In this document: one piece after another, positions 1 through 64,000 of the stretch | Layout: each line of letters starts with the position of its first letter | Numbering within the stretch: position 1 is the stretch's first letter | Source: Conexibacter sp. SYSU D00693 | GTDB lineage: Bacteria > Actinomycetota > Thermoleophilia > Solirubrobacterales > Solirubrobacteraceae | Direction: 5' to 3' | DNA length: 64,000 nucleotides | NCBI RefSeq assembly: GCF_017084525.1 | Contig: NZ_CP070950.1 | Span: forward strand, 124,001 to 188,000 | Position numbers and translations under genes: made by a program | Notes under the pieces: generated by a model | The model's database searches: none | What the model saw: the letters and a program-made list of their open reading frames with translations, nothing else | What the model was told of the DNA's origin: nothing

Positions 1-1
1 C

Positions 2-598
2 GCCCCGCGCAGGGTGACCGCCAACGGCTCGCTGCGCCCCGAGGGCGACGGCGTCGCGGCGGGCCGCCCGCCCGACCTCGCGCTCGTCCTGGGCGACGTC
101 GGCCTGTGCGCGCGGCTCGAGAGCGACGAGGACCTCGGCGACGTCCCCGTCCTCGTGGCGGTCGACGACGAGGACCTCGAGTCCGGCGCGGTGCACGAGG
201 GCCACGAGCTCGTGGTCCTGCCGATCCGGCCGGTCGAGCTGCGCGCGCGCATCGCCCGCGCCCGCCGCCGCGTCACCGGCGTCACCGACGACGAGGTCGT
301 CCGCGTCGGCTCGCTCGAGGTGAACCTCGCGACCTACCAGGTCGCCGTCGACGGCAAGCCGGTCGACTTCACCTACCTCGAGTACGAGCTCCTGAAGTTC
401 CTCGTCACCCACCCCGGGCGCGTCTTCAGCCGCGAGGCGCTGCTGAGCCGCGTCTGGGGCTTCGACTACTACGGCGGCGCGCGGACGGTCGACGTCCACG
501 TGCGACGGGTCCGGGCGAAGCTCGGCACCGAGCACGCCCAGCGGATCAAGACCGTGCGCAGCGTCGGCTACCTCTTCGAGGGAGAGGCCCAGCGATGA
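2..598 (+). CDS. Winged-helix response regulator with degenerate receiver (5' partial)
   Basis: The C-terminal half is a clear OmpR/PhoB-type winged-helix DNA-binding domain: FTYLEYELLKFL, VFSREALLSRVWG, RTVDVHVRRVRAKL and IKTVRSVGYLF occur in the family order. The N-terminal half matches only the later part of a receiver domain. The stretch after PDLALVL is short, the usual switch Thr is replaced (VLVAVDD) and the conserved Lys of the KPF motif is lost (VLPIRP), so it resembles atypical, GlnR-like regulators that are not controlled by phosphorylation. The frame is open to the window edge, and the first strand and acidic pocket would lie further upstream, so the true start is probably outside; a GTG at 14 is the first visible start codon. 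The stop overlaps the ATG of the next gene (ATGA). Confidence 0.8.
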   Translation, partial: APRRVTANGSLRPEGDGVAAGRPPDLALVLGDVGLCARLESDEDLGDVPVLVAVDDEDLESGAVHEGHELVVLPIRPVELRARIARARRRVTGVTDDEVVRVGSLEVNLATYQVAVDGKPVDFTYLEYELLKFLVTHPGRVFSREALLSRVWGFDYYGGARTVDVHVRRVRAKLGTEHAQRIKTVRSVGYLFEGEAQR

Positions 599-1635
599 CC
601 GACCTCAGCACGCAGCCCGTCCGGGGGCGCGCCGGCTACGCCGGCTTCCGCTCCGTCATCAAGGCGGTGGCCACCGGCCCGCGGGGCTCGCGCGACCTCA
701 CCTTCGACGAGGCGCGCGAGGCCGGCGCCGCGCTGCTGGCCGGCGACGTCACGCCGGCACAGGCCGGCGCGTTCCTCATCGGCCTGCGCGTCAAGGGCGA
801 GGCGGCCGACGAGCTCGCCGGCCTGGCGCAGGCGTTGCGCGACCGGGCGACGGCGCTGCGCGCGCCGGACGGCGGCGGGCCGCTCGTCGTCAGCGCCGGC
901 GCGTTCGACGGCATCGCCGAGGCGCCGCCGCTGTCGCTGGCCGCGGGCGCGTGCGCCACGGCGGCCGGCGCCCGCGTGGTCGTCGCCTGTGGCAGCCGCA
1001 TCGGGCCCAAGCACGGCGTGACGGCCGCCGACGTCCTCGGCGCGCTCGGCGGCCCGGCACGGCCCGGGCCCGAGGAGTCCGCGGCGCTCCTCGCGCGCGC
1101 GGGGATGACGGTGGTGCACGCCGGCGAGTCGCTGCCCGGCTGGGAGGGCCTGGCCGAGGTGCGCAACGAGGTCGGGCTCCGCGGCCCGGTGCACTCGGCC
1201 GAGAAGCTCGTCGACTGGTTCGGCGCGCGGCGCTTCGTCGTCGGCCACACCCACGGCGGCTACGCGCCGCGGCTGCTCGGCGCGCTCGAGCGCCTCGGCG
1301 CCGACCACGCCGTCGCCCTGCGCGGGGTGGAGGGCTCCGACGTGCTGCGCCCCGGCCGGCCGGTCGCCGCGACGCTCGCGGGGCCGGTCGAGCTGCCCGA
1401 GCGCCTCGGGCTCATCCTGCGCGGCGACCCGGACCCGGAGCTCGCCGGGGGTCTCACGCGCGCGGTGCTGGCGGGCGACGAGCACGGCGCCGCGCGCCGC
1501 GCCGTCGTGCTCAGCAGCGCGGTCCGGCTGCTCGCGGCCGGCGTGGCGACCGACCCCGCCGAGGGCGTGCGCCGCAGCGAGGCGGCGCTGGCCGACGGCC
1601 GCGCCGCCGCGGTGCTCGACGCGCTCGTCGGCTGA
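595..1635 (+). CDS. Anthranilate phosphoribosyltransferase-like protein (TrpD2 type)
   Basis: 346 residues with the nucleoside phosphorylase/TrpD fold: a small helical N-terminal domain (LTFDEAREAGAALLAGDVTPAQAGAFLIGLRVKGE) followed by the alpha/beta domain with the IGPKHGVTAADVLGALGG motif that aligns with the PRPP-binding KHGN loop of TrpD. The usual Asn after KHG and the serine-rich GSADVLE stretch are changed, which is typical of the TrpD2/YbiB branch that binds nucleic acid rather than serving tryptophan synthesis; no other trp gene is nearby. It starts at the ATG overlapping the regulator stop, so the two are translationally coupled and the regulator may control it. A true TrpD activity cannot be excluded. 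Confidence 0.75.
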   Translation: MTDLSTQPVRGRAGYAGFRSVIKAVATGPRGSRDLTFDEAREAGAALLAGDVTPAQAGAFLIGLRVKGEAADELAGLAQALRDRATALRAPDGGGPLVVSAGAFDGIAEAPPLSLAAGACATAAGARVVVACGSRIGPKHGVTAADVLGALGGPARPGPEESAALLARAGMTVVHAGESLPGWEGLAEVRNEVGLRGPVHSAEKLVDWFGARRFVVGHTHGGYAPRLLGALERLGADHAVALRGVEGSDVLRPGRPVAATLAGPVELPERLGLILRGDPDPELAGGLTRAVLAGDEHGAARRAVVLSSAVRLLAAGVATDPAEGVRRSEAALADGRAAAVLDALVG

Positions 1636-1638
1636 GGG

Positions 1639-2769
1639 TCAGGCCTCGTCGGCCAGCGCCGCGACGACGCCCTCGAGGAGGTCGACCGCCTGCGCCATGC
1701 AGGCGAGGTCCAGGCGCTCGGGGACGTCGGTCGGCTTGTGGTAGTTCGCCGGCAGCTTCATGTCGTCCAGGCCGCCCAGGAGCATCGAGGGGTAGCCGGC
1801 GTGCAGGGGGATCTGGCCGTCGGAGGCGAAGGCGTTGCGCAGGCCGCGCCAGACCTCGATGCCCTTGGCGTCCGCCACGCGGTTGGCGAGGTCCTTCACG
1901 CGGTCGGTGTAGGCGTGCTGGACCAGGAAGCCCTCGGACTCGGCGATGACCAGGTGGCCCGAGCCGAGCGTCTCGAGCGCGATGAAGGTCGTGGTCGCCT
2001 TGTCGAGCTCGGGGAAGTGCCGGCGGCCCCAGCCCTGCATGCCCTCGGAGTTGGACTCCTCGGCGCCCGTCGAGACCAGGATGACCCGGATGCCCTCGAG
2101 CCGGCGCTCGGCGAGCGCGAGCAGGACGGCGACCGCGGAGAGGTTGTCGTTGGCGCCGGGGACGACCGGCGAGCGGCCGATGTCGACCATGACCCCGATG
2201 GCGCCGAGGCTCGCCGCCGCGCCGGCGCGCCGCTTGCCCAGCAGGGTGAGGATCGGGCCCAGGACGACGCCCCACATGACCGGCGGCCAGCGCTTGGCGC
2301 GCTGCACGACCGCGGGCCAGCGCTCGAAGACCGCCTCGAGCAGGGTGGTGTCGAAGATCGCGCCGCCGTGCGCCGCGTCGTGGTGGGCGACGACGACGAC
2401 CGTGCGCGGCGCGTCCGGGTCGCCGGCGTAGGCGGTGACGTTGCGCGCGCGCCGGCGCGGCAGCAGCCTGCGGAACGCGCGCGAGCGGTGGTCGAGGTCG
2501 TCGACGAGCAGGGCGAGCGCCCCGGCGGCCAGCAGCCGCCGGCGCCACGGCCGCGACGACGCGGCACCGACCAGCGTCGCGGCGTTGAGCAGCCCGATCG
2601 GCCACCAGAAGCCGCCGTGGGCGGGCTCGTCCTCGACCTCCACCCGCAGGCCGAGCGCGCGCAGGCGGTCGGCGATCCACGCCGCGGCCTCGTGCTCGCC
2701 CGGCGATGCCGAGCCCCGCTCGATGGACGCCAGGTGCTCGACGACCTCGCGCAGCTGCCCCTCGCTCAT
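1639..2769 (-). CDS. M28-family zinc aminopeptidase, membrane associated
   Basis: 376 residues. The metal-binding set of M28 peptidases is present in order: HHD (129-131), GANDNLSA (206-212, bridging Asp 208), GAEESNSEG (236-243, catalytic and metal Glu) and YHKPTD (343-348). Hydrophobic stretches at about 57-75 and 80-93, between the N-terminal part and the catalytic core, and at about 165-195 inside it, suggest a membrane-anchored form, so the substrate is probably a peptide at the cell envelope. It is transcribed alone, convergent to the trpD2-like gene with only 3 bp between the stops. A TAGGGT box stands 8 nt before the ATG. Confidence 0.85.
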   Translation of the reverse strand: MSEGQLREVVEHLASIERGSASPGEHEAAAWIADRLRALGLRVEVEDEPAHGGFWWPIGLLNAATLVGAASSRPWRRRLLAAGALALLVDDLDHRSRAFRRLLPRRRARNVTAYAGDPDAPRTVVVVAHHDAAHGGAIFDTTLLEAVFERWPAVVQRAKRWPPVMWGVVLGPILTLLGKRRAGAAASLGAIGVMVDIGRSPVVPGANDNLSAVAVLLALAERRLEGIRVILVSTGAEESNSEGMQGWGRRHFPELDKATTTFIALETLGSGHLVIAESEGFLVQHAYTDRVKDLANRVADAKGIEVWRGLRNAFASDGQIPLHAGYPSMLLGGLDDMKLPANYHKPTDVPERLDLACMAQAVDLLEGVVAALADEA

Positions 2770-2777
2770 CGCGGCGG

Positions 2778-2783
2778 ACCCTA
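2778..2783 (-). promoter_or_regulatory. -10 box (TAGGGT) of the M28 peptidase gene
   Basis: TAGGGT on the minus strand, 8 nt before the ATG at 2769, with no Shine-Dalgarno sequence. Transcription about 7 nt downstream would give a leaderless mRNA. Confidence 0.5.
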
Positions 2784-2814
2784 CCGGCGGGCCCGCCGCG
2801 TCCGGCGGGGCGGG

Positions 2815-3036
2815 CTAGGCGGGGTCGCTGAACTCGAGGTGCTCGGTCCAGGTGGGGTCGATCTCGTCGAGCGTCTGGACGAAGGGGATCTCGTGCTCGG
2901 TGCCCTCGACGTCGAAGACGCGACCGCCGTCCTCGGTCTCGGTGCCGGTCAGCCCGGTCTCCTCCGCGAACTCGTCGAGGATCCGGGCCGCGGTCTCGCG
3001 GTCGCCCTTGGGGATGAGCGTGATCGTTGAGGCCAT
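2815..3036 (-). CDS. Small conserved acidic protein, function unknown
   Basis: 73 residues, soluble and acidic (many Asp/Glu, e.g. ARILDEFAEETGL and QTLDEIDPTWTEHLEF), without membrane segment or recognised motif. The ATG at 3036 is chosen because the protein then begins MASTITLIPKGDRETA; the open frame continues upstream but with shadow-type, low-complexity arginine/serine composition. It lies divergent to the permease gene and tandem to the M28 peptidase gene. I do not recognise the family. Confidence 0.55.
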   Translation of the reverse strand: MASTITLIPKGDRETAARILDEFAEETGLTGTETEDGGRVFDVEGTEHEIPFVQTLDEIDPTWTEHLEFSDPA

Positions 3037-3118
3037 GGCCGCACCAAGTACCCGGTGCGCGGCGTCTGAGCCGTGACCGATCGCACACAGCGCCCGTGCG
3101 TCAGGATCCTCCCCAGCG

Positions 3119-4027
3119 ATGCAGGCCCTCGTCGTCTTCCTCCTGCGTCGGCTCGTCGGGCTCGTCGCGGTGCTGGCCGGCGCGACGGCCCTGACCCACG
3201 CGCTGCTGCGCGTCCTGCGGCCCGACCTCTTCGGCGACGACCTCGGTGTCGTGCGCGGGACGCTGGAGAAGCTCGAGCGGGTCTTCCTGCACCTCGACCT
3301 GGGCCGCGGCGGGGTGTCCAACCGGCCGGTGCTCGACCTGATGCTCGAGGGGCTGCCCGCCGACGCGGCGCTCGTGGCGGGCGGCCTCCTGCTCGGGCTG
3401 CTCGGCGGGCTGGCGGCGGGCGCGGTCGCGGCGCGCGGGCCGCGCTGGCGCTCCGTGGCCCTGCAGGCGCTCGCGCTCGTCGCCCTCTGCGCGCCCGTCT
3501 ACTGGGTCGCGCTCGTGGCCAACCGCGCGTTCTTCCCCGGCTTCGGCTGGATCCCGTTCGGGCTCGTGGCGGGGGAGGGGGCGGCCTACCAGCCGCTGAC
3601 CGAGGACCCGCTGCAGTGGCTGCGCAGCCTGCTGCTGCCGTGGACGGTGCTCGCGCTGCCGCTGGCCGCCGCGAGCCTGCGCCTCACGCGCTCCGGCCTG
3701 CGCGAGGTCGCGGGCGCCGACTTCCTGCAGACCGCGCGGGCGAAGGGGCTCGACGAGCGCACGGTGGTCCGGCACCACGCGCTGCCCGTGGCGACCGCGC
3801 CGGTGCTCACCCTGGCCGGCGCGAACATGGCACTGCTCGTCATGAACGTCATCCTCGTCGAGCAGGTCTTCGCGGTGCCGGGGGTGTTCCGGGAGACGCT
3901 GCGCGCGGTGCGCGTCGGCGACTTCGAGTCGCTGCAGGGTCTCGTGCTCGTCGGCGCGCTGCTCGTCGTCCTGGCCAACACGGCGGTGGACCTCGTCGCG
4001 CGCCGGCTGGACCCGCAGGTGCGCTGA
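3119..4027 (+). CDS. ABC transporter permease, DppB/OppB-like, orphan
   Basis: 302 residues with about six membrane segments, starting with LVVFLLRRLVGLVAVLAGATALTH, which is the usual first helix of dipeptide/oligopeptide permeases. The cytoplasmic EAA loop that contacts the ATPase is intact: GADFLQTARAKGLDERTVVRHHALP near residues 198-222. The C-terminal LVEQVFAVPGVF is also typical. The usual partners (second permease, two ATPases, substrate-binding protein) are absent on either side, so it must work with distant subunits or be a relic. The large extracytoplasmic loop after the first helix is shorter than in typical DppB. Confidence 0.8.
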   Translation: MQALVVFLLRRLVGLVAVLAGATALTHALLRVLRPDLFGDDLGVVRGTLEKLERVFLHLDLGRGGVSNRPVLDLMLEGLPADAALVAGGLLLGLLGGLAAGAVAARGPRWRSVALQALALVALCAPVYWVALVANRAFFPGFGWIPFGLVAGEGAAYQPLTEDPLQWLRSLLLPWTVLALPLAAASLRLTRSGLREVAGADFLQTARAKGLDERTVVRHHALPVATAPVLTLAGANMALLVMNVILVEQVFAVPGVFRETLRAVRVGDFESLQGLVLVGALLVVLANTAVDLVARRLDPQVR

Positions 4028-4034
4028 GGCGGAC

Positions 4035-4040
4035 TAGAGT
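4035..4040 (+). promoter_or_regulatory. -10 box (TAGAGT) of the cyclase fusion gene
   Basis: TAGAGT ends 6 nt before the GTG at 4047 and there is no Shine-Dalgarno sequence, which fits a leaderless mRNA. Confidence 0.5.
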
Positions 4041-4046
4041 CGCGCC

Positions 4047-5384
4047 GTGGGGGACGAGGAGCGCGTCCGGTGGGCGACGAGCGGGGGCGCGAGCATCGCC
4101 TACCGCACCATCGGCGACGGGCCGATCGACCTGCTGTTCCTCCCGGGGATCCTGTCCCACATCGAGGTCGTGCTCGAGGAGCCGGGCGTCGAGCGCTTCT
4201 ACCGCCGGCTTTCGCGCGCGGGCCGCGTCGTGCTCATGGACCGGCGCGGCTCCGGGCTGTCGGACCCCGTGTCGGGGTCCGACCTGCCGCTGGCCACCGA
4301 GGTCACCGACATCGAGGCGGTCCTCGACGACCTGGGCACCGACCGGGCCGTGCTGTTCGCCTACACGACGAGCGCCTCGCTGGCGGTCACGTTCGCGGTG
4401 CGGCGTCCCGAGCGGACCCTCGCGCTGCTGCTGTACGGCGCGCAGGTCGTCCCGACGCGCGACGAGGAGGCGCCGTGGGCGCTGACGCGCGAGGAGCGCG
4501 ACGCGCAGATCGCGGCCACCGCGCGGATGTGGGGCACGGGGGAGACGCTCGACCTCCTGGCGCCCGGCGCGGCCGACCAGCCGCAGCTGCGCACGTGGCT
4601 CGGGCGGCTCGAGCGCCTGTCGATGACGCCGCGCGGCTTCGAGGAGGCCAGCCGGCGCTTCTCCGAGCAGGACGTGCGCGGCCTGCTGCCCCACATCCGC
4701 GTGCCGACCTTGCTGCTGCACCGCACCGACGACCAGCTCATCGACGTGCGCCACGCACGGCTGGCGGCGACGCGGATCCCGGGCGCCCGGCTGGTCGAGC
4801 TCCCCGGCAGCGACAGCCTGCCGATGCTCGGCGACACCGAGGCGCTCACCGGCGAGATCCTCGAGTTCCTCACCGGCGGGCGCGTGGGGCGTGAGCCCGA
4901 GCGCCGGCTGCTCACCGTGCTGTTCACCGACGTCGTCGACGCCACCGGCCACGCCGCGCGGCTGGGCGACTCGCGCTGGCGCGACCTGCTCGCCGCCCAC
5001 GACGCGCGGGTCCGCCGCGAGCTCGAGCGCTTCGGCGGGCGCGAGGTCAAGACGGTGGGCGACGCGTTCCTGGCCACGTGGGAGGGCGCGCCGTCGCCGG
5101 CGCTGCGCTGCGCCCAGGCGATCCGGCGCGCGGTCCGGGAGCTGGGGATCGAGGTCCGCGCGGGGCTGCACACCGGCGAGTGCGAGGTGCTCGGCGACGA
5201 CGTCGGCGGCATGGCCGTCCACATCGCCGCACGCGTCGCCGCGCTCGCGAGCGCCGACGAGGTCCTCGCCTCGGGCACGGCCTACGGGACCGTCGTCGGG
5301 TCGGGCCTCGAGTTCACCGCCCGCGGCGACCACGAGCTCAAGGGCGTCCCCGGCCGCTGGCCCCTCTTCGCCCTCGAGGGCTGA
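4047..5384 (+). CDS. Alpha/beta-hydrolase-like domain fused to class III adenylyl/guanylyl cyclase
   Basis: 445 residues. Residues about 10-275 have the alpha/beta-hydrolase order (LLFLPGILSH, VVLMDRRGSGLSDP, FAVRRPERTLALLLYG, VPTLLLHRTDDQLI), but the nucleophile elbow reads AYTTSAS and the position of the catalytic His is Ser (GSDSLPMLGD), so it looks like a ligand-sensing rather than hydrolytic domain. Residues about 285-445 form a class III cyclase: LLTVLFTDVVDAT (metal Asp), EVKTVGDAFL (substrate Lys and metal Asp), GLHTGECEVLGDDVGG and AVHIAARVAAL. The same domain order is known from mycobacterial Rv1900c. Product is probably cAMP. It is a single gene with its own promoter and is followed by two REP-like palindromes. 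Confidence 0.87.
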   Translation: MGDEERVRWATSGGASIAYRTIGDGPIDLLFLPGILSHIEVVLEEPGVERFYRRLSRAGRVVLMDRRGSGLSDPVSGSDLPLATEVTDIEAVLDDLGTDRAVLFAYTTSASLAVTFAVRRPERTLALLLYGAQVVPTRDEEAPWALTREERDAQIAATARMWGTGETLDLLAPGAADQPQLRTWLGRLERLSMTPRGFEEASRRFSEQDVRGLLPHIRVPTLLLHRTDDQLIDVRHARLAATRIPGARLVELPGSDSLPMLGDTEALTGEILEFLTGGRVGREPERRLLTVLFTDVVDATGHAARLGDSRWRDLLAAHDARVRRELERFGGREVKTVGDAFLATWEGAPSPALRCAQAIRRAVRELGIEVRAGLHTGECEVLGDDVGGMAVHIAARVAALASADEVLASGTAYGTVVGSGLEFTARGDHELKGVPGRWPLFALEG

Positions 5385-5390
5385 GGGTGA

Positions 5391-5407
5391 AAGGTGCCTG
5401 GCACCTA
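5391..5407. repeat. REP-like palindrome, GGTGCC family, copy 1
   Basis: AGGTGCC, one central T, then GGCACCT: a perfect odd-length palindrome just after the cyclase stop. The same core recurs 12 nt further on and again at 20656. Confidence 0.6.
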
Positions 5408-5421
5408 CCACTCGCCTGAGT

Positions 5422-5442
5422 GGAAAGTGCCTGGCACGTTCC
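5422..5442. repeat. REP-like palindrome, GGTGCC family, copy 2
   Basis: GGAA, A, GTGCC, central T, GGCAC, G, TTCC: a 21-bp odd palindrome with one mismatched pair. It has the same orientation (central T) as copy 1 and forms a close doublet with it. Confidence 0.6.
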
Positions 5443-5515
5443 GCGCGCGCGAACACGTCGTCGCGCCGGGCCGAGCGGTCCGGATGGACGGCGTGTCAGA
5501 CGGCCCGCATCCCGC

Positions 5516-5531
5516 GTTGCAGGGGCGCAAC
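5516..5531. promoter_or_regulatory. Inverted repeat upstream of the secreted-protein gene
   Basis: GTTGC-N6-GCAAC, 65 nt before the ATG at 5596. It may be an operator or a hairpin in the leader; nothing identifies the binding protein. Confidence 0.3.
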
Positions 5532-5595
5532 CTCCGCGAGTCACGGCAGTTCCGGGAGGCAGAGACGTGTCCAACCCCCCACGGAGGTCCCTCAC

Positions 5596-6402
5596 ATGTC
5601 CCGACGCACCCGAGCCCGGCTCGACGGCCGCGGCCCCCTCGTCATCGTCTTCACCGTCCTGCTCGCGATCGTCGCCGCGCCCTTCGCGGTCGCCGCGGGC
5701 GAGGGCAAGTCGATGACCCTCGGCGCGCGCAACCCGTCCAACAACGAGAGCCAGGCGCTGACCCGCGAGACGGAGATCATCGCCAACACCAGCACCTACG
5801 GCACCCGCCAGTCCAACAAGTCCGACAACGGCGGCGGGGCGATCTACGGCTGTCGCTCCAAGCAGGGCGGCTCCGCGGCCAAGAACGAGCCGTGCATCCG
5901 CTCGAACAACCTGGCCGACGGCCTCGCCTTCGAGTTCGAGACCGACGGCCCGGTCGTCGGCTCGATCCGCGCCAAGGACGCCAACGCCAAGCCGTTCACC
6001 ACGAACGCCACCGGCGTCGCCGACGGCCTGAACGCCGACCGCGTGGACTCCAAGAGCGCGGACGAGATCGCCTCCGACGGCGCGAAGGCCGCCGTGGGCG
6101 CCGTCCAGACCGGGCTGAAGGTCGCCCGCGTGGGCGCCGACGGCTCGACGACGGCCGAGACGCGCCGCGGCGTCACCTCGACGGTGCGTGACGGCGCCGG
6201 CCGCTACACGGTCACCTTCGACGCGGACATCCGCGCGTGCGCCCTCCAGGCCACGCAGGTCGTGGCCACCGACGCGGAGTTCGACGCGCCGGGCAGCACC
6301 GCCGTCCGCGTCACCGGCGAGCGCACGGTGCGCGTCGCCACCGACGACGACGCCGGCGCCGCGGCCGACCGCGCGTTCCACCTGCAGGCCACCTGCCTCT
6401 AG
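5596..6402 (+). CDS. Secreted protein of unknown function
   Basis: 268 residues. A basic N-terminus (MSRRTRARLDGRG) is followed by a hydrophobic segment at about 14-33 ending AVAAGEG, which fits a Sec signal peptide or single anchor. The mature part is Asn/Ser/Thr/Asp rich in its first half, with two Cys pairs possible (YGCRSKQ, EPCIRSN, RACALQ, ATCL), and has a repetitive Ala/Asp-rich second half with NADRVDSKSADEIASD. No catalytic motif was recognised. The start is set by the Shine-Dalgarno sequence CACGGAGG 9 nt upstream, one of the few clear ones in the window. Probably an envelope or extracellular protein. Confidence 0.7.
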   Translation: MSRRTRARLDGRGPLVIVFTVLLAIVAAPFAVAAGEGKSMTLGARNPSNNESQALTRETEIIANTSTYGTRQSNKSDNGGGAIYGCRSKQGGSAAKNEPCIRSNNLADGLAFEFETDGPVVGSIRAKDANAKPFTTNATGVADGLNADRVDSKSADEIASDGAKAAVGAVQTGLKVARVGADGSTTAETRRGVTSTVRDGAGRYTVTFDADIRACALQATQVVATDAEFDAPGSTAVRVTGERTVRVATDDDAGAAADRAFHLQATCL

Positions 6403-6431
6403 GCGCCGCGACGCCACCCCTGAGGTGCCGG

Positions 6432-6457
6432 AGGGCGCTCGCGCAAGCGGGCGCCCT
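6432..6457. terminator. Hairpin between secreted-protein gene and a convergent small gene
   Basis: AGGGCGC and GCGCCCT form a 7-bp stem around a 12-nt loop, 30 nt after the upstream stop and 9 nt before the stop of the convergent small gene; no clear T tract. Confidence 0.5.
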
Positions 6458-6465
6458 TCGCGCGT

Positions 6466-6609
6466 CTAGAGGACCTCGCGCCCGCGCGCGCGAGCCCACG
6501 CGTACCGCGTGAGCATCACGGCCCAGTCGGCCACGCCGCCGTACAGGTGGCCGACGGGCCCGGTGACGACCCAGGCGGCGGCGCGGGTGCGGAGCTGGGG
6601 GCGGTCCAC
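6466..6609 (-). CDS. 47-residue small protein with hydrophobic centre
   Basis: GTG start at 6609, stop TAG at 6468-6466. The translation has a non-random character: an N-terminal basic part (DRPQLRTRAAAWVV), a TGPVGHLYGGVADWAVML core and a basic tail (YAWARARGREVL). The centre could be one amphipathic or membrane-associated helix. The start is supported by a TAGCGT -10 box 9 nt upstream that interlocks with the -10 box of tig, so the gene appears to be transcribed divergently from tig. It was too short for simple gene finders. Function unknown; homologues in related genomes would confirm it. Confidence 0.6.
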   Translation of the reverse strand: MDRPQLRTRAAAWVVTGPVGHLYGGVADWAVMLTRYAWARARGREVL

Positions 6610-6618
6610 GGCGCCTCG

Positions 6619-6624
6619 ACGCTA
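6619..6624 (-). promoter_or_regulatory. -10 box (TAGCGT) of the 47-residue protein gene
   Basis: Minus-strand TAGCGT, 9 nt before the GTG at 6609. Its first two bases (TA) are shared with the plus-strand -10 of tig. Confidence 0.5.
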
Positions 6625-6628
6625 TCGT
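6623..6628 (+). promoter_or_regulatory. -10 box (TATCGT) of tig
   Basis: TATCGT stands 9 nt before the tig ATG and overlaps the opposing -10 box by two bases, so ACGCTATCGT works as a bidirectional promoter core. Confidence 0.55.
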
Positions 6629-6637
6629 CGTCGCGCA

Positions 6638-7945
6638 ATGGCCGCCGCATCCCCCGTGAAGACGACCGTCACCGAGCTGCCCGAGTCGCGCGTGCGCGTC
6701 GAGGCCGAGGTGCCCGCGGACGAGGTGGGCCGCCGCATGGCCGAGACGGCCCGCCGCCTCGGTCGCGACCTGCGCGTGCAGGGCTTCCGCCGCGGCAAGG
6801 TCCCGCCCCCGGTCGTCATCCAGCGCGTCGGTCGCGAGGCCGTCCTGGACGAGACGGTGCGCGGCTCCCTGGGCCGCTGGTACGCCGACGCCGTCACCGC
6901 CGCGGGCATCAGCCCGATCGGCGACCCGGACGTCGACCTCGGCGACCTGCCCGCGGAGGGCCAGCCGCTGACCTTCACGATCGAGATCGGCGTGCGCCCG
7001 ACCGCCCAGCTGGGCGACTACAAGGGCCTGCAGGTCGCCAAGCGCGAGGCCCAGGCCGACGACGAGGCCGTCCAGGCCCAGATCGACCAGCTGCGCGAGA
7101 GCATGGCCCGCCTCGAGACCGTCGAGCGCGCCGCGGAGACCGGCGACTTCGTCGTCATGGACTTCGCGGGCTCGATCGACGGCGAGCTCTTCGAGGGCGG
7201 CTCGGGCAACGACCAGATGATCGAGCTCGGCGGCGGGCGGCTCGTGCCCGGCTTCGAGGAGCAGCTCGTCGGCGCGAAGGCGGGCGACGAGGTCGAGGTC
7301 ACGGTCACCTTCCCCGAGGAGTACCTCCACGAGGCCGTCGCCGGCAAGGACGCCGTCTTCCAGGTCACGGTCAAGGAGGTCAAGGCCAAGGAGCTGCCCG
7401 AGCTCGACGACGAGTTCGCCTCCGACGCCGCCGGCTTCGACACGCTCGACGAGCTGCGCGAGGACATCGCGAACAAGCTCAAGGAGACCGACGAGGCGCG
7501 CGCGGACGCGGAGTACCGCGAGGCCGTCCTGGACGCCGCCGTCGCCGGTGCGACGGTCGAGATCCCCGACGCGCTGGTCGAGGCCCGCGCGCGCGAGCTC
7601 TTCGACCGCACCGCCCACCAGCTCTCCCACCAGGGCATCTCGCGCGAGGCCTTCCTCCAGATGTCGGGCAAGACCGAGGACGAGATCGTCGAGGACGGCA
7701 AGTCCGACGCCGAGCAGGCGCTCAAGCGCGAGGCCGTCCTGGCCGCCATCGTCGAGGCCGAGGAGCTCAAGCCCTCCGACGGCGACGTGCTCGACGCGCT
7801 GCAGGCCTCGGCGGCCCGCGAGGGCGTCTCGGTGGAGAAGCTCCGCGACCGCCTCGAGCGCGACGGCCGCCTGGCCGAGCTCGAGGAGGACCTGGCCCAG
7901 CGGGCCGCGCTCGACCTCCTGGTCGAGCACGCCGCGGACGGCTGA
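6638..7945 (+). CDS. tig: Trigger factor (ribosome-associated chaperone and prolyl isomerase)
   Basis: 435 residues with all three domains: an N-terminal ribosome-binding domain carrying the signature GFRRGKVPP near residues 48-56 (ribosome contact at the uL23 site), an FKBP-type PPIase domain at about 150-240 ([48 protein letters not shown]), and a long helical C-terminal substrate-binding domain. It binds nascent chains at the ribosome exit. The ATG at 6638 follows the -10 box by 9 nt, so the mRNA is probably leaderless; an open frame further upstream would run through the promoter. Downstream lie clpP and clpX, the usual partners in protein quality control. Confidence 0.97.
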
Positions 7946-7956
7946 TCGGTCCTCCC

Positions 7957-7980
7957 GCGCGCGGCCTCAGGGTCGCGCGC
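7957..7980 (+). terminator. Hairpin after tig
   Basis: A 7-bp GC stem (GCGCGCG with CGCGCGC) around a 10-nt loop begins 11 nt after the tig stop. There is no T tract, so termination here is probable rather than sure. Confidence 0.4.
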
Positions 7981-8024
7981 CGACGGCCGATGAACCTCCC
8001 AGGAGGGTGCTGGAGACCGGTTGC

Positions 8025-8030
8025 TACCGT
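8025..8030 (+). promoter_or_regulatory. -10 box (TACCGT) for clpP-clpX
   Basis: TACCGT 63 nt before the clpP ATG would give a leader of about 55 nt. Unlike most first genes here, clpP has a Shine-Dalgarno sequence (GAGAGG at 8084), which fits a leadered mRNA. Confidence 0.35.
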
Positions 8031-8093
8031 TGTCCGACTTCCGCCCTGCCACCCGGCAGGAACGGACGCCCAGACACGGAACTGAGAGGTCGC

Positions 8094-8678
8094 ATGAGCC
8101 CGCTTGTCCCCATGGTGGTGGAGCAGACGTCCCGCGGTGAGCGGGCGTTCGACATCTACTCACGCCTGCTCAGCGAGCGGATCGTGTTCCTGGGGACGCC
8201 GGTCGACGACCAGATCGCGAACCTCATCGTGGCGCAGCTCCTGCACCTCGAGTCCGAGGACCCCGACAAGGACATCTCGCTCTACATCAACTCGCCCGGC
8301 GGGTCGGTGTACGCGGGTCTCGCGATCTACGACACGATGCAGTTCATCAAGCCCGACGTGCAGACGATCTGCGTCGGCATCGCGATGAGCATGGGCGCCC
8401 TGCTGCTGGCCGGCGGCGCGGAGGGCAAGCGCATGGCGCTGCCCAACGCGAAGATCCTCATCCACCAGGTCTCCTCGGGCTTCCAGGGCCAGGCGACGGA
8501 CATCGAGATCCACGCCAAGGAGATCATCGACATCCGCGAGCGCCTGGACCACATCATCGCCAAGCACTCCGGCCAGACGTACGAGAAGGTCTCCAAGGAC
8601 ACCGAGCGCGACTACTTCATGAGCTCGGAGGAGGCCAAGGAGTACGGGATCATCGACCGGGTGATCACCCAGCACTAG
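8094..8678 (+). CDS. clpP: ATP-dependent Clp protease proteolytic subunit
   Basis: 194 residues, normal length for ClpP. The catalytic triad is visible as Ser99 (GIAMSMGA), His124 (ILIHQ) and Asp173 (KDTERDYF). The oligomer-forming handle helix and the [21 protein letters not shown] stretch are intact. It forms the double heptameric chamber that degrades proteins unfolded by ClpX, encoded 39 bp downstream. Only one clpP is in the window; actinobacteria often have two, and the partner may be elsewhere. Confidence 0.97.
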
Positions 8679-8717
8679 GCTTCGGCCGACTGGCTGGCCC
8701 CCAGAGGAGAGACGCAC

Positions 8718-9992
<1,275 letters not shown>

Positions 9993-10001
9993 TCCCGGCG
10001 C

Positions 10002-10265
10002 GTGCCGCGTCTTCCGTTCGTCAAGGCCTCACCCTGGATGCTCGCCGCCGAGGCGGCGATGGCGGCGCGCCGCCACTGGAAGGACCTCCCGGTCGAGGAC
10101 CAGCAGCGCCTGCGCGAGCTGCTGCCCAAGGCCAAGGGCGGCCCGTCCGCGCTGAGCGCCAAGGAGAAGGCCGAGCTCAAGGAGATCCTCAAGCGCTTCG
10201 ACGTCCCCGGCGTCGGCAAGGAGCTCCTGCCGGTCGTCGGGCGCCGCGCCCGCAGGCGCCGCTAG
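10002..10265 (+). CDS. Small basic protein downstream of clpX
   Basis: 87 residues from a GTG 9 nt after the clpX stop. It is Lys/Arg rich with a helical middle (ARRHWKDLPVEDQQRLRELLPKAKGGP, SALSAKEKAELKEILKRFD) and an arginine tail. No domain is recognised. The position suggests co-transcription with clpX. Its TAG stop overlaps the stop of the convergent hydrolase gene through a shared CTAG at 10262-10265. Confidence 0.65.
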   Translation: MPRLPFVKASPWMLAAEAAMAARRHWKDLPVEDQQRLRELLPKAKGGPSALSAKEKAELKEILKRFDVPGVGKELLPVVGRRARRRR

Positions 10266-11191
10266 CCGGCGGGGCGCTGGGACATCCGGCGCAGGACGAC
10301 GTCGGCGACCTCGTCGCCGGCCTCCTCCGCCACGAAGTGCGAGGCGCTCGAGATCACGTCGAGCGTCGTGCCGCCCGGGAGCATCTCCGCCCACCGCCGG
10401 CCCCACTCGAGCTCGAAGATCGGGTCGACGTCGGGCCAGACGAGGTGGATCGGCGTGTGCGACCACGCGCACAGCGCCTCGTGGCAGCGCTGCTGCTCGG
10501 CGGCGTTGCCCTCCTGCGGCTGGGCCCACGGCAGCAGCCACGGGAAGCGCCGCGCGCCGGCCTTGGACTCGACGGTGTCGAACGGCGCCTCGTAGGCGGC
10601 CTTCAGCGCGCCGGGGTCCTGGATCGGGCGCGCGCGGGCGAGGCCGAGGACGTCGCCGACCGGCAGGTCGCCGGTCTCCGGCTCGAAGCCCGTCGCGAGC
10701 TCGCGCCACTGGCGCCAGCCCTCGCCGTAGACCATGCCCTCGTGGTGCAGCCAGGTGTTGAGCACCACGAGGCGCGAGAACCGCTCGGGCTGGTCGACCG
10801 CGAGCCGCAGCCCGATCGGCCCGCCCCAGTCGTGGGCCACGAGCATCACGTCGCGGAGGTCGAGCTCGTCGAGCACGTGCCGGGCCACCTCGCAGTGGCG
10901 CTCGATCGTGTACCAGTCGTCGTCCAGCACCTTGTCGCTGCGCCCGAACCCGATGTGGTCGAAGGCCACGCAGCGGATCCCGGCGGCGCTGAAGCGGTCG
11001 ATGACCCGGCGCCACATGTAGGCCCACGTCGGCTCGCCGTGGACGAACAGCGCCGTCGTCCCCGCCGGCTCAGTGCTCGGGGCGACGTCGACGTGGTGGA
11101 CCCGCAGCCCCTGCCACTCGACGTAGCGCGGCTCGTGCGGCCAGTCCTCCAGGCCGGCGAAGCGCTCGTCGGGCGTGCGGTGGACGCGCAT
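10262..11191 (-). CDS. Haloalkane dehalogenase-like alpha/beta hydrolase
   Basis: 309 residues. HGEPTWAYMWRR at 51-62 is the oxyanion/Glu motif of haloalkane dehalogenases, and HDWGG at 120-124 gives the nucleophile Asp121 followed by the halide-binding Trp122. A late SHFVAEEAG supplies the catalytic His, and DVDPIFELEW the acid. The family hydrolyses carbon-halogen bonds to alcohols in the cytoplasm; closely related proteins also include epoxide hydrolases, so the substrate is not certain. It is monocistronic and convergent to the gene after clpX, with overlapping stops. A CACAAT box lies 9 nt before the ATG. Confidence 0.8.
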   Translation of the reverse strand: MRVHRTPDERFAGLEDWPHEPRYVEWQGLRVHHVDVAPSTEPAGTTALFVHGEPTWAYMWRRVIDRFSAAGIRCVAFDHIGFGRSDKVLDDDWYTIERHCEVARHVLDELDLRDVMLVAHDWGGPIGLRLAVDQPERFSRLVVLNTWLHHEGMVYGEGWRQWRELATGFEPETGDLPVGDVLGLARARPIQDPGALKAAYEAPFDTVESKAGARRFPWLLPWAQPQEGNAAEQQRCHEALCAWSHTPIHLVWPDVDPIFELEWGRRWAEMLPGGTTLDVISSASHFVAEEAGDEVADVVLRRMSQRPAG

Positions 11192-11200
11192 GCGCGGCGC

Positions 11201-11206
11201 ATTGTG
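11201..11206 (-). promoter_or_regulatory. -10 box (CACAAT) of the haloalkane dehalogenase-like gene
   Basis: CACAAT on the minus strand, 9 nt before the ATG at 11191; one mismatch to the TANNNT pattern. Confidence 0.35.
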
Positions 11207-11252
11207 CCGTGGTGGCGCGCGGCGCGGCGAGCCGTTCGGGGCCGACCGACCG

Positions 11253-11297
11253 CGACCCTGTCATCTCCGGCGTCCCAGACCGGAGATCGCAGGGTCA
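11253..11297. repeat. Long interrupted inverted repeat downstream of the MFS gene
   Basis: GACCCTG, a 2-nt bulge, ATCTCCGG, a 10-nt centre, CCGGAGAT, a 2-nt bulge, CAGGGTC. It is a 15-bp stem in two blocks with a symmetric internal loop. It lies about 100 nt after the MFS gene stop. It may act as a terminator or be another REP-like element; there is no T tract. Confidence 0.5.
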
Positions 11298-11393
11298 CGG
11301 TCGACGGCGGCGAGCCGACCAGCGAACGCCGCCCGCCCCGCGCCCCCGGAGCGTCACGGGCTCCAGGGGCGCGGGCCGACTAGCCCAGGGTGG

Positions 11394-12830
11394 CTAGGCG
11401 GGGCTGGGGGCGAGGGAGCGACGGCGCAGGGACCCGGCGCTGACCGCGATGAGGCCGAGGGCCGCCATCGCCGTCACGAACTCCAAGCCGGGCAGGTAGC
11501 CGTCGGGCAGGGCCCCGGAACCGGCCGCCGACTCGCCGCCGGCGGCGACGATGGCGGTCACGACCGCGAGGACGATGGCTCCGCCGACCTGGAAGGAGGT
11601 GTTGACCAGGCCGGACGCGAGACCCTGCTCGTGGTCGGCCACGCCGGTGGTGGCCGCCACGTTGAGCGCCGGGAAGGCCAGCGCGAAGCCGCTGCCGATG
11701 AGCAGCATGGTGGGCAGGAGGACCGAGGCGTAGCCGAAGCCGCTGTCGATCCGCAGGAACAGGGCATAGCCCACGGTGAACGCCAGGAGGCCGGCGGCGA
11801 GCACGCGGCGCGTGCCGAGCCGGTCGATGACGCGACCCATGTTGGGCGCCGTGAACGCGACGATCAGGCCGCCGGGCAGGAAGCCCAGCGCGGTCTCGAG
11901 CGCGCTCCAGCCCAGCGTCTGCTGCAGGTGCAGCGTGACGAGGAACTGGAAGGAGACGTACGAGCCGAACACCGCCATCGCGGCGAGGTTGGCGTGCACG
12001 ATCCCGGGGGTCTTCAGGATCCCGAGGCGCAGGAGCGGATGCTCGACGCGCCGCTCGATCACCACGAAGGCGACGAGGAGGGCCACGACGGCGGCGAAGC
12101 CGACCAGCGTCTCGGCCGCGCTCCAGCCGACGTCCGGCGCGCGCACGACGGTGAAGACGAGCGCGAGCATCGCGCCGGTCACCGTCACCGCGCCCGCGAG
12201 GTCGTAGGACTTGGGCGCGTCCGCGAGCGGCTTGTCGGCGCGGATGAGCCGCGGCGCCAGGAAGGCGAGCAGCAGCGCGATCGGCGCGGGCAGCAGGAAC
12301 GTCCAGCGCCAGCCGGCCGTCGTCAGGAGCCCGCCCATGATCAGGCCGAGCGAGAAGCCGGAGGCACCGGTCGCGGTGTAGATCGCCAGCGCCTTGTTGC
12401 GCAGCGGGCCCTCGGGGAACGTCGTGGTGATGATCGACAGGCCGGCGGGCGCGGTGAACGCGGCGGCCAGCCCCTTGATGAAGCGCGTGGCGATCAGGAC
12501 CGTGCCGTCGCTGCTCAGGCCGCCCAGCAGCGACGCGAGCGCGAAGACGACCAGCGCGCCGACGAAGACGCGTCGCCGGCCCAGCAGGTCGGCCGCGCGG
12601 CCGCCGAGGAGGAGCAGGCCGCCGTAGCCGAGCACGTAGCCCGAGACGACCCACTGGAGGGTGGAGGTGGACAGGTCGAGGTCCGCGTCGATGGACGGCA
12701 GGGCCACGCCCACCATCGACACGTCCAGACCGTCGAGGAAGAGAGCACCGCAGAGCACGAGCAGCGCCCCCCAGGCGCGTGCGTCGAGCCTCGTGGCCGC
12801 GGAGCCGTTCTCGGTCGTGGAGGAGGTCAT
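11394..12830 (-). CDS. MFS drug/proton antiporter of the DHA2 (EmrB/QacA) type
   Basis: 478 residues, with 12 or more and most likely 14 membrane segments, as in the DHA2 family. The first helix (LFLDGLDVSMVGVALPSIDADL) carries the D-x-V-NVALP-like motif, and motif A is GGRAADLLGRRRVF; the antiporter motif C region is GASGFSLGLIMGGLL. The ATG at 12830 is chosen because the hydrophilic N-terminus is then a normal 20 residues and a promoter with TTGTCG and TATTGT precedes it. It is divergent to a MarR regulator gene with an operator between them, so it is probably a regulated efflux pump for toxic organic compounds. Confidence 0.9.
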   Translation of the reverse strand: MTSSTTENGSAATRLDARAWGALLVLCGALFLDGLDVSMVGVALPSIDADLDLSTSTLQWVVSGYVLGYGGLLLLGGRAADLLGRRRVFVGALVVFALASLLGGLSSDGTVLIATRFIKGLAAAFTAPAGLSIITTTFPEGPLRNKALAIYTATGASGFSLGLIMGGLLTTAGWRWTFLLPAPIALLLAFLAPRLIRADKPLADAPKSYDLAGAVTVTGAMLALVFTVVRAPDVGWSAAETLVGFAAVVALLVAFVVIERRVEHPLLRLGILKTPGIVHANLAAMAVFGSYVSFQFLVTLHLQQTLGWSALETALGFLPGGLIVAFTAPNMGRVIDRLGTRRVLAAGLLAFTVGYALFLRIDSGFGYASVLLPTMLLIGSGFALAFPALNVAATTGVADHEQGLASGLVNTSFQVGGAIVLAVVTAIVAAGGESAAGSGALPDGYLPGLEFVTAMAALGLIAVSAGSLRRRSLAPSPA

Positions 12831-12838
12831 GCGATCCC

Positions 12839-12867
12839 ACAATACATGCATGCGCATGCATCGACAA
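12839..12867 (-). promoter_or_regulatory. Promoter of the MFS gene with operator in the spacer
   Basis: Minus strand: -35 TTGTCG (12867-12862), a 17-bp spacer, -10 TATTGT (12844-12839), then 8 nt to the ATG. The spacer is filled by the 16-bp palindrome at 12846-12861. Confidence 0.6.
12846..12861. promoter_or_regulatory. Probable MarR operator, perfect 16-bp palindrome
   Basis: ATGCATGCGCATGCAT is perfectly self-complementary. A second pair of half-sites (TGCATG and TTGCAT, 12869-12883) follows, overlapping the probable -35 of the regulator. Binding would block the pump promoter and the regulator itself. Confidence 0.65.
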
Positions 12868-12902
12868 GTGCATGTCCTTGCATACACCATGCCGCAACCG
12901 GC

Positions 12903-12908
12903 TACCAT
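12903..12908 (+). promoter_or_regulatory. -10 box (TACCAT) of the MarR gene
   Basis: TACCAT lies 7 nt before the GTG at 12916. A TTGCAT at 12878-12883 could be its -35 (19-bp spacer) and overlaps the second operator half-sites. Confidence 0.45.
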
Positions 12909-12915
12909 CCCTGCG

Positions 12916-13293
12916 GTGAGCGCGAGCGAGACCGACCTGGTGGGTGAGTGGCGTGACCTCCTGGCCCGGCACGCCCGGGTCACCGACGCGCTCGAGCGCG
13001 CGCTCCAGCGCCACCACCAGCTCTCGGTCACGGAGTTCGAGGCGCTCCAGCGCCTGGCCGAGAACGAGGACGACGGCTGTCGCCTCCAGCAGCTCGTCGA
13101 CGACGTGCACATGAGCCAGAGCGCCCTCTCGCGCCTGGTCAGCCGCCTCGAGGAGCGCGGCCTCGTCGTCCGCAAGGCCTGCGAGATGGACCGCCGTGGC
13201 ACGTACGCCTGCCTCACGCAGGAGGGCCGCGACCGGCTCCGGTCCGCGGAGCCCACGCAGCGCGACGTCCTCGCGCAGGTCCTCGGCGCCTAG
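12916..13293 (+). CDS. MarR-family transcriptional regulator
   Basis: 125 residues from the GTG at 12916, with the MarR winged helix: LSVTEFEALQRLAENEDDGCRLQQL, recognition helix HMSQSALSRLVSRLEERGLV and wing RKACEMDRRGTYACLTQEGR. The DR-G motif in the wing is present (MDRRG). The protein is slightly short for the family. An ATG at 12889 would add nine residues but lies before the -10 box, so the GTG is preferred. It is divergent to the MFS pump gene and very probably represses it and itself through the ATGCAT-type sites between them. Cys residues in the wing region could be redox-sensitive, but that is speculative. Confidence 0.85.
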   Translation: MSASETDLVGEWRDLLARHARVTDALERALQRHHQLSVTEFEALQRLAENEDDGCRLQQLVDDVHMSQSALSRLVSRLEERGLVVRKACEMDRRGTYACLTQEGRDRLRSAEPTQRDVLAQVLGA

Positions 13294-13327
13294 CCGGCGC
13301 GCACCGCTCCGGGCGGGGGCCCGGACG

Positions 13328-13333
13328 TAGACT
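13328..13333 (+). promoter_or_regulatory. -10 box (TAGACT) of valS
   Basis: TAGACT, then 8 nt, then the valS ATG; no Shine-Dalgarno sequence. Confidence 0.5.
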
Positions 13334-13341
13334 CTCCCCGG

Positions 13342-15903
13342 ATGAGCCTGGAGGACCGCAAGCGGTTCGAGCCCGCCGAGGCCGAGCCGCCGATCGTCGA
13401 GCGCTGGTTGAGCTCCGGCCTCTTCTCGCCCGACCCGGCCGGCCCGAAGGAGGAGACCTTCTCGATCGCCGTCCCGCCGCCCAACGTCACGGGCGCGCTG
13501 CACATGGGCCACGCGCTCAACGGGTCGGTCCAGGACGTCCTGATCCGCTTCCACCGCCAGCGCGGCGCGCGCGCCAAGTGGACGCTGGGCACCGACCACG
13601 CCGGCATCGCCACCCAGGCGCAGGTCGAGAAGCAGGTCGCACGCGAGGGCACCTCGCGCAAGGAGATGGGGCGTGCGGCGTTCGTCGAGCGGACCTGGCG
13701 CTGGCGCGAGGAGTACGGCGGCACGATCGTCGGCCAGTTCAAGCGCCTGGGCTGCTCGATGGACTACGACCACGAGCGCTTCACCCTGGACGAGGGCTAC
13801 GCGCGGGCGGTGCTCGAGGTCTTCGTCGCCCTCTTCCGCAAGGGCCTGATCTACCGCGACAACTACATGGTCAACTGGGACCCGGGCACCGGCTCGGCGA
13901 TCAGCGACCTGGAGGTCGAGGAGCGCGAGGTCGACGACGTCCTCTACTCGATCGCCTACCCGCGCGCGGACGGGCCCGGGGAGGTCGTCGTCGCGACCGT
14001 GCGCCCCGAGACGATGCTCGCGGACGTCGCCGTCGCGGTGAACCCGCTCGACGAGCGTCACGTCGACCTCATCGGCGCGCAGATCCGCCTGCCGCTGACG
14101 GACCGCACGATCCCGGTCATCGCCGACGATTACGTCAAGACCGACTTCGGCACGGGCTGCCTGAAGATCACGCCGGGCCACGACCCCAACGACTTCGAGA
14201 TCGGCCGCAAGCACGGCCTGCCCGAGCTCAGCGCGATCGGCGAGGACGGCCGCATGACCGAGCTCGCCGGCGAGTTCGCCGGCCTGACCGCGCTCGAGGC
14301 CCGCAAGGCGGTCGTCGAGCGGCTGCGCGAGCAGGGGCTGCTGCGCGCGGAGGAGCCCTACCGCCACGTCGTCCCGTTCAGCCACCGCTCGGGCGAGCGC
14401 ATCGAGCCGCTCATCTCCCTGCAGTGGTTCATGCGCATGGACGTCCTGGCCAAGCCGGCGATCGACGTCGTGCGCGAGGGCCGCGTGCGCATCCACCCGC
14501 CCTCGCAGCAGCGCCGCTACGTCGACTGGCTCGAGGGGATCCGCCCCTGGTGCATCTCCCGCCAGCTGTGGTGGGGCCACCAGATCCCCGTCTGGTACCG
14601 CGGCGACGAGGTCTTCTGCGGCGTCGAGGCGCCCGAGGGCGACGGCTGGGAGCGCGATCCCGACGTCCTGGACACCTGGTTCTCGAGCGCCCTGTGGCCG
14701 TTCGCCACGCTCGGCTGGCCCGACGAGACCCCCGAGCTCGAGGCCTTCTACCCGACGTCGGTGCTCTCGACGGCGCGCGACATCCTCTTCCTGTGGGTCG
14801 CCCGCATGGTGATGATGGGCCTCGAGTTCACCAACGACGTCCCGTTCGCCGACGTCTACTGCCACTCGGTGATCCAGGCGCCCGACGGCCGGCGGATGAG
14901 CAAGTCGCTGGGGACGGGCATCGACCCGATGGCGCTCATCGAGGGCGGCGAGCGCCCCCCGGCCTTCCCGCAGGGCGGGGAGTTCCCGGCCTACGGCGCC
15001 GACGCCGTGCGCTTCGGCCTGCTGGCGATGAGCTCGACGCAGGACGTCCGCTTCTCCGAGGAGAAGATCGCCCAGGGCGCGGCGCTGGCCAACAAGCTCT
15101 TCAACGCCTCGCGCTTCGTGCTCCTGCGCGCGCAGGCGGTGACGCCGGCTCCGGCGCCCGAGACGGTCGAGGACCGCTGGATCCTCTCGCGCCTGCACCA
15201 CGCGCGCACGACGTTCGAGGCCCAGGTCGCGGACTTCGACTTCTCCAAGGCGGCGTTCGGGCTCTACGACTTCGTCTACGCGGAGCTGTGCGACTGGTAC
15301 CTCGAGCTCATCAAGGGCCGCGAGTTCGACGAGCGGCTCTCCGCGCACCTGCTCTACGTCCTGCGCGAGACGCTCGTGCTCTGCCACCCGGTGATCCCGT
15401 TCGTCACCGAGGAGCTGTGGGCGCACCTGCCCGGGACCGAGGGCCTGCTGGCCGGTCACGTCGCCGGGCCGCTGCAGGGCGGCGCGGACGCCGAGGCCGA
15501 GCGGGCGGTGCAGACGGTCATCGACGTGGTGCAGGCCGTGCGCTCGTGGCGCGACGCGTCGGGCGTCAAGCCCGGCGAGCGGCTGGAGGCCCGTGTGGCG
15601 GGCCTCGACGGCATCGCGCCGCTCGTCTCGCGCCTGGCGCGCCTCGAGCTGCTGGAGGCCGACACGCGCGAGCCGGTCGCGACGATCCCGGTCGCCGGCC
15701 TCCAGGTCGAGCTGCTGACGGGCGTCGACCCCGCCGAGGCGGCCGCGAAGGTCGAGGCGGAGCGCCAGCGCCTCACGGGCGAGGTCCAGCGCGCCGAGGC
15801 CAAGCTCGCCAACGAGGGCTTCGTGGCCAAGGCCCCGGAGCACGTCGTCGCCGCGGAGCGCGAGAAGCTGGCGCGCCTGCGGGCGGAGCTCGAGGCCCTG
15901 TAG
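13342..15903 (+). CDS. valS: Valyl-tRNA synthetase
   Basis: 853 residues, class I synthetase. HMGH at 54-57 (in PNVTGALHMGHALN) and RMSKS at 518-522 form the ATP site; an Arg replaces the first Lys of KMSKS. The CP1 editing domain (TVRPETMLADVAVAVNP, DYVKTDFGTGCLKITPGHDPNDFEIG) has the Thr and Asp residues used to hydrolyse mischarged Thr-tRNA. WCISRQLWWGHQIPVWY and the long C-terminal coiled-coil arm (about 790-853) that grips the tRNA elbow are present. It heads an operon with folC, 2 bp downstream. Confidence 0.97.
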   Translation: MSLEDRKRFEPAEAEPPIVERWLSSGLFSPDPAGPKEETFSIAVPPPNVTGALHMGHALNGSVQDVLIRFHRQRGARAKWTLGTDHAGIATQAQVEKQVAREGTSRKEMGRAAFVERTWRWREEYGGTIVGQFKRLGCSMDYDHERFTLDEGYARAVLEVFVALFRKGLIYRDNYMVNWDPGTGSAISDLEVEEREVDDVLYSIAYPRADGPGEVVVATVRPETMLADVAVAVNPLDERHVDLIGAQIRLPLTDRTIPVIADDYVKTDFGTGCLKITPGHDPNDFEIGRKHGLPELSAIGEDGRMTELAGEFAGLTALEARKAVVERLREQGLLRAEEPYRHVVPFSHRSGERIEPLISLQWFMRMDVLAKPAIDVVREGRVRIHPPSQQRRYVDWLEGIRPWCISRQLWWGHQIPVWYRGDEVFCGVEAPEGDGWERDPDVLDTWFSSALWPFATLGWPDETPELEAFYPTSVLSTARDILFLWVARMVMMGLEFTNDVPFADVYCHSVIQAPDGRRMSKSLGTGIDPMALIEGGERPPAFPQGGEFPAYGADAVRFGLLAMSSTQDVRFSEEKIAQGAALANKLFNASRFVLLRAQAVTPAPAPETVEDRWILSRLHHARTTFEAQVADFDFSKAAFGLYDFVYAELCDWYLELIKGREFDERLSAHLLYVLRETLVLCHPVIPFVTEELWAHLPGTEGLLAGHVAGPLQGGADAEAERAVQTVIDVVQAVRSWRDASGVKPGERLEARVAGLDGIAPLVSRLARLELLEADTREPVATIPVAGLQVELLTGVDPAEAAAKVEAERQRLTGEVQRAEAKLANEGFVAKAPEHVVAAEREKLARLRAELEAL

Positions 15904-15905
15904 CC

Positions 15906-17165
15906 ATGGGCGGCGCGCCGGCGATGAGCTACCCGGAGGCCGAGCGCGCGCTGCTCGACCTCGAGCTCTTCGGCATGCGGTTCGGCCTGGACCGCATGCG
16001 CCGGCTGCTCACCGTCCTGGGCTCGCCGCAGGAGCGATTCCGGGCGATCCACGTCGTCGGCTCCAACGGCAAGTCGTCGACCACCCGCCTGGCCGCGGCG
16101 ATCCTGCGCCGCCACGGGCTGCGCACCGGCGCCTACCTGTCCCCGCACCTCGTCGCGTTCCGCGAGCGCGTGCGCGTCGACGACGAGGACGTCAGCGAGG
16201 CCGCCTTCGCCGATGCGGTCGCCCGCGTCCTCGCCGCGGCGGAGAAGGTCGACCGCACGAACGGCCCGGACGACCGGGTGACCCAGTTCGAGGCCGTGAC
16301 CGCGGCGGGCCTGCTGCTGCTGGCCGAGGCGGAGGTCCAGGTCGCGGTCGTCGAGGCCGGGCTCGGCGGGCGCTTCGACGCGACGAACGTCCTGCCGACG
16401 TCGGTCGCGGTGTGCACGAACGTCGGGCTGGAGCACACGCGCTGGCTCGGGCCGACGATCCGCGACGTGGCGTCCGAGAAGCTCGCCGTCGTCCGCGACG
16501 GGTCGACGCTCGTGGTCGGCCACGGGCTGCACCCCGACGCGCTCGAGGTGGCCGAGCGCGTGTGCCGCGAGCGCCGCGCCCGGCTCGTGCAGGCGCCCGA
16601 GGACGTGGGGGTCGAGCTCGTCGCCCAGGGCGCCTTCCAGCGGCGCAACTTCGCCACGGCCCACGCCGCGGTGGGCGCGCTGCTCGGCGAGCTCGACGAC
16701 GCGGCGGTCCGCGCTGCGGCGGCCGCGACGCTCGTGCCCGGGCGCTTCGAGGAGGTCGACCACGACCCGATCACCATCGTCGACGGGGCGCACAACCCGG
16801 CGGGCGTCGAGGCGCTGGCCGACTCGCTGCCGTCGTTCCTCGCCGGCCGCCGGCTCGTGGCGGTCGTCTCCGTCCTCGACGACAAGGACGCCGCGACGAT
16901 GCTCGCCACGCTGGCACCGCTGTGCGACCACATCGTCTGCACCTCCAACGCCAACCCGCGGACGCTGTCGCCCGCGACCCTGCTGACCGAGTGCGAGCGC
17001 CTCGGCGTCGCCGCCTCCATCGAGCCTGATCCGCGGCGGGCGCTGGAGCGCGCGCGGGAGCTGGCGGGACCCGGCGGCGTGGCCCTCGCGACCGGCTCGC
17101 TCTACCTCCTGGCCGACCTGCGTCGCCCCGCGACCCACCGAGACCAGCGAGCATCCCGTCTGTGA
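15906..17165 (+). CDS. folC: Folylpolyglutamate synthase / dihydrofolate synthase
   Basis: 419 residues of the Mur-ligase superfamily. The P-loop is VVGSNGKSSTTRL near residues 47-59, the folate/omega loop region is GAYLSPHLVAFRERVRVD, and VVEAGLGGRFDATN and NVGLEHTRWLG are the FolC signatures. IVDGAHNPAGVEAL marks the C-terminal glutamate-binding domain. It adds glutamate to folates, with either dihydropteroate or tetrahydrofolate as acceptor. The start could also be the ATG at 15924 (MSYPEAERALLDLE), which fits the family alignment equally well. It ends in GTGA overlap with the next small gene. The valS-folC order is common in bacteria. Confidence 0.95.
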   Translation: MGGAPAMSYPEAERALLDLELFGMRFGLDRMRRLLTVLGSPQERFRAIHVVGSNGKSSTTRLAAAILRRHGLRTGAYLSPHLVAFRERVRVDDEDVSEAAFADAVARVLAAAEKVDRTNGPDDRVTQFEAVTAAGLLLLAEAEVQVAVVEAGLGGRFDATNVLPTSVAVCTNVGLEHTRWLGPTIRDVASEKLAVVRDGSTLVVGHGLHPDALEVAERVCRERRARLVQAPEDVGVELVAQGAFQRRNFATAHAAVGALLGELDDAAVRAAAAATLVPGRFEEVDHDPITIVDGAHNPAGVEALADSLPSFLAGRRLVAVVSVLDDKDAATMLATLAPLCDHIVCTSNANPRTLSPATLLTECERLGVAASIEPDPRRALERARELAGPGGVALATGSLYLLADLRRPATHRDQRASRL

Positions 17166-17326
17166 GCGTCCAGGACGGGGGAGGGCCGGGCATCGACGAC
17201 GGCGAGGTCGCCCCGCACGGCGAGCCGTCCGTCGGGACGATGATCGCGGGCGTCGCGGCGCTCGTCGTCGTGGTGGTCCTCGTCTTCTTCGCCCTGGGCT
17301 ACCTCATCGGGCGGCTGGTCCTCTAG
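17162..17326 (+). CDS. 54-residue single-span membrane protein
   Basis: GTG start overlapping the folC stop by 4 bp, stop TAG at 17324. A glycine-rich acidic N-terminus (SVQDGGGPGIDDGEVAPHGE) precedes a strongly hydrophobic segment (MIAGVAALVVVVVLVFFALG) and ends YLIGRLVL. Topology is probably N-out/C-in or a tail-anchored form. Codon use matches the neighbours and the overlap suggests translational coupling to folC. Function unknown. Confidence 0.65.
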   Translation: MSVQDGGGPGIDDGEVAPHGEPSVGTMIAGVAALVVVVVLVFFALGYLIGRLVL

Positions 17327-17374
17327 CGCCCGCGCAGGGTTCCGGTGGATCGCCCCGAATCCCGCAGCGACCCG

Positions 17375-17380
17375 TACTCT
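17375..17380 (+). promoter_or_regulatory. -10 box (TACTCT) of the zinc-ribbon membrane protein gene
   Basis: TACTCT, 11 nt before the ATG at 17392. It overlaps a possible TTG start at 17380, which argues for the ATG. Confidence 0.4.
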
Positions 17381-17391
17381 TGTCTGCTCTG

Positions 17392-17907
17392 ATGCTCCCG
17401 CTCGCCGTCTTCGGGATCGAGAACAACGGCCTCAACACGGCCGTGAAGCTCCTGGTCCTGCTCCTCCTGGTCGTCTGGTTCGCGCTCGTCTACTACACGT
17501 ACATGGACGCGCGGCGGCGCATCGCGGACCCGATGCTCATCGGCTGCGCGACCGCGGCGAGCCTCTTCCCCTTCGTCGGGACGATCGTCTACATGATCGT
17601 CCGGCCCCCGGAGTACCTGGACGACGTCCGCGAGCGCGAGCTCGAGATGCAGGCCGCCGAGGCCCGCCTGCATCAGCTCGACTACCTCCTCTGCCCGCAC
17701 TGCGACGGCGAGGTCGAGAAGGACTTCCTGCGCTGCCCGCACTGCCTGCGCAAGCTCAAGGACGCCTGCGGCCATTGCGCCAAGCCGCTGGACCCCGCCT
17801 GGAAGATCTGCCCGTACTGCGAGACGGAGATCCCGGGCGTGACGCCCCGCCCGCGCCGCCGCCGGCGACGGGCCGAGGGCACCGAGCCCACCGTCGTCGA
17901 GTCCTAG
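17392..17907 (+). CDS. Membrane protein with double zinc ribbon
   Basis: 171 residues. Two membrane segments (LLVLLLLVVWFALVYYTYM and IGCATAASLFPFVGTIVYMIV) are followed by an acidic helical linker (YLDDVRERELEMQAAEARLHQLDYL) and a cytoplasmic zinc-ribbon array: LCPHCDGEV, RCPHCLRKL, ACGHCAKPL and ICPYCETEI, so eight Cys in four CxxC knuckles, i.e. two rubredoxin-like ribbons. A basic tail ([11 protein letters not shown]) ends the protein. Such DZANK-type proteins may scaffold other proteins at the membrane; no function is assigned. Confidence 0.8.
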   Translation: MLPLAVFGIENNGLNTAVKLLVLLLLVVWFALVYYTYMDARRRIADPMLIGCATAASLFPFVGTIVYMIVRPPEYLDDVRERELEMQAAEARLHQLDYLLCPHCDGEVEKDFLRCPHCLRKLKDACGHCAKPLDPAWKICPYCETEIPGVTPRPRRRRRRAEGTEPTVVES

Positions 17908-17918
17908 CCGGACCGCAA

Positions 17919-17938
17919 CGCGCCGGGGCACCGGCGCG
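17919..17938 (+). terminator. Hairpin between the zinc-ribbon gene and ndk
   Basis: CGCGCCGG, loop GGCA, CCGGCGCG: a perfect 8-bp GC stem, 11 nt after the stop and directly before the ndk -10 box; no T tract. Confidence 0.55.
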
Positions 17939-17940
17939 GC

Positions 17941-17946
17941 TAGCGT
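17941..17946 (+). promoter_or_regulatory. -10 box (TAGCGT) of ndk
   Basis: TAGCGT, 9 nt before the ndk ATG, following the hairpin that should end the upstream transcript. Confidence 0.5.
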
Positions 17947-17955
17947 CCCGGCCCT

Positions 17956-18360
17956 ATGGAACGCACCCTCATCCTCGTCAAGCCGGACGCGTTCGCGCGC
18001 GGCCTGACCGGCGAGATCCTCGCGCGGTTCGAGCGCAAGGGCCTGAAGATCGCCGCGCTCAAGCAGCTCACGACGCCGCGTGAGACCGCCGAGACGCACT
18101 ACGCCGAGCACCGGGAGCGACCGTTCTTCGGCGAGCTCGTCGACTTCATCACCGGCGGTCCGCTCGTCGCGCTCGTGCTCGAGGGCCAGGACGCCATCAA
18201 GGCCGCTCGCCAGCTCATCGGCGCGACGAACCCGCTCGAGGCCACGCCCGGCTCGATCCGCGGCGACTTCGCGATCGAGGTCGGCACGAACATGGTGCAC
18301 GGCTCGGACTCGCCGGAGTCGGCCGAGCGCGAGATCGGCATCTGGTTCCCGGAGCTCTAG
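17956..18360 (+). CDS. ndk: Nucleoside diphosphate kinase
   Basis: 134 residues, usual length. It begins [20 protein letters not shown] (nucleotide-binding Lys in VKPDA) and has the phosphorylated His115 in [15 protein letters not shown]. The Kpn-loop region [15 protein letters not shown] is intact. It transfers phosphate from ATP to other nucleoside diphosphates and supplies dNTPs and GTP. maf, another nucleotide-metabolism gene, follows 8 bp after the stop. Confidence 0.97.
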
Positions 18361-18368
18361 GGGTCCCG

Positions 18369-18923
18369 CTGAGCGCGAAGCTCCTCCTCGCCTCAGCGTC
18401 GCCGCAGCGCCGGGCGATCCTCGAGCAGCTCGGGGTCGCCTTCGACGTCGCGGCGCAGGACGTGGAGGAGCTCGCGGCGGGCGATCCGGCGCAGGTCGCG
18501 CTGGAGAACGCCCGCCGCAAGGCGCGGTCGGCCGCCGACGCCCACCCGGGGCGGCTCGTCCTCGGGTGCGACACCGTCGTCGCCCTCGACGGCGCGATCT
18601 ACGGCAAGCCCGAGAGCGAGGGCCGCGCGCGCGAGACCCTCGGCGTCCTCGCCGGTCGCACCCACGACGTCGTCTCCGGCCTCGTCGTCGGCGACCGCCA
18701 GGCGGTCTCGACGACCCGCGTGACCTTCCGCCCCCTCACCACGCCGATGGTCGACTGGTACGTCGCCACGGGGGAGTGGGAGGGACGCGCCGGCGGCTAC
18801 GCCATCCAGGGCCGCGGCGCGGCGCTCGTGCGCGCGATCGAGGGCGACTACCTCAACGTCGTCGGCCTGCCGGTCGCGACGCTGCTGGACCTGGCGCCCG
18901 AGCTGGTCACGCCCACCGCCTAG
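18369..18923 (+). CDS. maf: Maf-family nucleotide pyrophosphatase with apparent CTG start
   Basis: 184 residues if read from CTG 18369. The first strand and signature SAKLLLASASPQRRAIL, then LVLGCDTVVALDGAIYGKP and GRTHDVVSGLVV, are the Maf motifs that bind and hydrolyse non-canonical or dTTP/UTP nucleotides. No ATG, GTG or TTG occurs in frame before these residues; the first standard start codon is GTG 18462, which would delete the essential N-terminal motif. A CTG start 8 nt after the ndk stop, with AGGGG just upstream, is therefore the best reading; a sequence error is the alternative. Probably co-transcribed with ndk. Confidence 0.85.
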   Translation: MSAKLLLASASPQRRAILEQLGVAFDVAAQDVEELAAGDPAQVALENARRKARSAADAHPGRLVLGCDTVVALDGAIYGKPESEGRARETLGVLAGRTHDVVSGLVVGDRQAVSTTRVTFRPLTTPMVDWYVATGEWEGRAGGYAIQGRGAALVRAIEGDYLNVVGLPVATLLDLAPELVTPTA

Positions 18924-18938
18924 GCCTCCAGCGGCGGC

Positions 18939-19601
18939 TCAGCCCGCCGCCGCCCGCGCGGCCGCCGCCTCCTCGCGCGCCGCGACCGCGGCCCGCACGA
19001 GCGCCTCGGCCTCCGCCGGCGCCTTGCCCAGCGCGCCGGCGTCGAACGGCGGCTGCGGGTCGTACTCGATGCCGAGCTGGATCGCCTGGGCGACGAGGTC
19101 GCCGCACATCCGGGCGACGAGCGCGAGCGCCATGTCGATCCCCGACGACACGCCCGCGGCGGTGACGACCTTGCCCTGGAAGACGACGCGGTCCTCGACG
19201 ACGACCGCGCCGTGGGAGGCGAGCTCGTCGCGGTCGAGCCAGTGCGTCGTGGCGTGGAGGCCGTCCAGGACGCCGGCGGCGCCGAGGACGATGGCCCCGG
19301 TGCAGACCGAGGTCGTCCAGGTCGACGTCTCGTGCGCGCCGCGGACCCACGTCACGAGCCGCTCGTCCTGGGCGAAGCGGGTCGTCGAGATGCCGCCGGG
19401 GACGCAGACCACGTCGGGCGCCGGGACGTCCTCGAACGCCGCCTCGGCGATGACCTGCAGCATGCGGTTGTCGGTGCGCACCGGGCCGGGCTCGTGCGCG
19501 AGGAAGCGCACGGTGGTGCCGGGCACGCGCGACAGGACCTCGTAGGGCCCGATCGCGTCGAGCGCGGTGAAGTCCTCGAACAGCGGGATGGCGACCTGCA
19601 T
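18939..19601 (-). CDS. DJ-1/PfpI-family protein (isonitrile hydratase-like)
   Basis: 220 residues. The fold starts MQVAIPLFEDFTALDAIGPYEVL; the nucleophile-elbow Cys is in TTSVCTGAIVLGAAG and is followed by the TTHW motif shared with isonitrile hydratases and with the N-terminal domain of GlxA regulators. VTAAGVSSGIDMAL near the end is also family-typical. An Ala/Glu-rich C-terminal tail is extra. It starts after a strong Shine-Dalgarno sequence (AAGGAG, 5 nt spacing) 25 nt behind the AraC-type gene, so the two form an operon. The reaction is not certain: isonitrile hydration is one option. Confidence 0.8.
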   Translation of the reverse strand: MQVAIPLFEDFTALDAIGPYEVLSRVPGTTVRFLAHEPGPVRTDNRMLQVIAEAAFEDVPAPDVVCVPGGISTTRFAQDERLVTWVRGAHETSTWTTSVCTGAIVLGAAGVLDGLHATTHWLDRDELASHGAVVVEDRVVFQGKVVTAAGVSSGIDMALALVARMCGDLVAQAIQLGIEYDPQPPFDAGALGKAPAEAEALVRAAVAAREEAAAARAAAG

Positions 19602-19626
19602 GACGGCTCCTTGGTCTCGAAGGGGT

Positions 19627-21910
<2,284 letters not shown>

Positions 21911-21944
21911 CCCGCGGCCCGGTCGCGGGTTGGTGTGAGCTGAC

Positions 21945-22823
21945 GTGCACGACCGCAAGACCATCCGACGCCGGCGCGCGGTCCTCGGACTCCTCGTCGC
22001 CTCGTCGCTCGTCCTGCTGACGGCGTGGTTCGGCGAGTCCGCCGGCGGCGGGCTGCACTCCATCCAGCGCGGCGTGGGCGAGGTCTTCTCGCCGATCCAG
22101 GAGGGCGCGAGCCGCTCGCTCAAGCCGGCGCGCGACCTCTTCGGCTGGATCGGCGACACCATCGACGCCAAGGGCGAGAACGAGGAGCTCAAGCGCGAGC
22201 GCGACGCCCTGGCCGAGCAGGTGGCCGCCGCCCAGAACGCGGTCCGCGAGAACCGCGAGCTCAAGGCCCAGCTCGGGCTCGACACGAACCTCGGGATCTC
22301 CGACTACGACCCCGAGACCGCGCGCGTCGTCGGCCAGTCGCCGACGCTGTGGTTCGCCACGCTGAAGATCAACAAGGGCCGCTCGGACGGCATCGGGCTC
22401 GACATGCCGGTCGTCGCCTCCGACGGCGACGGCGCGGGTCTCGTCGGTCGCATCTCGAGCGTCACCGGCGGCAGCGCGTTCGTCACGCTCATCACCGACA
22501 GCTCGATGAAGGTCTCGGCGCGGGGCGCACGCGGCGGCGGCGCCGGCGTGGTCGAGCCCGAGGTCGGCAACCCGCGCGACCTCGTCCTGCAGGACACCAA
22601 GGGCACCGACCGCTTCGAGCGCGGCGACCTCATCGTCACCGCCGGCACGACGAACCCGCGGCTGCCCTCGCTGTTCCCGAGCGGCATCCCGATCGGCCAC
22701 GTGACGCGCGTGGAGGACCCGGAGACCGACGCCCAGGAGGTCCACCTCGAGCCGGACGTCGACCTGCGCGGGCTGGAGTTCGTGCGGGTCCTGACCAAGC
22801 GCGTGGACGGCGAGGGCACCTAG
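21945..22823 (+). CDS. mreC: Rod-shape-determining protein MreC
   Basis: 292 residues from GTG 21945. One membrane segment near the N-terminus (AVLGLLVASSLVLLTAWF), a coiled coil (KGENEELKRERDALAEQVAAAQNAVRENRELKAQLGL) and the two-barrel periplasmic-type domain with RVVGQSPTLWFATLKINKG and GDLIVTAGTTNPRLPSLFPSGIPIGHV, which matches the MreC signature of a GL-xG-FP-GIPVG type turn. It links MreB to the transpeptidase. The gap to mreB is 34 bp and the gap to mreD 4 bp. Confidence 0.95.
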   Translation: MHDRKTIRRRRAVLGLLVASSLVLLTAWFGESAGGGLHSIQRGVGEVFSPIQEGASRSLKPARDLFGWIGDTIDAKGENEELKRERDALAEQVAAAQNAVRENRELKAQLGLDTNLGISDYDPETARVVGQSPTLWFATLKINKGRSDGIGLDMPVVASDGDGAGLVGRISSVTGGSAFVTLITDSSMKVSARGARGGGAGVVEPEVGNPRDLVLQDTKGTDRFERGDLIVTAGTTNPRLPSLFPSGIPIGHVTRVEDPETDAQEVHLEPDVDLRGLEFVRVLTKRVDGEGT

Positions 22824-22827
22824 CGGC

Positions 22828-23400
22828 GTGTTCGGCTCCCCGCAGATGGCCGCCCGCCTCGCGGTGCTGGGCTTCGCGCTCTCGATCCTCCAGGTCGCGT
22901 TCGTGAGCCAGCTGCCGATCGCGGGCTCCAGCGCGGACCTCCTGCCGCTCACCGTCGCCTCGGTCGGGCTGCTGTGCGGCTCGGTCCCCGGCGCGGTCTT
23001 CGGCTTCGCCGTCGGCCTCTTCGCCGACATCGCCTACGCCCAGACGATGGGCCTCAGCTCGCTCGTCTTCACCGTCGCGGGCTACGCGGCCGGGCGGTTC
23101 CTCGAGCTGCGCGACCCGCAGAACCCGATCATGCCGATGGCCGTGGGCGCGGCGATCACGCTGCTGACCGCCGTCGGCTTCGGGCTGATGAACTTCCTGC
23201 TGGGCATCGACGCGCCCGTGAGCCTCCTGCTCCTGCGCCTCATCCTGGTGACCGTGGTCCTCAACGCCCTCCTCGCGCTGCCGCTGCACGCGCTCGTCCG
23301 CCGGGCGCTGGGCAGCGACCTGCCCGGTGACGGCCGGCGTCGCCGCCGGCGCGCGTACACGACGGGTGGACTCAGCCCCTTGAGCCAGGCGAGGGGCTGA
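22828..23400 (+). CDS. mreD: Rod-shape-determining protein MreD
   Basis: 190 residues, GTG start, mostly hydrophobic with about five membrane segments. LGFALSILQVAFVSQLPI, SVPGAVFGFAVGLFADIAYAQTMGLSSLVFTVAGYAAG and the final LVTVVLNALLALPLHALVRRALG follow the MreD pattern. The conserved Gly-x-x-D motif (GLFADI) is present. The hydrophilic C-terminal tail (RRRRRRAYTTGG) is cytoplasmic. It lies 4 bp after mreC and 3 bp before mrdA. Confidence 0.92.
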   Translation: MFGSPQMAARLAVLGFALSILQVAFVSQLPIAGSSADLLPLTVASVGLLCGSVPGAVFGFAVGLFADIAYAQTMGLSSLVFTVAGYAAGRFLELRDPQNPIMPMAVGAAITLLTAVGFGLMNFLLGIDAPVSLLLLRLILVTVVLNALLALPLHALVRRALGSDLPGDGRRRRRRAYTTGGLSPLSQARG

Positions 23401-23403
23401 CGG

Positions 23404-25461
23404 ATGATCGATCCGATCCAGGACCGTCGCCCTCCGCTGTCCCCGTCGCTCGCCCTGCGCGTCGCCGTCCTCGGCGTCGTCGCGTTCGTGCTGTTCGGGA
23501 TCGTCTTCTTCCGCCTCTGGTACCTGCAGGTCCTCAGCGGCGACCAGTACCTGGCCCAGGCCAACGACAACCGCGTCCGCGTCGAGCGCGTCGCCGCGCC
23601 GCGCGGGGCGATCGTCGACCGCGACGGCCGCGTGCTCGTGCGCAACCGCCGGGCCAACGTCGTGGCCATCGAGCCCGACAAGCTGCCCCAGGAGGTCCGC
23701 GACCAGGCCGCCGAGTGGGGCCGCCTCGCCGGCCTGCGCGAGCGCAGGCCCAAGGGCCGCAAGGGCGACCCGATCCCGATCCCGCAGCTGCTGGACGGGC
23801 GCACCAAGACGCTCTACCGGCGCCTGGGCCGCGTCATCCGCATGCCGTGGCAGGACATCCACCAGCGGGTGGTGGAGCAGCTCGTGCAGGTGCCCTACGC
23901 GCCGATCACGGTCAAGACGGACATCCTGGACTCCGAGCGCAACTACATCGCCGAGCGCCAGGACGACTTCCCCGGCGTGCGCGCCGAGCACAAGTACCTG
24001 CGCACCTACCCGCAGGGCCAGCTGGCCGCCCAGGTCTTCGGGACGATCGGCGAGATCACCGAGGACCAGCTCGACGACGAGCACTTCGACGGCGCGCCGC
24101 AGGGCACCGTCGTCGGCCAGAGCGGCCTCGAGTACGAGTACGACACGTACCTGCGCGGGCGCGACGGCTCGACGCGGATCATCGTCGACGCCAACGGCAA
24201 CCCGAAGGGAACGCGGCCGGGCCGCGACCCGACGCCGGGCCGCCAGCTGCGCCTGACGATCGACCTCGGCCTGCAGTCGACGATGCAGCAGGCGCTGGCC
24301 CGCGGCGGGGGCGGCCGGCCGTCGGCCGCGGTGGCGCTCGACCCGTCGACGGGCGAGGTCCTCGCCATGGCGTCGCTGCCGACGTTCGACCCCGAGGTCC
24401 TGGCGCGGCCGATCACCCAGGAGAAGTACGACTCGCTCTTCGGCGACCCCGAGACCTCGCCGCTGACCAACCGCGCGACGACCGGCCTCTACGCCACCGG
24501 CTCGACGTTCAAGCCCGTCACGGCGCTCGCCGCGCTGGCCGCCGGCAAGACCACGCCGCTGGCCCAGATCAACGACACGGGCTGCATCACGATCGGCAAG
24601 GGCGTGGGCGGCGAGCGCTGCAACGCCAAGAAGCAGGTCTACGGCGCGGTCGACCTGCGCCGCGCGATGACGGTGTCCTCGGACATCTACTTCTACGTCA
24701 TGGGCCAGCGCCTCAACGCCGTCGCCGACGAGCCGCTGCAGACCTGGGCCCGCCGCCTGGGCTACGGCCGGCGCACCGGCATCGACCTGCCCGTCGGCGC
24801 CAAGGGCCTGGTCCCGGACGCCGAGTGGCGCGAGGACGCCAACCGGCGCGAGGCCGACTGCCGCAAGGACAACGACGGCAAGCCGTGCGGGATCGCCGAC
24901 GGCACGAACCGCCCGTGGCTCGAGGGCGACGAGGTCAACCTCGCCATCGGCCAGGGCGACCTCCAGGCCACGCCGCTGCAGGTGGCGCTCTCCTACGCCG
25001 CGATCGCCAACGGCGGCCGGGTGCCCAAGCCGCACCTCGCCCAGCGCGTGGAGGACGAGCAGGGCCGCGTCCTGCAGCGCATCGACCCCGGCACCGCCCG
25101 GCGCTTCAGGCTGCCCGAGGAGTGGCGCGCGGCGATCATGGACGGCCTGAAGGGCGCGGCCTCCGCACCCGGCGGCACGTCGACGGGCGTCTTCCAGGGC
25201 TGGGACCACGACCGCTTCCCGGTCTACGGCAAGACCGGCACCGTGCAGCGCACCGGCCAGAACGACTCGTCCTGGTACGTCGCCTACGCCCACCAGGCCA
25301 CGCCGGAGGGCAAGCGGCTGCGGCCGATCGTCGTCGCCGCGCTCGTCGAGGGCGGCGGGTTCGGCGCCGCGTCGGCCGCCCCGGCGGTCAAGCAGGTCCT
25401 GTCCAAGTGGTTCACCGGCAAGGCCGGCGAGTTCACCCCGGGGTCGTCGACGGACACGTGA
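23404..25461 (+). CDS. mrdA: Penicillin-binding protein 2 (elongasome transpeptidase)
   Basis: 685 residues, class B PBP. N-terminal anchor RVAVLGVVAFVLFGIVFFRLWYLQVL, pedestal domain with RVERVAAPRGAIVDRDGRVLV, then the transpeptidase domain with the three motifs: STFK (367-370, Ser367 nucleophile), SSD (425-427) and KTG (610-612). It crosslinks peptidoglycan along the cylinder together with RodA. There is an insertion of unusual, charged residues (DANRREADCRKDNDGKPCGIADG) near 480-500 with two Cys, possibly a disulphide loop. The stop overlaps the rodA start by 4 bp. Confidence 0.96.
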   Translation: MIDPIQDRRPPLSPSLALRVAVLGVVAFVLFGIVFFRLWYLQVLSGDQYLAQANDNRVRVERVAAPRGAIVDRDGRVLVRNRRANVVAIEPDKLPQEVRDQAAEWGRLAGLRERRPKGRKGDPIPIPQLLDGRTKTLYRRLGRVIRMPWQDIHQRVVEQLVQVPYAPITVKTDILDSERNYIAERQDDFPGVRAEHKYLRTYPQGQLAAQVFGTIGEITEDQLDDEHFDGAPQGTVVGQSGLEYEYDTYLRGRDGSTRIIVDANGNPKGTRPGRDPTPGRQLRLTIDLGLQSTMQQALARGGGGRPSAAVALDPSTGEVLAMASLPTFDPEVLARPITQEKYDSLFGDPETSPLTNRATTGLYATGSTFKPVTALAALAAGKTTPLAQINDTGCITIGKGVGGERCNAKKQVYGAVDLRRAMTVSSDIYFYVMGQRLNAVADEPLQTWARRLGYGRRTGIDLPVGAKGLVPDAEWREDANRREADCRKDNDGKPCGIADGTNRPWLEGDEVNLAIGQGDLQATPLQVALSYAAIANGGRVPKPHLAQRVEDEQGRVLQRIDPGTARRFRLPEEWRAAIMDGLKGAASAPGGTSTGVFQGWDHDRFPVYGKTGTVQRTGQNDSSWYVAYAHQATPEGKRLRPIVVAALVEGGGFGAASAAPAVKQVLSKWFTGKAGEFTPGSSTDT

Positions 25462-26657
25462 GCGCGCTCGGCTCCACGATCACCGACGTCCAGGGCGACC
25501 GGCCCAAGCCGGCCGCGCGGCCCGCCGGCATGGCGCTGCCCGTCGACCTCGTCCTCTGGCTGTCGGTCCTCGGCGTCTGCGCCGTCTCGCTCGTCACGCT
25601 CAACGCGGCGACCGCGGACGACATCCCGGGCAGCCCGCACTACTTCGTCATCCGCCAGGGCGCCTTCATGGTCGTCGGGATCGCGCTCGCGCTCGTGCTG
25701 TCGCGCATCGACTACAGCCGCATGCGCGAGCTGCGCCACGGCCTCTACGGGCTGCTGATCTTCGGCATCCTCGCCGTCTTCGCCCTGGGATCGGACTCGC
25801 GCGGCTCCAAGCGCGCGATCTCCACCCCCTTCTTCGAGATCCAGTTCTCCGAGCTCGGCAAGGTCCTGCTCGTGCTCGTGCTCTCGGCCTTCCTGGTCGA
25901 GCGCGCGCGGCGCCTGCGTGACCGCGACACGACCGCCCGCGCGATGTTGCTCGCGCTGTTCCCGGCGGCGATCGTGATGGCCGAGGACCTCGGGTCCGGG
26001 CTGGTGTTCATCGCCATCGCGCTGTCCGTGCTGTTCGTGGCCGGCGTGTCGGGCAAGCACCTCCTGGGCCTGGTCGCGCTCGGCGCGGCCGCCGTCACCC
26101 TCGTGCTCGTCGCCGCACCGGCGATGGGCGTCGAGGTGCTCAAGCCGTACCAGCAGGACCGCCTCACGTCGTTCCTGCACCCGTCCGAGGACCCCGGCGC
26201 CGCCGGCTACCAGCAGAACCAGTCGCGCATCGCCATCGGCTCAGGTCAGAAGACCGGCCGGGGCGACGCGGCGACGCAGACGGAGCTCAACTTCCTCCCC
26301 GAGCACCACACGGACTTCGCGTTCGCCGTGGTGGGGGAGCGGTGGGGCTTCGCCGGCGCGGCCCTGGTCCTCACCCTCTACGCGTTGCTCATCTGGCGGG
26401 CCATGCGCATCCTCGTCATCGCCAAGAACCTGTTCGGCGCGCTCGTCGTCGGCGGCGTGGTCGGGATGCTGCTCTGCCAGGTGTTCGTCAACGTCGGCAT
26501 GAACGTCGGGATCATGCCCATCACCGGCATCCCGCTTCCGCTGCTCAGCTACGGCGGATCGTCGGTGCTCTCCACGTTCCTCGCGATCGGCCTCCTCCAG
26601 TCCGTGTACTGGCAGGGCCGCGGCGCCGCCGCGCTCAAGGGCCGCATCCGCACATGA
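25458..26657 (+). CDS. rodA: Peptidoglycan glycosyltransferase RodA (SEDS family)
   Basis: 399 residues from the GTG overlapping the mrdA stop (GTGA). About ten membrane segments; SEDS signatures are visible as FFEIQFSELGKVLLVLVLSAFL, AEDLGSGLVFIAIALSVLF (with the conserved catalytic-region Asp), ELNFLPEHHTDFAFAVVGERWGF and GIMPITGIPLPLLSYGGSS. It polymerises lipid II in complex with PBP2, encoded immediately before it. The overlap of the two genes fits equal expression of the pair. Confidence 0.96.
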   Translation: MSALGSTITDVQGDRPKPAARPAGMALPVDLVLWLSVLGVCAVSLVTLNAATADDIPGSPHYFVIRQGAFMVVGIALALVLSRIDYSRMRELRHGLYGLLIFGILAVFALGSDSRGSKRAISTPFFEIQFSELGKVLLVLVLSAFLVERARRLRDRDTTARAMLLALFPAAIVMAEDLGSGLVFIAIALSVLFVAGVSGKHLLGLVALGAAAVTLVLVAAPAMGVEVLKPYQQDRLTSFLHPSEDPGAAGYQQNQSRIAIGSGQKTGRGDAATQTELNFLPEHHTDFAFAVVGERWGFAGAALVLTLYALLIWRAMRILVIAKNLFGALVVGGVVGMLLCQVFVNVGMNVGIMPITGIPLPLLSYGGSSVLSTFLAIGLLQSVYWQGRGAAALKGRIRT

Positions 26658-26672
26658 CCTCAAGGACTGACA

Positions 26673-28562
26673 TTGCGCAAGACCGTGCTGGTGAGCGTCG
26701 ACCGGGGCGAGACCCGGGTCGCGCTGCTCGAAGGTCAGGGATCCCCGGCTGCGAAGCGGGGGAGCTCTAGCCGCAGCAGGACCTCCACCAAGAAGGACCC
26801 GACCGACGGCCTGCGGGTCGCGGAGCTCTACCTGGAGCGCCGCACCAACCGCTCGATCGTCGGCAACATCTACAAGGGCAAGGTCGACAACGTCCTGCCC
26901 GGCCTCGAGGCGGCGTTCGTCGACATCGGCCTCGACAAGAACGGCTTCCTCCACGTCGACGAGATCGTCCTGCCGGGCGTCGAGGTGGCCCGCCGGGGCC
27001 GCGGCACCGGCGGCGGCAAGGGCAAGCCGATCCACGAGGTGCTCAAGCCGGGCCAGGAGGTCGTCGTCCAGGTCGTCAAGGACCCGCTGAAGACCAAGGG
27101 CGCGCGCCTGTCGATGGACCTGACGATCGCCGGGCGCTACATGGTCTACACCCCGACCGGCGAGGGCGTGGGCGTCTCCAAGCGCCTCGACGACAAGGAG
27201 CGCACCCGCCTGCGCAAGGAGGCCAAGGACCTCGACCTCAAGGGCGGCGGCGCGATCATCCGCACCGCGGCGCAGGGCGCCAAGCGCCCCGACCTCGAGC
27301 GCGAGCTGCAGTACCTCTTCAAGCTCCACGAGGTCCTCGACAAGCGCGTGGCCGAGTCCACGGCGCCGTCGCTGGTCTTCCAGGAGGCCGACCTCTCGGT
27401 CCGTGTGGTGCGCGACATCTTCAGCGACCACTTCGAGCGGGCGATCGTCGACGACCCCAAGCAGCACCAGCGCCTGACGTCGTTCTTCAGCCGCACCGCG
27501 CCGGAGCTCGTCGACCGCGTCGAGCTCTGGGAGGAGAGCAAGCCGCTCTTCGAGCGCTTCGGCGTGGAGAAGGAGATCGACGGCCTGATGAGCAAGCGGG
27601 TGGACCTGCCCTCGGGGGGCTACCTGCTCATCGACTACGCCGAGGCGCTGACGGTCATCGACGTCAACTCGGGCTCGTTCGTGGGCCGCGGCAAGCAGGC
27701 CCGCCTCGAGGACACGATCACCAAGACCAACCTCGAGGCCGCCGACGAGGTCGTGCGCCAGCTGCGCCTGCGCGACATCGGCGGGATCATCGTCATCGAC
27801 TTCATCGACATGGCGCGGGCCAAGAACCGCCACGCCGTGCTCGACACGCTGCGCAAGGCGCTGGACGAGGACCGCACGAAGACCTTCACCGCGGAGATCT
27901 CGAAGCTCGGCCTCGTCGAGATGACGCGCCAGAACGTCACGGAGGGCGTGCGCGAGATCATGACCCGCTCGTGCCCGACCTGCGATGGCGAGGGCGTCAT
28001 CAAGTCCGAGGAGACGATCGCCATCGAGTTCGAGCGCCGGCTGCGCGAGATGGCCTCGCGGGCCAAGCGCGCGACGGAGGCGTTCCTCGTGCAGATGAAC
28101 CCGCGGGTGAGCGCGCAGTTCACCGGCGAGGGGGCGCGCGTCCTGCACCAGCTCGAGCAGGACACGGGCAAGCTCTTCCACTTCCAGGGCTCCGAGGGCC
28201 TGCCGCTGGACTGGCTCGAGGTGCTCGCCGAGGGCGGCAAGGAGGAGATCGAGGAGCAGGCGATCCCGTTCCGCGAGGGCGACGAGGTGCTCGTCCACAT
28301 CGTCGAGCCCCACATGTACGAGGTCGACGACGCCGTCGCGAAGATCGACGGCTACATCATCAGCGTCACCGACGGCGGCCGGTTCGTGGGCGAGAAGCGC
28401 ATGGTGCGCATCGAGGAGGCGGGCCGCACGGCCGCCACCGCGACCCTCCTGGACGACGAGGGTGGTGCGGACGAAGACGCGCTAGACTCGAAGCCCAGGC
28501 GCCGTGGCCGCAGAGGCGGACGGCGCCGTTCCGCTGCTACGGCGGAAGCGACCTCGGAGTAG
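26673..28562 (+). CDS. rng: Ribonuclease E/G
   Basis: 629 residues from a TTG at 26673, with AAGGAC 8 nt upstream. The S1 domain (GNIYKGKVDNVLPGLEAAFVDIGLDKNGFLH) and the RNase E catalytic core are intact: DVNSGSFVG and IIVIDFIDM carry the Mg-binding Asp residues, and SCPTCDGEG near 433-440 is the Zn-link. A short S/K/R-rich insertion of about 23 residues sits between ALLE and RVAELYLERR, where standard proteins have a few residues. C-terminal KPRRRGRRGGRRR is a basic RNA-binding tail. It cleaves single-stranded RNA for rRNA and mRNA processing. The gene follows rodA by 15 bp. Confidence 0.95.
   Translation: MRKTVLVSVDRGETRVALLEGQGSPAAKRGSSSRSRTSTKKDPTDGLRVAELYLERRTNRSIVGNIYKGKVDNVLPGLEAAFVDIGLDKNGFLHVDEIVLPGVEVARRGRGTGGGKGKPIHEVLKPGQEVVVQVVKDPLKTKGARLSMDLTIAGRYMVYTPTGEGVGVSKRLDDKERTRLRKEAKDLDLKGGGAIIRTAAQGAKRPDLERELQYLFKLHEVLDKRVAESTAPSLVFQEADLSVRVVRDIFSDHFERAIVDDPKQHQRLTSFFSRTAPELVDRVELWEESKPLFERFGVEKEIDGLMSKRVDLPSGGYLLIDYAEALTVIDVNSGSFVGRGKQARLEDTITKTNLEAADEVVRQLRLRDIGGIIVIDFIDMARAKNRHAVLDTLRKALDEDRTKTFTAEISKLGLVEMTRQNVTEGVREIMTRSCPTCDGEGVIKSEETIAIEFERRLREMASRAKRATEAFLVQMNPRVSAQFTGEGARVLHQLEQDTGKLFHFQGSEGLPLDWLEVLAEGGKEEIEEQAIPFREGDEVLVHIVEPHMYEVDDAVAKIDGYIISVTDGGRFVGEKRMVRIEEAGRTAATATLLDDEGGADEDALDSKPRRRGRRGGRRRSAATAEATSE
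28483..28488 (+). promoter_or_regulatory. Possible -10 box (TAGACT) for rplU-rpmA inside rng
   Basis: TAGACT within the 3' end of the RNase gene, 81 nt before the rplU ATG. It could allow ribosomal-protein transcription apart from the cell-shape operon. Confidence 0.3.
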
Positions 28563-28569
28563 CCACACC

Positions 28570-28881
28570 ATGCCCTACGCGATCGTCAAGACCGGCGGCA
28601 AGCAGTACCGCGTGGAGGAGGGCCAGACCCTCCTCGTCGAGCGCCTGCCCGGAGATGCCGGCTCCACCCTCGACCTCGAGCCCCTGCTCGTGGCGGGCGA
28701 CGACGCCGCGTTCGGCGACGCCCTCGAGGGCGCCTCGGTGCAGGCCGAGGTCGTCGAGCACGTGCGCGGACCCAAGATCCGCATCTTCAAGTACAAGCCG
28801 AAGCGCGGCTACCGGCGCCGGGCGGGTCACCGCCAGGAGCTGACCCGGATCCGCGTCACGAAGATCGCCGCCAAGGCGTAG
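28570..28881 (+). CDS. rplU: 50S ribosomal protein bL21
   Basis: 103 residues, usual length. The N-terminus MPYAIVKTGGKQYRVEEGQ and the C-terminal KIRIFKYKPKRGYRRRAGHRQELTRIRVTKI are classical bL21 signatures that bind 23S rRNA. The ATG at 28570 is preferred over an upstream start because the extension has no similarity to bL21. rpmA follows after 15 bp, the usual order. Confidence 0.97.
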   Translation: MPYAIVKTGGKQYRVEEGQTLLVERLPGDAGSTLDLEPLLVAGDDAAFGDALEGASVQAEVVEHVRGPKIRIFKYKPKRGYRRRAGHRQELTRIRVTKIAAKA

Positions 28882-28896
28882 GAGGGACTGGACCTC

Positions 28897-29160
28897 ATGG
28901 CACACAAGAAGGGCCTCGGCTCCTCCCGCAACGGCCGTGACTCGAACGCCAAGCGCCTCGGCGTGAAGGTGTTCGCCGGCCAGACCGTCACCGGCGGCGA
29001 GATCATCGTGCGCCAGCGCGGCACCCGCTTCAAGCCGGGCGCCGGCGTGGGCATCGGCAAGGACGACACGCTCTTCGCGCGGGCCGCCGGCACGGTGCAG
29101 TTCGTCGAGGGGCGGCGCGGTCGCGTCGTCTCCGTCGAGCCCGCCGCCGCGGCCGAGTAG
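28897..29160 (+). CDS. rpmA: 50S ribosomal protein bL27
   Basis: 87 residues: [29 protein letters not shown] is the classical N-terminus that reaches into the peptidyl-transferase centre, followed by [29 protein letters not shown]. There is no cleavable N-terminal extension of the kind seen in Firmicutes. A Shine-Dalgarno sequence (AGGAGGGA) precedes the ATG. Confidence 0.98.
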
Positions 29161-29167
29161 CACCGCC

Positions 29168-29536
29168 GTGGAGCCGGTCAAGGTCGCGCGGCTCGTCGGC
29201 GCCGGCCGGGCCGCGATCGGGCTCGGCATGCTCGTCGCGCCCAGGCTCGCGGTCGGCACCTGGATCGGCGCGCCCGCCGACACCGTCGGGACCCAGACCG
29301 TCGTGCGCGCCTTCGGCGCGCGCGAGCTCCTGCTCGGCTTCCTGCAGTCCCACGTCGCGGCCCAGCCCGGCGTGGGCCGCCGCACCTTCGCGGCGCTCTC
29401 GCTGTGCGACCTCGTCGACGCGTCGGTGACGATCGCCGGCCGCAAGCACCTGCCGGCCTCCGGCGTGGCGCTCGTCGGCGTCATGGCGGCGGCCGGCGGC
29501 GTCTCGCAGCTCTCGCTCTCGCGGAAGCTGCCGTAG
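29168..29536 (+). CDS. Small membrane protein, unknown
   Basis: 122 residues from GTG 29168, 7 bp after rpmA. Three or four hydrophobic stretches alternate with charged residues (GRAAIGLGMLVAPRLAVGTWIG, FGARELLLGFLQ, GVALVGVMAAAGGVSQLSL). The pattern RLVGAGRAAIGLGMLVAP and VRAFGARELLLG recurs in actinobacterial membrane proteins of unknown role. Probably read through from rplU-rpmA. Confidence 0.7.
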   Translation: MEPVKVARLVGAGRAAIGLGMLVAPRLAVGTWIGAPADTVGTQTVVRAFGARELLLGFLQSHVAAQPGVGRRTFAALSLCDLVDASVTIAGRKHLPASGVALVGVMAAAGGVSQLSLSRKLP

Positions 29537-29540
29537 CGCC

Positions 29541-29765
29541 GTGGCGGGCGGGGGTCTCGAGCCGCGGCGGACCGGACGGCGGATGACGCGCCGCGAGCGC
29601 GAGTCGCGCGCCTACGCGCTCGGCATGGTGTCCCTCGGCGCGGGCGGCCTGGCGGTCGTCCTCGTCCTGCTCGCCGTGTTCGGCGTCGTCGGCCTCGGGC
29701 CCGGCCTGCTGGCGGCGGTGGTCGCCGCGGGCGCGGGCTACGGCTTCCGGCGCACCGTCGCGTAG
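29541..29765 (+). CDS. Small membrane protein, unknown
   Basis: 74 residues from GTG 29541, or 60 from the ATG at 29583 (TRRERESRAYALGMVSLG). A basic N-terminal half is followed by a hydrophobic hairpin (VVLVLLAVFGVVGLGPGLLAAVVAAGAGYGF). It lies 4 bp after the previous gene, so it is probably in the same operon. Function unknown. Confidence 0.55.
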   Translation: MAGGGLEPRRTGRRMTRRERESRAYALGMVSLGAGGLAVVLVLLAVFGVVGLGPGLLAAVVAAGAGYGFRRTVA

Positions 29766-29771
29766 CCCGGC

Positions 29772-29792
29772 CGGCCGCGCGGGGTGCGGCCG
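29772..29792. terminator. Hairpin between convergent genes
   Basis: CGGCCGC, 7-nt loop, GCGGCCG: a 7-bp stem that exactly fills the space between the plus-strand stop and the minus-strand stop at 29793. It can serve both directions. Confidence 0.5.
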
Positions 29793-30482
29793 CTACGTCG
29801 GCTGGGCCGTGGGCCGCACGAGGATCTCGTTGACGTCCACGTGCTTGGGCTGCTGCACCGCGTACATGACGGCGCGGGCGATGTCGTCGGCCTCCAGGGC
29901 CCGGATCTGGGGCTTGTCGTCGAAGAAGGGCGTGTCGACCATGCCGGGCTCGATGAGGGTCACGCGGATGCCGGTGTCGTTGAGGTCCTGGCGCGCGGCC
30001 TCGCCCATCGCGGTCACGGCGTGCTTCGTGCACGAGTAGAAGGAGCCGGGGAGCGCCCGGCGGCCGGCGACCGAGCTCGTGAGCAGGAGGTGGCCCTCGG
30101 TCTCCTTGAGCGCCGGGATGGCGGCGCGGATGGTGTAGGCGGCGCCGAGGACGTTGGTGAGGACCATCGCGCGCCACTCGTCGGGCTCGCCCTCGAGGAA
30201 GCCGCGCGCGCCGCCGAAGCCGGCGTTGGCGAAGGCGACGTCGAGGCGGCCGAAGTGCTCGAGGGTCCGGGAGACGAGCGCCTGCTGGTCCTCCCAGCTC
30301 GTGACGTCGCAGCGCACCGCGATGGCGCGCTCGTCGCCGCCGAGCTCCTCCGCGAGGGCCTGGAGCTTGTCCTCGCTGCGGGCGCTGAGGACGAGGCGGT
30401 GGCCCTCGGCGGCGGCGTGACGGGCGGTCGCGGCGCCGATGCCGGTGCTCGCGCCGGTGATGAGGAAGACGGGGTCGGCCAT
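29793..30482 (-). CDS. Short-chain dehydrogenase/reductase
   Basis: 229 residues, classical SDR: cofactor loop TGASTGIG (9-16), CDVTSWED (adenine contact), FANAGFGG, catalytic SSVAGRRALPGSFYSCTKHA with Ser, Tyr and Lys. EPGMVDTPFF follows. Residues SARSEDK after the second strand favour NADP. The substrate is unknown. The gene is divergent to obg with the two -10 boxes interlocked. Confidence 0.9.
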   Translation of the reverse strand: MADPVFLITGASTGIGAATARHAAAEGHRLVLSARSEDKLQALAEELGGDERAIAVRCDVTSWEDQQALVSRTLEHFGRLDVAFANAGFGGARGFLEGEPDEWRAMVLTNVLGAAYTIRAAIPALKETEGHLLLTSSVAGRRALPGSFYSCTKHAVTAMGEAARQDLNDTGIRVTLIEPGMVDTPFFDDKPQIRALEADDIARAVMYAVQQPKHVDVNEILVRPTAQPT

Positions 30483-30488
30483 CCCCCC

Positions 30489-30494
30489 AACCTA
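30489..30494 (-). promoter_or_regulatory. -10 box (TAGGTT) of the SDR gene
   Basis: Minus-strand TAGGTT, 6 nt before the ATG at 30482. Its TA is shared with the obg -10 box. Confidence 0.5.
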
Positions 30495-30498
30495 CGAT
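30493..30498 (+). promoter_or_regulatory. -10 box (TACGAT) of obg
   Basis: TACGAT, 10 nt before the GTG at 30509, interlocked with the opposing -10. It overlaps an in-frame ATG at 30497, which therefore should not be the start. Confidence 0.5.
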
Positions 30499-30508
30499 GG
30501 GGGATGAG

Positions 30509-31852
<1,344 letters not shown>

Positions 31853-31858
31853 AGCGCC

Positions 31859-31864
31859 TACGAT
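31859..31864 (+). promoter_or_regulatory. -10 box (TACGAT) of proB
   Basis: TACGAT in the 22-bp gap after obg, 10 nt before the proB ATG. Confidence 0.45.
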
Positions 31865-31874
31865 CCGCCGCCGC

Positions 31875-32966
31875 ATGGCCCGCCTCGTCGTCAAGCTCGG
31901 CTCGTCGACCGTCGCGCACGACGACGGGACGCTGCGCGCCGACGTCGTGGCGGCGATCTGCGCCGCGGTGGCCGACCGGCGCAAGGCGGGCGACGACGTC
32001 GTCATCGTCTCCAGCGGCGCGATCGCCCGGGGGGTCCAGCTGCTGGGCATGGGCGCCCGGCCGCGGGCGATCGAGGACCTCCAGGCCGCCAGCGCCGTCG
32101 GGCAGGGCCGCCTCTTCCGCGCCTTCGACGACCTCCTCGAGGGCCGCGGCGTCACCGCCGCGCAGGTCCTCCTGTCCTTCCCCGACCTCGTCTCGCGCGA
32201 GCAGTACCTCAACGCCCGCGCCACCCTCAGCCGCCTGCTCGAGCTGGGCGTCGTCCCCGTGGTCAACGAGAACGACACGACCGCGACCGACGAGATCACC
32301 TTCGGCGACAACGACTTCCTCGCGGCGCAGGTCTCCATCCTGGTCGGCGCCGACCGCCTCGTCCTGCTCACCTCGACCGACGGCGTCTTCACCGCCGACC
32401 CGCGGATCGACCCGTCGGCGCGGATGGTCGAGGAGGTCGACGACCCCGCCGAGCTCGAGGCGCTGCGCATCACCTCGTCGACCTCGACGCTCGGATCGGG
32501 CGGCATGCGCTCGAAGGTCACCGCCGCCGAGATGGCGACCGCCGCCGGGATCCCCGCCGTGGTGTGCAACGGCCTGCGGCCCGACGCGCTGCCGCGGGCG
32601 CTGGCCGGCGAGCCCGAGGGCACGCGCTTCGCCGCCCGCGACCTCGGCATCTCCTCGTTCAAGCTCTGGCTGCGCTACGCCAAGCCCTCGCACGGCGAGC
32701 TCGTCGTCGACGAGGGCGCGGCGCGGGCGCTGCGCGAGGGCGGCACGTCGCTGCTGCCCGTCGGCATCGTCGAGGTCCGCGGGGACTTCAGCGCCGGGGA
32801 CGCGGTCGACGTCCGCGACGGGGGAGGGGTGCTCGGCAAGGGGATCGTCTCGCTCGACGCCGCCGAGCTGCGCGCCGTCGCCGGCCTGCGCACGGACGCG
32901 CTGCGGGCGAAGCTGCCCAAGGCGGCGGAGGAAGCGGTGCATCGGGACTACTTCGTCCTGGTGTGA
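31875..32966 (+). CDS. proB: Glutamate 5-kinase
   Basis: 363 residues. The amino-acid kinase domain has VVKLGSSTV, VSSGAIARG, VGQGRL, VVNENDTTATDEITFGDNDFLAAQV and GSGGMRSKVTAAEMATAAGI; a PUA domain follows at about 275-355 (GELVVDEGAARALREGGTSLLPVGIVEVRGDFSAGD). It phosphorylates glutamate in the first step of proline synthesis and is usually feedback-inhibited by proline. proA is the next gene, 113 bp downstream. Confidence 0.97.
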   Translation: MARLVVKLGSSTVAHDDGTLRADVVAAICAAVADRRKAGDDVVIVSSGAIARGVQLLGMGARPRAIEDLQAASAVGQGRLFRAFDDLLEGRGVTAAQVLLSFPDLVSREQYLNARATLSRLLELGVVPVVNENDTTATDEITFGDNDFLAAQVSILVGADRLVLLTSTDGVFTADPRIDPSARMVEEVDDPAELEALRITSSTSTLGSGGMRSKVTAAEMATAAGIPAVVCNGLRPDALPRALAGEPEGTRFAARDLGISSFKLWLRYAKPSHGELVVDEGAARALREGGTSLLPVGIVEVRGDFSAGDAVDVRDGGGVLGKGIVSLDAAELRAVAGLRTDALRAKLPKAAEEAVHRDYFVLV

Positions 32967-33021
32967 CGTCCCCGGAGGTCCGAGCTCGACGGTGTGACGT
33001 CCCCCGCAGGTCCGGGCTCGA
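32960..33021. repeat. Two 31-bp direct repeats between proB and proA
   Basis: The block beginning GGTGTGACGTCCCC and ending GCTCGA occurs at 32960-32989 and again at 32991-33021 with a few changes. The first copy covers the proB stop (GTG TGA), so the end of the gene has been duplicated in place. Confidence 0.65.
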
Positions 33022-33067
33022 GAGGACCGAAGGCGAAACGGGAGCGAAGCGGTCACCGTCATCGCAC

Positions 33068-33073
33068 TACGCT
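33068..33073 (+). promoter_or_regulatory. -10 box (TACGCT) of proA
   Basis: TACGCT, 6 nt before the proA ATG; no Shine-Dalgarno sequence, as in other leaderless genes here. Confidence 0.5.
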
Positions 33074-33079
33074 TCGGCC

Positions 33080-34333
33080 ATGGCCACGACCGCCGTCTCC
33101 ATCCCCGACCTCTGCCGCGCGGCCAAGGACGCGTCGCGTGCGCTGGTCACGCTGGACCGGGCCGAGAAGGACGCGGCGCTGCACGCGATCGCCGACGCGC
33201 TCGAGGCGCGGATGGGCGACGTGCTCGAGGCCAACGCGCGCGACATGGAGGCCGGCCGCGAGGCCGGGCTGTCGGACGCGCTGCTCGACCGCCTGCGCCT
33301 CGACGAGGGCCGCGTGCGCGCGATCGCCGACGGCGCCCGCCAGGTCGCCGCGCTGGCCGACCCGGTCGGCGAGTCGATCATGGGCGGCCTGCTGGCCAAC
33401 GGCCTCCAGGTCGACAAGGTCCGGGTCCCGCTCGGCGTGGTCGCCGTCGTCTACGAGGCGCGGCCGAACGTCACGATCGACGCGGCCGCGCTGTGCCTGA
33501 AGAGCGGCAACGCGATCGTCCTGCGCGGCTCGTCGAGCGCCACGCACTCCAACGCGATCCTCGTCGAGGTCGCCGCCGAGCACGCCCCGGTGCCGGGCGC
33601 CGTCCAGCTCGTCGCCGGCGGCGGTCGCGAGGAGCTCGCGGAGCTCGCCACCCAGGACGGCCTGGTGGACCTGATCATCCCTCGCGGGGGCGACGGGCTG
33701 AAGAAGGCGCTCGAGGGCGTCGCGACCGTCCCGGTGATCTTCGCCGCCGCCGGCAACTGCCACGTCTACGTCGACGCGGCGGCCGACCTCGAGGCCGCGC
33801 TGGCCATCACGCTCAACGCCAAGACCCAGCGCCCGGGCGTGTGCAACGCCGCCGAGACGCTCCTGGTCCACAGCGACGTCGCGCCCGAGTTCCTGCCGCG
33901 CGCGCTGCGCGCCCTGCACGAGGCCGGCGTCGAGCTGCGCGTCGACGGCCGCACCCGCACGCTCGCCGGCGACGTCCCGGTCCTCGACGCCACCGAGGAG
34001 GACTGGGACACCGAGTACCTCGCGCTGACGCTCGCCGTCGCGGTGGTGGACTCCGTCGAGGAGGCGATGGCCCACATCGGCCGCCACGGCTCCGGCCACT
34101 CCGAGGCGATCGTCACCGACGACGTCCGCGCGGCTCGGGCCTTCGAGCGCGGCGTCGACGCGGCCTGCGTCTACGTCAACGCCTCGACGCGCTTCACCGA
34201 CGGCGGCGAGTTCGGCATGGGCGCCGAGATCGGCAACTCGACGCAGAAGCTCCACGCCCGCGGGCCGATCGGCCTGCGCGAGCTGTGCACGTTCAAGTAC
34301 GTCGTGCGCGGCGACGGGCACGTCCGCACCTAG
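33080..34333 (+). CDS. proA: Gamma-glutamyl phosphate reductase
   Basis: 417 residues, aldehyde-dehydrogenase fold. Catalytic Cys is in TQRPGVCNAAETLLVH; VPLGVVAVVYEARPNVTIDAAALCLKSGNA and RGGDGLKKAL are ProA signatures, and EFGMGAEIGNSTQKLHARGPIGL closes the active site. It reduces glutamyl-5-phosphate with NADPH to the semialdehyde, the second step of proline synthesis. It has its own promoter although proB is just upstream. Confidence 0.97.
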   Translation: MATTAVSIPDLCRAAKDASRALVTLDRAEKDAALHAIADALEARMGDVLEANARDMEAGREAGLSDALLDRLRLDEGRVRAIADGARQVAALADPVGESIMGGLLANGLQVDKVRVPLGVVAVVYEARPNVTIDAAALCLKSGNAIVLRGSSSATHSNAILVEVAAEHAPVPGAVQLVAGGGREELAELATQDGLVDLIIPRGGDGLKKALEGVATVPVIFAAAGNCHVYVDAAADLEAALAITLNAKTQRPGVCNAAETLLVHSDVAPEFLPRALRALHEAGVELRVDGRTRTLAGDVPVLDATEEDWDTEYLALTLAVAVVDSVEEAMAHIGRHGSGHSEAIVTDDVRAARAFERGVDAACVYVNASTRFTDGGEFGMGAEIGNSTQKLHARGPIGLRELCTFKYVVRGDGHVRT

Positions 34334-34351
34334 GCCCCGGACCGCGACCTC

Positions 34352-34963
34352 GTGGCGCACGTCGGGCTGCTCGGCGGGACCTTCAACCCTCCGCACGTCG
34401 GCCACCTCATCTGCGCCCAGGAGGCGCTCGAGCAGCTGGAGCTGGACCGCGTCGTCCTCGTGCCCGTGCACACGCCGCCGCACAAGGAGGTCCTGGACGA
34501 CCCGGGCCCGGAGCTGCGCCTGGAGCTCTGCCGGCGGGCGACGGAGGGCGACGAGCGGCTGGGCGTGTCCGACGCCGAGGTCCTGCGCGGGGGGCCGTCC
34601 TACACGGTCGATACCTTGCGCGCGATCCATGCTGCGGATCCGGGGGACAGCCTGACGTTCATCGTCGGGGGCGACGTGGCCCACGGCCTCCCGAGCTGGC
34701 GCGAGCCGGCGGAGGTCCTGCGGCTCGCGCGCCTCGCGGTCGCTGAGCGATCGGGTGTGCGGCGCGCCGACATCGCCGAGCGGGTCGCCACCGTCCCCGG
34801 GGGCGCGGAGCGCGTCGTGTTCTTCGACATGCCGCGGGTGGACCTCTCGTCGTCGCTCGTGCGGCGGCATGCGGCGGCCGGACGGTCGATCCGCTACCTC
34901 GTGCCCGACGCGGTCGCCGCCTGCGTGCAGCAGCACGGCCTCTACGCTGGGACCAACCCATGA
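34352..34963 (+). CDS. nadD: Nicotinate-nucleotide adenylyltransferase
   Basis: 203 residues, GTG start. GLLGGTFNPPHVGHLICAQEAL is the nucleotidyltransferase HxGH motif, LVPVHTPPHKE binds substrate, and RVDLSSSLVRRHAAAGRSIRYLVPDAV is the ISSTxIR-type motif. It makes nicotinate adenine dinucleotide for NAD synthesis. The stop overlaps the rsfS ATG (ATGA), the standard pairing. Confidence 0.96.
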   Translation: MAHVGLLGGTFNPPHVGHLICAQEALEQLELDRVVLVPVHTPPHKEVLDDPGPELRLELCRRATEGDERLGVSDAEVLRGGPSYTVDTLRAIHAADPGDSLTFIVGGDVAHGLPSWREPAEVLRLARLAVAERSGVRRADIAERVATVPGGAERVVFFDMPRVDLSSSLVRRHAAAGRSIRYLVPDAVAACVQQHGLYAGTNP

Positions 34964-35397
34964 CGGAAGGACACGACCACGTGCCGCAGACCGCCCCCCG
35001 TCCCGTCGACGCCGGTGACGCCCTCGAGGCGTCGGGCCTGAGCCCCGAGGACCTCCTGCAGGTCATCGCGCGCGCCGCCGCGGACAAGAAGGCGATCGAC
35101 CCCGTCGCGCTCGACCTGCGCGGCGTCTCGGGCTACACGGACTTCTTCCTGGTCTGCTCGGGCGGCACCGACCGCCAGACCAAGGCGATCCACGACGGCA
35201 TCCACCAGGCCCTCAAGGACGACCACCGCCTGCTGCCCCGCCGCGTGGAGGGCATCGGCGAGGCGCGCTGGATCCTCATGGACTACCTGGACGTCGTCGT
35301 CCACGTCTTCACGCCCGACGTGCGCGACTTCTACCGGCTCGAGCAGCTGTGGGGCGACGTCCCGCGGATCGCGCTCGACCTCGGCATCCCCGAGTAG
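34960..35397 (+). CDS. rsfS: Ribosomal silencing factor
   Basis: 145 residues. VALDLRGVSGYTDFFLVCSGGTDRQTKAIHDGI and EGIGEARWILMDYLDVVVHVFTPDVRDFYRLEQLWGD are the RsfS (DUF143) signatures. The protein binds uL14 and prevents subunit joining when nutrients are short. An N-terminal extension of about 35 residues is longer than in E. coli; a GTG at 34981 would shorten it by seven residues. Confidence 0.95.
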   Translation: MTEGHDHVPQTAPRPVDAGDALEASGLSPEDLLQVIARAAADKKAIDPVALDLRGVSGYTDFFLVCSGGTDRQTKAIHDGIHQALKDDHRLLPRRVEGIGEARWILMDYLDVVVHVFTPDVRDFYRLEQLWGDVPRIALDLGIPE

Positions 35398-35418
35398 TCC
35401 CGCCGGCCGGCCGGACGG

Positions 35419-35444
35419 TCGACCTCCGGTTCGCCGGAGGTCGA
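35419..35444 (+). terminator. Hairpin with TTCG tetraloop after rsfS
   Basis: CGACCTCCGG, loop TTCG, CCGGAGGTCG, extended by one T-A pair and one G-T wobble: an 11-bp perfect stem with a very stable tetraloop, 22 nt after the rsfS stop. It is the best terminator in the window despite a weak T tract. Confidence 0.7.
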
Positions 35445-35484
35445 TCGGTGAGCCATCGCACGGTCCGGGGCGGCGCGGCGGCGC

Positions 35485-35490
35485 GACACT
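35485..35490 (+). promoter_or_regulatory. -10 box (GACACT) of a small membrane protein gene
   Basis: GACACT, 6 nt before the ATG at 35497, following the rsfS terminator; first base deviates. Confidence 0.35.
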
Positions 35491-35496
35491 GGACGC

Positions 35497-35793
35497 ATGA
35501 CCGCCACCGCCTCCGCCGAACGCCAGAGCCTCACCCTGCGGATCGTCCGCACGTGGCTGCCGGTGGTCGTCGTGGCGGCCGGCATCGCCGTGATGGCCTT
35601 CCGCGGCTTCGACGACGTCGGCCTCGAGGGCGGGGCCGGGATCATCGGCGCCGGCCTGTCGGTGTGGCTGCTCAACCAGCTGCACCGCATCGGCGTCGAC
35701 GGCGACGCCGAGCGCTACGAGGAGGACGCGGCGCGCGACTTCTTCGACCGCCACGGGCGCTGGCCCGACGAGCCGCAGGCCGCCCGCGGCTGA
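35497..35793 (+). CDS. Small two-span membrane protein
   Basis: 98 residues: two membrane segments (TWLPVVVVAAGIAVMAF and GAGIIGAGLSVWLLNQLH) and a charged C-terminal part AERYEEDAARDFFDRHGRWPDE, which is a recurrent ending in actinobacterial membrane proteins of unknown function. It has its own promoter and is followed by a strong hairpin. Confidence 0.75.
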   Translation: MTATASAERQSLTLRIVRTWLPVVVVAAGIAVMAFRGFDDVGLEGGAGIIGAGLSVWLLNQLHRIGVDGDAERYEEDAARDFFDRHGRWPDEPQAARG

Positions 35794-35805
35794 GCCCGGA
35801 GAACG

Positions 35806-35836
35806 ACGAAGGCCGCCTGGATCAGGCGGCCTTCGT
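35806..35836. terminator. Strong hairpin shared by convergent units
   Basis: ACGAAGGCCGCCTG, loop GAT, CAGGCGGCCTTCGT: a perfect 14-bp stem. It follows the small membrane protein gene (plus) and the tRNA-Ala unit (minus). The minus-strand read is followed by a CGTTC tail. It contains the stop codon of the nuclease frame. Confidence 0.7.
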
Positions 35837-36328
35837 GCTTCCAGTGGAGCTGAGGGGGCTCGAACCCCTGACCTTCGCGCTGCCAGCGCGACGCTCTCCC
35901 AGCTGAGCTACAGCCCCAAGTGGGTGTGCATCCGCCATCCTAACACCGGTCCGCTGGTTGTTCTTCGCCGCCCCAGGTCGCAGATGGACCTGCCGCACGC
36001 CTGCGATGTCCGATGCGGCAAGCGCGAAGCAGCGGTCGAGCGCGCCGCAGTACACCGCGAGGACGTCGATCTCGTCAGCCGTGTAGGTCGTGCTCACGTA
36101 GCCCCGCGGCGTGTGGCGGCTCGTGGAGGTCCGGACGACGATCACGTCGTCGAGCAGCCGCCCCCACTTGCACTGCACGCGGAGCAGATGTGGCCCCGTG
36201 TCGATGACCAGGTCATAGCGTCGGCCTTCGTTGTCCGGCCGTAGCACGACCCAGCCATGGCGGACCGCTTCGGCGGCGATCTCCGCCTCGGCCAGGGCCC
36301 CCTTCGCGTTCCTGGTCAGCTCCTCCAC
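35822..36328 (-). CDS. PD-(D/E)XK nuclease of the I-SspI-like family, frame running through tRNA-Ala
   Basis: 168 residues from GTG 36328. Residues about 1-130 match group-I-intron-associated PD-(D/E)XK endonucleases: TRNAKGALAEAEIAAEAVRHG, RYDLVID (Asp39) and LRVQCKWG, a Q-x-K active site (Gln52, Lys54) like the cyanobacterial homing enzyme I-SspI, then GYVSTTYTADEIDVLAVYC. Residues 138-162 (GAVAQLGERRAGSAKVRGSS) are the sense translation of the whole tRNA-Ala gene, and the stop lies in the terminator hairpin behind it. Whether the tRNA-encoded tail is made or removed by tRNA processing is unknown. The promoter (TAGCGT, 10 nt from the start) is inside a 16-bp palindrome. No intron is present in the tRNA. 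Confidence 0.8.
   Translation of the reverse strand: MEELTRNAKGALAEAEIAAEAVRHGWVVLRPDNEGRRYDLVIDTGPHLLRVQCKWGRLLDDVIVVRTSTSRHTPRGYVSTTYTADEIDVLAVYCGALDRCFALAASDIAGVRQVHLRPGAAKNNQRTGVRMADAHPLGAVAQLGERRAGSAKVRGSSPLSSTGSTKAA
35845..35917 (-). tRNA. tRNA-Ala, anticodon GGC
   Basis: 73 nt. The acceptor arms GGGGCTG and CAGCTCC pair fully and contain the G3-U70 pair that identifies alanine tRNA. D arm, anticodon loop CTGGCAG with anticodon GGC (reads GCC, the favoured Ala codon here), and GGTTCGAGCC in the T arm are normal. A73 is the discriminator; CCA is not encoded. It lies entirely inside, and on the same strand as, the 3' part of the nuclease reading frame. Confidence 0.96.
35937..35942 (-). 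promoter_or_regulatory. Possible -10 box (TAGGAT) of tRNA-Ala
   Basis: TAGGAT on the minus strand, 19 nt before the tRNA 5' end and inside the nuclease frame. It would allow tRNA transcription apart from the nuclease gene. Confidence 0.4.
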
Positions 36329-36334
36329 GACGAG

Positions 36335-36350
36335 GCGAACGCTAGTTCGC
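36335..36350. promoter_or_regulatory. Palindrome around the nuclease -10 box
   Basis: GCGAAC, GCTA, GTTCGC: perfect arms with a 4-bp centre. The minus-strand -10 TAGCGT (36344-36339) lies inside it, 10 nt before the GTG at 36328. This is a good place for autorepression. Confidence 0.5.
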
Positions 36351-36371
36351 CTGTCGGACGGACCCGAACGA

Positions 36372-37184
36372 CTAGCGCGAACCCGGGATGAACTCGGGGA
36401 CGTCGAGGTCGTCGCCGCCGCTGCGCGGACGCCGGCGGCGCCGGGGCGGCTCCTCCGAGAACCCCGCCGCCGCCTGGGCGAGGAGGGCGTCGGCCTCCGG
36501 GTCCCCGGTCGAGGTGGGGGCGGCCGGGGAGGGCTGCGTGCGCGCGGCGCGGTCGCGGTCGCGGTCGCGCGGCGGGGCGGCCGCCGCAGCGGAGGGGACG
36601 GGCCGGGCGCGGTGGGCGGCCGGGGCACCCTCGACCTGCGGCGTGGCGTCCTGCAGGCTCCCGACGAGGCGGCGATGCGCGACGCCCACGTCCTGGAGCA
36701 GGCGCTCGGCGTTGCGGCGCAGGGAGGTGGCGAGGTCGCTGAGGTCGCCCGAGAGGGCCTCGCCGTCGCGCTTGACGTCGCGGGCGACGGCGTGGGCCTC
36801 GAGGAGCACGTCGCGCGCGTCCTGCTGGGCGCGACGGCGGATGGCCAGCGCCTCCTCCTCGGCCTGGCCGAGGGTGCGGGCGTGGTGGGCGTCGGCCTCC
36901 GCGCGCACGCGCGCGGCCTCCTCGTGGATCGCCTGGACCGCCGCGGTGGCCTCCTGCTGGAGGCGGGCCGCCTCGGCCTGCGCGGCGGCGAGCACCTCGT
37001 GCGCCTCGGCCTCGGCGGCGTCGACGCGCATCTGGGCGGCGCGGGTCGCCTCGGCGATGCGCTCGTCGGCGCGCTGCTCGGTCTCGGCACGCAGCTGCTC
37101 GGCCGCCCGCTCGGCGGCCTCGACGATCGCGGCGACGCGCTCGCTGGCGATCTGGACGTCGGACGGACGTGGCTGCTCCGCCAT
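36372..37184 (-). CDS. DivIVA-like coiled-coil protein
   Basis: 270 residues. Residues about 10-175 are one long Ala/Glu/Arg-rich coiled coil (ASERVAAIVEAAERAAEQLRAE onward, with heptad spacing). The last 90 residues are low-complexity, proline and arginine rich, with DRDRDRAARTQPSPAAP and a short conserved-looking end DDLDVPEFIPGSR. No enzyme motif. Actinobacterial proteins of this kind help cell-pole or septum organisation, but this one is assigned by composition only. The frame has a TACCGT box 10 nt before the ATG. Confidence 0.7.
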   Translation of the reverse strand: MAEQPRPSDVQIASERVAAIVEAAERAAEQLRAETEQRADERIAEATRAAQMRVDAAEAEAHEVLAAAQAEAARLQQEATAAVQAIHEEAARVRAEADAHHARTLGQAEEEALAIRRRAQQDARDVLLEAHAVARDVKRDGEALSGDLSDLATSLRRNAERLLQDVGVAHRRLVGSLQDATPQVEGAPAAHRARPVPSAAAAAPPRDRDRDRAARTQPSPAAPTSTGDPEADALLAQAAAGFSEEPPRRRRRPRSGGDDLDVPEFIPGSR

Positions 37185-37194
37185 GGACCGTCAC

Positions 37195-37200
37195 ACGGTA
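37195..37200 (-). promoter_or_regulatory. -10 box (TACCGT) of the coiled-coil gene
   Basis: TACCGT on the minus strand, 10 nt before the ATG at 37184. Confidence 0.45.
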
Positions 37201-37239
37201 GCCACGCGGGCGGAAGGTCCTGCAAGCACGCACCCGACC

Positions 37240-37245
37240 TAGACT
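37240..37245 (+). promoter_or_regulatory. -10 box (TAGACT) of leuS
   Basis: TAGACT, 12 nt before the leuS ATG; same hexamer as at valS and holA. Confidence 0.45.
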
Positions 37246-37257
37246 GCGGCGCAGACC

Positions 37258-39720
37258 ATGGAGCAGCGCTACGACCCGAAGCAGATCGAGCCCCGCTGGC
37301 AGCAGGTGTGGGCCGACGAGCGCACGTGGGAGGTCTCCAACGAGGCCGTCGACGGCGATTCGTCCTACGTGCTCGTGATGCTCCCGTACCCGAGCGGCGA
37401 GCCGCACATCGGGCACCTGAAGGTCTACTCGGTCGGCGACGCGGTCGCCCACTTCCATCGCCGCACCGGCCGGCGCGTGCTGCAGCCGATGGGCTACGAC
37501 GCCTTCGGCCTGCCCGCCGAGAACCACGCGATCAAGACGGGCCAGCACCCGCGCGACTCGACGGCGGCGGCCATCGCGTCCTTCCGCCGGCAGTTCCGCG
37601 AGTGGGGGATCTCGATCGACTGGTCGCGCGAGGTGGCGACCCACGAGCCCGAGTACTACCGCTGGACGCAGTGGATCTTCCTGCAGCTCTTCGAGCGCGG
37701 CCTGGCCTACCGCAAGGAGGCGGCGGTCAACTGGTGCCCCAACGACGCGACGGTGCTCGCCAACGAGCAGGTCGTCGACGGGCGCTGCGAGCGATGCGGC
37801 CACGAGGTGGAGGTCCGCCAGCTCGAGCAGTGGTTCTTCCGCATCACCGACTACGCCGACCGGCTGCTGGACGACCTCGAGACGATCGAGTGGCCCGAGC
37901 ACGTCAAGACGATGCAGCGCAACTGGATCGGCCGCTCGGAGGGCGCGGAGGTCGTCTTCCGCTGCGACGACCTGGCCATCGACTACCCGGTCTTCACGAC
38001 GCGCCCGGACACGCTCTTCGGCGCGACGTCCTTCGTCATGGCGCCCGAGCACCCGGACATCGAGCGCCTGGCGGCGGGGACGGGCCAGGAGGACGAGGTC
38101 CGCCGCTACGTCAACCACGCGCTGACCACCGACAAGGAGGAGCGCGGCTCGGCCGAGAAGCCGAAGACCGGCGTCTTCCTCGGCCGCTACGTCACCAACC
38201 CGGTCAACGGCGAGCGCCTGCCGATGTACGTCGCCGACTACGTGCTCATGGAGTACGGCACCGGAGCGATCATGGCGGTGCCGGGCCACGACGAGCGCGA
38301 CTTCGCCTTCGCGCAGGCCTACGACCTGCCGGTCAAGCGCGTGATCGAGAGCCCGTCCGGCGAGGGCGACGAGCTGCCCTACACCGGGGACGGCACGCTG
38401 ACGAACTCCCATCCCGACTTCGACGGGCTGCCCAACCGCGAGGCGCTGAGCAGGATCGTCGACTGGCTGGACCGCGAGGGCAAGGGCCACTCGTCCATCA
38501 ACTACCGCCTGCGCGACTGGCTGCTGTCGCGCCAGCGCTACTGGGGCTGCCCGATCCCGATCGTGCACTGCGAGCGCTGCGGGACGGTCCCGGTGCCCGA
38601 GGACCAGCTCCCGGTCGTGCTGCCCGACATCGAGGACTACGCGCCCAAGGGCCGTTCGCCGCTGGCCGCGGCGGAGGACTGGGTGCGCACGCCGTGCCCG
38701 TCGTGCGGCGCCGGCGCCCGGCGCGAGACCGACACGATGGACACCTTCGTCGACTCGTCCTGGTACTTCCTGCGCTACTGCGACGCGCGCAACGACCAGG
38801 CGGCGTGGGACAAGGACGCGGTCGGCCGGTGGATGCCGGTGGACCAGTACATCGGCGGCGTGGAGCACGCGATCCTGCACCTGCTCTACGCGCGGTTCTT
38901 CGTCAAGGCGCTCGCCGACATGGGCCACCTCGACGTGCAGGAGCCCTTCGCGCGGCTCTTCACGCAGGGGATGGTGACCAAGGACGGCGCGAAGATGTCC
39001 AAGTCGCGCGGCAACGTCGTCTCGCCGGGCGAGATCGTCGAGCGCTACGGCGCGGACACCGCCCGCTGCTACATCCTGTTCATCGGCCCGCCCGACCAGG
39101 ACGCCGACTGGAACGAGTCGGGCGTCGAGGGCATGCACCGGTTCCTGTCGCGCCTGTGGCGGACGTCCATGGCGGCGGCCTCCGACCTGCCCGACGAGCC
39201 GCTGCCCGGCGACGGCACGCTGGGCGAGGACGGGCTGCGCCTGGTGCGCAAGGCGCACTGGGCCATCGAGAAGGTCACGAACGACATGGCCGGGCGCTTC
39301 GCGTTCAACACCGCGATCTCGGCGGTCATGGAGCTGCTCAACGAGGTCGGCGTCGAGCGGCGCGGCGCGGCCGAGCCGGGCGCGGTGCGCTTCGCGCTGA
39401 GCACGGCGGCGTCGCTCGTCTTCCCGTTCGCCCCGCACGTCGCCGCCGACGCCTACCACGCGCTGACGGGCCGCCGGGTGTGGGAGGAGCCGTGGCCGGC
39501 CGCCGACGACCGCTACCTCGTCAGCGACACGTTCGAGCTCGTCGTGCAGGTCAACGGCAAGGTCCGCGACCGCGTCCAGGCGCCCACCGACGCCGACAAG
39601 GACGCGCTGCTCGAGCTGGCGCGCGTGCAGCCCAACGTCGTCGCGCACGTCGACGGCAAGGACGTGGTCAAGGAGATCGTCGTCCCGGGCAAGCTCGTCA
39701 ACATCGTCGTCCGCGGCTAG
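37258..39720 (+). CDS. leuS: Leucyl-tRNA synthetase
   Basis: 820 residues, bacterial LeuRS. HIGH is at 50-53 ([15 protein letters not shown]) and KMSKS at 579-583. A zinc knuckle CERCGHE and a second CERCGTV with CPSCGAG, the CP1 editing domain with [15 protein letters not shown] and [16 protein letters not shown] (editing Asp), [17 protein letters not shown] and the anticodon-binding and C-terminal domains are present. It charges tRNA-Leu and edits mischarged products. The TAG stop overlaps the next start (TAGTG). Confidence 0.97.
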
Positions 39721-40196
39721 TGCCCGAGCAGCCGCCGTACGTCGCCGTCGTCGGCCCGAGCCGCTGCACGCCCGAGCAGGCCGCGGCCGCGGAGGAGGTC
39801 GGCGCCGGGATCGCCGCGGCCGGCGGCGTGCTGGTGAGCGGCGGGGGCCCCGGCGTCATGGAGGCGGCGTGCCGCGGCGCGCGGTCGCGGCGCGGCGTGA
39901 CGCTCGGGCTGCTGCCCGGCCTCGACCGCCGCGAGGCCAACGGCTGGGTGACCGTGGCGGTGCCCACCGGGCTGGGCGAGCTGCGCAACGGCCTCGTCGT
40001 GCGAGCCGCGGACGTCGTCGTGGCGGTCGGCGCCTCCGCGGGGACGCTGTCGGAGATGGCGCTCGCCGTCGGGACGGGGGTGCCGCTCGTCGGTCTGGGC
40101 TCCTACGAGCTCGAGGGCGTCGAGCCGGTCGGCGACGCCGCGGCGGCGGTGGCGCGGGCGCTCGAGCTCGCACGCACGCGCGTGGCCTCCGCCTGA
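39720..40196 (+). CDS. LOG-like Rossmann protein (lysine decarboxylase-like family)
   Basis: 158 residues, GTG start overlapping the last base of the leuS stop. VAVVGPSRCTPEQAAAAEEVGAGIAAAGGVLVSGGGPGVMEAACRGA and VVVAVGASAGTLSEMALAVGTGVPLVGLG follow the GGGPGxMEA and xGxGTxxE layout of this nucleotide-binding family. The canonical PGGxGTxxE of cytokinin-activating LOG enzymes is altered to VGASAGTLSE, so the phosphoribohydrolase activity is doubtful. Probably cytoplasmic, co-transcribed with leuS. Confidence 0.8.
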   Translation: MPEQPPYVAVVGPSRCTPEQAAAAEEVGAGIAAAGGVLVSGGGPGVMEAACRGARSRRGVTLGLLPGLDRREANGWVTVAVPTGLGELRNGLVVRAADVVVAVGASAGTLSEMALAVGTGVPLVGLGSYELEGVEPVGDAAAAVARALELARTRVASA

Positions 40197-40246
40197 CCGG
40201 CGCACTTCCGGCACAGACCGCGCGCGACGCGTGACGGGCGCGCTCC

Positions 40247-40252
40247 TACGTT
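40247..40252 (+). promoter_or_regulatory. -10 box (TACGTT) of comEA
   Basis: TACGTT, 6 nt before the GTG start of comEA. Confidence 0.45.
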
Positions 40253-40258
40253 CCAGCG

Positions 40259-40933
40259 GTGACCTCGCTGTCGCGCTCGGAGCTCGCCGCCTACGCCCTA
40301 TGCGCGGTCGTGGTGGCCCTCCTGGGCGTGCGGGCGCTGCGGGCGCCGACGGCCACGCCCACGGGGGACGCGGTGACGCGGACGGCGTCCTCCTCGCCGG
40401 CTGGCGCGGGCGCCTCGTCGTCGACGGCGGGTGACGGTGCGAGCGGCGGCGTGGCGGTGGAGCAGGACCGTGGCCGGCCGGCCGTCGTCCACGTCGTCGG
40501 CGCGGTCCGTCGTCCCGGGCTCTACCGCCTTCCCGCGGGGGCGCGGGTGGCCGACGCGGTCGAGGAGGCCGGCGGCGCGACCGGTCGCGCCGAGCTCACC
40601 GGCCTGAACCTCGCCGCGAAGGTCGCCGACGCGCAGCAGGTCGTGGTGCCGGAGCGCGGGGCGGCGAGCGCAGCGACGCCGGCGAGCGGCGGCGCGCCGG
40701 CGGGGCGGACGGCCGGTGCGGTGGCCGGGGGCGCGGCGGAGCAGCCCCTCGACCTCAACACGGCGACCGCGGAGCAGCTCGACACGCTCGACGGCGTCGG
40801 CCCCGCCACCGCGGCGAAGATCCTCGAGGCCCGCCAGGCACAGGGTGGCTTCCGCTCGGTCGACGACCTCGCGCGGATCCCCGGCATCGGTCCCAAGCGG
40901 CTCGCCGCGATCCGCGCCCGGGTCCGCGTGTGA
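40259..40933 (+). CDS. comEA: ComEA, DNA receptor for transformation
   Basis: 224 residues. One N-terminal membrane segment (LAAYALCAVVVALLGVRAL), a Thr/Ser/Gly-rich linker, a SLBB-type domain (VHVVGAVRRPGLYRLPAGARVADAVEEAGGA) and a C-terminal helix-hairpin-helix DNA-binding domain (PLDLNTATAEQLDTLDGVGPATAAKILEAR, then RSVDDLARIPGIGPKRLAAIRARV). It binds incoming DNA outside the membrane and delivers it to ComEC, whose gene overlaps its stop by 4 bp (GTGA). Confidence 0.94.
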   Translation: MTSLSRSELAAYALCAVVVALLGVRALRAPTATPTGDAVTRTASSSPAGAGASSSTAGDGASGGVAVEQDRGRPAVVHVVGAVRRPGLYRLPAGARVADAVEEAGGATGRAELTGLNLAAKVADAQQVVVPERGAASAATPASGGAPAGRTAGAVAGGAAEQPLDLNTATAEQLDTLDGVGPATAAKILEARQAQGGFRSVDDLARIPGIGPKRLAAIRARVRV

Positions 40934-43347
40934 CGGGCGCCGACGCGCTGGCGCGTCCCACCTGGCGCCAGGCCGTGGCGGCGCGACCGCGGCACGTGGT
41001 GCTCGCCGCGCTCGTCCTCGGCCTGCTCACCGGCCCGCACGTCGACGGGGCCGCGCTGGCGCTCGTCGCGCTCGCCGCCGGTGCCCTCCTGGTCGCGCAG
41101 CGCCTCGTCGCGATGCCCGCCGCCGCCGCGCTGGCGGTGCTCGCCGTCGTGGGGGCAGGCGCGCTGGCGCAGGCGCGGGTCGCCGCCCTCGACCGCCACA
41201 CCCTCGGCGCGTCCATCGGCCGGACGGTGGAGGCGACCGCGGTCCTCGCCGGCGCGCCGCGGCCCGACGCCGAGGGCGGTGGGACGCACGCGACCGCCAC
41301 GCTGCGCGTCGCGAGCGGCGGACGCGGGACGGTGCTCCTGCGCTTCCCGGCCTGGGCGCCGTCGCCTGAGCGCCGCACCGGACGCGAGCTCGCGGTCTCC
41401 GGGCGGCTCGTGCCGCCCGATCGCGGGGCGCTCGCGGTCCGCGCGCACGCGACGCTGCGCGTCGACACCCCCCGGGCGACGGGCGGGCGGCGCAACGGCC
41501 TGGCGGGCGTCGTCGACGGCGTCCGCGACCGCGGCATGGCCGCGCTCGCCCACGGCCTGCCCGCCGCCGACGGGGCGCTCCTGCAGGGCATGGTGCTCGG
41601 CCAGGACGGCGACGTGCCAGAGACGCTCGAGGAGGACCTGCGGGCGGCCGGCCTGGCGCACCTCACCGCCGCCTCCGGGTCCAACGTCCTGCTGCTCGCG
41701 GCGCTCGTCATGGCGGTCGGCGCGCTGCTGGGCCTCCCGATCCGGCCGCGGCTGGTGGTCGTGCTCGGGCTCATCGCGCTCTACGTCCCCCTCGCCGGCG
41801 CCGGTCCCTCGATCCAGCGGGCGGGCGTCATGGGGGCGGCCGGCCTCGTGGCGACGCTCGCGAGCCGGCCCGGGGACCGGGCCCACGCCGTCCTGCTGGC
41901 GGCCGCCGTGACCCTCGGCCTCGAGCCCCGGGCCAGTGGCGACCCGGGGTGGCAGATGAGCTTCGCCGCGGTGGTGGCGCTCGCGCTCCTCGCCGGCCCG
42001 GTGAGCCGCGCGCTGCGGCGCCGCCGGCTGCCGCGCGCCGTGGCCGAGGCGACCGCCGTCGCGCTCGTCGCGACCCTGGCCACCGCGCCCCTCGCCGCGG
42101 CGCACTTCGGCCGGACCTCCGCCTTCGCCGTGCCCGCCAACGTCGCGGTCGCGCCGGTCGTCGCGCCCGTGATGTGGCTCGGCATGACGAGCGCGGCGGC
42201 CGCCCAGGCGCTGCCCGCCGGCGCCGCGACGCTCCCGGCGCAGGCCGCCGCGCCGCTCGTCGCCTACGTGCGCTGGGTGGGGGAGGCGACGGCGCGGCGC
42301 AGGGGCGCGGAGGTCGACGCGCCCGCGTGGCTCGTGGCCCTCACCGGTGCGGCGCTGCTGGTCCCGCTCGCCGCCCTCGCCCGGCGCGACGCGCACGAGC
42401 GCCGCCGCGCGGAGCAGGCCCGCGACGCGGCGCGCGGCGGCGTCCTGCTGGACCCCGTCGGCCCGCCACCGCGTCGCCTGCGCCCGGCCACCCGCCGCGC
42501 CCTCGCCGTCGTCACCGGGGCAGCGCTCGCCGCGACGTGGCTCACCGTCCTGCGCCCGCCGGCCCGCGCGGCGCCGCCGGCCGACGGGGTCCTGCGGCTC
42601 ACCTTCCTCGACGTCGGCCAGGGCGACGCGACCCTGGTCCAGGCCGGCGACGCCGCGGTGCTCGTGGACGCCGGCCCGGCCGGTGCGCCGATCGTCGCCG
42701 CGCTGCGCCGCGCGGGCGTGGAGCGCCTGGACGCGCTCGTCGTCTCCCACGACGCCGCCGACCACCTCGGCGGCGCCCCGGCGGTCCTCCACGCGTTCCC
42801 GACGGCGCTGCTGCTCGACGGCCGCGACGCCGACCGCTCGCCCGCGGCCGCCGCGCTCGACGGCCCGCTGGCGGCGCGCGGCACGCGCGTGCTCGGCGCC
42901 CACGCCGGCCAGGTCCTGCGGGCCGGCCCGCTGCGCCTGCGCGTCCTGTGGCCGCCGCCCGCGCCGCACACGGCCACGGACCCGGTGGCCGCCGACGACC
43001 CCAACGACCGTGCCGTCGTCCTCGAGGTCGCCGCGGGCACGACGACCGCGCTCCTGCCCGCCGACGCCGAGTCCGACCAGCTCCTCGCTGCCCCGCTGGA
43101 GGACGTCGACGTCCTCAAGGTCAGCCACCACGGCAGCGCCGACACCGGCCTGGCCGCGGTCCTGCACCGCACGACGCCGGAGGTGGCGGTCGTCTCCGCG
43201 GGGCGCCCGAACCCCTACGGCCACCCGGCGCCGAGCACGCTGGCGACGCTCGCCCAGGCGGTCTCGCGGACCGCCAGGACCGACGACGACGGGACGATCG
43301 TGGTCGAGGGCCGACGTGGTGGCTTGCACGTCGGCGGCCCACCCTAG
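40930..43347 (+). CDS. comEC: ComEC/Rec2 DNA uptake channel
   Basis: 805 residues. An N-terminal DUF4131 part, a polytopic competence domain (TAASGSNVLLLAALVMAVGALLG, VPLAGAGPSIQRAGVMGA, ASGDPGWQMSFAAVVALALLAGPV) and a C-terminal metallo-beta-lactamase domain (FLDVGQGDATLVQAGDAAVLVDAG, VVSHDAADHLGG, LKVSHHGSADTGL). The HxxxDH metal motif and the second HHGS are kept, so the domain may degrade one strand of incoming DNA. With ComEA it suggests natural transformability. The stop codon TAG doubles as the first half of the holA -10 box. Confidence 0.94.
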   Translation: MTGADALARPTWRQAVAARPRHVVLAALVLGLLTGPHVDGAALALVALAAGALLVAQRLVAMPAAAALAVLAVVGAGALAQARVAALDRHTLGASIGRTVEATAVLAGAPRPDAEGGGTHATATLRVASGGRGTVLLRFPAWAPSPERRTGRELAVSGRLVPPDRGALAVRAHATLRVDTPRATGGRRNGLAGVVDGVRDRGMAALAHGLPAADGALLQGMVLGQDGDVPETLEEDLRAAGLAHLTAASGSNVLLLAALVMAVGALLGLPIRPRLVVVLGLIALYVPLAGAGPSIQRAGVMGAAGLVATLASRPGDRAHAVLLAAAVTLGLEPRASGDPGWQMSFAAVVALALLAGPVSRALRRRRLPRAVAEATAVALVATLATAPLAAAHFGRTSAFAVPANVAVAPVVAPVMWLGMTSAAAAQALPAGAATLPAQAAAPLVAYVRWVGEATARRRGAEVDAPAWLVALTGAALLVPLAALARRDAHERRRAEQARDAARGGVLLDPVGPPPRRLRPATRRALAVVTGAALAATWLTVLRPPARAAPPADGVLRLTFLDVGQGDATLVQAGDAAVLVDAGPAGAPIVAALRRAGVERLDALVVSHDAADHLGGAPAVLHAFPTALLLDGRDADRSPAAAALDGPLAARGTRVLGAHAGQVLRAGPLRLRVLWPPPAPHTATDPVAADDPNDRAVVLEVAAGTTTALLPADAESDQLLAAPLEDVDVLKVSHHGSADTGLAAVLHRTTPEVAVVSAGRPNPYGHPAPSTLATLAQAVSRTARTDDDGTIVVEGRRGGLHVGGPP

Positions 43348-43350
43348 ACT
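43345..43350 (+). promoter_or_regulatory. -10 box (TAGACT) of holA, overlapping the comEC stop
   Basis: TAGACT includes the comEC stop codon TAG and is 10 nt before the holA ATG. Confidence 0.45.
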
Positions 43351-43360
43351 CGGGTTGCAG

Positions 43361-44332
43361 ATGGCCGGCTGGCACTGCGCGTACCTCGTCCACGGCGACG
43401 ACCACGGCCGCATCGCGGAGCGCCGCGCCAGCCTCCGGGCCAAGGCGGAGGCCGAGAGCGGCGTCGGCGGCCTCGAGCTCCTCGAGGGCGACGCGTCGAG
43501 CCCCGAGGCCGCGGCGGCCGCCCTCAACGCGATGACGTTCGCCACCGGCCGGCGGTTCATCGTCGTCGACGGCGTCCAGGAGTGGAAGGACAAGGACGTC
43601 ACGGCGCACCTCGTCCCCGCGCTCAAGGACCCGCCGCCGGAGACGACCATCGCGTTCTTCGGCCGCGAGGACGGGCGCAAGAAGGTCCCCGCCGCGCTCG
43701 AGAAGGCCGTGAAGGCCGCCGGCGGCGTGGTGGGCCACGAGCAGCAGCGCAAGGCCAAGGACCTGCCGCGCTGGGCGATCGGCGAGGCCCAGCGGCTCGG
43801 CATCGAGCTCGAGTCCTCCGCGGCCCAGGCGCTCGTCGCCCAGGTCGGCGACCGCCAGCAGCGCCTCCTGCGCGAGCTCGAGAAGCTCGCGCTCGAGCAC
43901 GGGCCCGGCGCCCGCCTGGGCGCCGAGGAGGTCGAGGCCGTCGCCGCGCCGTCGGCCGAGCGCCAGGTCTGGGGCTTCGTGGACGCGCTCGTCGCCCGCA
44001 ACCACCCGGCCGCGCTGCGCGCGTTCCTCGACCTGCGCGAGCAGGGCGAGGCCCTGCCGCGCCTCATCCCGCTCATGGCCCGCCGCATCCGCGAGGTCCT
44101 CCAGATCGCCCTGCGCCTCGAGGCCGGCGAGTCGCCCGCGCAGGTCAAGGCCTCGATGAAGGGCAGCCCCTGGATGGTCGACCGGCGCATCAAGGAGGCG
44201 CGCGCCTCGGACGCGGATGCGCTGCGCACCGCGCTCGAGGCGCTCGCCGCCCTGGAGCTCGACACCCGCGGGCAGAGCGCGCTGGACGAGGAGACCAGCG
44301 CCGTGCGCGTCATCGCCAGGATCGCCGCGTAG
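43361..44332 (+). CDS. holA: DNA polymerase III delta subunit
   Basis: 323 residues. The order fits HolA: an AAA+-like N-terminal domain without a full P-loop (YLVHGDDHGRIAERRASLRAK), ATGRRFIVVDGVQEWKDKDV, then DLPRWAIGEAQRLGIELESSAAQALVAQVGDRQQRLLRELEKLAL and a helical collar domain (RQVWGFVDALVARNHPAALRAFLDL, LPRLIPLMARRIREVLQI). It opens the sliding clamp as part of the clamp loader. comEC-holA-rpsT is a common neighbourhood. The start is the ATG after the TAGACT box. Confidence 0.93.
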   Translation: MAGWHCAYLVHGDDHGRIAERRASLRAKAEAESGVGGLELLEGDASSPEAAAAALNAMTFATGRRFIVVDGVQEWKDKDVTAHLVPALKDPPPETTIAFFGREDGRKKVPAALEKAVKAAGGVVGHEQQRKAKDLPRWAIGEAQRLGIELESSAAQALVAQVGDRQQRLLRELEKLALEHGPGARLGAEEVEAVAAPSAERQVWGFVDALVARNHPAALRAFLDLREQGEALPRLIPLMARRIREVLQIALRLEAGESPAQVKASMKGSPWMVDRRIKEARASDADALRTALEALAALELDTRGQSALDEETSAVRVIARIAA

Positions 44333-44334
44333 CC

Positions 44335-45132
44335 GTGCTCGACCACCACGACCTCGCGCCGGTCCTCCAGGCCATCGGCGTCGCCGAGGCGGCCGAGGAG
44401 GTCCTCGACGTCGGCGCGCTGGCCACGGAGCTCGACGCCGAGCTGGCCGAGCTCAGCGGCCGGCTGGAGGCCGTGCGCGCCTGGGGCCTCGCGCTGCCCG
44501 GCGAGTACGGCCTGCCGCCGCTGCTGCTGCGCGCCGGCCGCCAGTACCTCGCCCGCCACGGCGCCGTGACGCCCGCCGTCCTGGACTTCCTCCCGGGGAC
44601 GGTCGACGACCTCGACGCCCGGGCCGCGCTGCTGCAGGCCGGCACGAACCTCATCGACGCCTTCCGCGCCGCGATCCTCGACGGCCGCGCCGTCGAGCAC
44701 GCCACGACGCTCGTGCCCCGCGCCTTCGCGCCGGCGGTCGACGAGCCGCTCGCGCTCGACCTCTTCGCCGCCGCCGTCGCGCTCCTCGCGCGCCTGGCCG
44801 GCGGTGAGCCGGCCGGCTGCGTGGCCGAGGAGGTCCTCGCCGTCGCGCTGGTGGAGGAGGCCGAGGCCGTCCTCGACGCCCGGCTGGCGGCCGGCGAGCT
44901 CGAGGAGCCCGAGGCCGACGCCGCGACCTCCGAGGTCCGCGGCCTGTTCGACCTCCTGCAGGAGACCGACGTCCTGGACCTCTTCGACATGGGCGAGCCC
45001 GCCGACGCCGCGGTCGCCAGCGCGACCACGACCGACACGGTGGTCGACCAGCGCCTCGAGGCGTGGTTCGCGCCCTTCCCGTGGGCGGCGCAGACCGGCC
45101 ACCTGCGCCCGCACCCGACGGACGCGACCTAG
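44335..45132 (+). CDS. Ala/Leu-rich protein of unknown function
   Basis: 265 residues from the GTG 3 nt after the holA stop. Mostly helical, acidic and alanine/leucine rich (LDHHDLAPVLQAIGVAEAAEEVLDVGALATELDAELAELSG), with no membrane segment and no motif I recognise. The C-terminal SEVRGLFDLLQETDVLDLFDMGE and RLEAWFAPFPW are the most distinctive parts. Codon use is like the neighbours. It is probably co-expressed with holA. Confidence 0.6.
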   Translation: MLDHHDLAPVLQAIGVAEAAEEVLDVGALATELDAELAELSGRLEAVRAWGLALPGEYGLPPLLLRAGRQYLARHGAVTPAVLDFLPGTVDDLDARAALLQAGTNLIDAFRAAILDGRAVEHATTLVPRAFAPAVDEPLALDLFAAAVALLARLAGGEPAGCVAEEVLAVALVEEAEAVLDARLAAGELEEPEADAATSEVRGLFDLLQETDVLDLFDMGEPADAAVASATTTDTVVDQRLEAWFAPFPWAAQTGHLRPHPTDAT

Positions 45133-45141
45133 GAACGACGA

Positions 45142-45162
45142 AGCGCCCGCGGGGCGGGCGCT
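45142..45162. terminator. Hairpin between convergent genes before rpsT
   Basis: AGCGCCCG, loop CGGGG, CGGGCGCT: an 8-bp GC stem, 10 nt after the upstream stop and 38 nt before the rpsT stop. It is preceded by GAACGACGAAG as is the hairpin at 35806, giving a CTTCGTCGTTC tail on the minus strand. Confidence 0.6.
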
Positions 45163-45199
45163 CGGGACGGCGGTGGCCTCCGCGAGGAGGCCGGGGAGG

Positions 45200-45466
45200 C
45201 TAGGCCTTGGGACCGGCGATGACCCGCGCGGCGCGGGCCTTCTTGCGGGCACCGGTGTTGCGGTGCAGCGCGCCGCGCTTGACGGCCTTGTCGATCGTCG
45301 ACACGAGCTCGCGGTGCTCGGTGGTGGCGGCGTCCGTGGCCCCCTCGCCGACCGCGGCCTCCAGACGGCGGAAGCGCGTCTTGATCGCGGAGGTGTAGCG
45401 GCGGTTCTCGAGGCGCTCGCGCTCGTTGCGCAGGATGCGCTTCTTCTGGGAGTGGATGTTCGCCAT
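45200..45466 (-). CDS. rpsT: 30S ribosomal protein bS20
   Basis: 88 residues, normal length. MANIHSQKKRILRNERERLENRRYTSAIKTRFRRLEAAV and STIDKAVKRGALHRNTGARKKARAARVI are bS20 signatures; it binds 16S rRNA. The ATG at 45466 is chosen because the longer frame adds residues not found in bS20. A TACCCT box stands 12 nt upstream. Confidence 0.97.
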   Translation of the reverse strand: MANIHSQKKRILRNERERLENRRYTSAIKTRFRRLEAAVGEGATDAATTEHRELVSTIDKAVKRGALHRNTGARKKARAARVIAGPKA

Positions 45467-45478
45467 GAGCGGCCCGGA

Positions 45479-45484
45479 AGGGTA
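45479..45484 (-). promoter_or_regulatory. -10 box (TACCCT) of rpsT
   Basis: TACCCT on the minus strand, 12 nt before the rpsT ATG; the leader would be very short. Confidence 0.4.
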
Positions 45485-45526
45485 GCAAGCGCCCGTGCGC
45501 GCAGGCCCGCGGCGTCCGCTGCCGCC

Positions 45527-45532
45527 TAGCAT
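45527..45532 (+). promoter_or_regulatory. -10 box (TAGCAT) of murJ
   Basis: TAGCAT, 8 nt before the GTG start of murJ; divergent to the rpsT promoter. Confidence 0.45.
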
Positions 45533-45540
45533 GCCCGCGC

Positions 45541-47193
45541 GTGGACGACCGCGGCGACCGCACGGCGCAGCAGGACGCGCCTGGCGCCGACCGCGTCCAG
45601 GCCACCCGTCCGGCTGCCCGCGGGGTGGCCCGCAACACCGCCATCTTCTCGGCGCTGACCGCCGTCAGCCGCGTCGCCGGTCTCGCGCGCGAGATCCTCG
45701 CCTCGGCGTTCTTCGGCACCTCGGCGGGGTTCAGCGCCTTCACGCTGGCGTTCAACATCCCGAACACCGTCCGCGCGCTCTTCGCCGACTCGGCCCTGAG
45801 CGCCGCCTTCGTCCCGGTCTTCACCGAGCTCATCGAGGAGGACCGCCGCAAGGAGGCCTTCCGCCTGGCCAGCACGCTCGCGCTGCTGATGCTCGGCGTG
45901 CTCGGGGCGCTGACGGTCCTCTTCGTCATCACCGCGAACCTCGTCGTCCCGCTGCTCGTGGGCGGCGGAGGCTCGGACTTCGAGGAGCTCGTCGTCGGGC
46001 TCAGCCAGGTGCTGTTCCCGATCGTCGTGCTGCTCGCGGTCAACGGGCTCGCGGTCGGGATCCTCAACGCCCACGACCACTTCACCGTCCCGGCGCTCAG
46101 CCCGGTCGTGTGGAACGTCGTGATCGTCGTCTTCCTCGTCGGCGGCCACGTCACCCTCGACGGCGACGCCGAGCTCTACGCCTACGCCGTGGGCATCGTC
46201 GCGGGCACCGCGGCGCAGCTCGCCATGGCGCTGCCGGTCCTGCGGCAGGTCGGCTTCAAGCTCACCTTCCAGGTCGATCTGCGCGACCCGCGGGTCCGTC
46301 AGGTCCTGGTGCTCATGCTGCCGGTGACGATCGGCCTCGGCCTGATCAACGTCAACCTGCTGATCAACTCCATCCTCGGCAAGCTCGTCTCCGAGGAGGC
46401 GCCCCGGGCCATCGACGCGGCGTTCCGCATCTACATGCTGCCGCAGGGGATCTTCAGCGTCGCGATCGCCACCGTCCTGTTCCCGGCGCTCAGCCGCCTC
46501 GCCGTCCGTCGCGACCTCGCCGGCCTGCGCGACCTGCTGGGCAGCGGCATGCGCCAGATCCTCCTGACGCTCGTCCCCGCGGCCGTGTTCAGCGTCTGCC
46601 TGGCCGAGCCGATCACGCGGCTGGTCTACGAGCGCGGGGCGTTCGACGCCGACTCGACCGAGCAGGTCGCCGAGGCGCTGCTGTGGTTCAGCCTCTCGCT
46701 GCCCCTCAGCGGCATCAACCTCCTGCTCACGCGCACGTTCTTCAGCCTCCAGCAGCCCTGGGTCACCGCCGGGCTGAGCGCGCTGAACCTCGGCGTGAAC
46801 GTCGCGGTCTCCGTCGCGCTCTACGAGCCGTTCGGCATCGCCGGGATCGTCGTGGGCACGACGGTGGCCAACGTCGTCATGGCGGTCGCCCAGGCCCGCA
46901 AGCTGCGGCCGCTGCTCGAGGGCCGGCTCGACTTCTGGGAGACGTTCCTCACCGGCCTGCGGGTGCTCGTCGCATCGCTCGCCGCGTTCGGCATCGCCGC
47001 GTTCATGGTCTGGTACTGGCTCGACGACCTCCTGGGCCGAGCGCTCCTCGCCCAGCTGCTGAGCATGGGCTTCGCGCTGGGCGTCGGCATCGCGCTCTAC
47101 GGCGCGTTCGTCCAGGCCCTCGGCGTGCGCGAGGCCGAGCAGGTGCGCCGGCTCGTCGCCGGACGCCTCGGCCGCCGCCCTCGCGCGCGCTAG
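45541..47193 (+). CDS. murJ: Lipid II flippase MurJ
   Basis: 550 residues from GTG, MOP-superfamily with 14 membrane segments. FSALTAVSRVAGLAREILASAFFGTSAGFSAFTLAFNIPNTVRALFADSALSAAFVPVFTE is the classical first part with the arginines that bind lipid II in the central cavity; INLLLTRTFFSLQQPWVTAGLSALNLGVNVAVS marks the second half. An N-terminal hydrophilic extension of about 30 residues is present. It exports the peptidoglycan precursor used by RodA and PBP2. The TAG stop overlaps the stop of the convergent gene in a CTAG. Confidence 0.95.
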   Translation: MDDRGDRTAQQDAPGADRVQATRPAARGVARNTAIFSALTAVSRVAGLAREILASAFFGTSAGFSAFTLAFNIPNTVRALFADSALSAAFVPVFTELIEEDRRKEAFRLASTLALLMLGVLGALTVLFVITANLVVPLLVGGGGSDFEELVVGLSQVLFPIVVLLAVNGLAVGILNAHDHFTVPALSPVVWNVVIVVFLVGGHVTLDGDAELYAYAVGIVAGTAAQLAMALPVLRQVGFKLTFQVDLRDPRVRQVLVLMLPVTIGLGLINVNLLINSILGKLVSEEAPRAIDAAFRIYMLPQGIFSVAIATVLFPALSRLAVRRDLAGLRDLLGSGMRQILLTLVPAAVFSVCLAEPITRLVYERGAFDADSTEQVAEALLWFSLSLPLSGINLLLTRTFFSLQQPWVTAGLSALNLGVNVAVSVALYEPFGIAGIVVGTTVANVVMAVAQARKLRPLLEGRLDFWETFLTGLRVLVASLAAFGIAAFMVWYWLDDLLGRALLAQLLSMGFALGVGIALYGAFVQALGVREAEQVRRLVAGRLGRRPRAR

Positions 47194-47609
47194 ACCGGCG
47201 CCGCGGTGGAGGCGTCGACGTCCACGGGCCGGCCCTCGGCGTCGCGCGCGACGTAGTGGATGGTCTGCGCGACGATCCGGCCGTCGCGCACGACGTAGGA
47301 GTCGGCGCCGTGGCGGATCTCGCAGTCCGAGCCCGCGTGGGCCCGCCAGGCCATGTAGGCGACGTCGCCGTCGCACACCACGTCCGAGCACTCGTAGCCC
47401 TCCGCCGAGGACCAGCGGTCCAGGGCGCGGGCCTGCTCGCGCACGCCGTCGTGACCGCGCCACACGCCCGTGACGGTCAGGACCGCGATGTCCGGGTCGA
47501 CGTTGCGCTCGAGGTCCTCCTCGAGCCGTCCCGCTGCTCGCAGGCGCAGGTGGTCCTCGACCACCTCGCGCGTCGAGCGGGACATGAGGTCCTGCTGCGA
47601 TCTGCGCAT
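47190..47609 (-). CDS. NTF2/SnoaL-like protein
   Basis: 139 residues from ATG 47609. The NTF2-like cone fold is suggested by REVVEDHLRLRAAGRLEEDLERNVDPDIAVLTVTGVWRGHDGVREQARALDRW, VCDGDVAYMAWRAHAG and DSYVVRDGRIVAQTIHYVARD. These proteins are small ligand-binding or isomerase-type enzymes; the activity is unknown. A second ATG at 47585 (MSRSTREVV) is an alternative start. Overlapping stop (CTAG) with murJ. Confidence 0.75.
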   Translation of the reverse strand: MRRSQQDLMSRSTREVVEDHLRLRAAGRLEEDLERNVDPDIAVLTVTGVWRGHDGVREQARALDRWSSAEGYECSDVVCDGDVAYMAWRAHAGSDCEIRHGADSYVVRDGRIVAQTIHYVARDAEGRPVDVDASTAAPV

Positions 47610-47698
47610 GACGCCGCGGCTACCCGAGGGACACCGCGCCATGCGGCGCCGCCCGTGCGACGAACGGTGCGCCGCTCAACCACCTGTCCAGTCTGCCG

Positions 47699-49108
47699 AT
47701 GCGGACCTCAGTGGATCCGAGGCTCGCGATCTGCACGGACGTCGCGGCGGCCTGCCAGGCCGCCGTCGACGTGCTGACGGCCGCCGACCGCGGCCTGCTG
47801 CCCAGCGCCTACGTCGCGCGTGGCCCGCGCCTGCGCTGCCTCGCCGCCCACGGCTACTGGCAGGTGCGCGACGGGATCCCGGCCGGCAACGGCATCCTCG
47901 GCCGGACCTTCGAGCGCGGGACCGAGCACGTCCTGCGCGACGTCCGCCACTGCGCCGACTACATCGCGGCCGGCGACGGCGTCGTCGCCGAGGTCTGCAT
48001 CCCCCTGCGCCACCAGGGCCGCGTCGTCGGCGTGCTCAACGTCGAGGCGCGCCGTCCCCTCGACCCCGACGACGTCGAGCTCGTCCGCGGGGTCGCGGTC
48101 GCGCTCGAGCGCCGCATCACCCAGCTCGGCGGCCCGCCCGCCGAGTCGCTGGCCCAGCGCCTCGCGCGCCACACCGTCCGCCTCGCCGCGGTCGAGGGGG
48201 AGAGGAAGCTCCGCGGCGCCGTGCTCGACGCGGCGCACGACCTGCTGCCCGCCGACAGCGCCGCGCTCGTGCTGCGCTCCGCCACGGGCCACCTCGGCGT
48301 CGTGGCGGCCCACGGGCCGCTCAGCGACGTCCTGCGCACGGCCGGCCAGGAGGCGCTGCGCGGCATCGCGGCCTGGACCGCGACCGGCGCCTCCTGCTAC
48401 ACGGTCGCCGAGCCGGGTGAGGAGCTCGGCGCCGGCATGGGCGTCCTGCGCAGCCGCGGCGTCGGGTCGCTGGCCGCGTTCGCCGCCCACGCCGGGGCCA
48501 TCGACGCGATCCTCCTCGTCGCCGACCGCGGCCACGTCACGCCGTCGCCCGAGGAGGTCGAGGTGCTCGAGCTCCTGGCGGTCCATGCGGCCAGCTGCCT
48601 GCGCTCCGCGCGCGCGACGCGTGACCTCCAGCGCGCCGCGTCCACCGACGCGCTCACCGGCCTCGGCCACCACGCGGCCTTCCAGGACGCGCTCGCGGCC
48701 GCCCAGGCCCGCGGCGACGTCGCGGTCCTCGCCATCGACGTCGACGGCTTCAAGGGCTACAACGACGCCCACGGCCACCCGGCCGGCGACGCCCTGCTCG
48801 TCGAGCTCGCCACGATCCTGCGCGCGGTGCTGCGCACGGGCGACGCCGTCTTCCGGGTCGGCGGCGACGAGTTCGCCGCGCTCCTGCGCACCGACGGCGC
48901 CTCGGGCGCCGCCCTGCTGGCCGCCCAGCGCCTGCACGAGGCCGTCGCGGCGGCCGGGCTGCCGGTGACGCTGTCGGTCGGCGTGGCCGAGCCGCGTCCC
49001 GGCGAGACCGCCGCCGACGCGATCGCGCGGGCCGACGCGGCCCTGTACCGCGTCAAGCGCGCGGGCCGCGACGGCGTGGGCGGGGACCTCGCGCTGGCCG
49101 CACGCTGA
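47699..49108 (+). CDS. Diguanylate cyclase with two GAF-like domains
   Basis: 469 residues. Two GAF-type sensor domains (about 10-145 and 160-300; the first with [20 protein letters not shown] and [19 protein letters not shown]) precede a GGDEF domain. The active site is GGDEF itself (388-392), and the inhibitory site RxxD (Arg379-Asp382) stands five residues before it, so product inhibition by c-di-GMP is expected. No EAL domain. It is cytoplasmic and probably senses a small ligand or redox state through the GAF domains. It is divergent to the NTF2-like gene. Confidence 0.92.
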
Positions 49109-49126
49109 GCCACGGGCCGCGGGCTC

Positions 49127-49132
49127 TACCCT
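49127..49132 (+). promoter_or_regulatory. -10 box (TACCCT) of lepA
   Basis: TACCCT, 11 nt before the GTG start of lepA. Confidence 0.4.
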
Positions 49133-49143
49133 TCGCCGTCCTC

Positions 49144-50952
<1,809 letters not shown>

Positions 50953-50955
50953 CGC

Positions 50956-51255
50956 CTAGCGGCGGCTCCAGGCGTCGAGGTCCAGCAGGATCGGCGCGAG
51001 CTCGCGCCCGTCCTCCGTCAGGCCGTAGGCCCCGGCACGCTGCTCGACGATGCCGCCCTCGGCCAGGTCCTTCAGCCGCTGGGCGAGGACGGAGGTGGAG
51101 ACCTCGTCGCAGCGGCGTCGCAGCTCCGCGTAGGGCAGGGGCGCGTCGCGCAGCTCCCACAGGACGCGCAGGGCCCAGCGACGGCCCAGGAGCTCCAGCA
51201 GGTCGTTGATCGGGTGCTTGTGCTTCGAATTCAGAAGTGCCAGGGTAGCGGCCAT
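50956..51255 (-). CDS. HxlR-family transcriptional regulator
   Basis: 99 residues. NDLLELLGRRWALRVLWELRDAPLPYAELRRRCDEVSTSVLAQRLKDLAEGGIVEQ and the wing YGLTEDGRELAPILLDLDAW are HxlR signatures; no cysteine in the usual N-terminal sensor position is seen except in RRRCDEV. The ATG (51255-51253) has a GGAGG 9 nt upstream and shares a CATG with the start of the divergent AhpD-like gene, so the two genes are probably a regulator-target pair. Confidence 0.88.
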   Translation of the reverse strand: MAATLALLNSKHKHPINDLLELLGRRWALRVLWELRDAPLPYAELRRRCDEVSTSVLAQRLKDLAEGGIVEQRAGAYGLTEDGRELAPILLDLDAWSRR

Positions 51256-51808
51256 GACGCCGCGCCTCCAGCCCCTCGAGCCGCCCTACGACGCGCCGGT
51301 CGCCGAGGACCTGCGCCGGCTCATGGGCGCCGCCGAGCTCCCGCCGCTCGCGCTCTTCCGGACCATCGCCCACCACCCGCAGCTCCTCGGGCGCTTCCGG
51401 CAGATCGGCAGCTCGCTGCTGTCGTTCGGGACGCTCGACGCCGCCGACCGCGAGACCGTCATCCACCGCACGACGGCGCGCTGCGGGGCGGCGTACGAGT
51501 GGGGCGTTCACGCGCGGCTCTTCGCACAGCCGCTCGGGCTGGGCGAGGACTGGCTTGCTGCGACCTGGGCCGGGGAGGCGGACGACCCCGCGTTCAGCCC
51601 GCGCCAGCGGCGGCTCGTGGCGCTCGTCGACGAGCTCCACGACACGGGCACCGTCACCGACGCGACCTGGTCGGCCCTGGCCGCGGACCACGACGCGGCG
51701 GCGCTCGTCGAGCTCGTCTGCCTCGTCGGCTTCTACCACCTGGTCTCGTTCTGCTGCGGGGCGTTCGGCGTCGAGGGCGAGCCGTGGGCGGTCGCCCCGC
51801 CCGCCTAG
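51254..51808 (+). CDS. Carboxymuconolactone decarboxylase/AhpD-like protein
   Basis: 184 residues from the ATG at 51254. The CMD-type motif RTTARCGAAYEWGVHARL with Glu, Cys and His, and the preceding LLSFGTLDAADRETVIH, are typical; only one Cys of the AhpD CxxC pair is present, so it belongs to the decarboxylase-like rather than the peroxidase-reductase type. Its start codon overlaps that of the divergent HxlR gene, which probably regulates it. An SDR gene follows with only 10 bp between. Confidence 0.82.
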   Translation: MTPRLQPLEPPYDAPVAEDLRRLMGAAELPPLALFRTIAHHPQLLGRFRQIGSSLLSFGTLDAADRETVIHRTTARCGAAYEWGVHARLFAQPLGLGEDWLAATWAGEADDPAFSPRQRRLVALVDELHDTGTVTDATWSALAADHDAAALVELVCLVGFYHLVSFCCGAFGVEGEPWAVAPPA

Positions 51809-51811
51809 GCT
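51806..51811 (+). promoter_or_regulatory. -10 box (TAGGCT) of an SDR gene, overlapping the previous stop
   Basis: TAGGCT begins with the TAG stop of the AhpD-like gene and lies 7 nt before the ATG at 51819. Confidence 0.45.
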
Positions 51812-51818
51812 GCGGCCC

Positions 51819-52592
51819 ATGGACCTGGGCATCGCCGGCAAGACCGCCGTCGTGACCGGCGCGAGCGCCGGGATCGGGCTCGAGACCGCGCGGCGGCTCG
51901 CCGCCGAGGGCGCGCACGTCGTGCTCGTCGGCCGTCGGGAGGAGCGGGTCCGGGCGGCGGCCGCGGAGGTCGGAGGCGTCGCGGTCGCGGCGGACGTCGT
52001 CGACCCGGCGGCGCTCGACGCCATCGCCGCGGCGGCGGGCGACGCCGTCGACGTGCTCGTCAACAACGCCGGCACGTCGTACGCCAAGCCGCTGGACGCG
52101 CTGACCGACGACGAGTGGCACGCGCAGTACGACCTCCATGTCGTCGCGCCGATGCGGCTGATGAAGGCGTGGTGTCCCGGCATGGCCGCACGGGGCTGGG
52201 GGCGGGTCGTGAACGTCTGCTCCTCGGCGGGCAAGCGCCCGTCGCTGACGAACGCCGCGTACTCCGTCACCAAGGCCGCGCAGCTGTCGCTCTCGCGCGT
52301 CTTCGCCGACAGCTACGCCGCCGACGGCGTGCTGGTCAACGCCGTCGCCCCGGGCGCCACCGCCTCGCCGCTGTGGGTCGCCGAGGGCGGCCTGGCCGAC
52401 CAGACCGCGAAGGCGCGCGGGATCTCCCGGGAGGAGGCGCTCGAGGTGCAGGAGGCCAAGGTCCCGCTCGGGCGCTTCGCCGACCCCGGCGAGGTCGCCG
52501 ACGTGGTCGCCTTCCTGTGCTCCGAGCGCGCGTCGACGGTCACGGGCGCGGCGTGGTCGGTCGACGGCGGCACCGTCGCGACGATCGTCTGA
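51819..52592 (+). CDS. Short-chain dehydrogenase/reductase
   Basis: 257 residues, classical SDR. TGASAGIG (16-23), VAADVVD, VNNAGTSY, VCSSAGKRPSLTNAAYSVTKAA (Ser, Tyr, Lys catalytic) and VAPGATASPLW; the end GRFADPGEVADVVAFLCSERASTVTGAAWSVDGG is typical of FabG-like enzymes. The arginine after the second strand (VGRREERV) suggests NADP. Substrate unknown. A second SDR follows 21 bp later in the same direction. Confidence 0.9.
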   Translation: MDLGIAGKTAVVTGASAGIGLETARRLAAEGAHVVLVGRREERVRAAAAEVGGVAVAADVVDPAALDAIAAAAGDAVDVLVNNAGTSYAKPLDALTDDEWHAQYDLHVVAPMRLMKAWCPGMAARGWGRVVNVCSSAGKRPSLTNAAYSVTKAAQLSLSRVFADSYAADGVLVNAVAPGATASPLWVAEGGLADQTAKARGISREEALEVQEAKVPLGRFADPGEVADVVAFLCSERASTVTGAAWSVDGGTVATIV

Positions 52593-52600
52593 CGCGCCAG

Positions 52601-52606
52601 TAGGGT
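52601..52606 (+). promoter_or_regulatory. -10 box (TAGGGT) of the second SDR gene
   Basis: TAGGGT, 7 nt before the ATG at 52614. Confidence 0.45.
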
Positions 52607-52613
52607 CGCGCCC

Positions 52614-53393
52614 ATGATCGCCCTGGTGACCGGCGCGTCGAGCGGGATCGGCGAGGCCACCGCGCGCAAGCTCGCGCGCGAGCGCGGCGCCCACGTCGTC
52701 CTCGTCGCCCGGCGCGAGGACCGGCTGCGCACGCTCGCGGCCGAGCTCGGCAAGGCCACCGTCCTGGCGGTCGACCTGCTGGAGGACGAGGCGCCGGCGC
52801 GCATCCTGCAGGCCGTCGAGGCCGAGCACGGGCGGCTCGACCTGCTGGTCAACAACGCGGGCGCGGCGTGGCGCGGGCGCTTCGGCGACCCCGAGCACGG
52901 GTGGGCGAACGTCGAGCGCCACATGCGGCTGAACTTCGACGCGCAGGTGCGGCTGACCGAGGCGCTGCTGCCGCTGCTGCGCCGCAGCGCGCCGAGCTCG
53001 ATCGTGAACGTCGCGAGCACCGCCGGCCGGGTCTCGCGGGCCAACTCCGGCGCGTACTCCGCGTCGAAGTTCGCCCTGGCGGGGTGGACGGACGCGCTGC
53101 ACCTCGAGGAGCTCGCGCACGGCGTCCACGTCGGTCTGGTCCTGCCGGGCTTCGTGGCCACGGAGGGCTTCCCGCAGCGCGAGCTCGTCGACAACCCCAG
53201 GACGCGCTGGATGGTCTCGACGCCGGACAAGGTCGCCGACGCGATCCTCGAGGCGGGCCCGGGCGGCAAGGCCGAGCGCTACGTGCCGCGGGCCTACGGG
53301 CTGGTCGCCGCGGCGCGGGTCCTCATGCCGCGCGTCGTGCGCAAGGCGACGGGTGGCGGCGGGGCGATGACCCCGGCCACCGGCGCGAAGTAG
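52614..53393 (+). CDS. Short-chain dehydrogenase/reductase
   Basis: 259 residues: TGASSGIG (6-13), VLVARREDRL (NADP-type Arg), VNNAGAAW, NVASTAGRVSRANSGAYSASKFA (catalytic Ser, Tyr, Lys) and LPGFVATEGF. The C-terminal PRVVRKATGGGGAMTPATGAK tail is unusual. Probably acts on a lipid or ketone; substrate unknown. Confidence 0.9.
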   Translation: MIALVTGASSGIGEATARKLARERGAHVVLVARREDRLRTLAAELGKATVLAVDLLEDEAPARILQAVEAEHGRLDLLVNNAGAAWRGRFGDPEHGWANVERHMRLNFDAQVRLTEALLPLLRRSAPSSIVNVASTAGRVSRANSGAYSASKFALAGWTDALHLEELAHGVHVGLVLPGFVATEGFPQRELVDNPRTRWMVSTPDKVADAILEAGPGGKAERYVPRAYGLVAAARVLMPRVVRKATGGGGAMTPATGAK

Positions 53394-53428
53394 GGCCAGC
53401 CGCACTGGCGAGCACCCGCGCAGCGCTC

Positions 53429-53434
53429 TAGCCT
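53429..53434 (+). promoter_or_regulatory. -10 box (TAGCCT) of the rsgA leader
   Basis: TAGCCT, 9 nt before the ATG of a short leader frame at 53444 and 113 nt before rsgA. Confidence 0.4.
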
Positions 53435-53443
53435 GCGCGGCGG

Positions 53444-53470
53444 ATGCAGCTCCTCGCCGCCACGTCCTGA
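53444..53470 (+). CDS. Possible 8-residue leader peptide upstream of rsgA
   Basis: ATG to TGA, translation MQLLAATS. It sits at the position of a leaderless start (9 nt after a -10 box) and is followed by a GC-rich hairpin and then rsgA, the layout of an attenuator. There is no run of one amino acid that would point to a signal. Confidence 0.3.
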   Translation: MQLLAATS

Positions 53471-53474
53471 CCTC

Positions 53475-53504
53475 GGCCGCGCCCCGCTTCGGGGACGCGC
53501 GGCC
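53475..53504 (+). promoter_or_regulatory. Hairpin in the rsgA leader
   Basis: GGCCGCG pairs with CGCGGCC (7 bp), an inner CCCC pairs with GGGG around a GCTTC loop, with a 3-nt bulge. It could be an attenuator or simply the terminator of the upstream SDR gene. Confidence 0.45.
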
Positions 53505-53547
53505 ACGCCACCCGTCATGACGTCCATGCTGCGAAGGAGACCTCGAA

Positions 53548-54525
53548 GTGACCAAGACCACCCTCGGGTGGGACGGCGACTGGGCGCGCGCCCTCGCCGA
53601 CCTGCAGGACCCCGCGCTGGTTCCGGCGCGGGTGACCGCCGTGCACCGCGGTCGCGTGGCCGTGCGCGGCGACGACCTCGAAGCGCTGCTGCCGGTCCTG
53701 GGCGACCACGCCGTGCTCGTCGGCGACTGGGTCGGCGTGCGCGACGGCGCCGTCCGCGCGCTGCTGCCGCGACGCACCGTCCTGGCCCGCGACGGTGCCG
53801 GCCAGGTCGCCAACGCCGACCTCTCGGTCGTCGTCACGGCGGCCGGCCAGGACCTCAGCGCGCGGCGCGTCGAGCGCTTCGTGGCGCTGGCCCGGGCAGG
53901 CGGCGTGGAGCCGCTGGTCGTCCTCAGCAAGGGCGACCTCTCCCGTGACCCCCTCGGCGACGCCGCGACCCTGGCCTCCCGGCTGGGGTGCGAGGTCCTG
54001 GCGCTCAGCGCGCAGGACGGCTGGGGCGTGACCGCGCTGCGCGCCCGCTTCGTGCCCGGCCGCACCGCGGTGCTCTCGGGCTCCTCGGGCGTCGGGAAGT
54101 CCACGCTCGTCAACCTCCTCCTGGGCGACGAGCGCCAGCGGACCCTCGAGGTCCGCGAGGGCGACGAACGGGGCCGCCACGCGACGACCCACCGGGAGCT
54201 CTTCGTCCTCGACGACGGCGCGCTCCTGGTCGACACCCCGGGGGTGCGGCTGCCCGGCATGGCGTCGACCGACGGCCTCGACGAGGCCTTCGCCGACGTC
54301 CAGGCGCTCGCCGCCCGATGCCGCTTCGCCGACTGCGCCCATGAGGGCGAGCCGGGCTGCGCCGTCCAGGCCGCGATCGCCGCCGGCGACCTCGACCCCG
54401 ACCGCCTGCGCTCGTTGCGCAAGCTCGAGCGCGAGGGCCTCACCGCGCAGGAGCGCCGCGAGCGCTCCCGCGCCTTCCACCGCCTGCACCGCAAGGACGT
54501 CCAGGCCCGCACCCGCCACCGCTGA
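53548..54525 (+). CDS. rsgA: Ribosome small-subunit GTPase RsgA
   Basis: 325 residues from GTG 53548 with GAAGGAGA upstream. The circularly permuted G domain has G4 (LSKGDL, a Ser in place of the usual Asn) and G5 before G1 (GSSGVGKST, 178-186), DERGRHATTHRELFVL (G2) and DTPGVRLPGM (G3). An OB domain lies first and a zinc site last (CRFADCAHEGEPGC). It helps maturation of the 30S subunit. The stop codon is inside the first GGGGAC-type palindrome. Confidence 0.95.
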   Translation: MTKTTLGWDGDWARALADLQDPALVPARVTAVHRGRVAVRGDDLEALLPVLGDHAVLVGDWVGVRDGAVRALLPRRTVLARDGAGQVANADLSVVVTAAGQDLSARRVERFVALARAGGVEPLVVLSKGDLSRDPLGDAATLASRLGCEVLALSAQDGWGVTALRARFVPGRTAVLSGSSGVGKSTLVNLLLGDERQRTLEVREGDERGRHATTHRELFVLDDGALLVDTPGVRLPGMASTDGLDEAFADVQALAARCRFADCAHEGEPGCAVQAAIAAGDLDPDRLRSLRKLEREGLTAQERRERSRAFHRLHRKDVQARTRHR

Positions 54526-54550
54526 GAAGCAGGGGACTGTCCCTTTCTTC
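54523..54550. repeat. REP-like palindrome, GGGGAC family, copy 1
   Basis: GGGAC, central T, GTCCC, with outer GAAG and CTTC arms; some mismatches between. It begins at the TGA stop of rsgA. A second, nearly perfect copy lies 70 nt downstream in the same orientation. Confidence 0.6.
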
Positions 54551-54619
54551 GCACGGCCTCGCAGCCCTCGCGGCGTCGTCGCGGACGAAGCGCCTGCAAA
54601 CGGGCGGGTTCGCCTCGCG

Positions 54620-54650
54620 TGAGAAGGAGGGGACTGTCCCCTTCTTCTCA
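54620..54650. repeat. REP-like palindrome, GGGGAC family, copy 2
   Basis: A 31-bp odd palindrome with one mismatched pair: TGAGAAGGAGGGGAC, central T, then the complementary arm. It ends at the stop codon of the minus-strand PIG-L-like gene (TCA at 54648-54650). As RNA it could also terminate both converging transcripts. Confidence 0.65.
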
Positions 54651-55280
54651 GCGGGGTGGGGCGAGGAGGAGCTCGACGGGCTGGTCGGCGGAGGCGAGGA
54701 TGGAGCAGCGGGTCGCGAAGTCCGTGACGTGCTCGCGCATCGCGGGCTCGTCGCCGAAGGTCGTCGGCAGGGCCGAGGCGTAGGCGGCGCCGGCGTCGAG
54801 CTTGGCGTCCAGGGCGTCGCCGATCGGCACGACGACGGGGCGGCGGGCGCCCGAGGTCAGGACCTCGTCGACCGCCTCGGGCTCGACGAGGGCACCCGGG
54901 AGGTCGACCCAGCGCAGCCGCCCCTCGAGGCCCAGGGCGTCGAGCGCGGTCGCGACCGCGTCGCCGTCGGGGCCGGCCCCGATGCCGAGCGGGCTGAGGA
55001 CGAGGTCGGGCAGGAGCTGCTCGAAGGCCGCCTGCAGGACCGCCGTCGCCAGCTCCGCATCGCCCGCGCCGACGGGCAGCCCGGCGTGCACGGCGCCGGC
55101 GAGGTCGAGGGCCGCGACGGCGCGGCGGTCCTCCTCGCGGCGCGAGGCCAGGCCCTCGCCGGCGGTGCACACGCTGAGCACGACGACGTCGTGGCCCTGT
55201 GCGGCATGGCGGGCCAGGGCACCGCCGCAGGAGAAGACGGCATCGGCGAGGTGCGGGCTGACGGCGACGATCCGGCTCAC
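54648..55280 (-). CDS. PIG-L/LmbE-family protein lacking catalytic residues
   Basis: 210 residues from GTG 55280. The fold is recognisable: VAVSPHLADAVFSCGGALARHAAQGHDVVVLSVCTAGEG and DLVLSPLGIGAGPDGDAV follow the family order. The family motif H-x-D-D-E/A, with the catalytic Asp and two zinc ligands, is HLADA here (catalytic Asp replaced by Ala12), and the later zinc-binding HxDH is replaced by GPDG (103-106). It is therefore probably inactive as a deacetylase and may be a pseudoenzyme or a binding protein. The true family acts on N-acetylglucosaminyl substrates such as mycothiol precursors. Start uncertain; the long upstream frame is shadow-like. Confidence 0.75.
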   Translation of the reverse strand: MSRIVAVSPHLADAVFSCGGALARHAAQGHDVVVLSVCTAGEGLASRREEDRRAVAALDLAGAVHAGLPVGAGDAELATAVLQAAFEQLLPDLVLSPLGIGAGPDGDAVATALDALGLEGRLRWVDLPGALVEPEAVDEVLTSGARRPVVVPIGDALDAKLDAGAAYASALPTTFGDEPAMREHVTDFATRCSILASADQPVELLLAPPR

Positions 55281-55377
55281 GGGGGCCGCGCAGTCTGGCA
55301 CCTGCCGGCCGCCGGCCCGCGCCCAGATCCACCTTTCGGCTGATGTGCGACAGCCGTCGCCGCGCCACGATGCCCGC

Positions 55378-56226
55378 GTGCGGTTCGCGTCCGTCGCCCT
55401 CGCCTGCGCCCTCGCCGTCCCGAGCGTCGCGCAGGCCGCCGCGCCTTCCCGCACCGGCGCCTCCGCCACCCCGGAGGCGCTGCGCGTGGCAGGGCTGCGC
55501 GTCACGTGGCCGGTCCAGGGCACCTCGGTCGAACGCGCCCCAGGGGCACGCGTGGTCGTCGAGGTCCGCCGGGAGCGCCGCACGGGCTCCCGGGCCACCG
55601 TGACGCTCGCCCGGGTCGACGGGCGCGGCCGCACCCTCGGGGTCCTGGCGCGCCGGACCTTGCGCGGCGGGCGCTTCGCGGCGAAGCTCGCCACGACGCC
55701 GGGCGCGCGGCACGAGCTGCGCCTCGACGTCGCCGGCAGGCGGCGCGCCACCGCGCGCCTGACCACCCGCGTCCAGCCGTCGCCCGGGACCACGGGCGGC
55801 GCCGTCCCGGTGTCCTCCACCACCGGGACGACGCCGCCGGTGGTCCTCGGGCCGTGCGTGCCGCCGGCGCCCGCCACCGACCCGTCCCTGCGTGCGGCCG
55901 GCGAGCTCGTCGTGACGACGACCACGGTCCTCGCCGGTGCCACCGCGACGTACGACCTCGTCAACACGGGCGCCCGCTGCCTGGTCTACGGCGCGGGCTA
56001 CGACCTCGAGCGCCGCCGCGACGAGGGAGGCTGGGAGCGGGTCGGCCTCGAGCTCGCGTCCCCGGGGTGGGCGGGTCTGCTCGCGCCGGGTGAGCGCGCG
56101 GCGAAGGGCGCGCAGGTCCCGCCCGGCACCCCGCCCGGTCGCTACCGCGTGGTGGACCACCTCAACGCGGACGGCACGTCGATCCCGCTGCACGGCGAGT
56201 TCGACGTCGTCGCGCCGGCGGGCTAG
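55378..56226 (+). CDS. Secreted Ig-fold protein, unknown function
   Basis: 282 residues from GTG. The N-terminal signal peptide RFASVALACALAVPSVAQAAAP ends at a likely AQA cleavage site. After a Pro/Thr-rich part, the C-terminal 110 residues resemble a bacterial Ig-like domain: VVTTTTVLAGATATYDLVNTGARCLVYGAGYDLERR, GWAGLLAPGERAAKGAQVPPGTPPGRYRVVDHLNADG. Two Cys could form a disulphide. The stop overlaps the next gene's stop in a CTAG. Probably cell-envelope located. Confidence 0.7.
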   Translation: MRFASVALACALAVPSVAQAAAPSRTGASATPEALRVAGLRVTWPVQGTSVERAPGARVVVEVRRERRTGSRATVTLARVDGRGRTLGVLARRTLRGGRFAAKLATTPGARHELRLDVAGRRRATARLTTRVQPSPGTTGGAVPVSSTTGTTPPVVLGPCVPPAPATDPSLRAAGELVVTTTTVLAGATATYDLVNTGARCLVYGAGYDLERRRDEGGWERVGLELASPGWAGLLAPGERAAKGAQVPPGTPPGRYRVVDHLNADGTSIPLHGEFDVVAPAG

Positions 56227-57635
56227 CGCGCCACCGCGGCCAGCGCCCGCCCGAGGCGCTTGGCGCCCTCCGCGAGGTCGGCCGGCGCTGCCGCGGCATG
56301 GGTGACCCGCAGGTGCGGCCCCGGCGCCTCGGCCGCGAACCACAGGCGCCCCGGGGAGACCGTCACGCCTTCGGCCGCCGCGCGCGTCGCGAGCTCCTCG
56401 TCGTCCACGCCGTCGGGCAGCGCGAGCCACAGGTGCAGCCCGCCGGACGGGATCGCCACCGGCCGCGCGTCGGGGGCGTGCTCGGCGAGCGCGGCCACGA
56501 GGGTGTCGCGCCGCTCGCGCAGCGCGGGGCGCAGCGCGCGCAGGTGCCGGCGCCAGCCGGGGGAGGAGACGAGCTCGAGCGCCGCGAGCTGCAGGACGCC
56601 GCTGACGAAGAAGTCGTCCACCAGGCGCGCCGCCCGCAGCCGCGCGCCCGCCGTCCCCCGCGCCAGCGCGGCCGCGACGCGCAGCCCAGGCGCCGCGACC
56701 TTCGACAGCGAGCGGATGAGCACGACGTGGCCGTCGGGGTCGTCGGCCGCCAACGGCGGCGGCGCGTCGTGGTCGATGGCGAAGTCACGCGACCAGTCGT
56801 CCTCGACGAGGAACGCGCCCGCGGCTGCGACCGCCTCCATGACAGCCGCGCGACGCTCGGGCGCGAGCGTCGCGCCGTGCGGGTTGGCCCACAGCGGCTG
56901 GAGGTAGGCGATCCGGGCGCCGGTGCGGCGCAGCGCCTCCGCGAGGAGGTCGGGACGGACGCCGCCGGCGTCGGCGGGCACGGGCACGACGCGCAGGCCC
57001 GCGGCGCGCGCGGCGGCGACCGCGCCGTGGTAGGTCGGCGACTCGAGCAGGACGACGTCGCCAGGCGCGGCGAGCGCCCGGAACGCCGTGGAGAGCGCGG
57101 CCTGCGCGCCCGAGGTGACGACCACGTCGTGGGCGTGGAGGAAGCCGCCCGCCTCGCGGGCGAACCACGCGCGCAGCTCCTCCAGCCCGGAGAGCGGCGG
57201 GCGCTCCCACGCATCGGCGCGACGGGCCGCGCGCGCGAGCGCCTGGCCGGCGGGCCCGACGGGCTGCAGCGCCGGCTCGAGGTAGCCGTTGGTCAGCGTG
57301 ACCGCGCCCGGCGGCGGCGTGCCGAGCAGCTGCTGCAGCGACGCGCCCGGGACGGGCGGGCGGTCGGCGAGCGCGACGTCCTGCCACGCGAGGTCGGGCG
57401 GGCGCACCGCGACGGAGGCGACCGGGGCCTGGGCGACGAACGTCCCGCGGCCGGGGCGCGGTTCGACGACGCCCTCCGCCGCCAGCGCGCTGATCGCGCG
57501 CTGGACGGTCACCGGCGAGGCGCGGTGGCGGGCCATGAGCTCGCGCACCGACGGGAGCTTCGTGCCGGGGGAGAGCGACGCGGCGGTCGCGCGGAGGTCG
57601 TCGATGACGCGGGTCCTTGTGTTATCCTCGGACAT
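56223..57635 (-). CDS. MocR-type regulator (GntR HTH plus aminotransferase fold)
   Basis: 470 residues. Residues about 5-70 are a GntR winged helix (KLPSVRELMARHRASPVTVQRAISALAAEGVVEPRPGRGTFV); residues about 110-470 are a fold-type I aminotransferase (TSGAQAALSTAF, LWANPHGATL, VEDDWSRDF, LIRSLSKVAAPGLRV with the PLP Lys). MocR proteins use the second domain to sense pyridoxal phosphate or GABA-like compounds. It is divergent to an EamA transporter, which it probably controls, with the start codons sharing a CATG. Confidence 0.9.
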   Translation of the reverse strand: MSEDNTRTRVIDDLRATAASLSPGTKLPSVRELMARHRASPVTVQRAISALAAEGVVEPRPGRGTFVAQAPVASVAVRPPDLAWQDVALADRPPVPGASLQQLLGTPPPGAVTLTNGYLEPALQPVGPAGQALARAARRADAWERPPLSGLEELRAWFAREAGGFLHAHDVVVTSGAQAALSTAFRALAAPGDVVLLESPTYHGAVAAARAAGLRVVPVPADAGGVRPDLLAEALRRTGARIAYLQPLWANPHGATLAPERRAAVMEAVAAAGAFLVEDDWSRDFAIDHDAPPPLAADDPDGHVVLIRSLSKVAAPGLRVAAALARGTAGARLRAARLVDDFFVSGVLQLAALELVSSPGWRRHLRALRPALRERRDTLVAALAEHAPDARPVAIPSGGLHLWLALPDGVDDEELATRAAAEGVTVSPGRLWFAAEAPGPHLRVTHAAAAPADLAEGAKRLGRALAAVAR

Positions 57636-57651
57636 GAGCAGCACGGGTAAC
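57621..57651. promoter_or_regulatory. Inverted repeat spanning the MocR/EamA start codons
   Basis: GTTATCC (57621-57627) and GGGTAAC (57645-57651) are inverted with one mismatch and a 17-bp gap. The repeat is centred on the overlapping CATG and covers the plus -10 (TATCCT 57623-57628) and lies beside the minus -10 (TAGCGT 57655-57650). It is the best candidate operator for the MocR protein. Confidence 0.5.
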
Positions 57652-58662
57652 GCTACAGGAGCGGGCGCGATGACGGTGACGGGGTTGTGGCACGACGCCG
57701 CAGCCGTCCGCCGCGCCGGCCCTGGCCTCGCGCACACGCGCCGCCGCCGCCGGGGGCGGCGCTCGTCCTCGGGCCTCCTGCTCGGCGCCGCGGGCATCGC
57801 CGCCTTCTCGTTCTCGCTGCCCGCCACGCGCGTCGCCGTCCGGGACCTCGACCCGTGGCTGGTGTCCTTCGGCCGCGCCGCCGTCGCCGCGCTGCTGGCC
57901 GCCGTGGTCCTGCTCGCCGTCCGCGCGCCCCGCCCGACCGCCGCCCAGGTGCGCTCGCTGCTCGTCGTCGCCCTCGGCGTGGCGGTCGCGTTCCCGCTCG
58001 GCACCGCGCTGGCGATGCAGGACGCCGACGCCGCCCACGGCGCCGTCGTCATCGCCGTGCTCCCCGCCGCCACCGCGGTCATGGCGGTGCTGCGCGCGGG
58101 CGAGCGGCCGAGCGGGTGGTTCTGGGCGGCCTCGGGCGCCGGCGTCGCCGTGACCGTCGTCTTCGCCCTGTCGCGCTCCGGCGGTGGCGGGCTCGCCGTC
58201 GCCGACGTCCAGCTCATGGCCGGCACCCTGCTGTGCGCCCTGGGCTACGCCGAGGGCGCGGTGCTCGCGCGCGAGCTCGGCGGCGCGCGGACGATCTGCT
58301 GGGCGCTCGTGCTCGCGGCGCCCCTCACCCTCACCGTCAGCGCGGCGTCCCTCGTCACCGCCCCGCCGGCCGGCGCCGCGGCGACCGCCTGGCTCGGCCT
58401 CGCCTACGTCAGCGTCTTCTCGATGTTCCTGGGCTTCTTCGCCTGGTACGCCGGCCTGGCCCGTGGCGGCGTCGCGAAGGTCGGCCAGGTGCAACTCGCC
58501 CAGCCGCTGCTGACGCTCGGGTGGTCGGCCCTCGTCCTGGGCGAGCACGTCGGGCCCGAGGCGCTGCTCACCGCCCTCGCCGTGGTCGCGTGCGTCGTCG
58601 TCACCCAGCGCGCCCGTGTCGCCGCGCCGACACGCGCTCAGCAGGCGCCCGCCGCCGGGTAG
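57634..58662 (+). CDS. EamA-family (drug/metabolite) transporter
   Basis: 342 residues from ATG 57634, with ten membrane segments in two EamA repeats (GLLLGAAGIAAFSFSLPATRVAVRDLDPWLVSFGRAAVAALLA and LMAGTLLCALGYAEGAVLARELGG onward). The N-terminal 45 residues are hydrophilic and arginine rich, unusual for the family; an ATG at 57670 would remove part of it. The substrate is unknown but the divergent MocR gene suggests a vitamin B6- or amine-related compound. Confidence 0.82.
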   Translation: MSSTGNATGAGAMTVTGLWHDAAAVRRAGPGLAHTRRRRRGRRSSSGLLLGAAGIAAFSFSLPATRVAVRDLDPWLVSFGRAAVAALLAAVVLLAVRAPRPTAAQVRSLLVVALGVAVAFPLGTALAMQDADAAHGAVVIAVLPAATAVMAVLRAGERPSGWFWAASGAGVAVTVVFALSRSGGGGLAVADVQLMAGTLLCALGYAEGAVLARELGGARTICWALVLAAPLTLTVSAASLVTAPPAGAAATAWLGLAYVSVFSMFLGFFAWYAGLARGGVAKVGQVQLAQPLLTLGWSALVLGEHVGPEALLTALAVVACVVVTQRARVAAPTRAQQAPAAG

Positions 58663-58665
58663 GGT
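58660..58665 (+). promoter_or_regulatory. -10 box (TAGGGT) of the MaoC pair, overlapping the previous stop
   Basis: TAGGGT starts with the TAG stop of the EamA gene and is 8 nt before the ATG at 58674. Confidence 0.45.
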
Positions 58666-58673
58666 CGCCGCCG

Positions 58674-59114
58674 ATGGCCGTCAACGAAGCCGCCGTCGGC
58701 AAGCGCTACCCCGCCACGACCTACGCCGTGGGGCGCGAGAAGATCCGCGAGTACGCGCACGCGACGTTCGAGCAGGACCCGCTGCACCTCGACCTCGAGG
58801 CGGCGCGGCGCGCCGGCTACCGCGACCTCGTGGCGCCGCCCATGTTCTGCGTGGTCTACAGCGCGCCCGCGCTCGCGCCGGCGATCCTCGACCCGGAGGT
58901 GGGCATCGACTTCGCGCGCATGGTCCACGGCGCGCAGGAGTTCCGGTGGGGCCCGCTCGTCGTCGCCGGCGACGAGGTCTCGACCGAGGTCACCGTCAAG
59001 GCGGTCGAGGAGCGCGACGGCAAGGGCTTCTTCGTCTTCGAGTCCGTGAGCACCAACCAGGACGGCCACACCGTGTGCGTCGGGACCTGGACCAACATCG
59101 TGCGAGGTTCCTGA
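58674..59114 (+). CDS. MaoC-like hot-dog protein (HadA type)
   Basis: 146 residues: the N-terminal hot-dog half with EKIREYAHATFEQDPLHLDLEAARRAGYRDLVAPPMFCVVYSAPAL, as in the non-catalytic or half-catalytic subunits of (3R)-hydroxyacyl-ACP dehydratases (HadA). The next gene, 2 bp downstream, is the catalytic half. Together they probably form a heterodimer that dehydrates hydroxyacyl intermediates in fatty-acid elongation. Confidence 0.88.
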   Translation: MAVNEAAVGKRYPATTYAVGREKIREYAHATFEQDPLHLDLEAARRAGYRDLVAPPMFCVVYSAPALAPAILDPEVGIDFARMVHGAQEFRWGPLVVAGDEVSTEVTVKAVEERDGKGFFVFESVSTNQDGHTVCVGTWTNIVRGS

Positions 59115-59116
59115 CC

Positions 59117-59506
59117 ATGGCCGAGCTGCAGCCCGGCGCCGAGCTCCCCGAGCTGGCCGTCACGCCCGACCGGCACCTGACGATCCGCTACGCCGGCGCG
59201 TCGGGCGACTTCAACCCCATCCACGTCGACGAGGAGTTCGCCAAGCAGGTCGGCCTGCCCGGCAAGATCCTCCACGGCCTGTGGTCCATGGCCCAGGTCG
59301 CGCGCGCACAGACGCAGGCCGGCGGCGGCCCCCACACGCTGCGGCGGCTGTCGGTGCAGTTCCGCGGCATGGGCCTGCCCGAGCGCGAGGTCAAGGTCAC
59401 GGGCACGGTGCGCGAGGTCCGCGACGGCCTGGCGGTGGTCGACACGGTGGCCGAGCAGGACGGCACGCAGATCATCCGCAACGCCGAAGCGGAGATCCAG
59501 ATCTAG
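59117..59506 (+). CDS. MaoC-family hydratase (HadB type)
   Basis: 129 residues. The catalytic hydratase motif is GASGDFNPIHVDEEFA with Asp31 and His36, followed by LPGKILHGLWSMAQVAR. Matches the HadB half of type II fatty-acid dehydratases. Paired with the preceding gene. Neither FAS enzymes nor a mycolic-acid gene are nearby. Confidence 0.9.
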   Translation: MAELQPGAELPELAVTPDRHLTIRYAGASGDFNPIHVDEEFAKQVGLPGKILHGLWSMAQVARAQTQAGGGPHTLRRLSVQFRGMGLPEREVKVTGTVREVRDGLAVVDTVAEQDGTQIIRNAEAEIQI

Positions 59507-59513
59507 GCCCTCG

Positions 59514-59519
59514 TACAAT
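59514..59519 (+). promoter_or_regulatory. -10 box (TACAAT) of hrcA
   Basis: TACAAT, 8 nt before the GTG at 59528; the best-matching -10 in the window. No CIRCE element (TTAGCACTC-N9-GAGTGCTAA) is seen. Confidence 0.6.
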
Positions 59520-59527
59520 CGGGGGCC

Positions 59528-60550
59528 GTGCAGCTGAGCCCCCGCCAGGAGCTCATCCTCCGCAAGGTCGTCGAGGCGCACACCGCCACGGGCCAGCCCG
59601 TGGGCTCCAAGACGCTGGCCGCCGACCCCGACCTCGAGTGCGGGCCGTCGACGATCCGCAACGAGCTGGCCATGCTCGAGGAGCACGGGCTGCTCGCCCA
59701 CCCGCACACGTCGGCGGGGCGCATCCCCACCGACGCCGGCCACCGCTACTACGTCGACCGCCTGCTCCCGGTGCCGGCGCGCCGCGACGGCCAGGGCCTG
59801 CGCCTCGAGCTCATGCGCCGCGAGGTCGACGAGGCGATGCGCGTGACGTCCGAGACCCTCAGCCAGGTCACGAACCTCCTGGCGATCGTCACGGCGCCGC
59901 CGATCGACACCGCGACGGTCCGCCACGTCGAGGTCCTGCTGCTCCAGCCGCAGGTCGTGATGGTGGTCGTCATCACCTCGACCGGCGGCGTCTCCAAGCG
60001 GGTCTTCACCTTCGACCGCTCCGTCGACCCCGGGCTGGCCCACTGGGCGGGGGCGTTCCTCGACGAGCGCCTCACCGGGATGGACCTCGGCGCGCGGATG
60101 CTCTCCAGCCGCCTGGCCGACCCGAGCCTCGGGCCGTCCGAGCGCGCGTTCCTCGAGCAGCTCGCGCCCGCGTTCCTCGACCTCGCCGACACGGCCGAGG
60201 ACACGCTGTACGTCGACGGCGCCCACCGCCTGCTGGCCGAGCACCGCGTCCAGGACCTGTCGCAGATCAACGCGCTCATGGCGATGCTCGAGCGTCGCGT
60301 CGCGCTGCTCGGCGTCCTGCGCGTCGTCCTGGGCGAGCGCGACGTCCTGGTGCGCATCGGCTCCGAGAACGAGGTCGACGCACTGCGTCCGCTCTCGCTC
60401 GTCGCGGCGCCCTACGGCCTGCCCCAGCGCAAGCTCGGCGCCGTCTCCGTCATCGGCCCGGTCCGCATGGACTACGGCGCCGCCATCCGCTCGGTGCGCG
60501 AGGCCGCGTCCGAGCTCAGCCGCTTCATCGAGGACGTCTACGGCACGTGA
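59528..60550 (+). CDS. hrcA: Heat-inducible transcription repressor HrcA
   Basis: 340 residues. N-terminal winged helix LSPRQELILRKVVEAHTATGQPVGSKTLAADPDLECGPSTIRNELAMLEEHGLLAHPHTSAGRIPTDAGHRYYVD is the classical HrcA start. The remaining part is the dimerisation/insertion domain ending YGAAIRSVREAASELSRFIEDVYGT. It represses chaperone genes by binding CIRCE. The stop overlaps dnaJ (GTGA). Confidence 0.95.
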   Translation: MQLSPRQELILRKVVEAHTATGQPVGSKTLAADPDLECGPSTIRNELAMLEEHGLLAHPHTSAGRIPTDAGHRYYVDRLLPVPARRDGQGLRLELMRREVDEAMRVTSETLSQVTNLLAIVTAPPIDTATVRHVEVLLLQPQVVMVVVITSTGGVSKRVFTFDRSVDPGLAHWAGAFLDERLTGMDLGARMLSSRLADPSLGPSERAFLEQLAPAFLDLADTAEDTLYVDGAHRLLAEHRVQDLSQINALMAMLERRVALLGVLRVVLGERDVLVRIGSENEVDALRPLSLVAAPYGLPQRKLGAVSVIGPVRMDYGAAIRSVREAASELSRFIEDVYGT

Positions 60551-61695
60551 GCGCCACCGCCCCCCGCGACCCCTACGAGGTGCTCGGCGTCGCCCGCGAC
60601 GCCGACACCGCCGCGATCAAGAAGGCCTTCCGCAAGCTCGCGCGCGAGCTGCACCCGGACGTCAACAAGCACGACCCGGACGCCGAGGAGCGCTTCAAGG
60701 AGGCCGCGGAGGCCTACGAGATCCTCAGCGACGCGGAGCGCCGCGCGACGTTCGACCGCTACGGCCACGAAGGACTGCGCGGCGCCGGTGCCGCCCCCAA
60801 CTTCGACGGCTTCGGCTCGATCTCGGACCTCTTCGACGCGTTCTTCGGCGGCGGGGGCGGCGGTGGCTTCGGCGGCCGGCGCTCGGGCCCGGCGCAGGGC
60901 GAGGACGTCGCGCTGCGCACCGCGATCTCGCTCGAGACGGCGTTCCGGGGCGGCAGCGTCGACGTCGAGTTCGAGGCGATCGACCTGTGCGAGCACTGCC
61001 ACGGCAACGGCGCGGAGCCGGGGACCCCGATCGAGACCTGCGAGCGCTGCGGCGGCGCCGGCCGGCTGCAGGCCGTGACCCGCTCGCCGTTCGGCCAGGT
61101 CGTGCGGACCGTCGCCTGCGACGTCTGCGACGGCGACGGGCGGGTGGCCAAGCAGCCGTGCGCGGAGTGCGAGGGCCGCGGCCGCGTCGTCGGCCGCCGG
61201 CGCCTGCAGGTCGACGTCCCCGCCGGCATCGCCGACGGCCAGCGCATCCGCCTGGCCGGCCGCGGCCACGCGGGTGACCGCGGCGGCCCGCCCGGCGACC
61301 TCTACGTCCTCGTGCAGGTCGAGGCCGACGAGCGCTTCCTGCGCGACGGCGACGACCTCGTGACCGTCCTCAGCGTCCCGGCGCCGCGCGCCGCCCTGGG
61401 CACCACGCGCGCCGTCGAGACCTTCGACGGCCCGAAGGACGTCGAGGTCCCGGCGGGCACCCAGCCGGGCACGACGATCACGCTCAAGGGCGAGGGCATG
61501 CCGCAACTGCGCCGCCCGGGCCGCCGCGGCGACCTGCAGGTCGTCGTCGACGTCGTCATCCCGCGCTCGCTCACCAAGCACCAGCGCGGGCTGCTCGAGG
61601 AGCTCGCCGAGGACCTCGACGAGCACCAGCTCAAGGCCGACGGCTCGGTCGTCGGCAAGCTGCGCCGCCTCTTCTCCGGCCACGGCCAGCGGTGA
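60547..61695 (+). CDS. dnaJ: Chaperone DnaJ (Hsp40)
   Basis: 382 residues. J domain with HPD at 36-38, a Gly/Phe-rich linker (FFGGGGGGGFGG), four zinc motifs CEHCHGNG, CERCGGAG, CDVCDGDG, CAECEGRG, and the substrate-binding C-terminal domain. It delivers clients to DnaK and stimulates its ATPase. GTG start within the hrcA stop. dnaK is not in the window. Confidence 0.97.
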   Translation: MSATAPRDPYEVLGVARDADTAAIKKAFRKLARELHPDVNKHDPDAEERFKEAAEAYEILSDAERRATFDRYGHEGLRGAGAAPNFDGFGSISDLFDAFFGGGGGGGFGGRRSGPAQGEDVALRTAISLETAFRGGSVDVEFEAIDLCEHCHGNGAEPGTPIETCERCGGAGRLQAVTRSPFGQVVRTVACDVCDGDGRVAKQPCAECEGRGRVVGRRRLQVDVPAGIADGQRIRLAGRGHAGDRGGPPGDLYVLVQVEADERFLRDGDDLVTVLSVPAPRAALGTTRAVETFDGPKDVEVPAGTQPGTTITLKGEGMPQLRRPGRRGDLQVVVDVVIPRSLTKHQRGLLEELAEDLDEHQLKADGSVVGKLRRLFSGHGQR

Positions 61696-62531
61696 TCCGC
61701 CTCGCGGTCCGGGTCCGGCGCGAGCACGCGGAGCTCGTGCTGGCCGAGCTGCTCGAGCTCGCCCCGAGCGGGGTGGAGGAGGCCGAGCTCGAGGGCGGCG
61801 TCGTCGAGTACGCGGTCTACGGGCCACCCGGCGAGGTGCCCGACCTGCCCGACCTGCAGGTCGCCGCCGGCGACGCGCTCGTCGAGGTCGAGACGACCGA
61901 GGTCGCCGACGACTGGGCCGACCGCTGGCGCCAGTTCCACAAGCCGGTCGTCGTGGGCGGGCGCCTGCACGTGCGCCCGCCGTGGTGCACGCCGCGCGAG
62001 GACCTGCTCGAGGTCGTCGTCGACCCCGGGCAGGCGTTCGGCACCGGCGCCCACGGCACGACGCGCCTGTGCCTCGAGCTGCTGTGCGAGCTGGCCGCCG
62101 AGGGCGCGGGCGGGCCGGCGTCGGACCTCGGCTGCGGCTCGGGCGTCCTGGCCATCGCCGCGGCGAAGCTGGGCCTGGGGCCGGTCCTCGGCGTCGACCA
62201 CGAGCGCGAGTCGGTCACCGCCACCGCCGAGAACGCGCAGGCCAACGGCGTGGACGACCTCGTGCGCGCCGAGCGCTTCGACCTCCTGCGGGGCGGCCCG
62301 GCGCCGGGCGCGCCGCTCGTGCTCGCCAACCTCCTGCGCCCGCTGCTGCTCGCCGTCGCCCGGGCGGGGTTCCAGGACGCCCAGCCCCGCGTCCTCGTCG
62401 CCTCGGGCCTGCTCGTGCACGAGGCCGACGAGGTCGCCGGCGCCTTCGCGCAGCGCCACGGGCTGCACGAGCGACGGCGCCTGGACGACGGTGAGTGGGC
62501 AGCGCTCCTGCTGGCCCGGCCGGCGGGCTAG
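61692..62531 (+). CDS. prmA: Ribosomal protein L11 methyltransferase
   Basis: 279 residues, GTG start overlapping the dnaJ stop. Class I SAM-dependent methyltransferase with the PrmA signature VVDPGQAFGTGAHGTTRLCLELL, SAM-binding ASDLGCGSGVLAIAAAKLG and the LANLLRPLLL motif in place of NIlA. It methylates bL11. hrcA-dnaJ-prmA is the standard order. The TAG stop is the first half of the next gene's -10 box. Confidence 0.95.
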   Translation: MIRLAVRVRREHAELVLAELLELAPSGVEEAELEGGVVEYAVYGPPGEVPDLPDLQVAAGDALVEVETTEVADDWADRWRQFHKPVVVGGRLHVRPPWCTPREDLLEVVVDPGQAFGTGAHGTTRLCLELLCELAAEGAGGPASDLGCGSGVLAIAAAKLGLGPVLGVDHERESVTATAENAQANGVDDLVRAERFDLLRGGPAPGAPLVLANLLRPLLLAVARAGFQDAQPRVLVASGLLVHEADEVAGAFAQRHGLHERRRLDDGEWAALLLARPAG

Positions 62532-62534
62532 GGT
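62529..62534 (+). promoter_or_regulatory. -10 box (TAGGGT) of the PAS-SpoIIE gene, overlapping the prmA stop
   Basis: TAGGGT contains the prmA stop (TAG) and ends 11 nt before the ATG at 62546. Confidence 0.4.
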
Positions 62535-62545
62535 CGCCCTACGCG

Positions 62546-63976
62546 ATGGCGGACGCCGGGACCTTCACCTTCGTCACCCGGCCGTCCGGGGAGCTCATGG
62601 TCGACCTGCCGTCGTGGCGCGCGGTCACCGGGCAGTCGCGCGACGAGATCCGGGACTTCGGCTGGCAGGAGGCGCTGCACCCGGAGGACCGCGAGCGCGT
62701 CGCCGAGGAGTGGGCGACCGCCGTGCACGACGTCTCCCTGTTCGTCACGACCTACCGCATCAGCGAGGTCGGCGGGGGCTGGCGGCGCCTGCGCGTCGTC
62801 GGGCTGCCGGTCCGCGGGCGCGAGGGCGAGGTCGAGCGCTTCGAGGGGGTCGCGCAGGACGTCACCGAGTCCGAGCTCGACTCCGCGCTGCTGCAGGCGG
62901 TCATCCACGAGGCCCCGGTCGGCCTCGCGCTCACCTGGGGCCCCGACCACGTCTTCCGCCTGCACAACGAGGCCTACCGCGACCTGCTGCCGCCCGACCG
63001 GGAGGTCGTCGGCCTGCCGGTGCGCGAGGCGCTGGTCGAGATCGCGGAGATCACCGGCGCCTTCGACGAGGTCCAGCGCACCGGCCAGACGCTGCGCTTC
63101 GACGACTTCTCCGTGCCGTGGTCGACCGGGCCCGAGCGCTTCTACCGCTTCAGCCTCGCCCCGGTCGACGGGCCCGACGGCATCGGCGGCGTGCTCATCT
63201 CGGGCGTCGAGACGACCGACGAGGTCGTGCGCCGGCGCTCGCTGGAGCGCGAGCTGGCCGAGGAGCGCGCCGTGGCCGAGACGCTGCAGCGCGGCCTGCT
63301 GCCCAGCGCGCCGCAGCTGCCGGGCCTGCGCGCCGACGTGCGCTACCTGCCCGGCGGCCCCGAGGTCCAGATCGGCGGCGACTGGTACGACGCGTTCCGG
63401 CTGCCGTGCGGGCGCACGGCGCTCGTCGTCGGCGACATCGCCGGCCGCGGCGCCCACGCGGCGCGGCTCATGAGCCAGGTGCGCGCGGCCGTCCGCGCCT
63501 ACGCGATCGACGGCCACGGCCCGACCGGCGTGCTCGACCGCGTCGAGCGCTTCTTCGCCGGTCAGGACCTCGCCGAGATGGCGACGCTCTTCTACGCGGA
63601 GCTCGAGGAGGACCTGCGCGGGATGCGCTCGGTGTGCGCCGGCCACCCGCCGCCCGTGCTCGCGGTCGCCGGCGCACCGTCGACGCTCGTGCGCGGCGCC
63701 GTGGGGCCGCCGGTCGGCGCCGGTGCGCCGGTCGGCTCGGCGCTCGAGACGGCGCTCCCGCCCGAGGCGCTGCTGCTGCTCTACACCGACGGCCTGGTCG
63801 AGGACCGCGGCCGGCCGCTGGACGTCGGCCTCCAGCGGCTGCTGGACGTCACGGCGGGCGCGGTGGCCGACGGGCCCGCGGCGGTCTGCGACGCGGCGCT
63901 GGCCGACCTGCTCGCGGCGCCCGGCCGGCACGACGACGTCGCGCTGCTGGCCGTGCAGGCCGACGCCGGGCCGTGA
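62546..63976 (+). CDS. PAS-domain SpoIIE-type (PP2C) serine phosphatase
   Basis: 476 residues. A PAS domain with PAC (FGWQEALHPEDRERVAEEW, FEGVAQDVTESE) at about 1-115, a second PAS-like domain at about 120-235, a coiled linker, and a SpoIIE/RsbU phosphatase domain: GGDWYDAF, VVGDIAGRGAHAARLMSQVR, LFYAELEED, VCAGHPPPVL, LLLYTDGLVEDR and GRHDDVALLAVQ carry the metal-binding Asp residues. Such proteins dephosphorylate anti-anti-sigma factors in response to a signal. No partner RsbV/RsbW gene is in the window, and no membrane segment is present. The window ends just after it. Confidence 0.92.
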   Translation: MADAGTFTFVTRPSGELMVDLPSWRAVTGQSRDEIRDFGWQEALHPEDRERVAEEWATAVHDVSLFVTTYRISEVGGGWRRLRVVGLPVRGREGEVERFEGVAQDVTESELDSALLQAVIHEAPVGLALTWGPDHVFRLHNEAYRDLLPPDREVVGLPVREALVEIAEITGAFDEVQRTGQTLRFDDFSVPWSTGPERFYRFSLAPVDGPDGIGGVLISGVETTDEVVRRRSLERELAEERAVAETLQRGLLPSAPQLPGLRADVRYLPGGPEVQIGGDWYDAFRLPCGRTALVVGDIAGRGAHAARLMSQVRAAVRAYAIDGHGPTGVLDRVERFFAGQDLAEMATLFYAELEEDLRGMRSVCAGHPPPVLAVAGAPSTLVRGAVGPPVGAGAPVGSALETALPPEALLLLYTDGLVEDRGRPLDVGLQRLLDVTAGAVADGPAAVCDAALADLLAAPGRHDDVALLAVQADAGP

Positions 63977-64000
63977 GCCCCGCGGCGCCGCGCGCCGGCC

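Follow-up and report, generated by a model that had tools for sequence, protein, structure and literature searches.

A nuclease gene that ends at the first base of a tRNA gene: a probable intronless homing-type endonuclease docked on tRNA-Ala(GGC) in Conexibacter

Why should a nuclease gene have no stop codon of its own before the tRNA gene that follows it? The question was raised by an earlier note on a 64,000-nt stretch of the genome of Conexibacter sp. SYSU D00693 (hereafter the window), which described a PD-(D/E)XK nuclease frame passing in sense through an entire tRNA-Ala gene and ending in the terminator behind it. The anatomy of the locus, all of it on the minus strand, is as described: the frame runs from 36349 to 35825, 175 codons without a stop, and closes with a TGA at 35824-35822, within the terminator hairpin 3′ of the tRNA (35822..35843). 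The tRNA-Ala(GGC) itself is intact (35844..35917; called by ARAGORN, Rfam 65.3 bits), and in the nuclease frame it is translated as GAVAQLGERRAGSAKVRGSSPLSST. The nuclease gene (35918..36328) likely starts with the GTG at 36328-36326, from which its mRNA would probably be near-leaderless; counted from this start, the motif residues are D39 and Q52-x-K54, and base 1 of the tRNA (35917), which directly follows the final codon of the nuclease domain (35920-35918), opens codon 138 with no linker stop, all as the note had it. The absence of an intron was likewise borne out, Intron_gpI (group I intron) having no match in the window, nor at loci L006, L007 and L043. It is important to stress that an open frame through this tRNA is cheap, since the tRNA-Ala(GGC) genes seen here mostly give GA(V/I)AQLGER in frame 1; the unusual feature is a nuclease gene that ends exactly at tRNA base 1, rather than the open frame beyond it. 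A 92-nt tRNA-Glu called by ARAGORN elsewhere in the window (9128-9219, minus strand) has no Rfam match and is probably a false call.

Judged by sequence and predicted fold, the protein is an I-Ssp6803I-like PD-(D/E)XK nuclease of the Pfam family PDDEXK_5, the kinship that the earlier note had proposed. The PF11645 profile covers residues 15-142 (E=2e-26; 93.1 bits against a cut-off of 26.1), I-Ssp6803I (PDB 2ost) is matched by sequence at E=2.4e-6, and 2ost is also the best PDB match of the AlphaFold model (pLDDT 86; TM 0.71, E=7.7e-10). In the catalytic D...Q-x-K, all three residues are invariant in the broad alignment A1, while in alignment A3 D and Q are invariant and K exceeds 90%; A1 being too diverse for the collection scan, alignment A2 was used for that purpose. 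Purifying selection is evident in intact relatives, with dN/dS mostly 0.08-0.26 (0.47 for the pair with the window copy), and frameshifted and truncated copies coexist with them.

How general the arrangement is can be judged from PF11645 profile searches of 21 relatives and of 399 genomes of the host's class, 106 of which were positive. All seven matches in the relatives adjoin a tRNA gene, as do 110 of the 115 PDDEXK_5 loci in the class, where four of the others are cut by contig ends. The main class set accounts for 93 of 95 (the exceptions, L069 and L117, are at contig ends) and a weaker or fragmentary set for 17 of 20 (L248 and L250 end at the contig; L240 is without a tRNA). The docks in the class involve at least six tRNA identities, and no two of the three copies in the host genome share a tRNA: besides the window copy, L006 runs into tRNA-Ala(TGC) in antisense and L007 precedes tRNA-Tyr. 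With 43 tRNA genes in the 4.43 Mb of the host genome, a random gene would be expected within 200 nt of a tRNA gene in about 1% of cases or fewer, yet all three copies in this genome are that close. The arrangement is no accident; the earlier note's proposal of non-random docking is supported, and the layout recurs on other tRNAs.

The habit extends beyond the class. Elsewhere in the same phylum, 17 of 22 loci have a tRNA gene within 300 nt (Arg-TCT, Ala-GGC, Thr-CGT, Tyr-GTA followed by Thr and Met, or Thr-TGT), and of the remaining five, three lie 420-465 nt from a tRNA-Pro, L166 is about 490 nt off and L141 occurs with a group I intron. At L152, L155, L156 and L158-L160, from several genera of one other family, the nuclease lies about 125-180 nt before the Tyr-Thr-Met tRNA group. 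Thirteen homologues from phages and archaeal viruses were inspected, and in nearly every case the gene touches, overlaps or lies close to a tRNA gene; because large phages often carry tRNA clusters, weight was put on overlaps and on gaps of 0-24 nt. Overlap or contact in sense is found in Synechococcus phage Sf-FR1 (L271, 2429-2863; 21 nt of a tRNA-Val), Streptomyces phage Navo (L280; 22 nt of a tRNA-Ser), Pectobacterium phage My1 (L281, which overlaps or touches a tRNA-Ile, 7 nt) and Klebsiella phage K54_rec4 (L283, which meets a tRNA-Tyr at 0 nt), and the homologues of Jada, Wilder and HSTV-4 are at most 3 nt from tRNA genes. The Sf-FR1 homologue carries a NNQKTGVNLAEDY motif containing TAAATT. 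Close relatives of the window copy were not found on plasmids or in IMG/VR; where their hosts are named, these are nearly always Thermoleophilia or unclassified Actinomycetota MAGs.

Subfamilies of the nuclease are loyal to their tRNAs. An 87-row tree resolves into groups on Ala(GGC), Ala(TGC), Arg(CCG) and Thr(TGT), plus one Ser row, and requires four changes of tRNA identity, the minimum for five states, against 19-24 when the labels are shuffled. The side and orientation of the nuclease vary inside the Arg, Thr and Ala(TGC) subfamilies. Constant tRNA identity combined with changing geometry is as expected if the enzyme recognises its own tRNA locus, and the tree points to tRNA-specific targeting by the subfamilies. 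The tree also largely tracks host families, so that much of the distribution represents vertical descent with loss, and presence is patchy, PF11645 being missing from 293 of the 399 class genomes and from every one of the six relatives sampled in the same genus. Tandem PDDEXK_5 pairs precede tRNA-Ala(TGC) at L108 and L110, in two genomes of the host's family.

The earlier note had looked to relatives with an empty site and an intact tRNA, and same-genus genomes provide them at the corresponding locus. In same-genus genomes without a PF11645 match, the DivIVA-like coiled-coil protein gene that forms the upstream flank in the window (36372..37184, minus strand) is the immediate upstream neighbour of tRNA-Ala(GGC), followed further out by leuS in loci long enough to include it; the distance from the DivIVA-like stop to the tRNA is about 30 nt in L019 versus about 450 nt in the window. 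In two remnants, L020 (E=4e-7) and L014 (E=2e-6), only the last 28-31 nuclease residues are left against the tRNA, in L014 with a stop, and on this sequence evidence nuclease decay halts where the tRNA promoter begins. A free-standing homing endonuclease gene would be expected to show both occupied and empty alleles of a locus, and intact as well as decayed copies, and both were observed. The empty sites L019 and L032 have GGTGTTAAGATG or a one-base variant of it 5′ of tRNA-Ala(GGC); nuclease 3′ ends match these at 17/18 and 16/18 positions, where unrelated tRNA promoters, the control for the L019 match, reach 16. None of 32 other tRNA promoters has their GTTARGATG core, and these promoter sequences may be scars of lost nucleases, which is suggestive only. 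Co-conversion of the tRNA with the nuclease was considered and dropped: tRNA-Ala(GGC) is 84% identical between G000 and the empty same-genus genome G001, which is not exceptional because other tRNAs range from 75 to 100%.

What, then, does the abutment do? Docks are usually at the 5′ side of the tRNA and in sense, and other subfamilies have their own stop or an antisense tRNA. The sense docks on Ala(GGC) fall into three linker classes by the distance between nuclease domain and tRNA (class 1, 0-3 nt; class 2, 20-33 nt; class 3, about 70-92 nt); hardly any locus of class 1 or 2 has a stop ahead of the tRNA. Of the 29 class 1 loci, 28 have a -10-like TANNNT 15-23 nt 5′ of the tRNA, and every class 2 locus has one at 9-19 nt. 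In class 1 this box sits in the conserved C-terminal codons for the motif N-x-Q-x-x-G-V-N-W-A; the candidate box in the window, TAGGAT (35937..35942, minus strand), is 19 nt 5′ of the tRNA, in the nuclease codons GGT-GTT-AGG-ATG-GCG (G-V-R-M-A). In the abutting genes the V/I/L codon ends in A or T in 23 of 27 cases versus 16% elsewhere in the same genes (p=3e-15, a value that is too small because copies share ancestry, although the contrast between classes is still clear), compared with 2/31 where the tRNA is 20-33 nt further on and 0/5 in another set with the tRNA promoter further on. TANNNT itself is present there in 25 of 27 abutting genes and in 0 of 31 genes with the tRNA 20-33 nt further on. 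Abutting nuclease genes appear to contain the promoter of their tRNA.

The read-through itself does not seem to be under comparable constraint. Across all linker classes the tRNA starts in phase 0 at 48 loci and in phase 2 at 15 (two of class 3 included), with nine switches between these phases on the tree, and selection for frame 0 was accordingly rejected. Phase 1 occurs at three loci, all of them frameshifted, and at none of the intact copies; no stop seemed to close the phase 1 frame within the tRNA of the sequences read, yet no intact class 1 or 2 copy uses it. The first stop of the read-through may come as early as tRNA position 8 or as late as hundreds of bases further on. The earlier note would have taken a frame interrupted in most homologues as a sign of accident; the frame crosses the tRNA in most intact Ala(GGC) copies, while others stop at T8-A9-G10, at position 43 or far beyond, and in four of seven antisense docks, too, the nuclease frame closes within the tRNA. 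A functional tRNA-encoded tail was rejected, given stops at tRNA positions 8-10 or 43, just past the tRNA or in an antitoxin-like frame, and since tail length is not conserved the tail is probably incidental. In place of the strand, frame and spacing that to the note looked selected, the features that appear to be under selection are the abutment, the -10 box in the codons and the damage-type promoter described below, not the tRNA-encoded peptide with its varying length. By eye, from translation, a Phd/YefM-like antitoxin frame is seen directly behind the docked tRNA-Ala(GGC), in frame with the read-through, at L041, L046, L047, L056, L243 and L245.

At the other end of the gene lies a promoter of the type associated with DNA damage. 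A LexA (SOS) box, GAAC-TAGC-GTTC (36337..36348, minus strand; 36336-36349 in the CGAAC..GTTCG form), overlaps the -10 element (36344-36339) of a GTCCG-N10-TAGCGT promoter (36339..36359, minus strand), the layout of lexA promoters in the class. Exact GAAC-N4-GTTC occurs in 34 of 94 nuclease promoters, with 0.004 expected per promoter window, and precedes all nine lexA genes inspected in the class. In the host genome CGAACN4GTTCG has 19 sites, against none for the reversed control, including those before lexA and recN and one that overlaps the start of a dnaE2-like polymerase gene (read from translations). GTCCG-N10-TANNNT is found at spacing 10 in 29-33 of 93 nuclease promoters and in 0-1 at neighbouring spacings, and it is present in eight of nine lexA promoters of the class, one with an A-for-G variant. 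It resembles the mycobacterial RecA-NDp/PafBC motif tTGTCRgtg-8nt-TAnnnT (PMC5656591), although the letters differ in part; PafBC is reported to respond to single-stranded DNA (PMC11804915). The tallied loci of some subfamilies (Ala-TGC, Thr-TGT) have no LexA box, and no common operator was found among other inverted repeats in the promoters without it. Taken together, these elements suggest that the nuclease gene would be induced by DNA damage. LexA and PafBC/RecA-NDp promoters of actinobacteria usually drive repair genes, whereas here both the LexA box and GTCCG-N10-TANNNT precede a homing-type nuclease, for which no description of such control was found in the literature searched.

On balance we favour the reading that the window locus is a free-standing, homing-type nuclease of the I-Ssp6803I family that has docked on tRNA-Ala(GGC) with no intron involved, has captured the tRNA promoter and is induced by damage. 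This keeps the core of the earlier note's interpretation, a selfish-type nuclease anchored to a tRNA gene, and moves the emphasis from the tail peptide to promoter overlap and damage control. The sequence-based part of this reading consists of family and fold, tRNA adjacency, one tRNA per subfamily, occupied, empty and decayed alleles, the lexA-type promoter and the embedded -10 box. Mechanistically, the nuclease would cut nuclease-free alleles of its own tRNA locus, and recombinational repair would copy the gene into the cut allele, an intronless homing pathway of the kind described in PMC3984707. The damage-responsive promoter would ensure that the nuclease is made when single-stranded DNA and recombination are present, for example upon entry of foreign DNA. 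Since the nuclease gene has the promoter and base 1 of the tRNA as its 3′ end, capture of that promoter would make clean loss costly: a clean deletion would silence a needed tRNA, so that decayed copies would leave the last ~30 codons. The earlier note's claim that loss would break the tRNA is plausible in this form, as promoter capture, and the C-terminal remnants support it. The peptide read from the tRNA would be a by-product, and RNase P, in maturing the tRNA from read-through transcripts, should yield a nuclease mRNA that lacks a stop codon, which would limit expression. We put forward more tentatively the possibility that the tRNA is in effect held hostage, the nuclease having taken the promoter and first bases of a needed tRNA as its own 3′ end so that no clean loss can occur, with the stop-less mRNA made by RNase P keeping levels low outside DNA damage.

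The most serious rival, though an unlikely one, is a domesticated nuclease of the host's DNA-damage response, descended from a homing endonuclease, under LexA or PafBC-like control, and beside the tRNA by inheritance. The lexA-type promoter with its LexA box, the strong purifying selection, a tree that goes largely by host family and the rarity on vectors would all suit it, but a conserved repair gene would not need a tRNA, and the patchy presence (none of six same-genus genomes, absence from 293 of 399 class genomes), the decayed copies, the changing geometry, three copies on three tRNAs in one genome and the tRNA habit shared by phage homologues all argue against it. It is improbable that the nuclease guards the tRNA site, being made upon damage or incoming DNA to attack mobile elements that carry or integrate in the same tRNA gene. 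tRNA genes are common attachment sites for such elements, and the loyalty of subfamilies to one tRNA and the damage-responsive promoter would fit; however, integrases usually use the 3′ part of the tRNA gene whereas the docks are mostly at the 5′ side, no defence-gene neighbourhood was seen at the window locus, and phages themselves carry homologues. The same loyalty and promoter would suit an effector directed at the tRNA (an RNA cutter or a toxin) whose place beside its target serves regulation, but this is very improbable given that both the closest characterised relative and the best structural match is a DNA endonuclease, I-Ssp6803I, with the same D and QxK, and that no antitoxin partner is conserved across all docks. 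A chance overlap or inherited single-locus accident, with nuclease and tRNA functionally unlinked, is contradicted by the survey, in which 110 of 115 loci adjoin a tRNA gene, the class alone shows six or more tRNA identities, other geometries occur, and phages and archaeal viruses share the habit; it has almost no probability left, common as open frames through tRNA-Ala(GGC) are and even though one clade holds most tRNA-Ala(GGC) copies.

Read as homing-type genes, the tRNA-docked nucleases represent a variant of known free-standing homing endonucleases. They recall those of T4-like phages, such as SegB beside the T4 tRNA genes, in that a free-standing nuclease gene adjoins tRNA genes; SegB, however, belongs to the GIY-YIG nuclease superfamily, a different one, and the docked copies are chromosomal. 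Free-standing phage homing endonucleases spread by cutting nuclease-free alleles, and in the two sources on them neither fusion of a gene end with a tRNA and its promoter nor LexA-type control was found described (PMC3984707, PMC13096335). More broadly, no description of tRNA-docked PDDEXK nucleases, or of docking with promoter overlap, was found in the literature searched, mostly outside subscription journals. As with integrative elements, the tRNA gene serves as a conserved harbour, but those elements carry integrases and rebuild the tRNA 3′ end, whereas here a single gene of about 410 nt sits at the 5′ side with no integrase seen. Without an intron, free-standing homing genes in bacterial chromosomes can be deleted and have no obvious route to persistence; tRNA docking with promoter overlap would offer them one. 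The docked gene is also an example of a coding sequence on which a protein motif and the promoter of the adjacent tRNA act as simultaneous constraints. LexA-type control suggests a coupling of homing to DNA damage or DNA uptake, and Pfam PDDEXK_5 gains a function-linked context, tRNA genes, in bacteria, phages and archaeal viruses.

The nearest comparison is with I-Ssp6803I itself, the group I intron endonuclease of cyanobacterial tRNA-fMet (Bonocora and Shub 2001, cited in PMC3984707). Pfam family, fold, the D and Q-x-K motif and a tRNA gene as genomic partner are shared; unlike I-Ssp6803I, the docked gene lies outside an intact tRNA, without an intron, usually directly upstream in sense and behind a damage-type promoter. 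At L141 (1501-2110), an actinobacterial PDDEXK_5 gene in a 0.8 Mb genome, a group I intron lies directly behind or around the gene (Rfam 63.7 bits), making this locus a possible intron-type relative.
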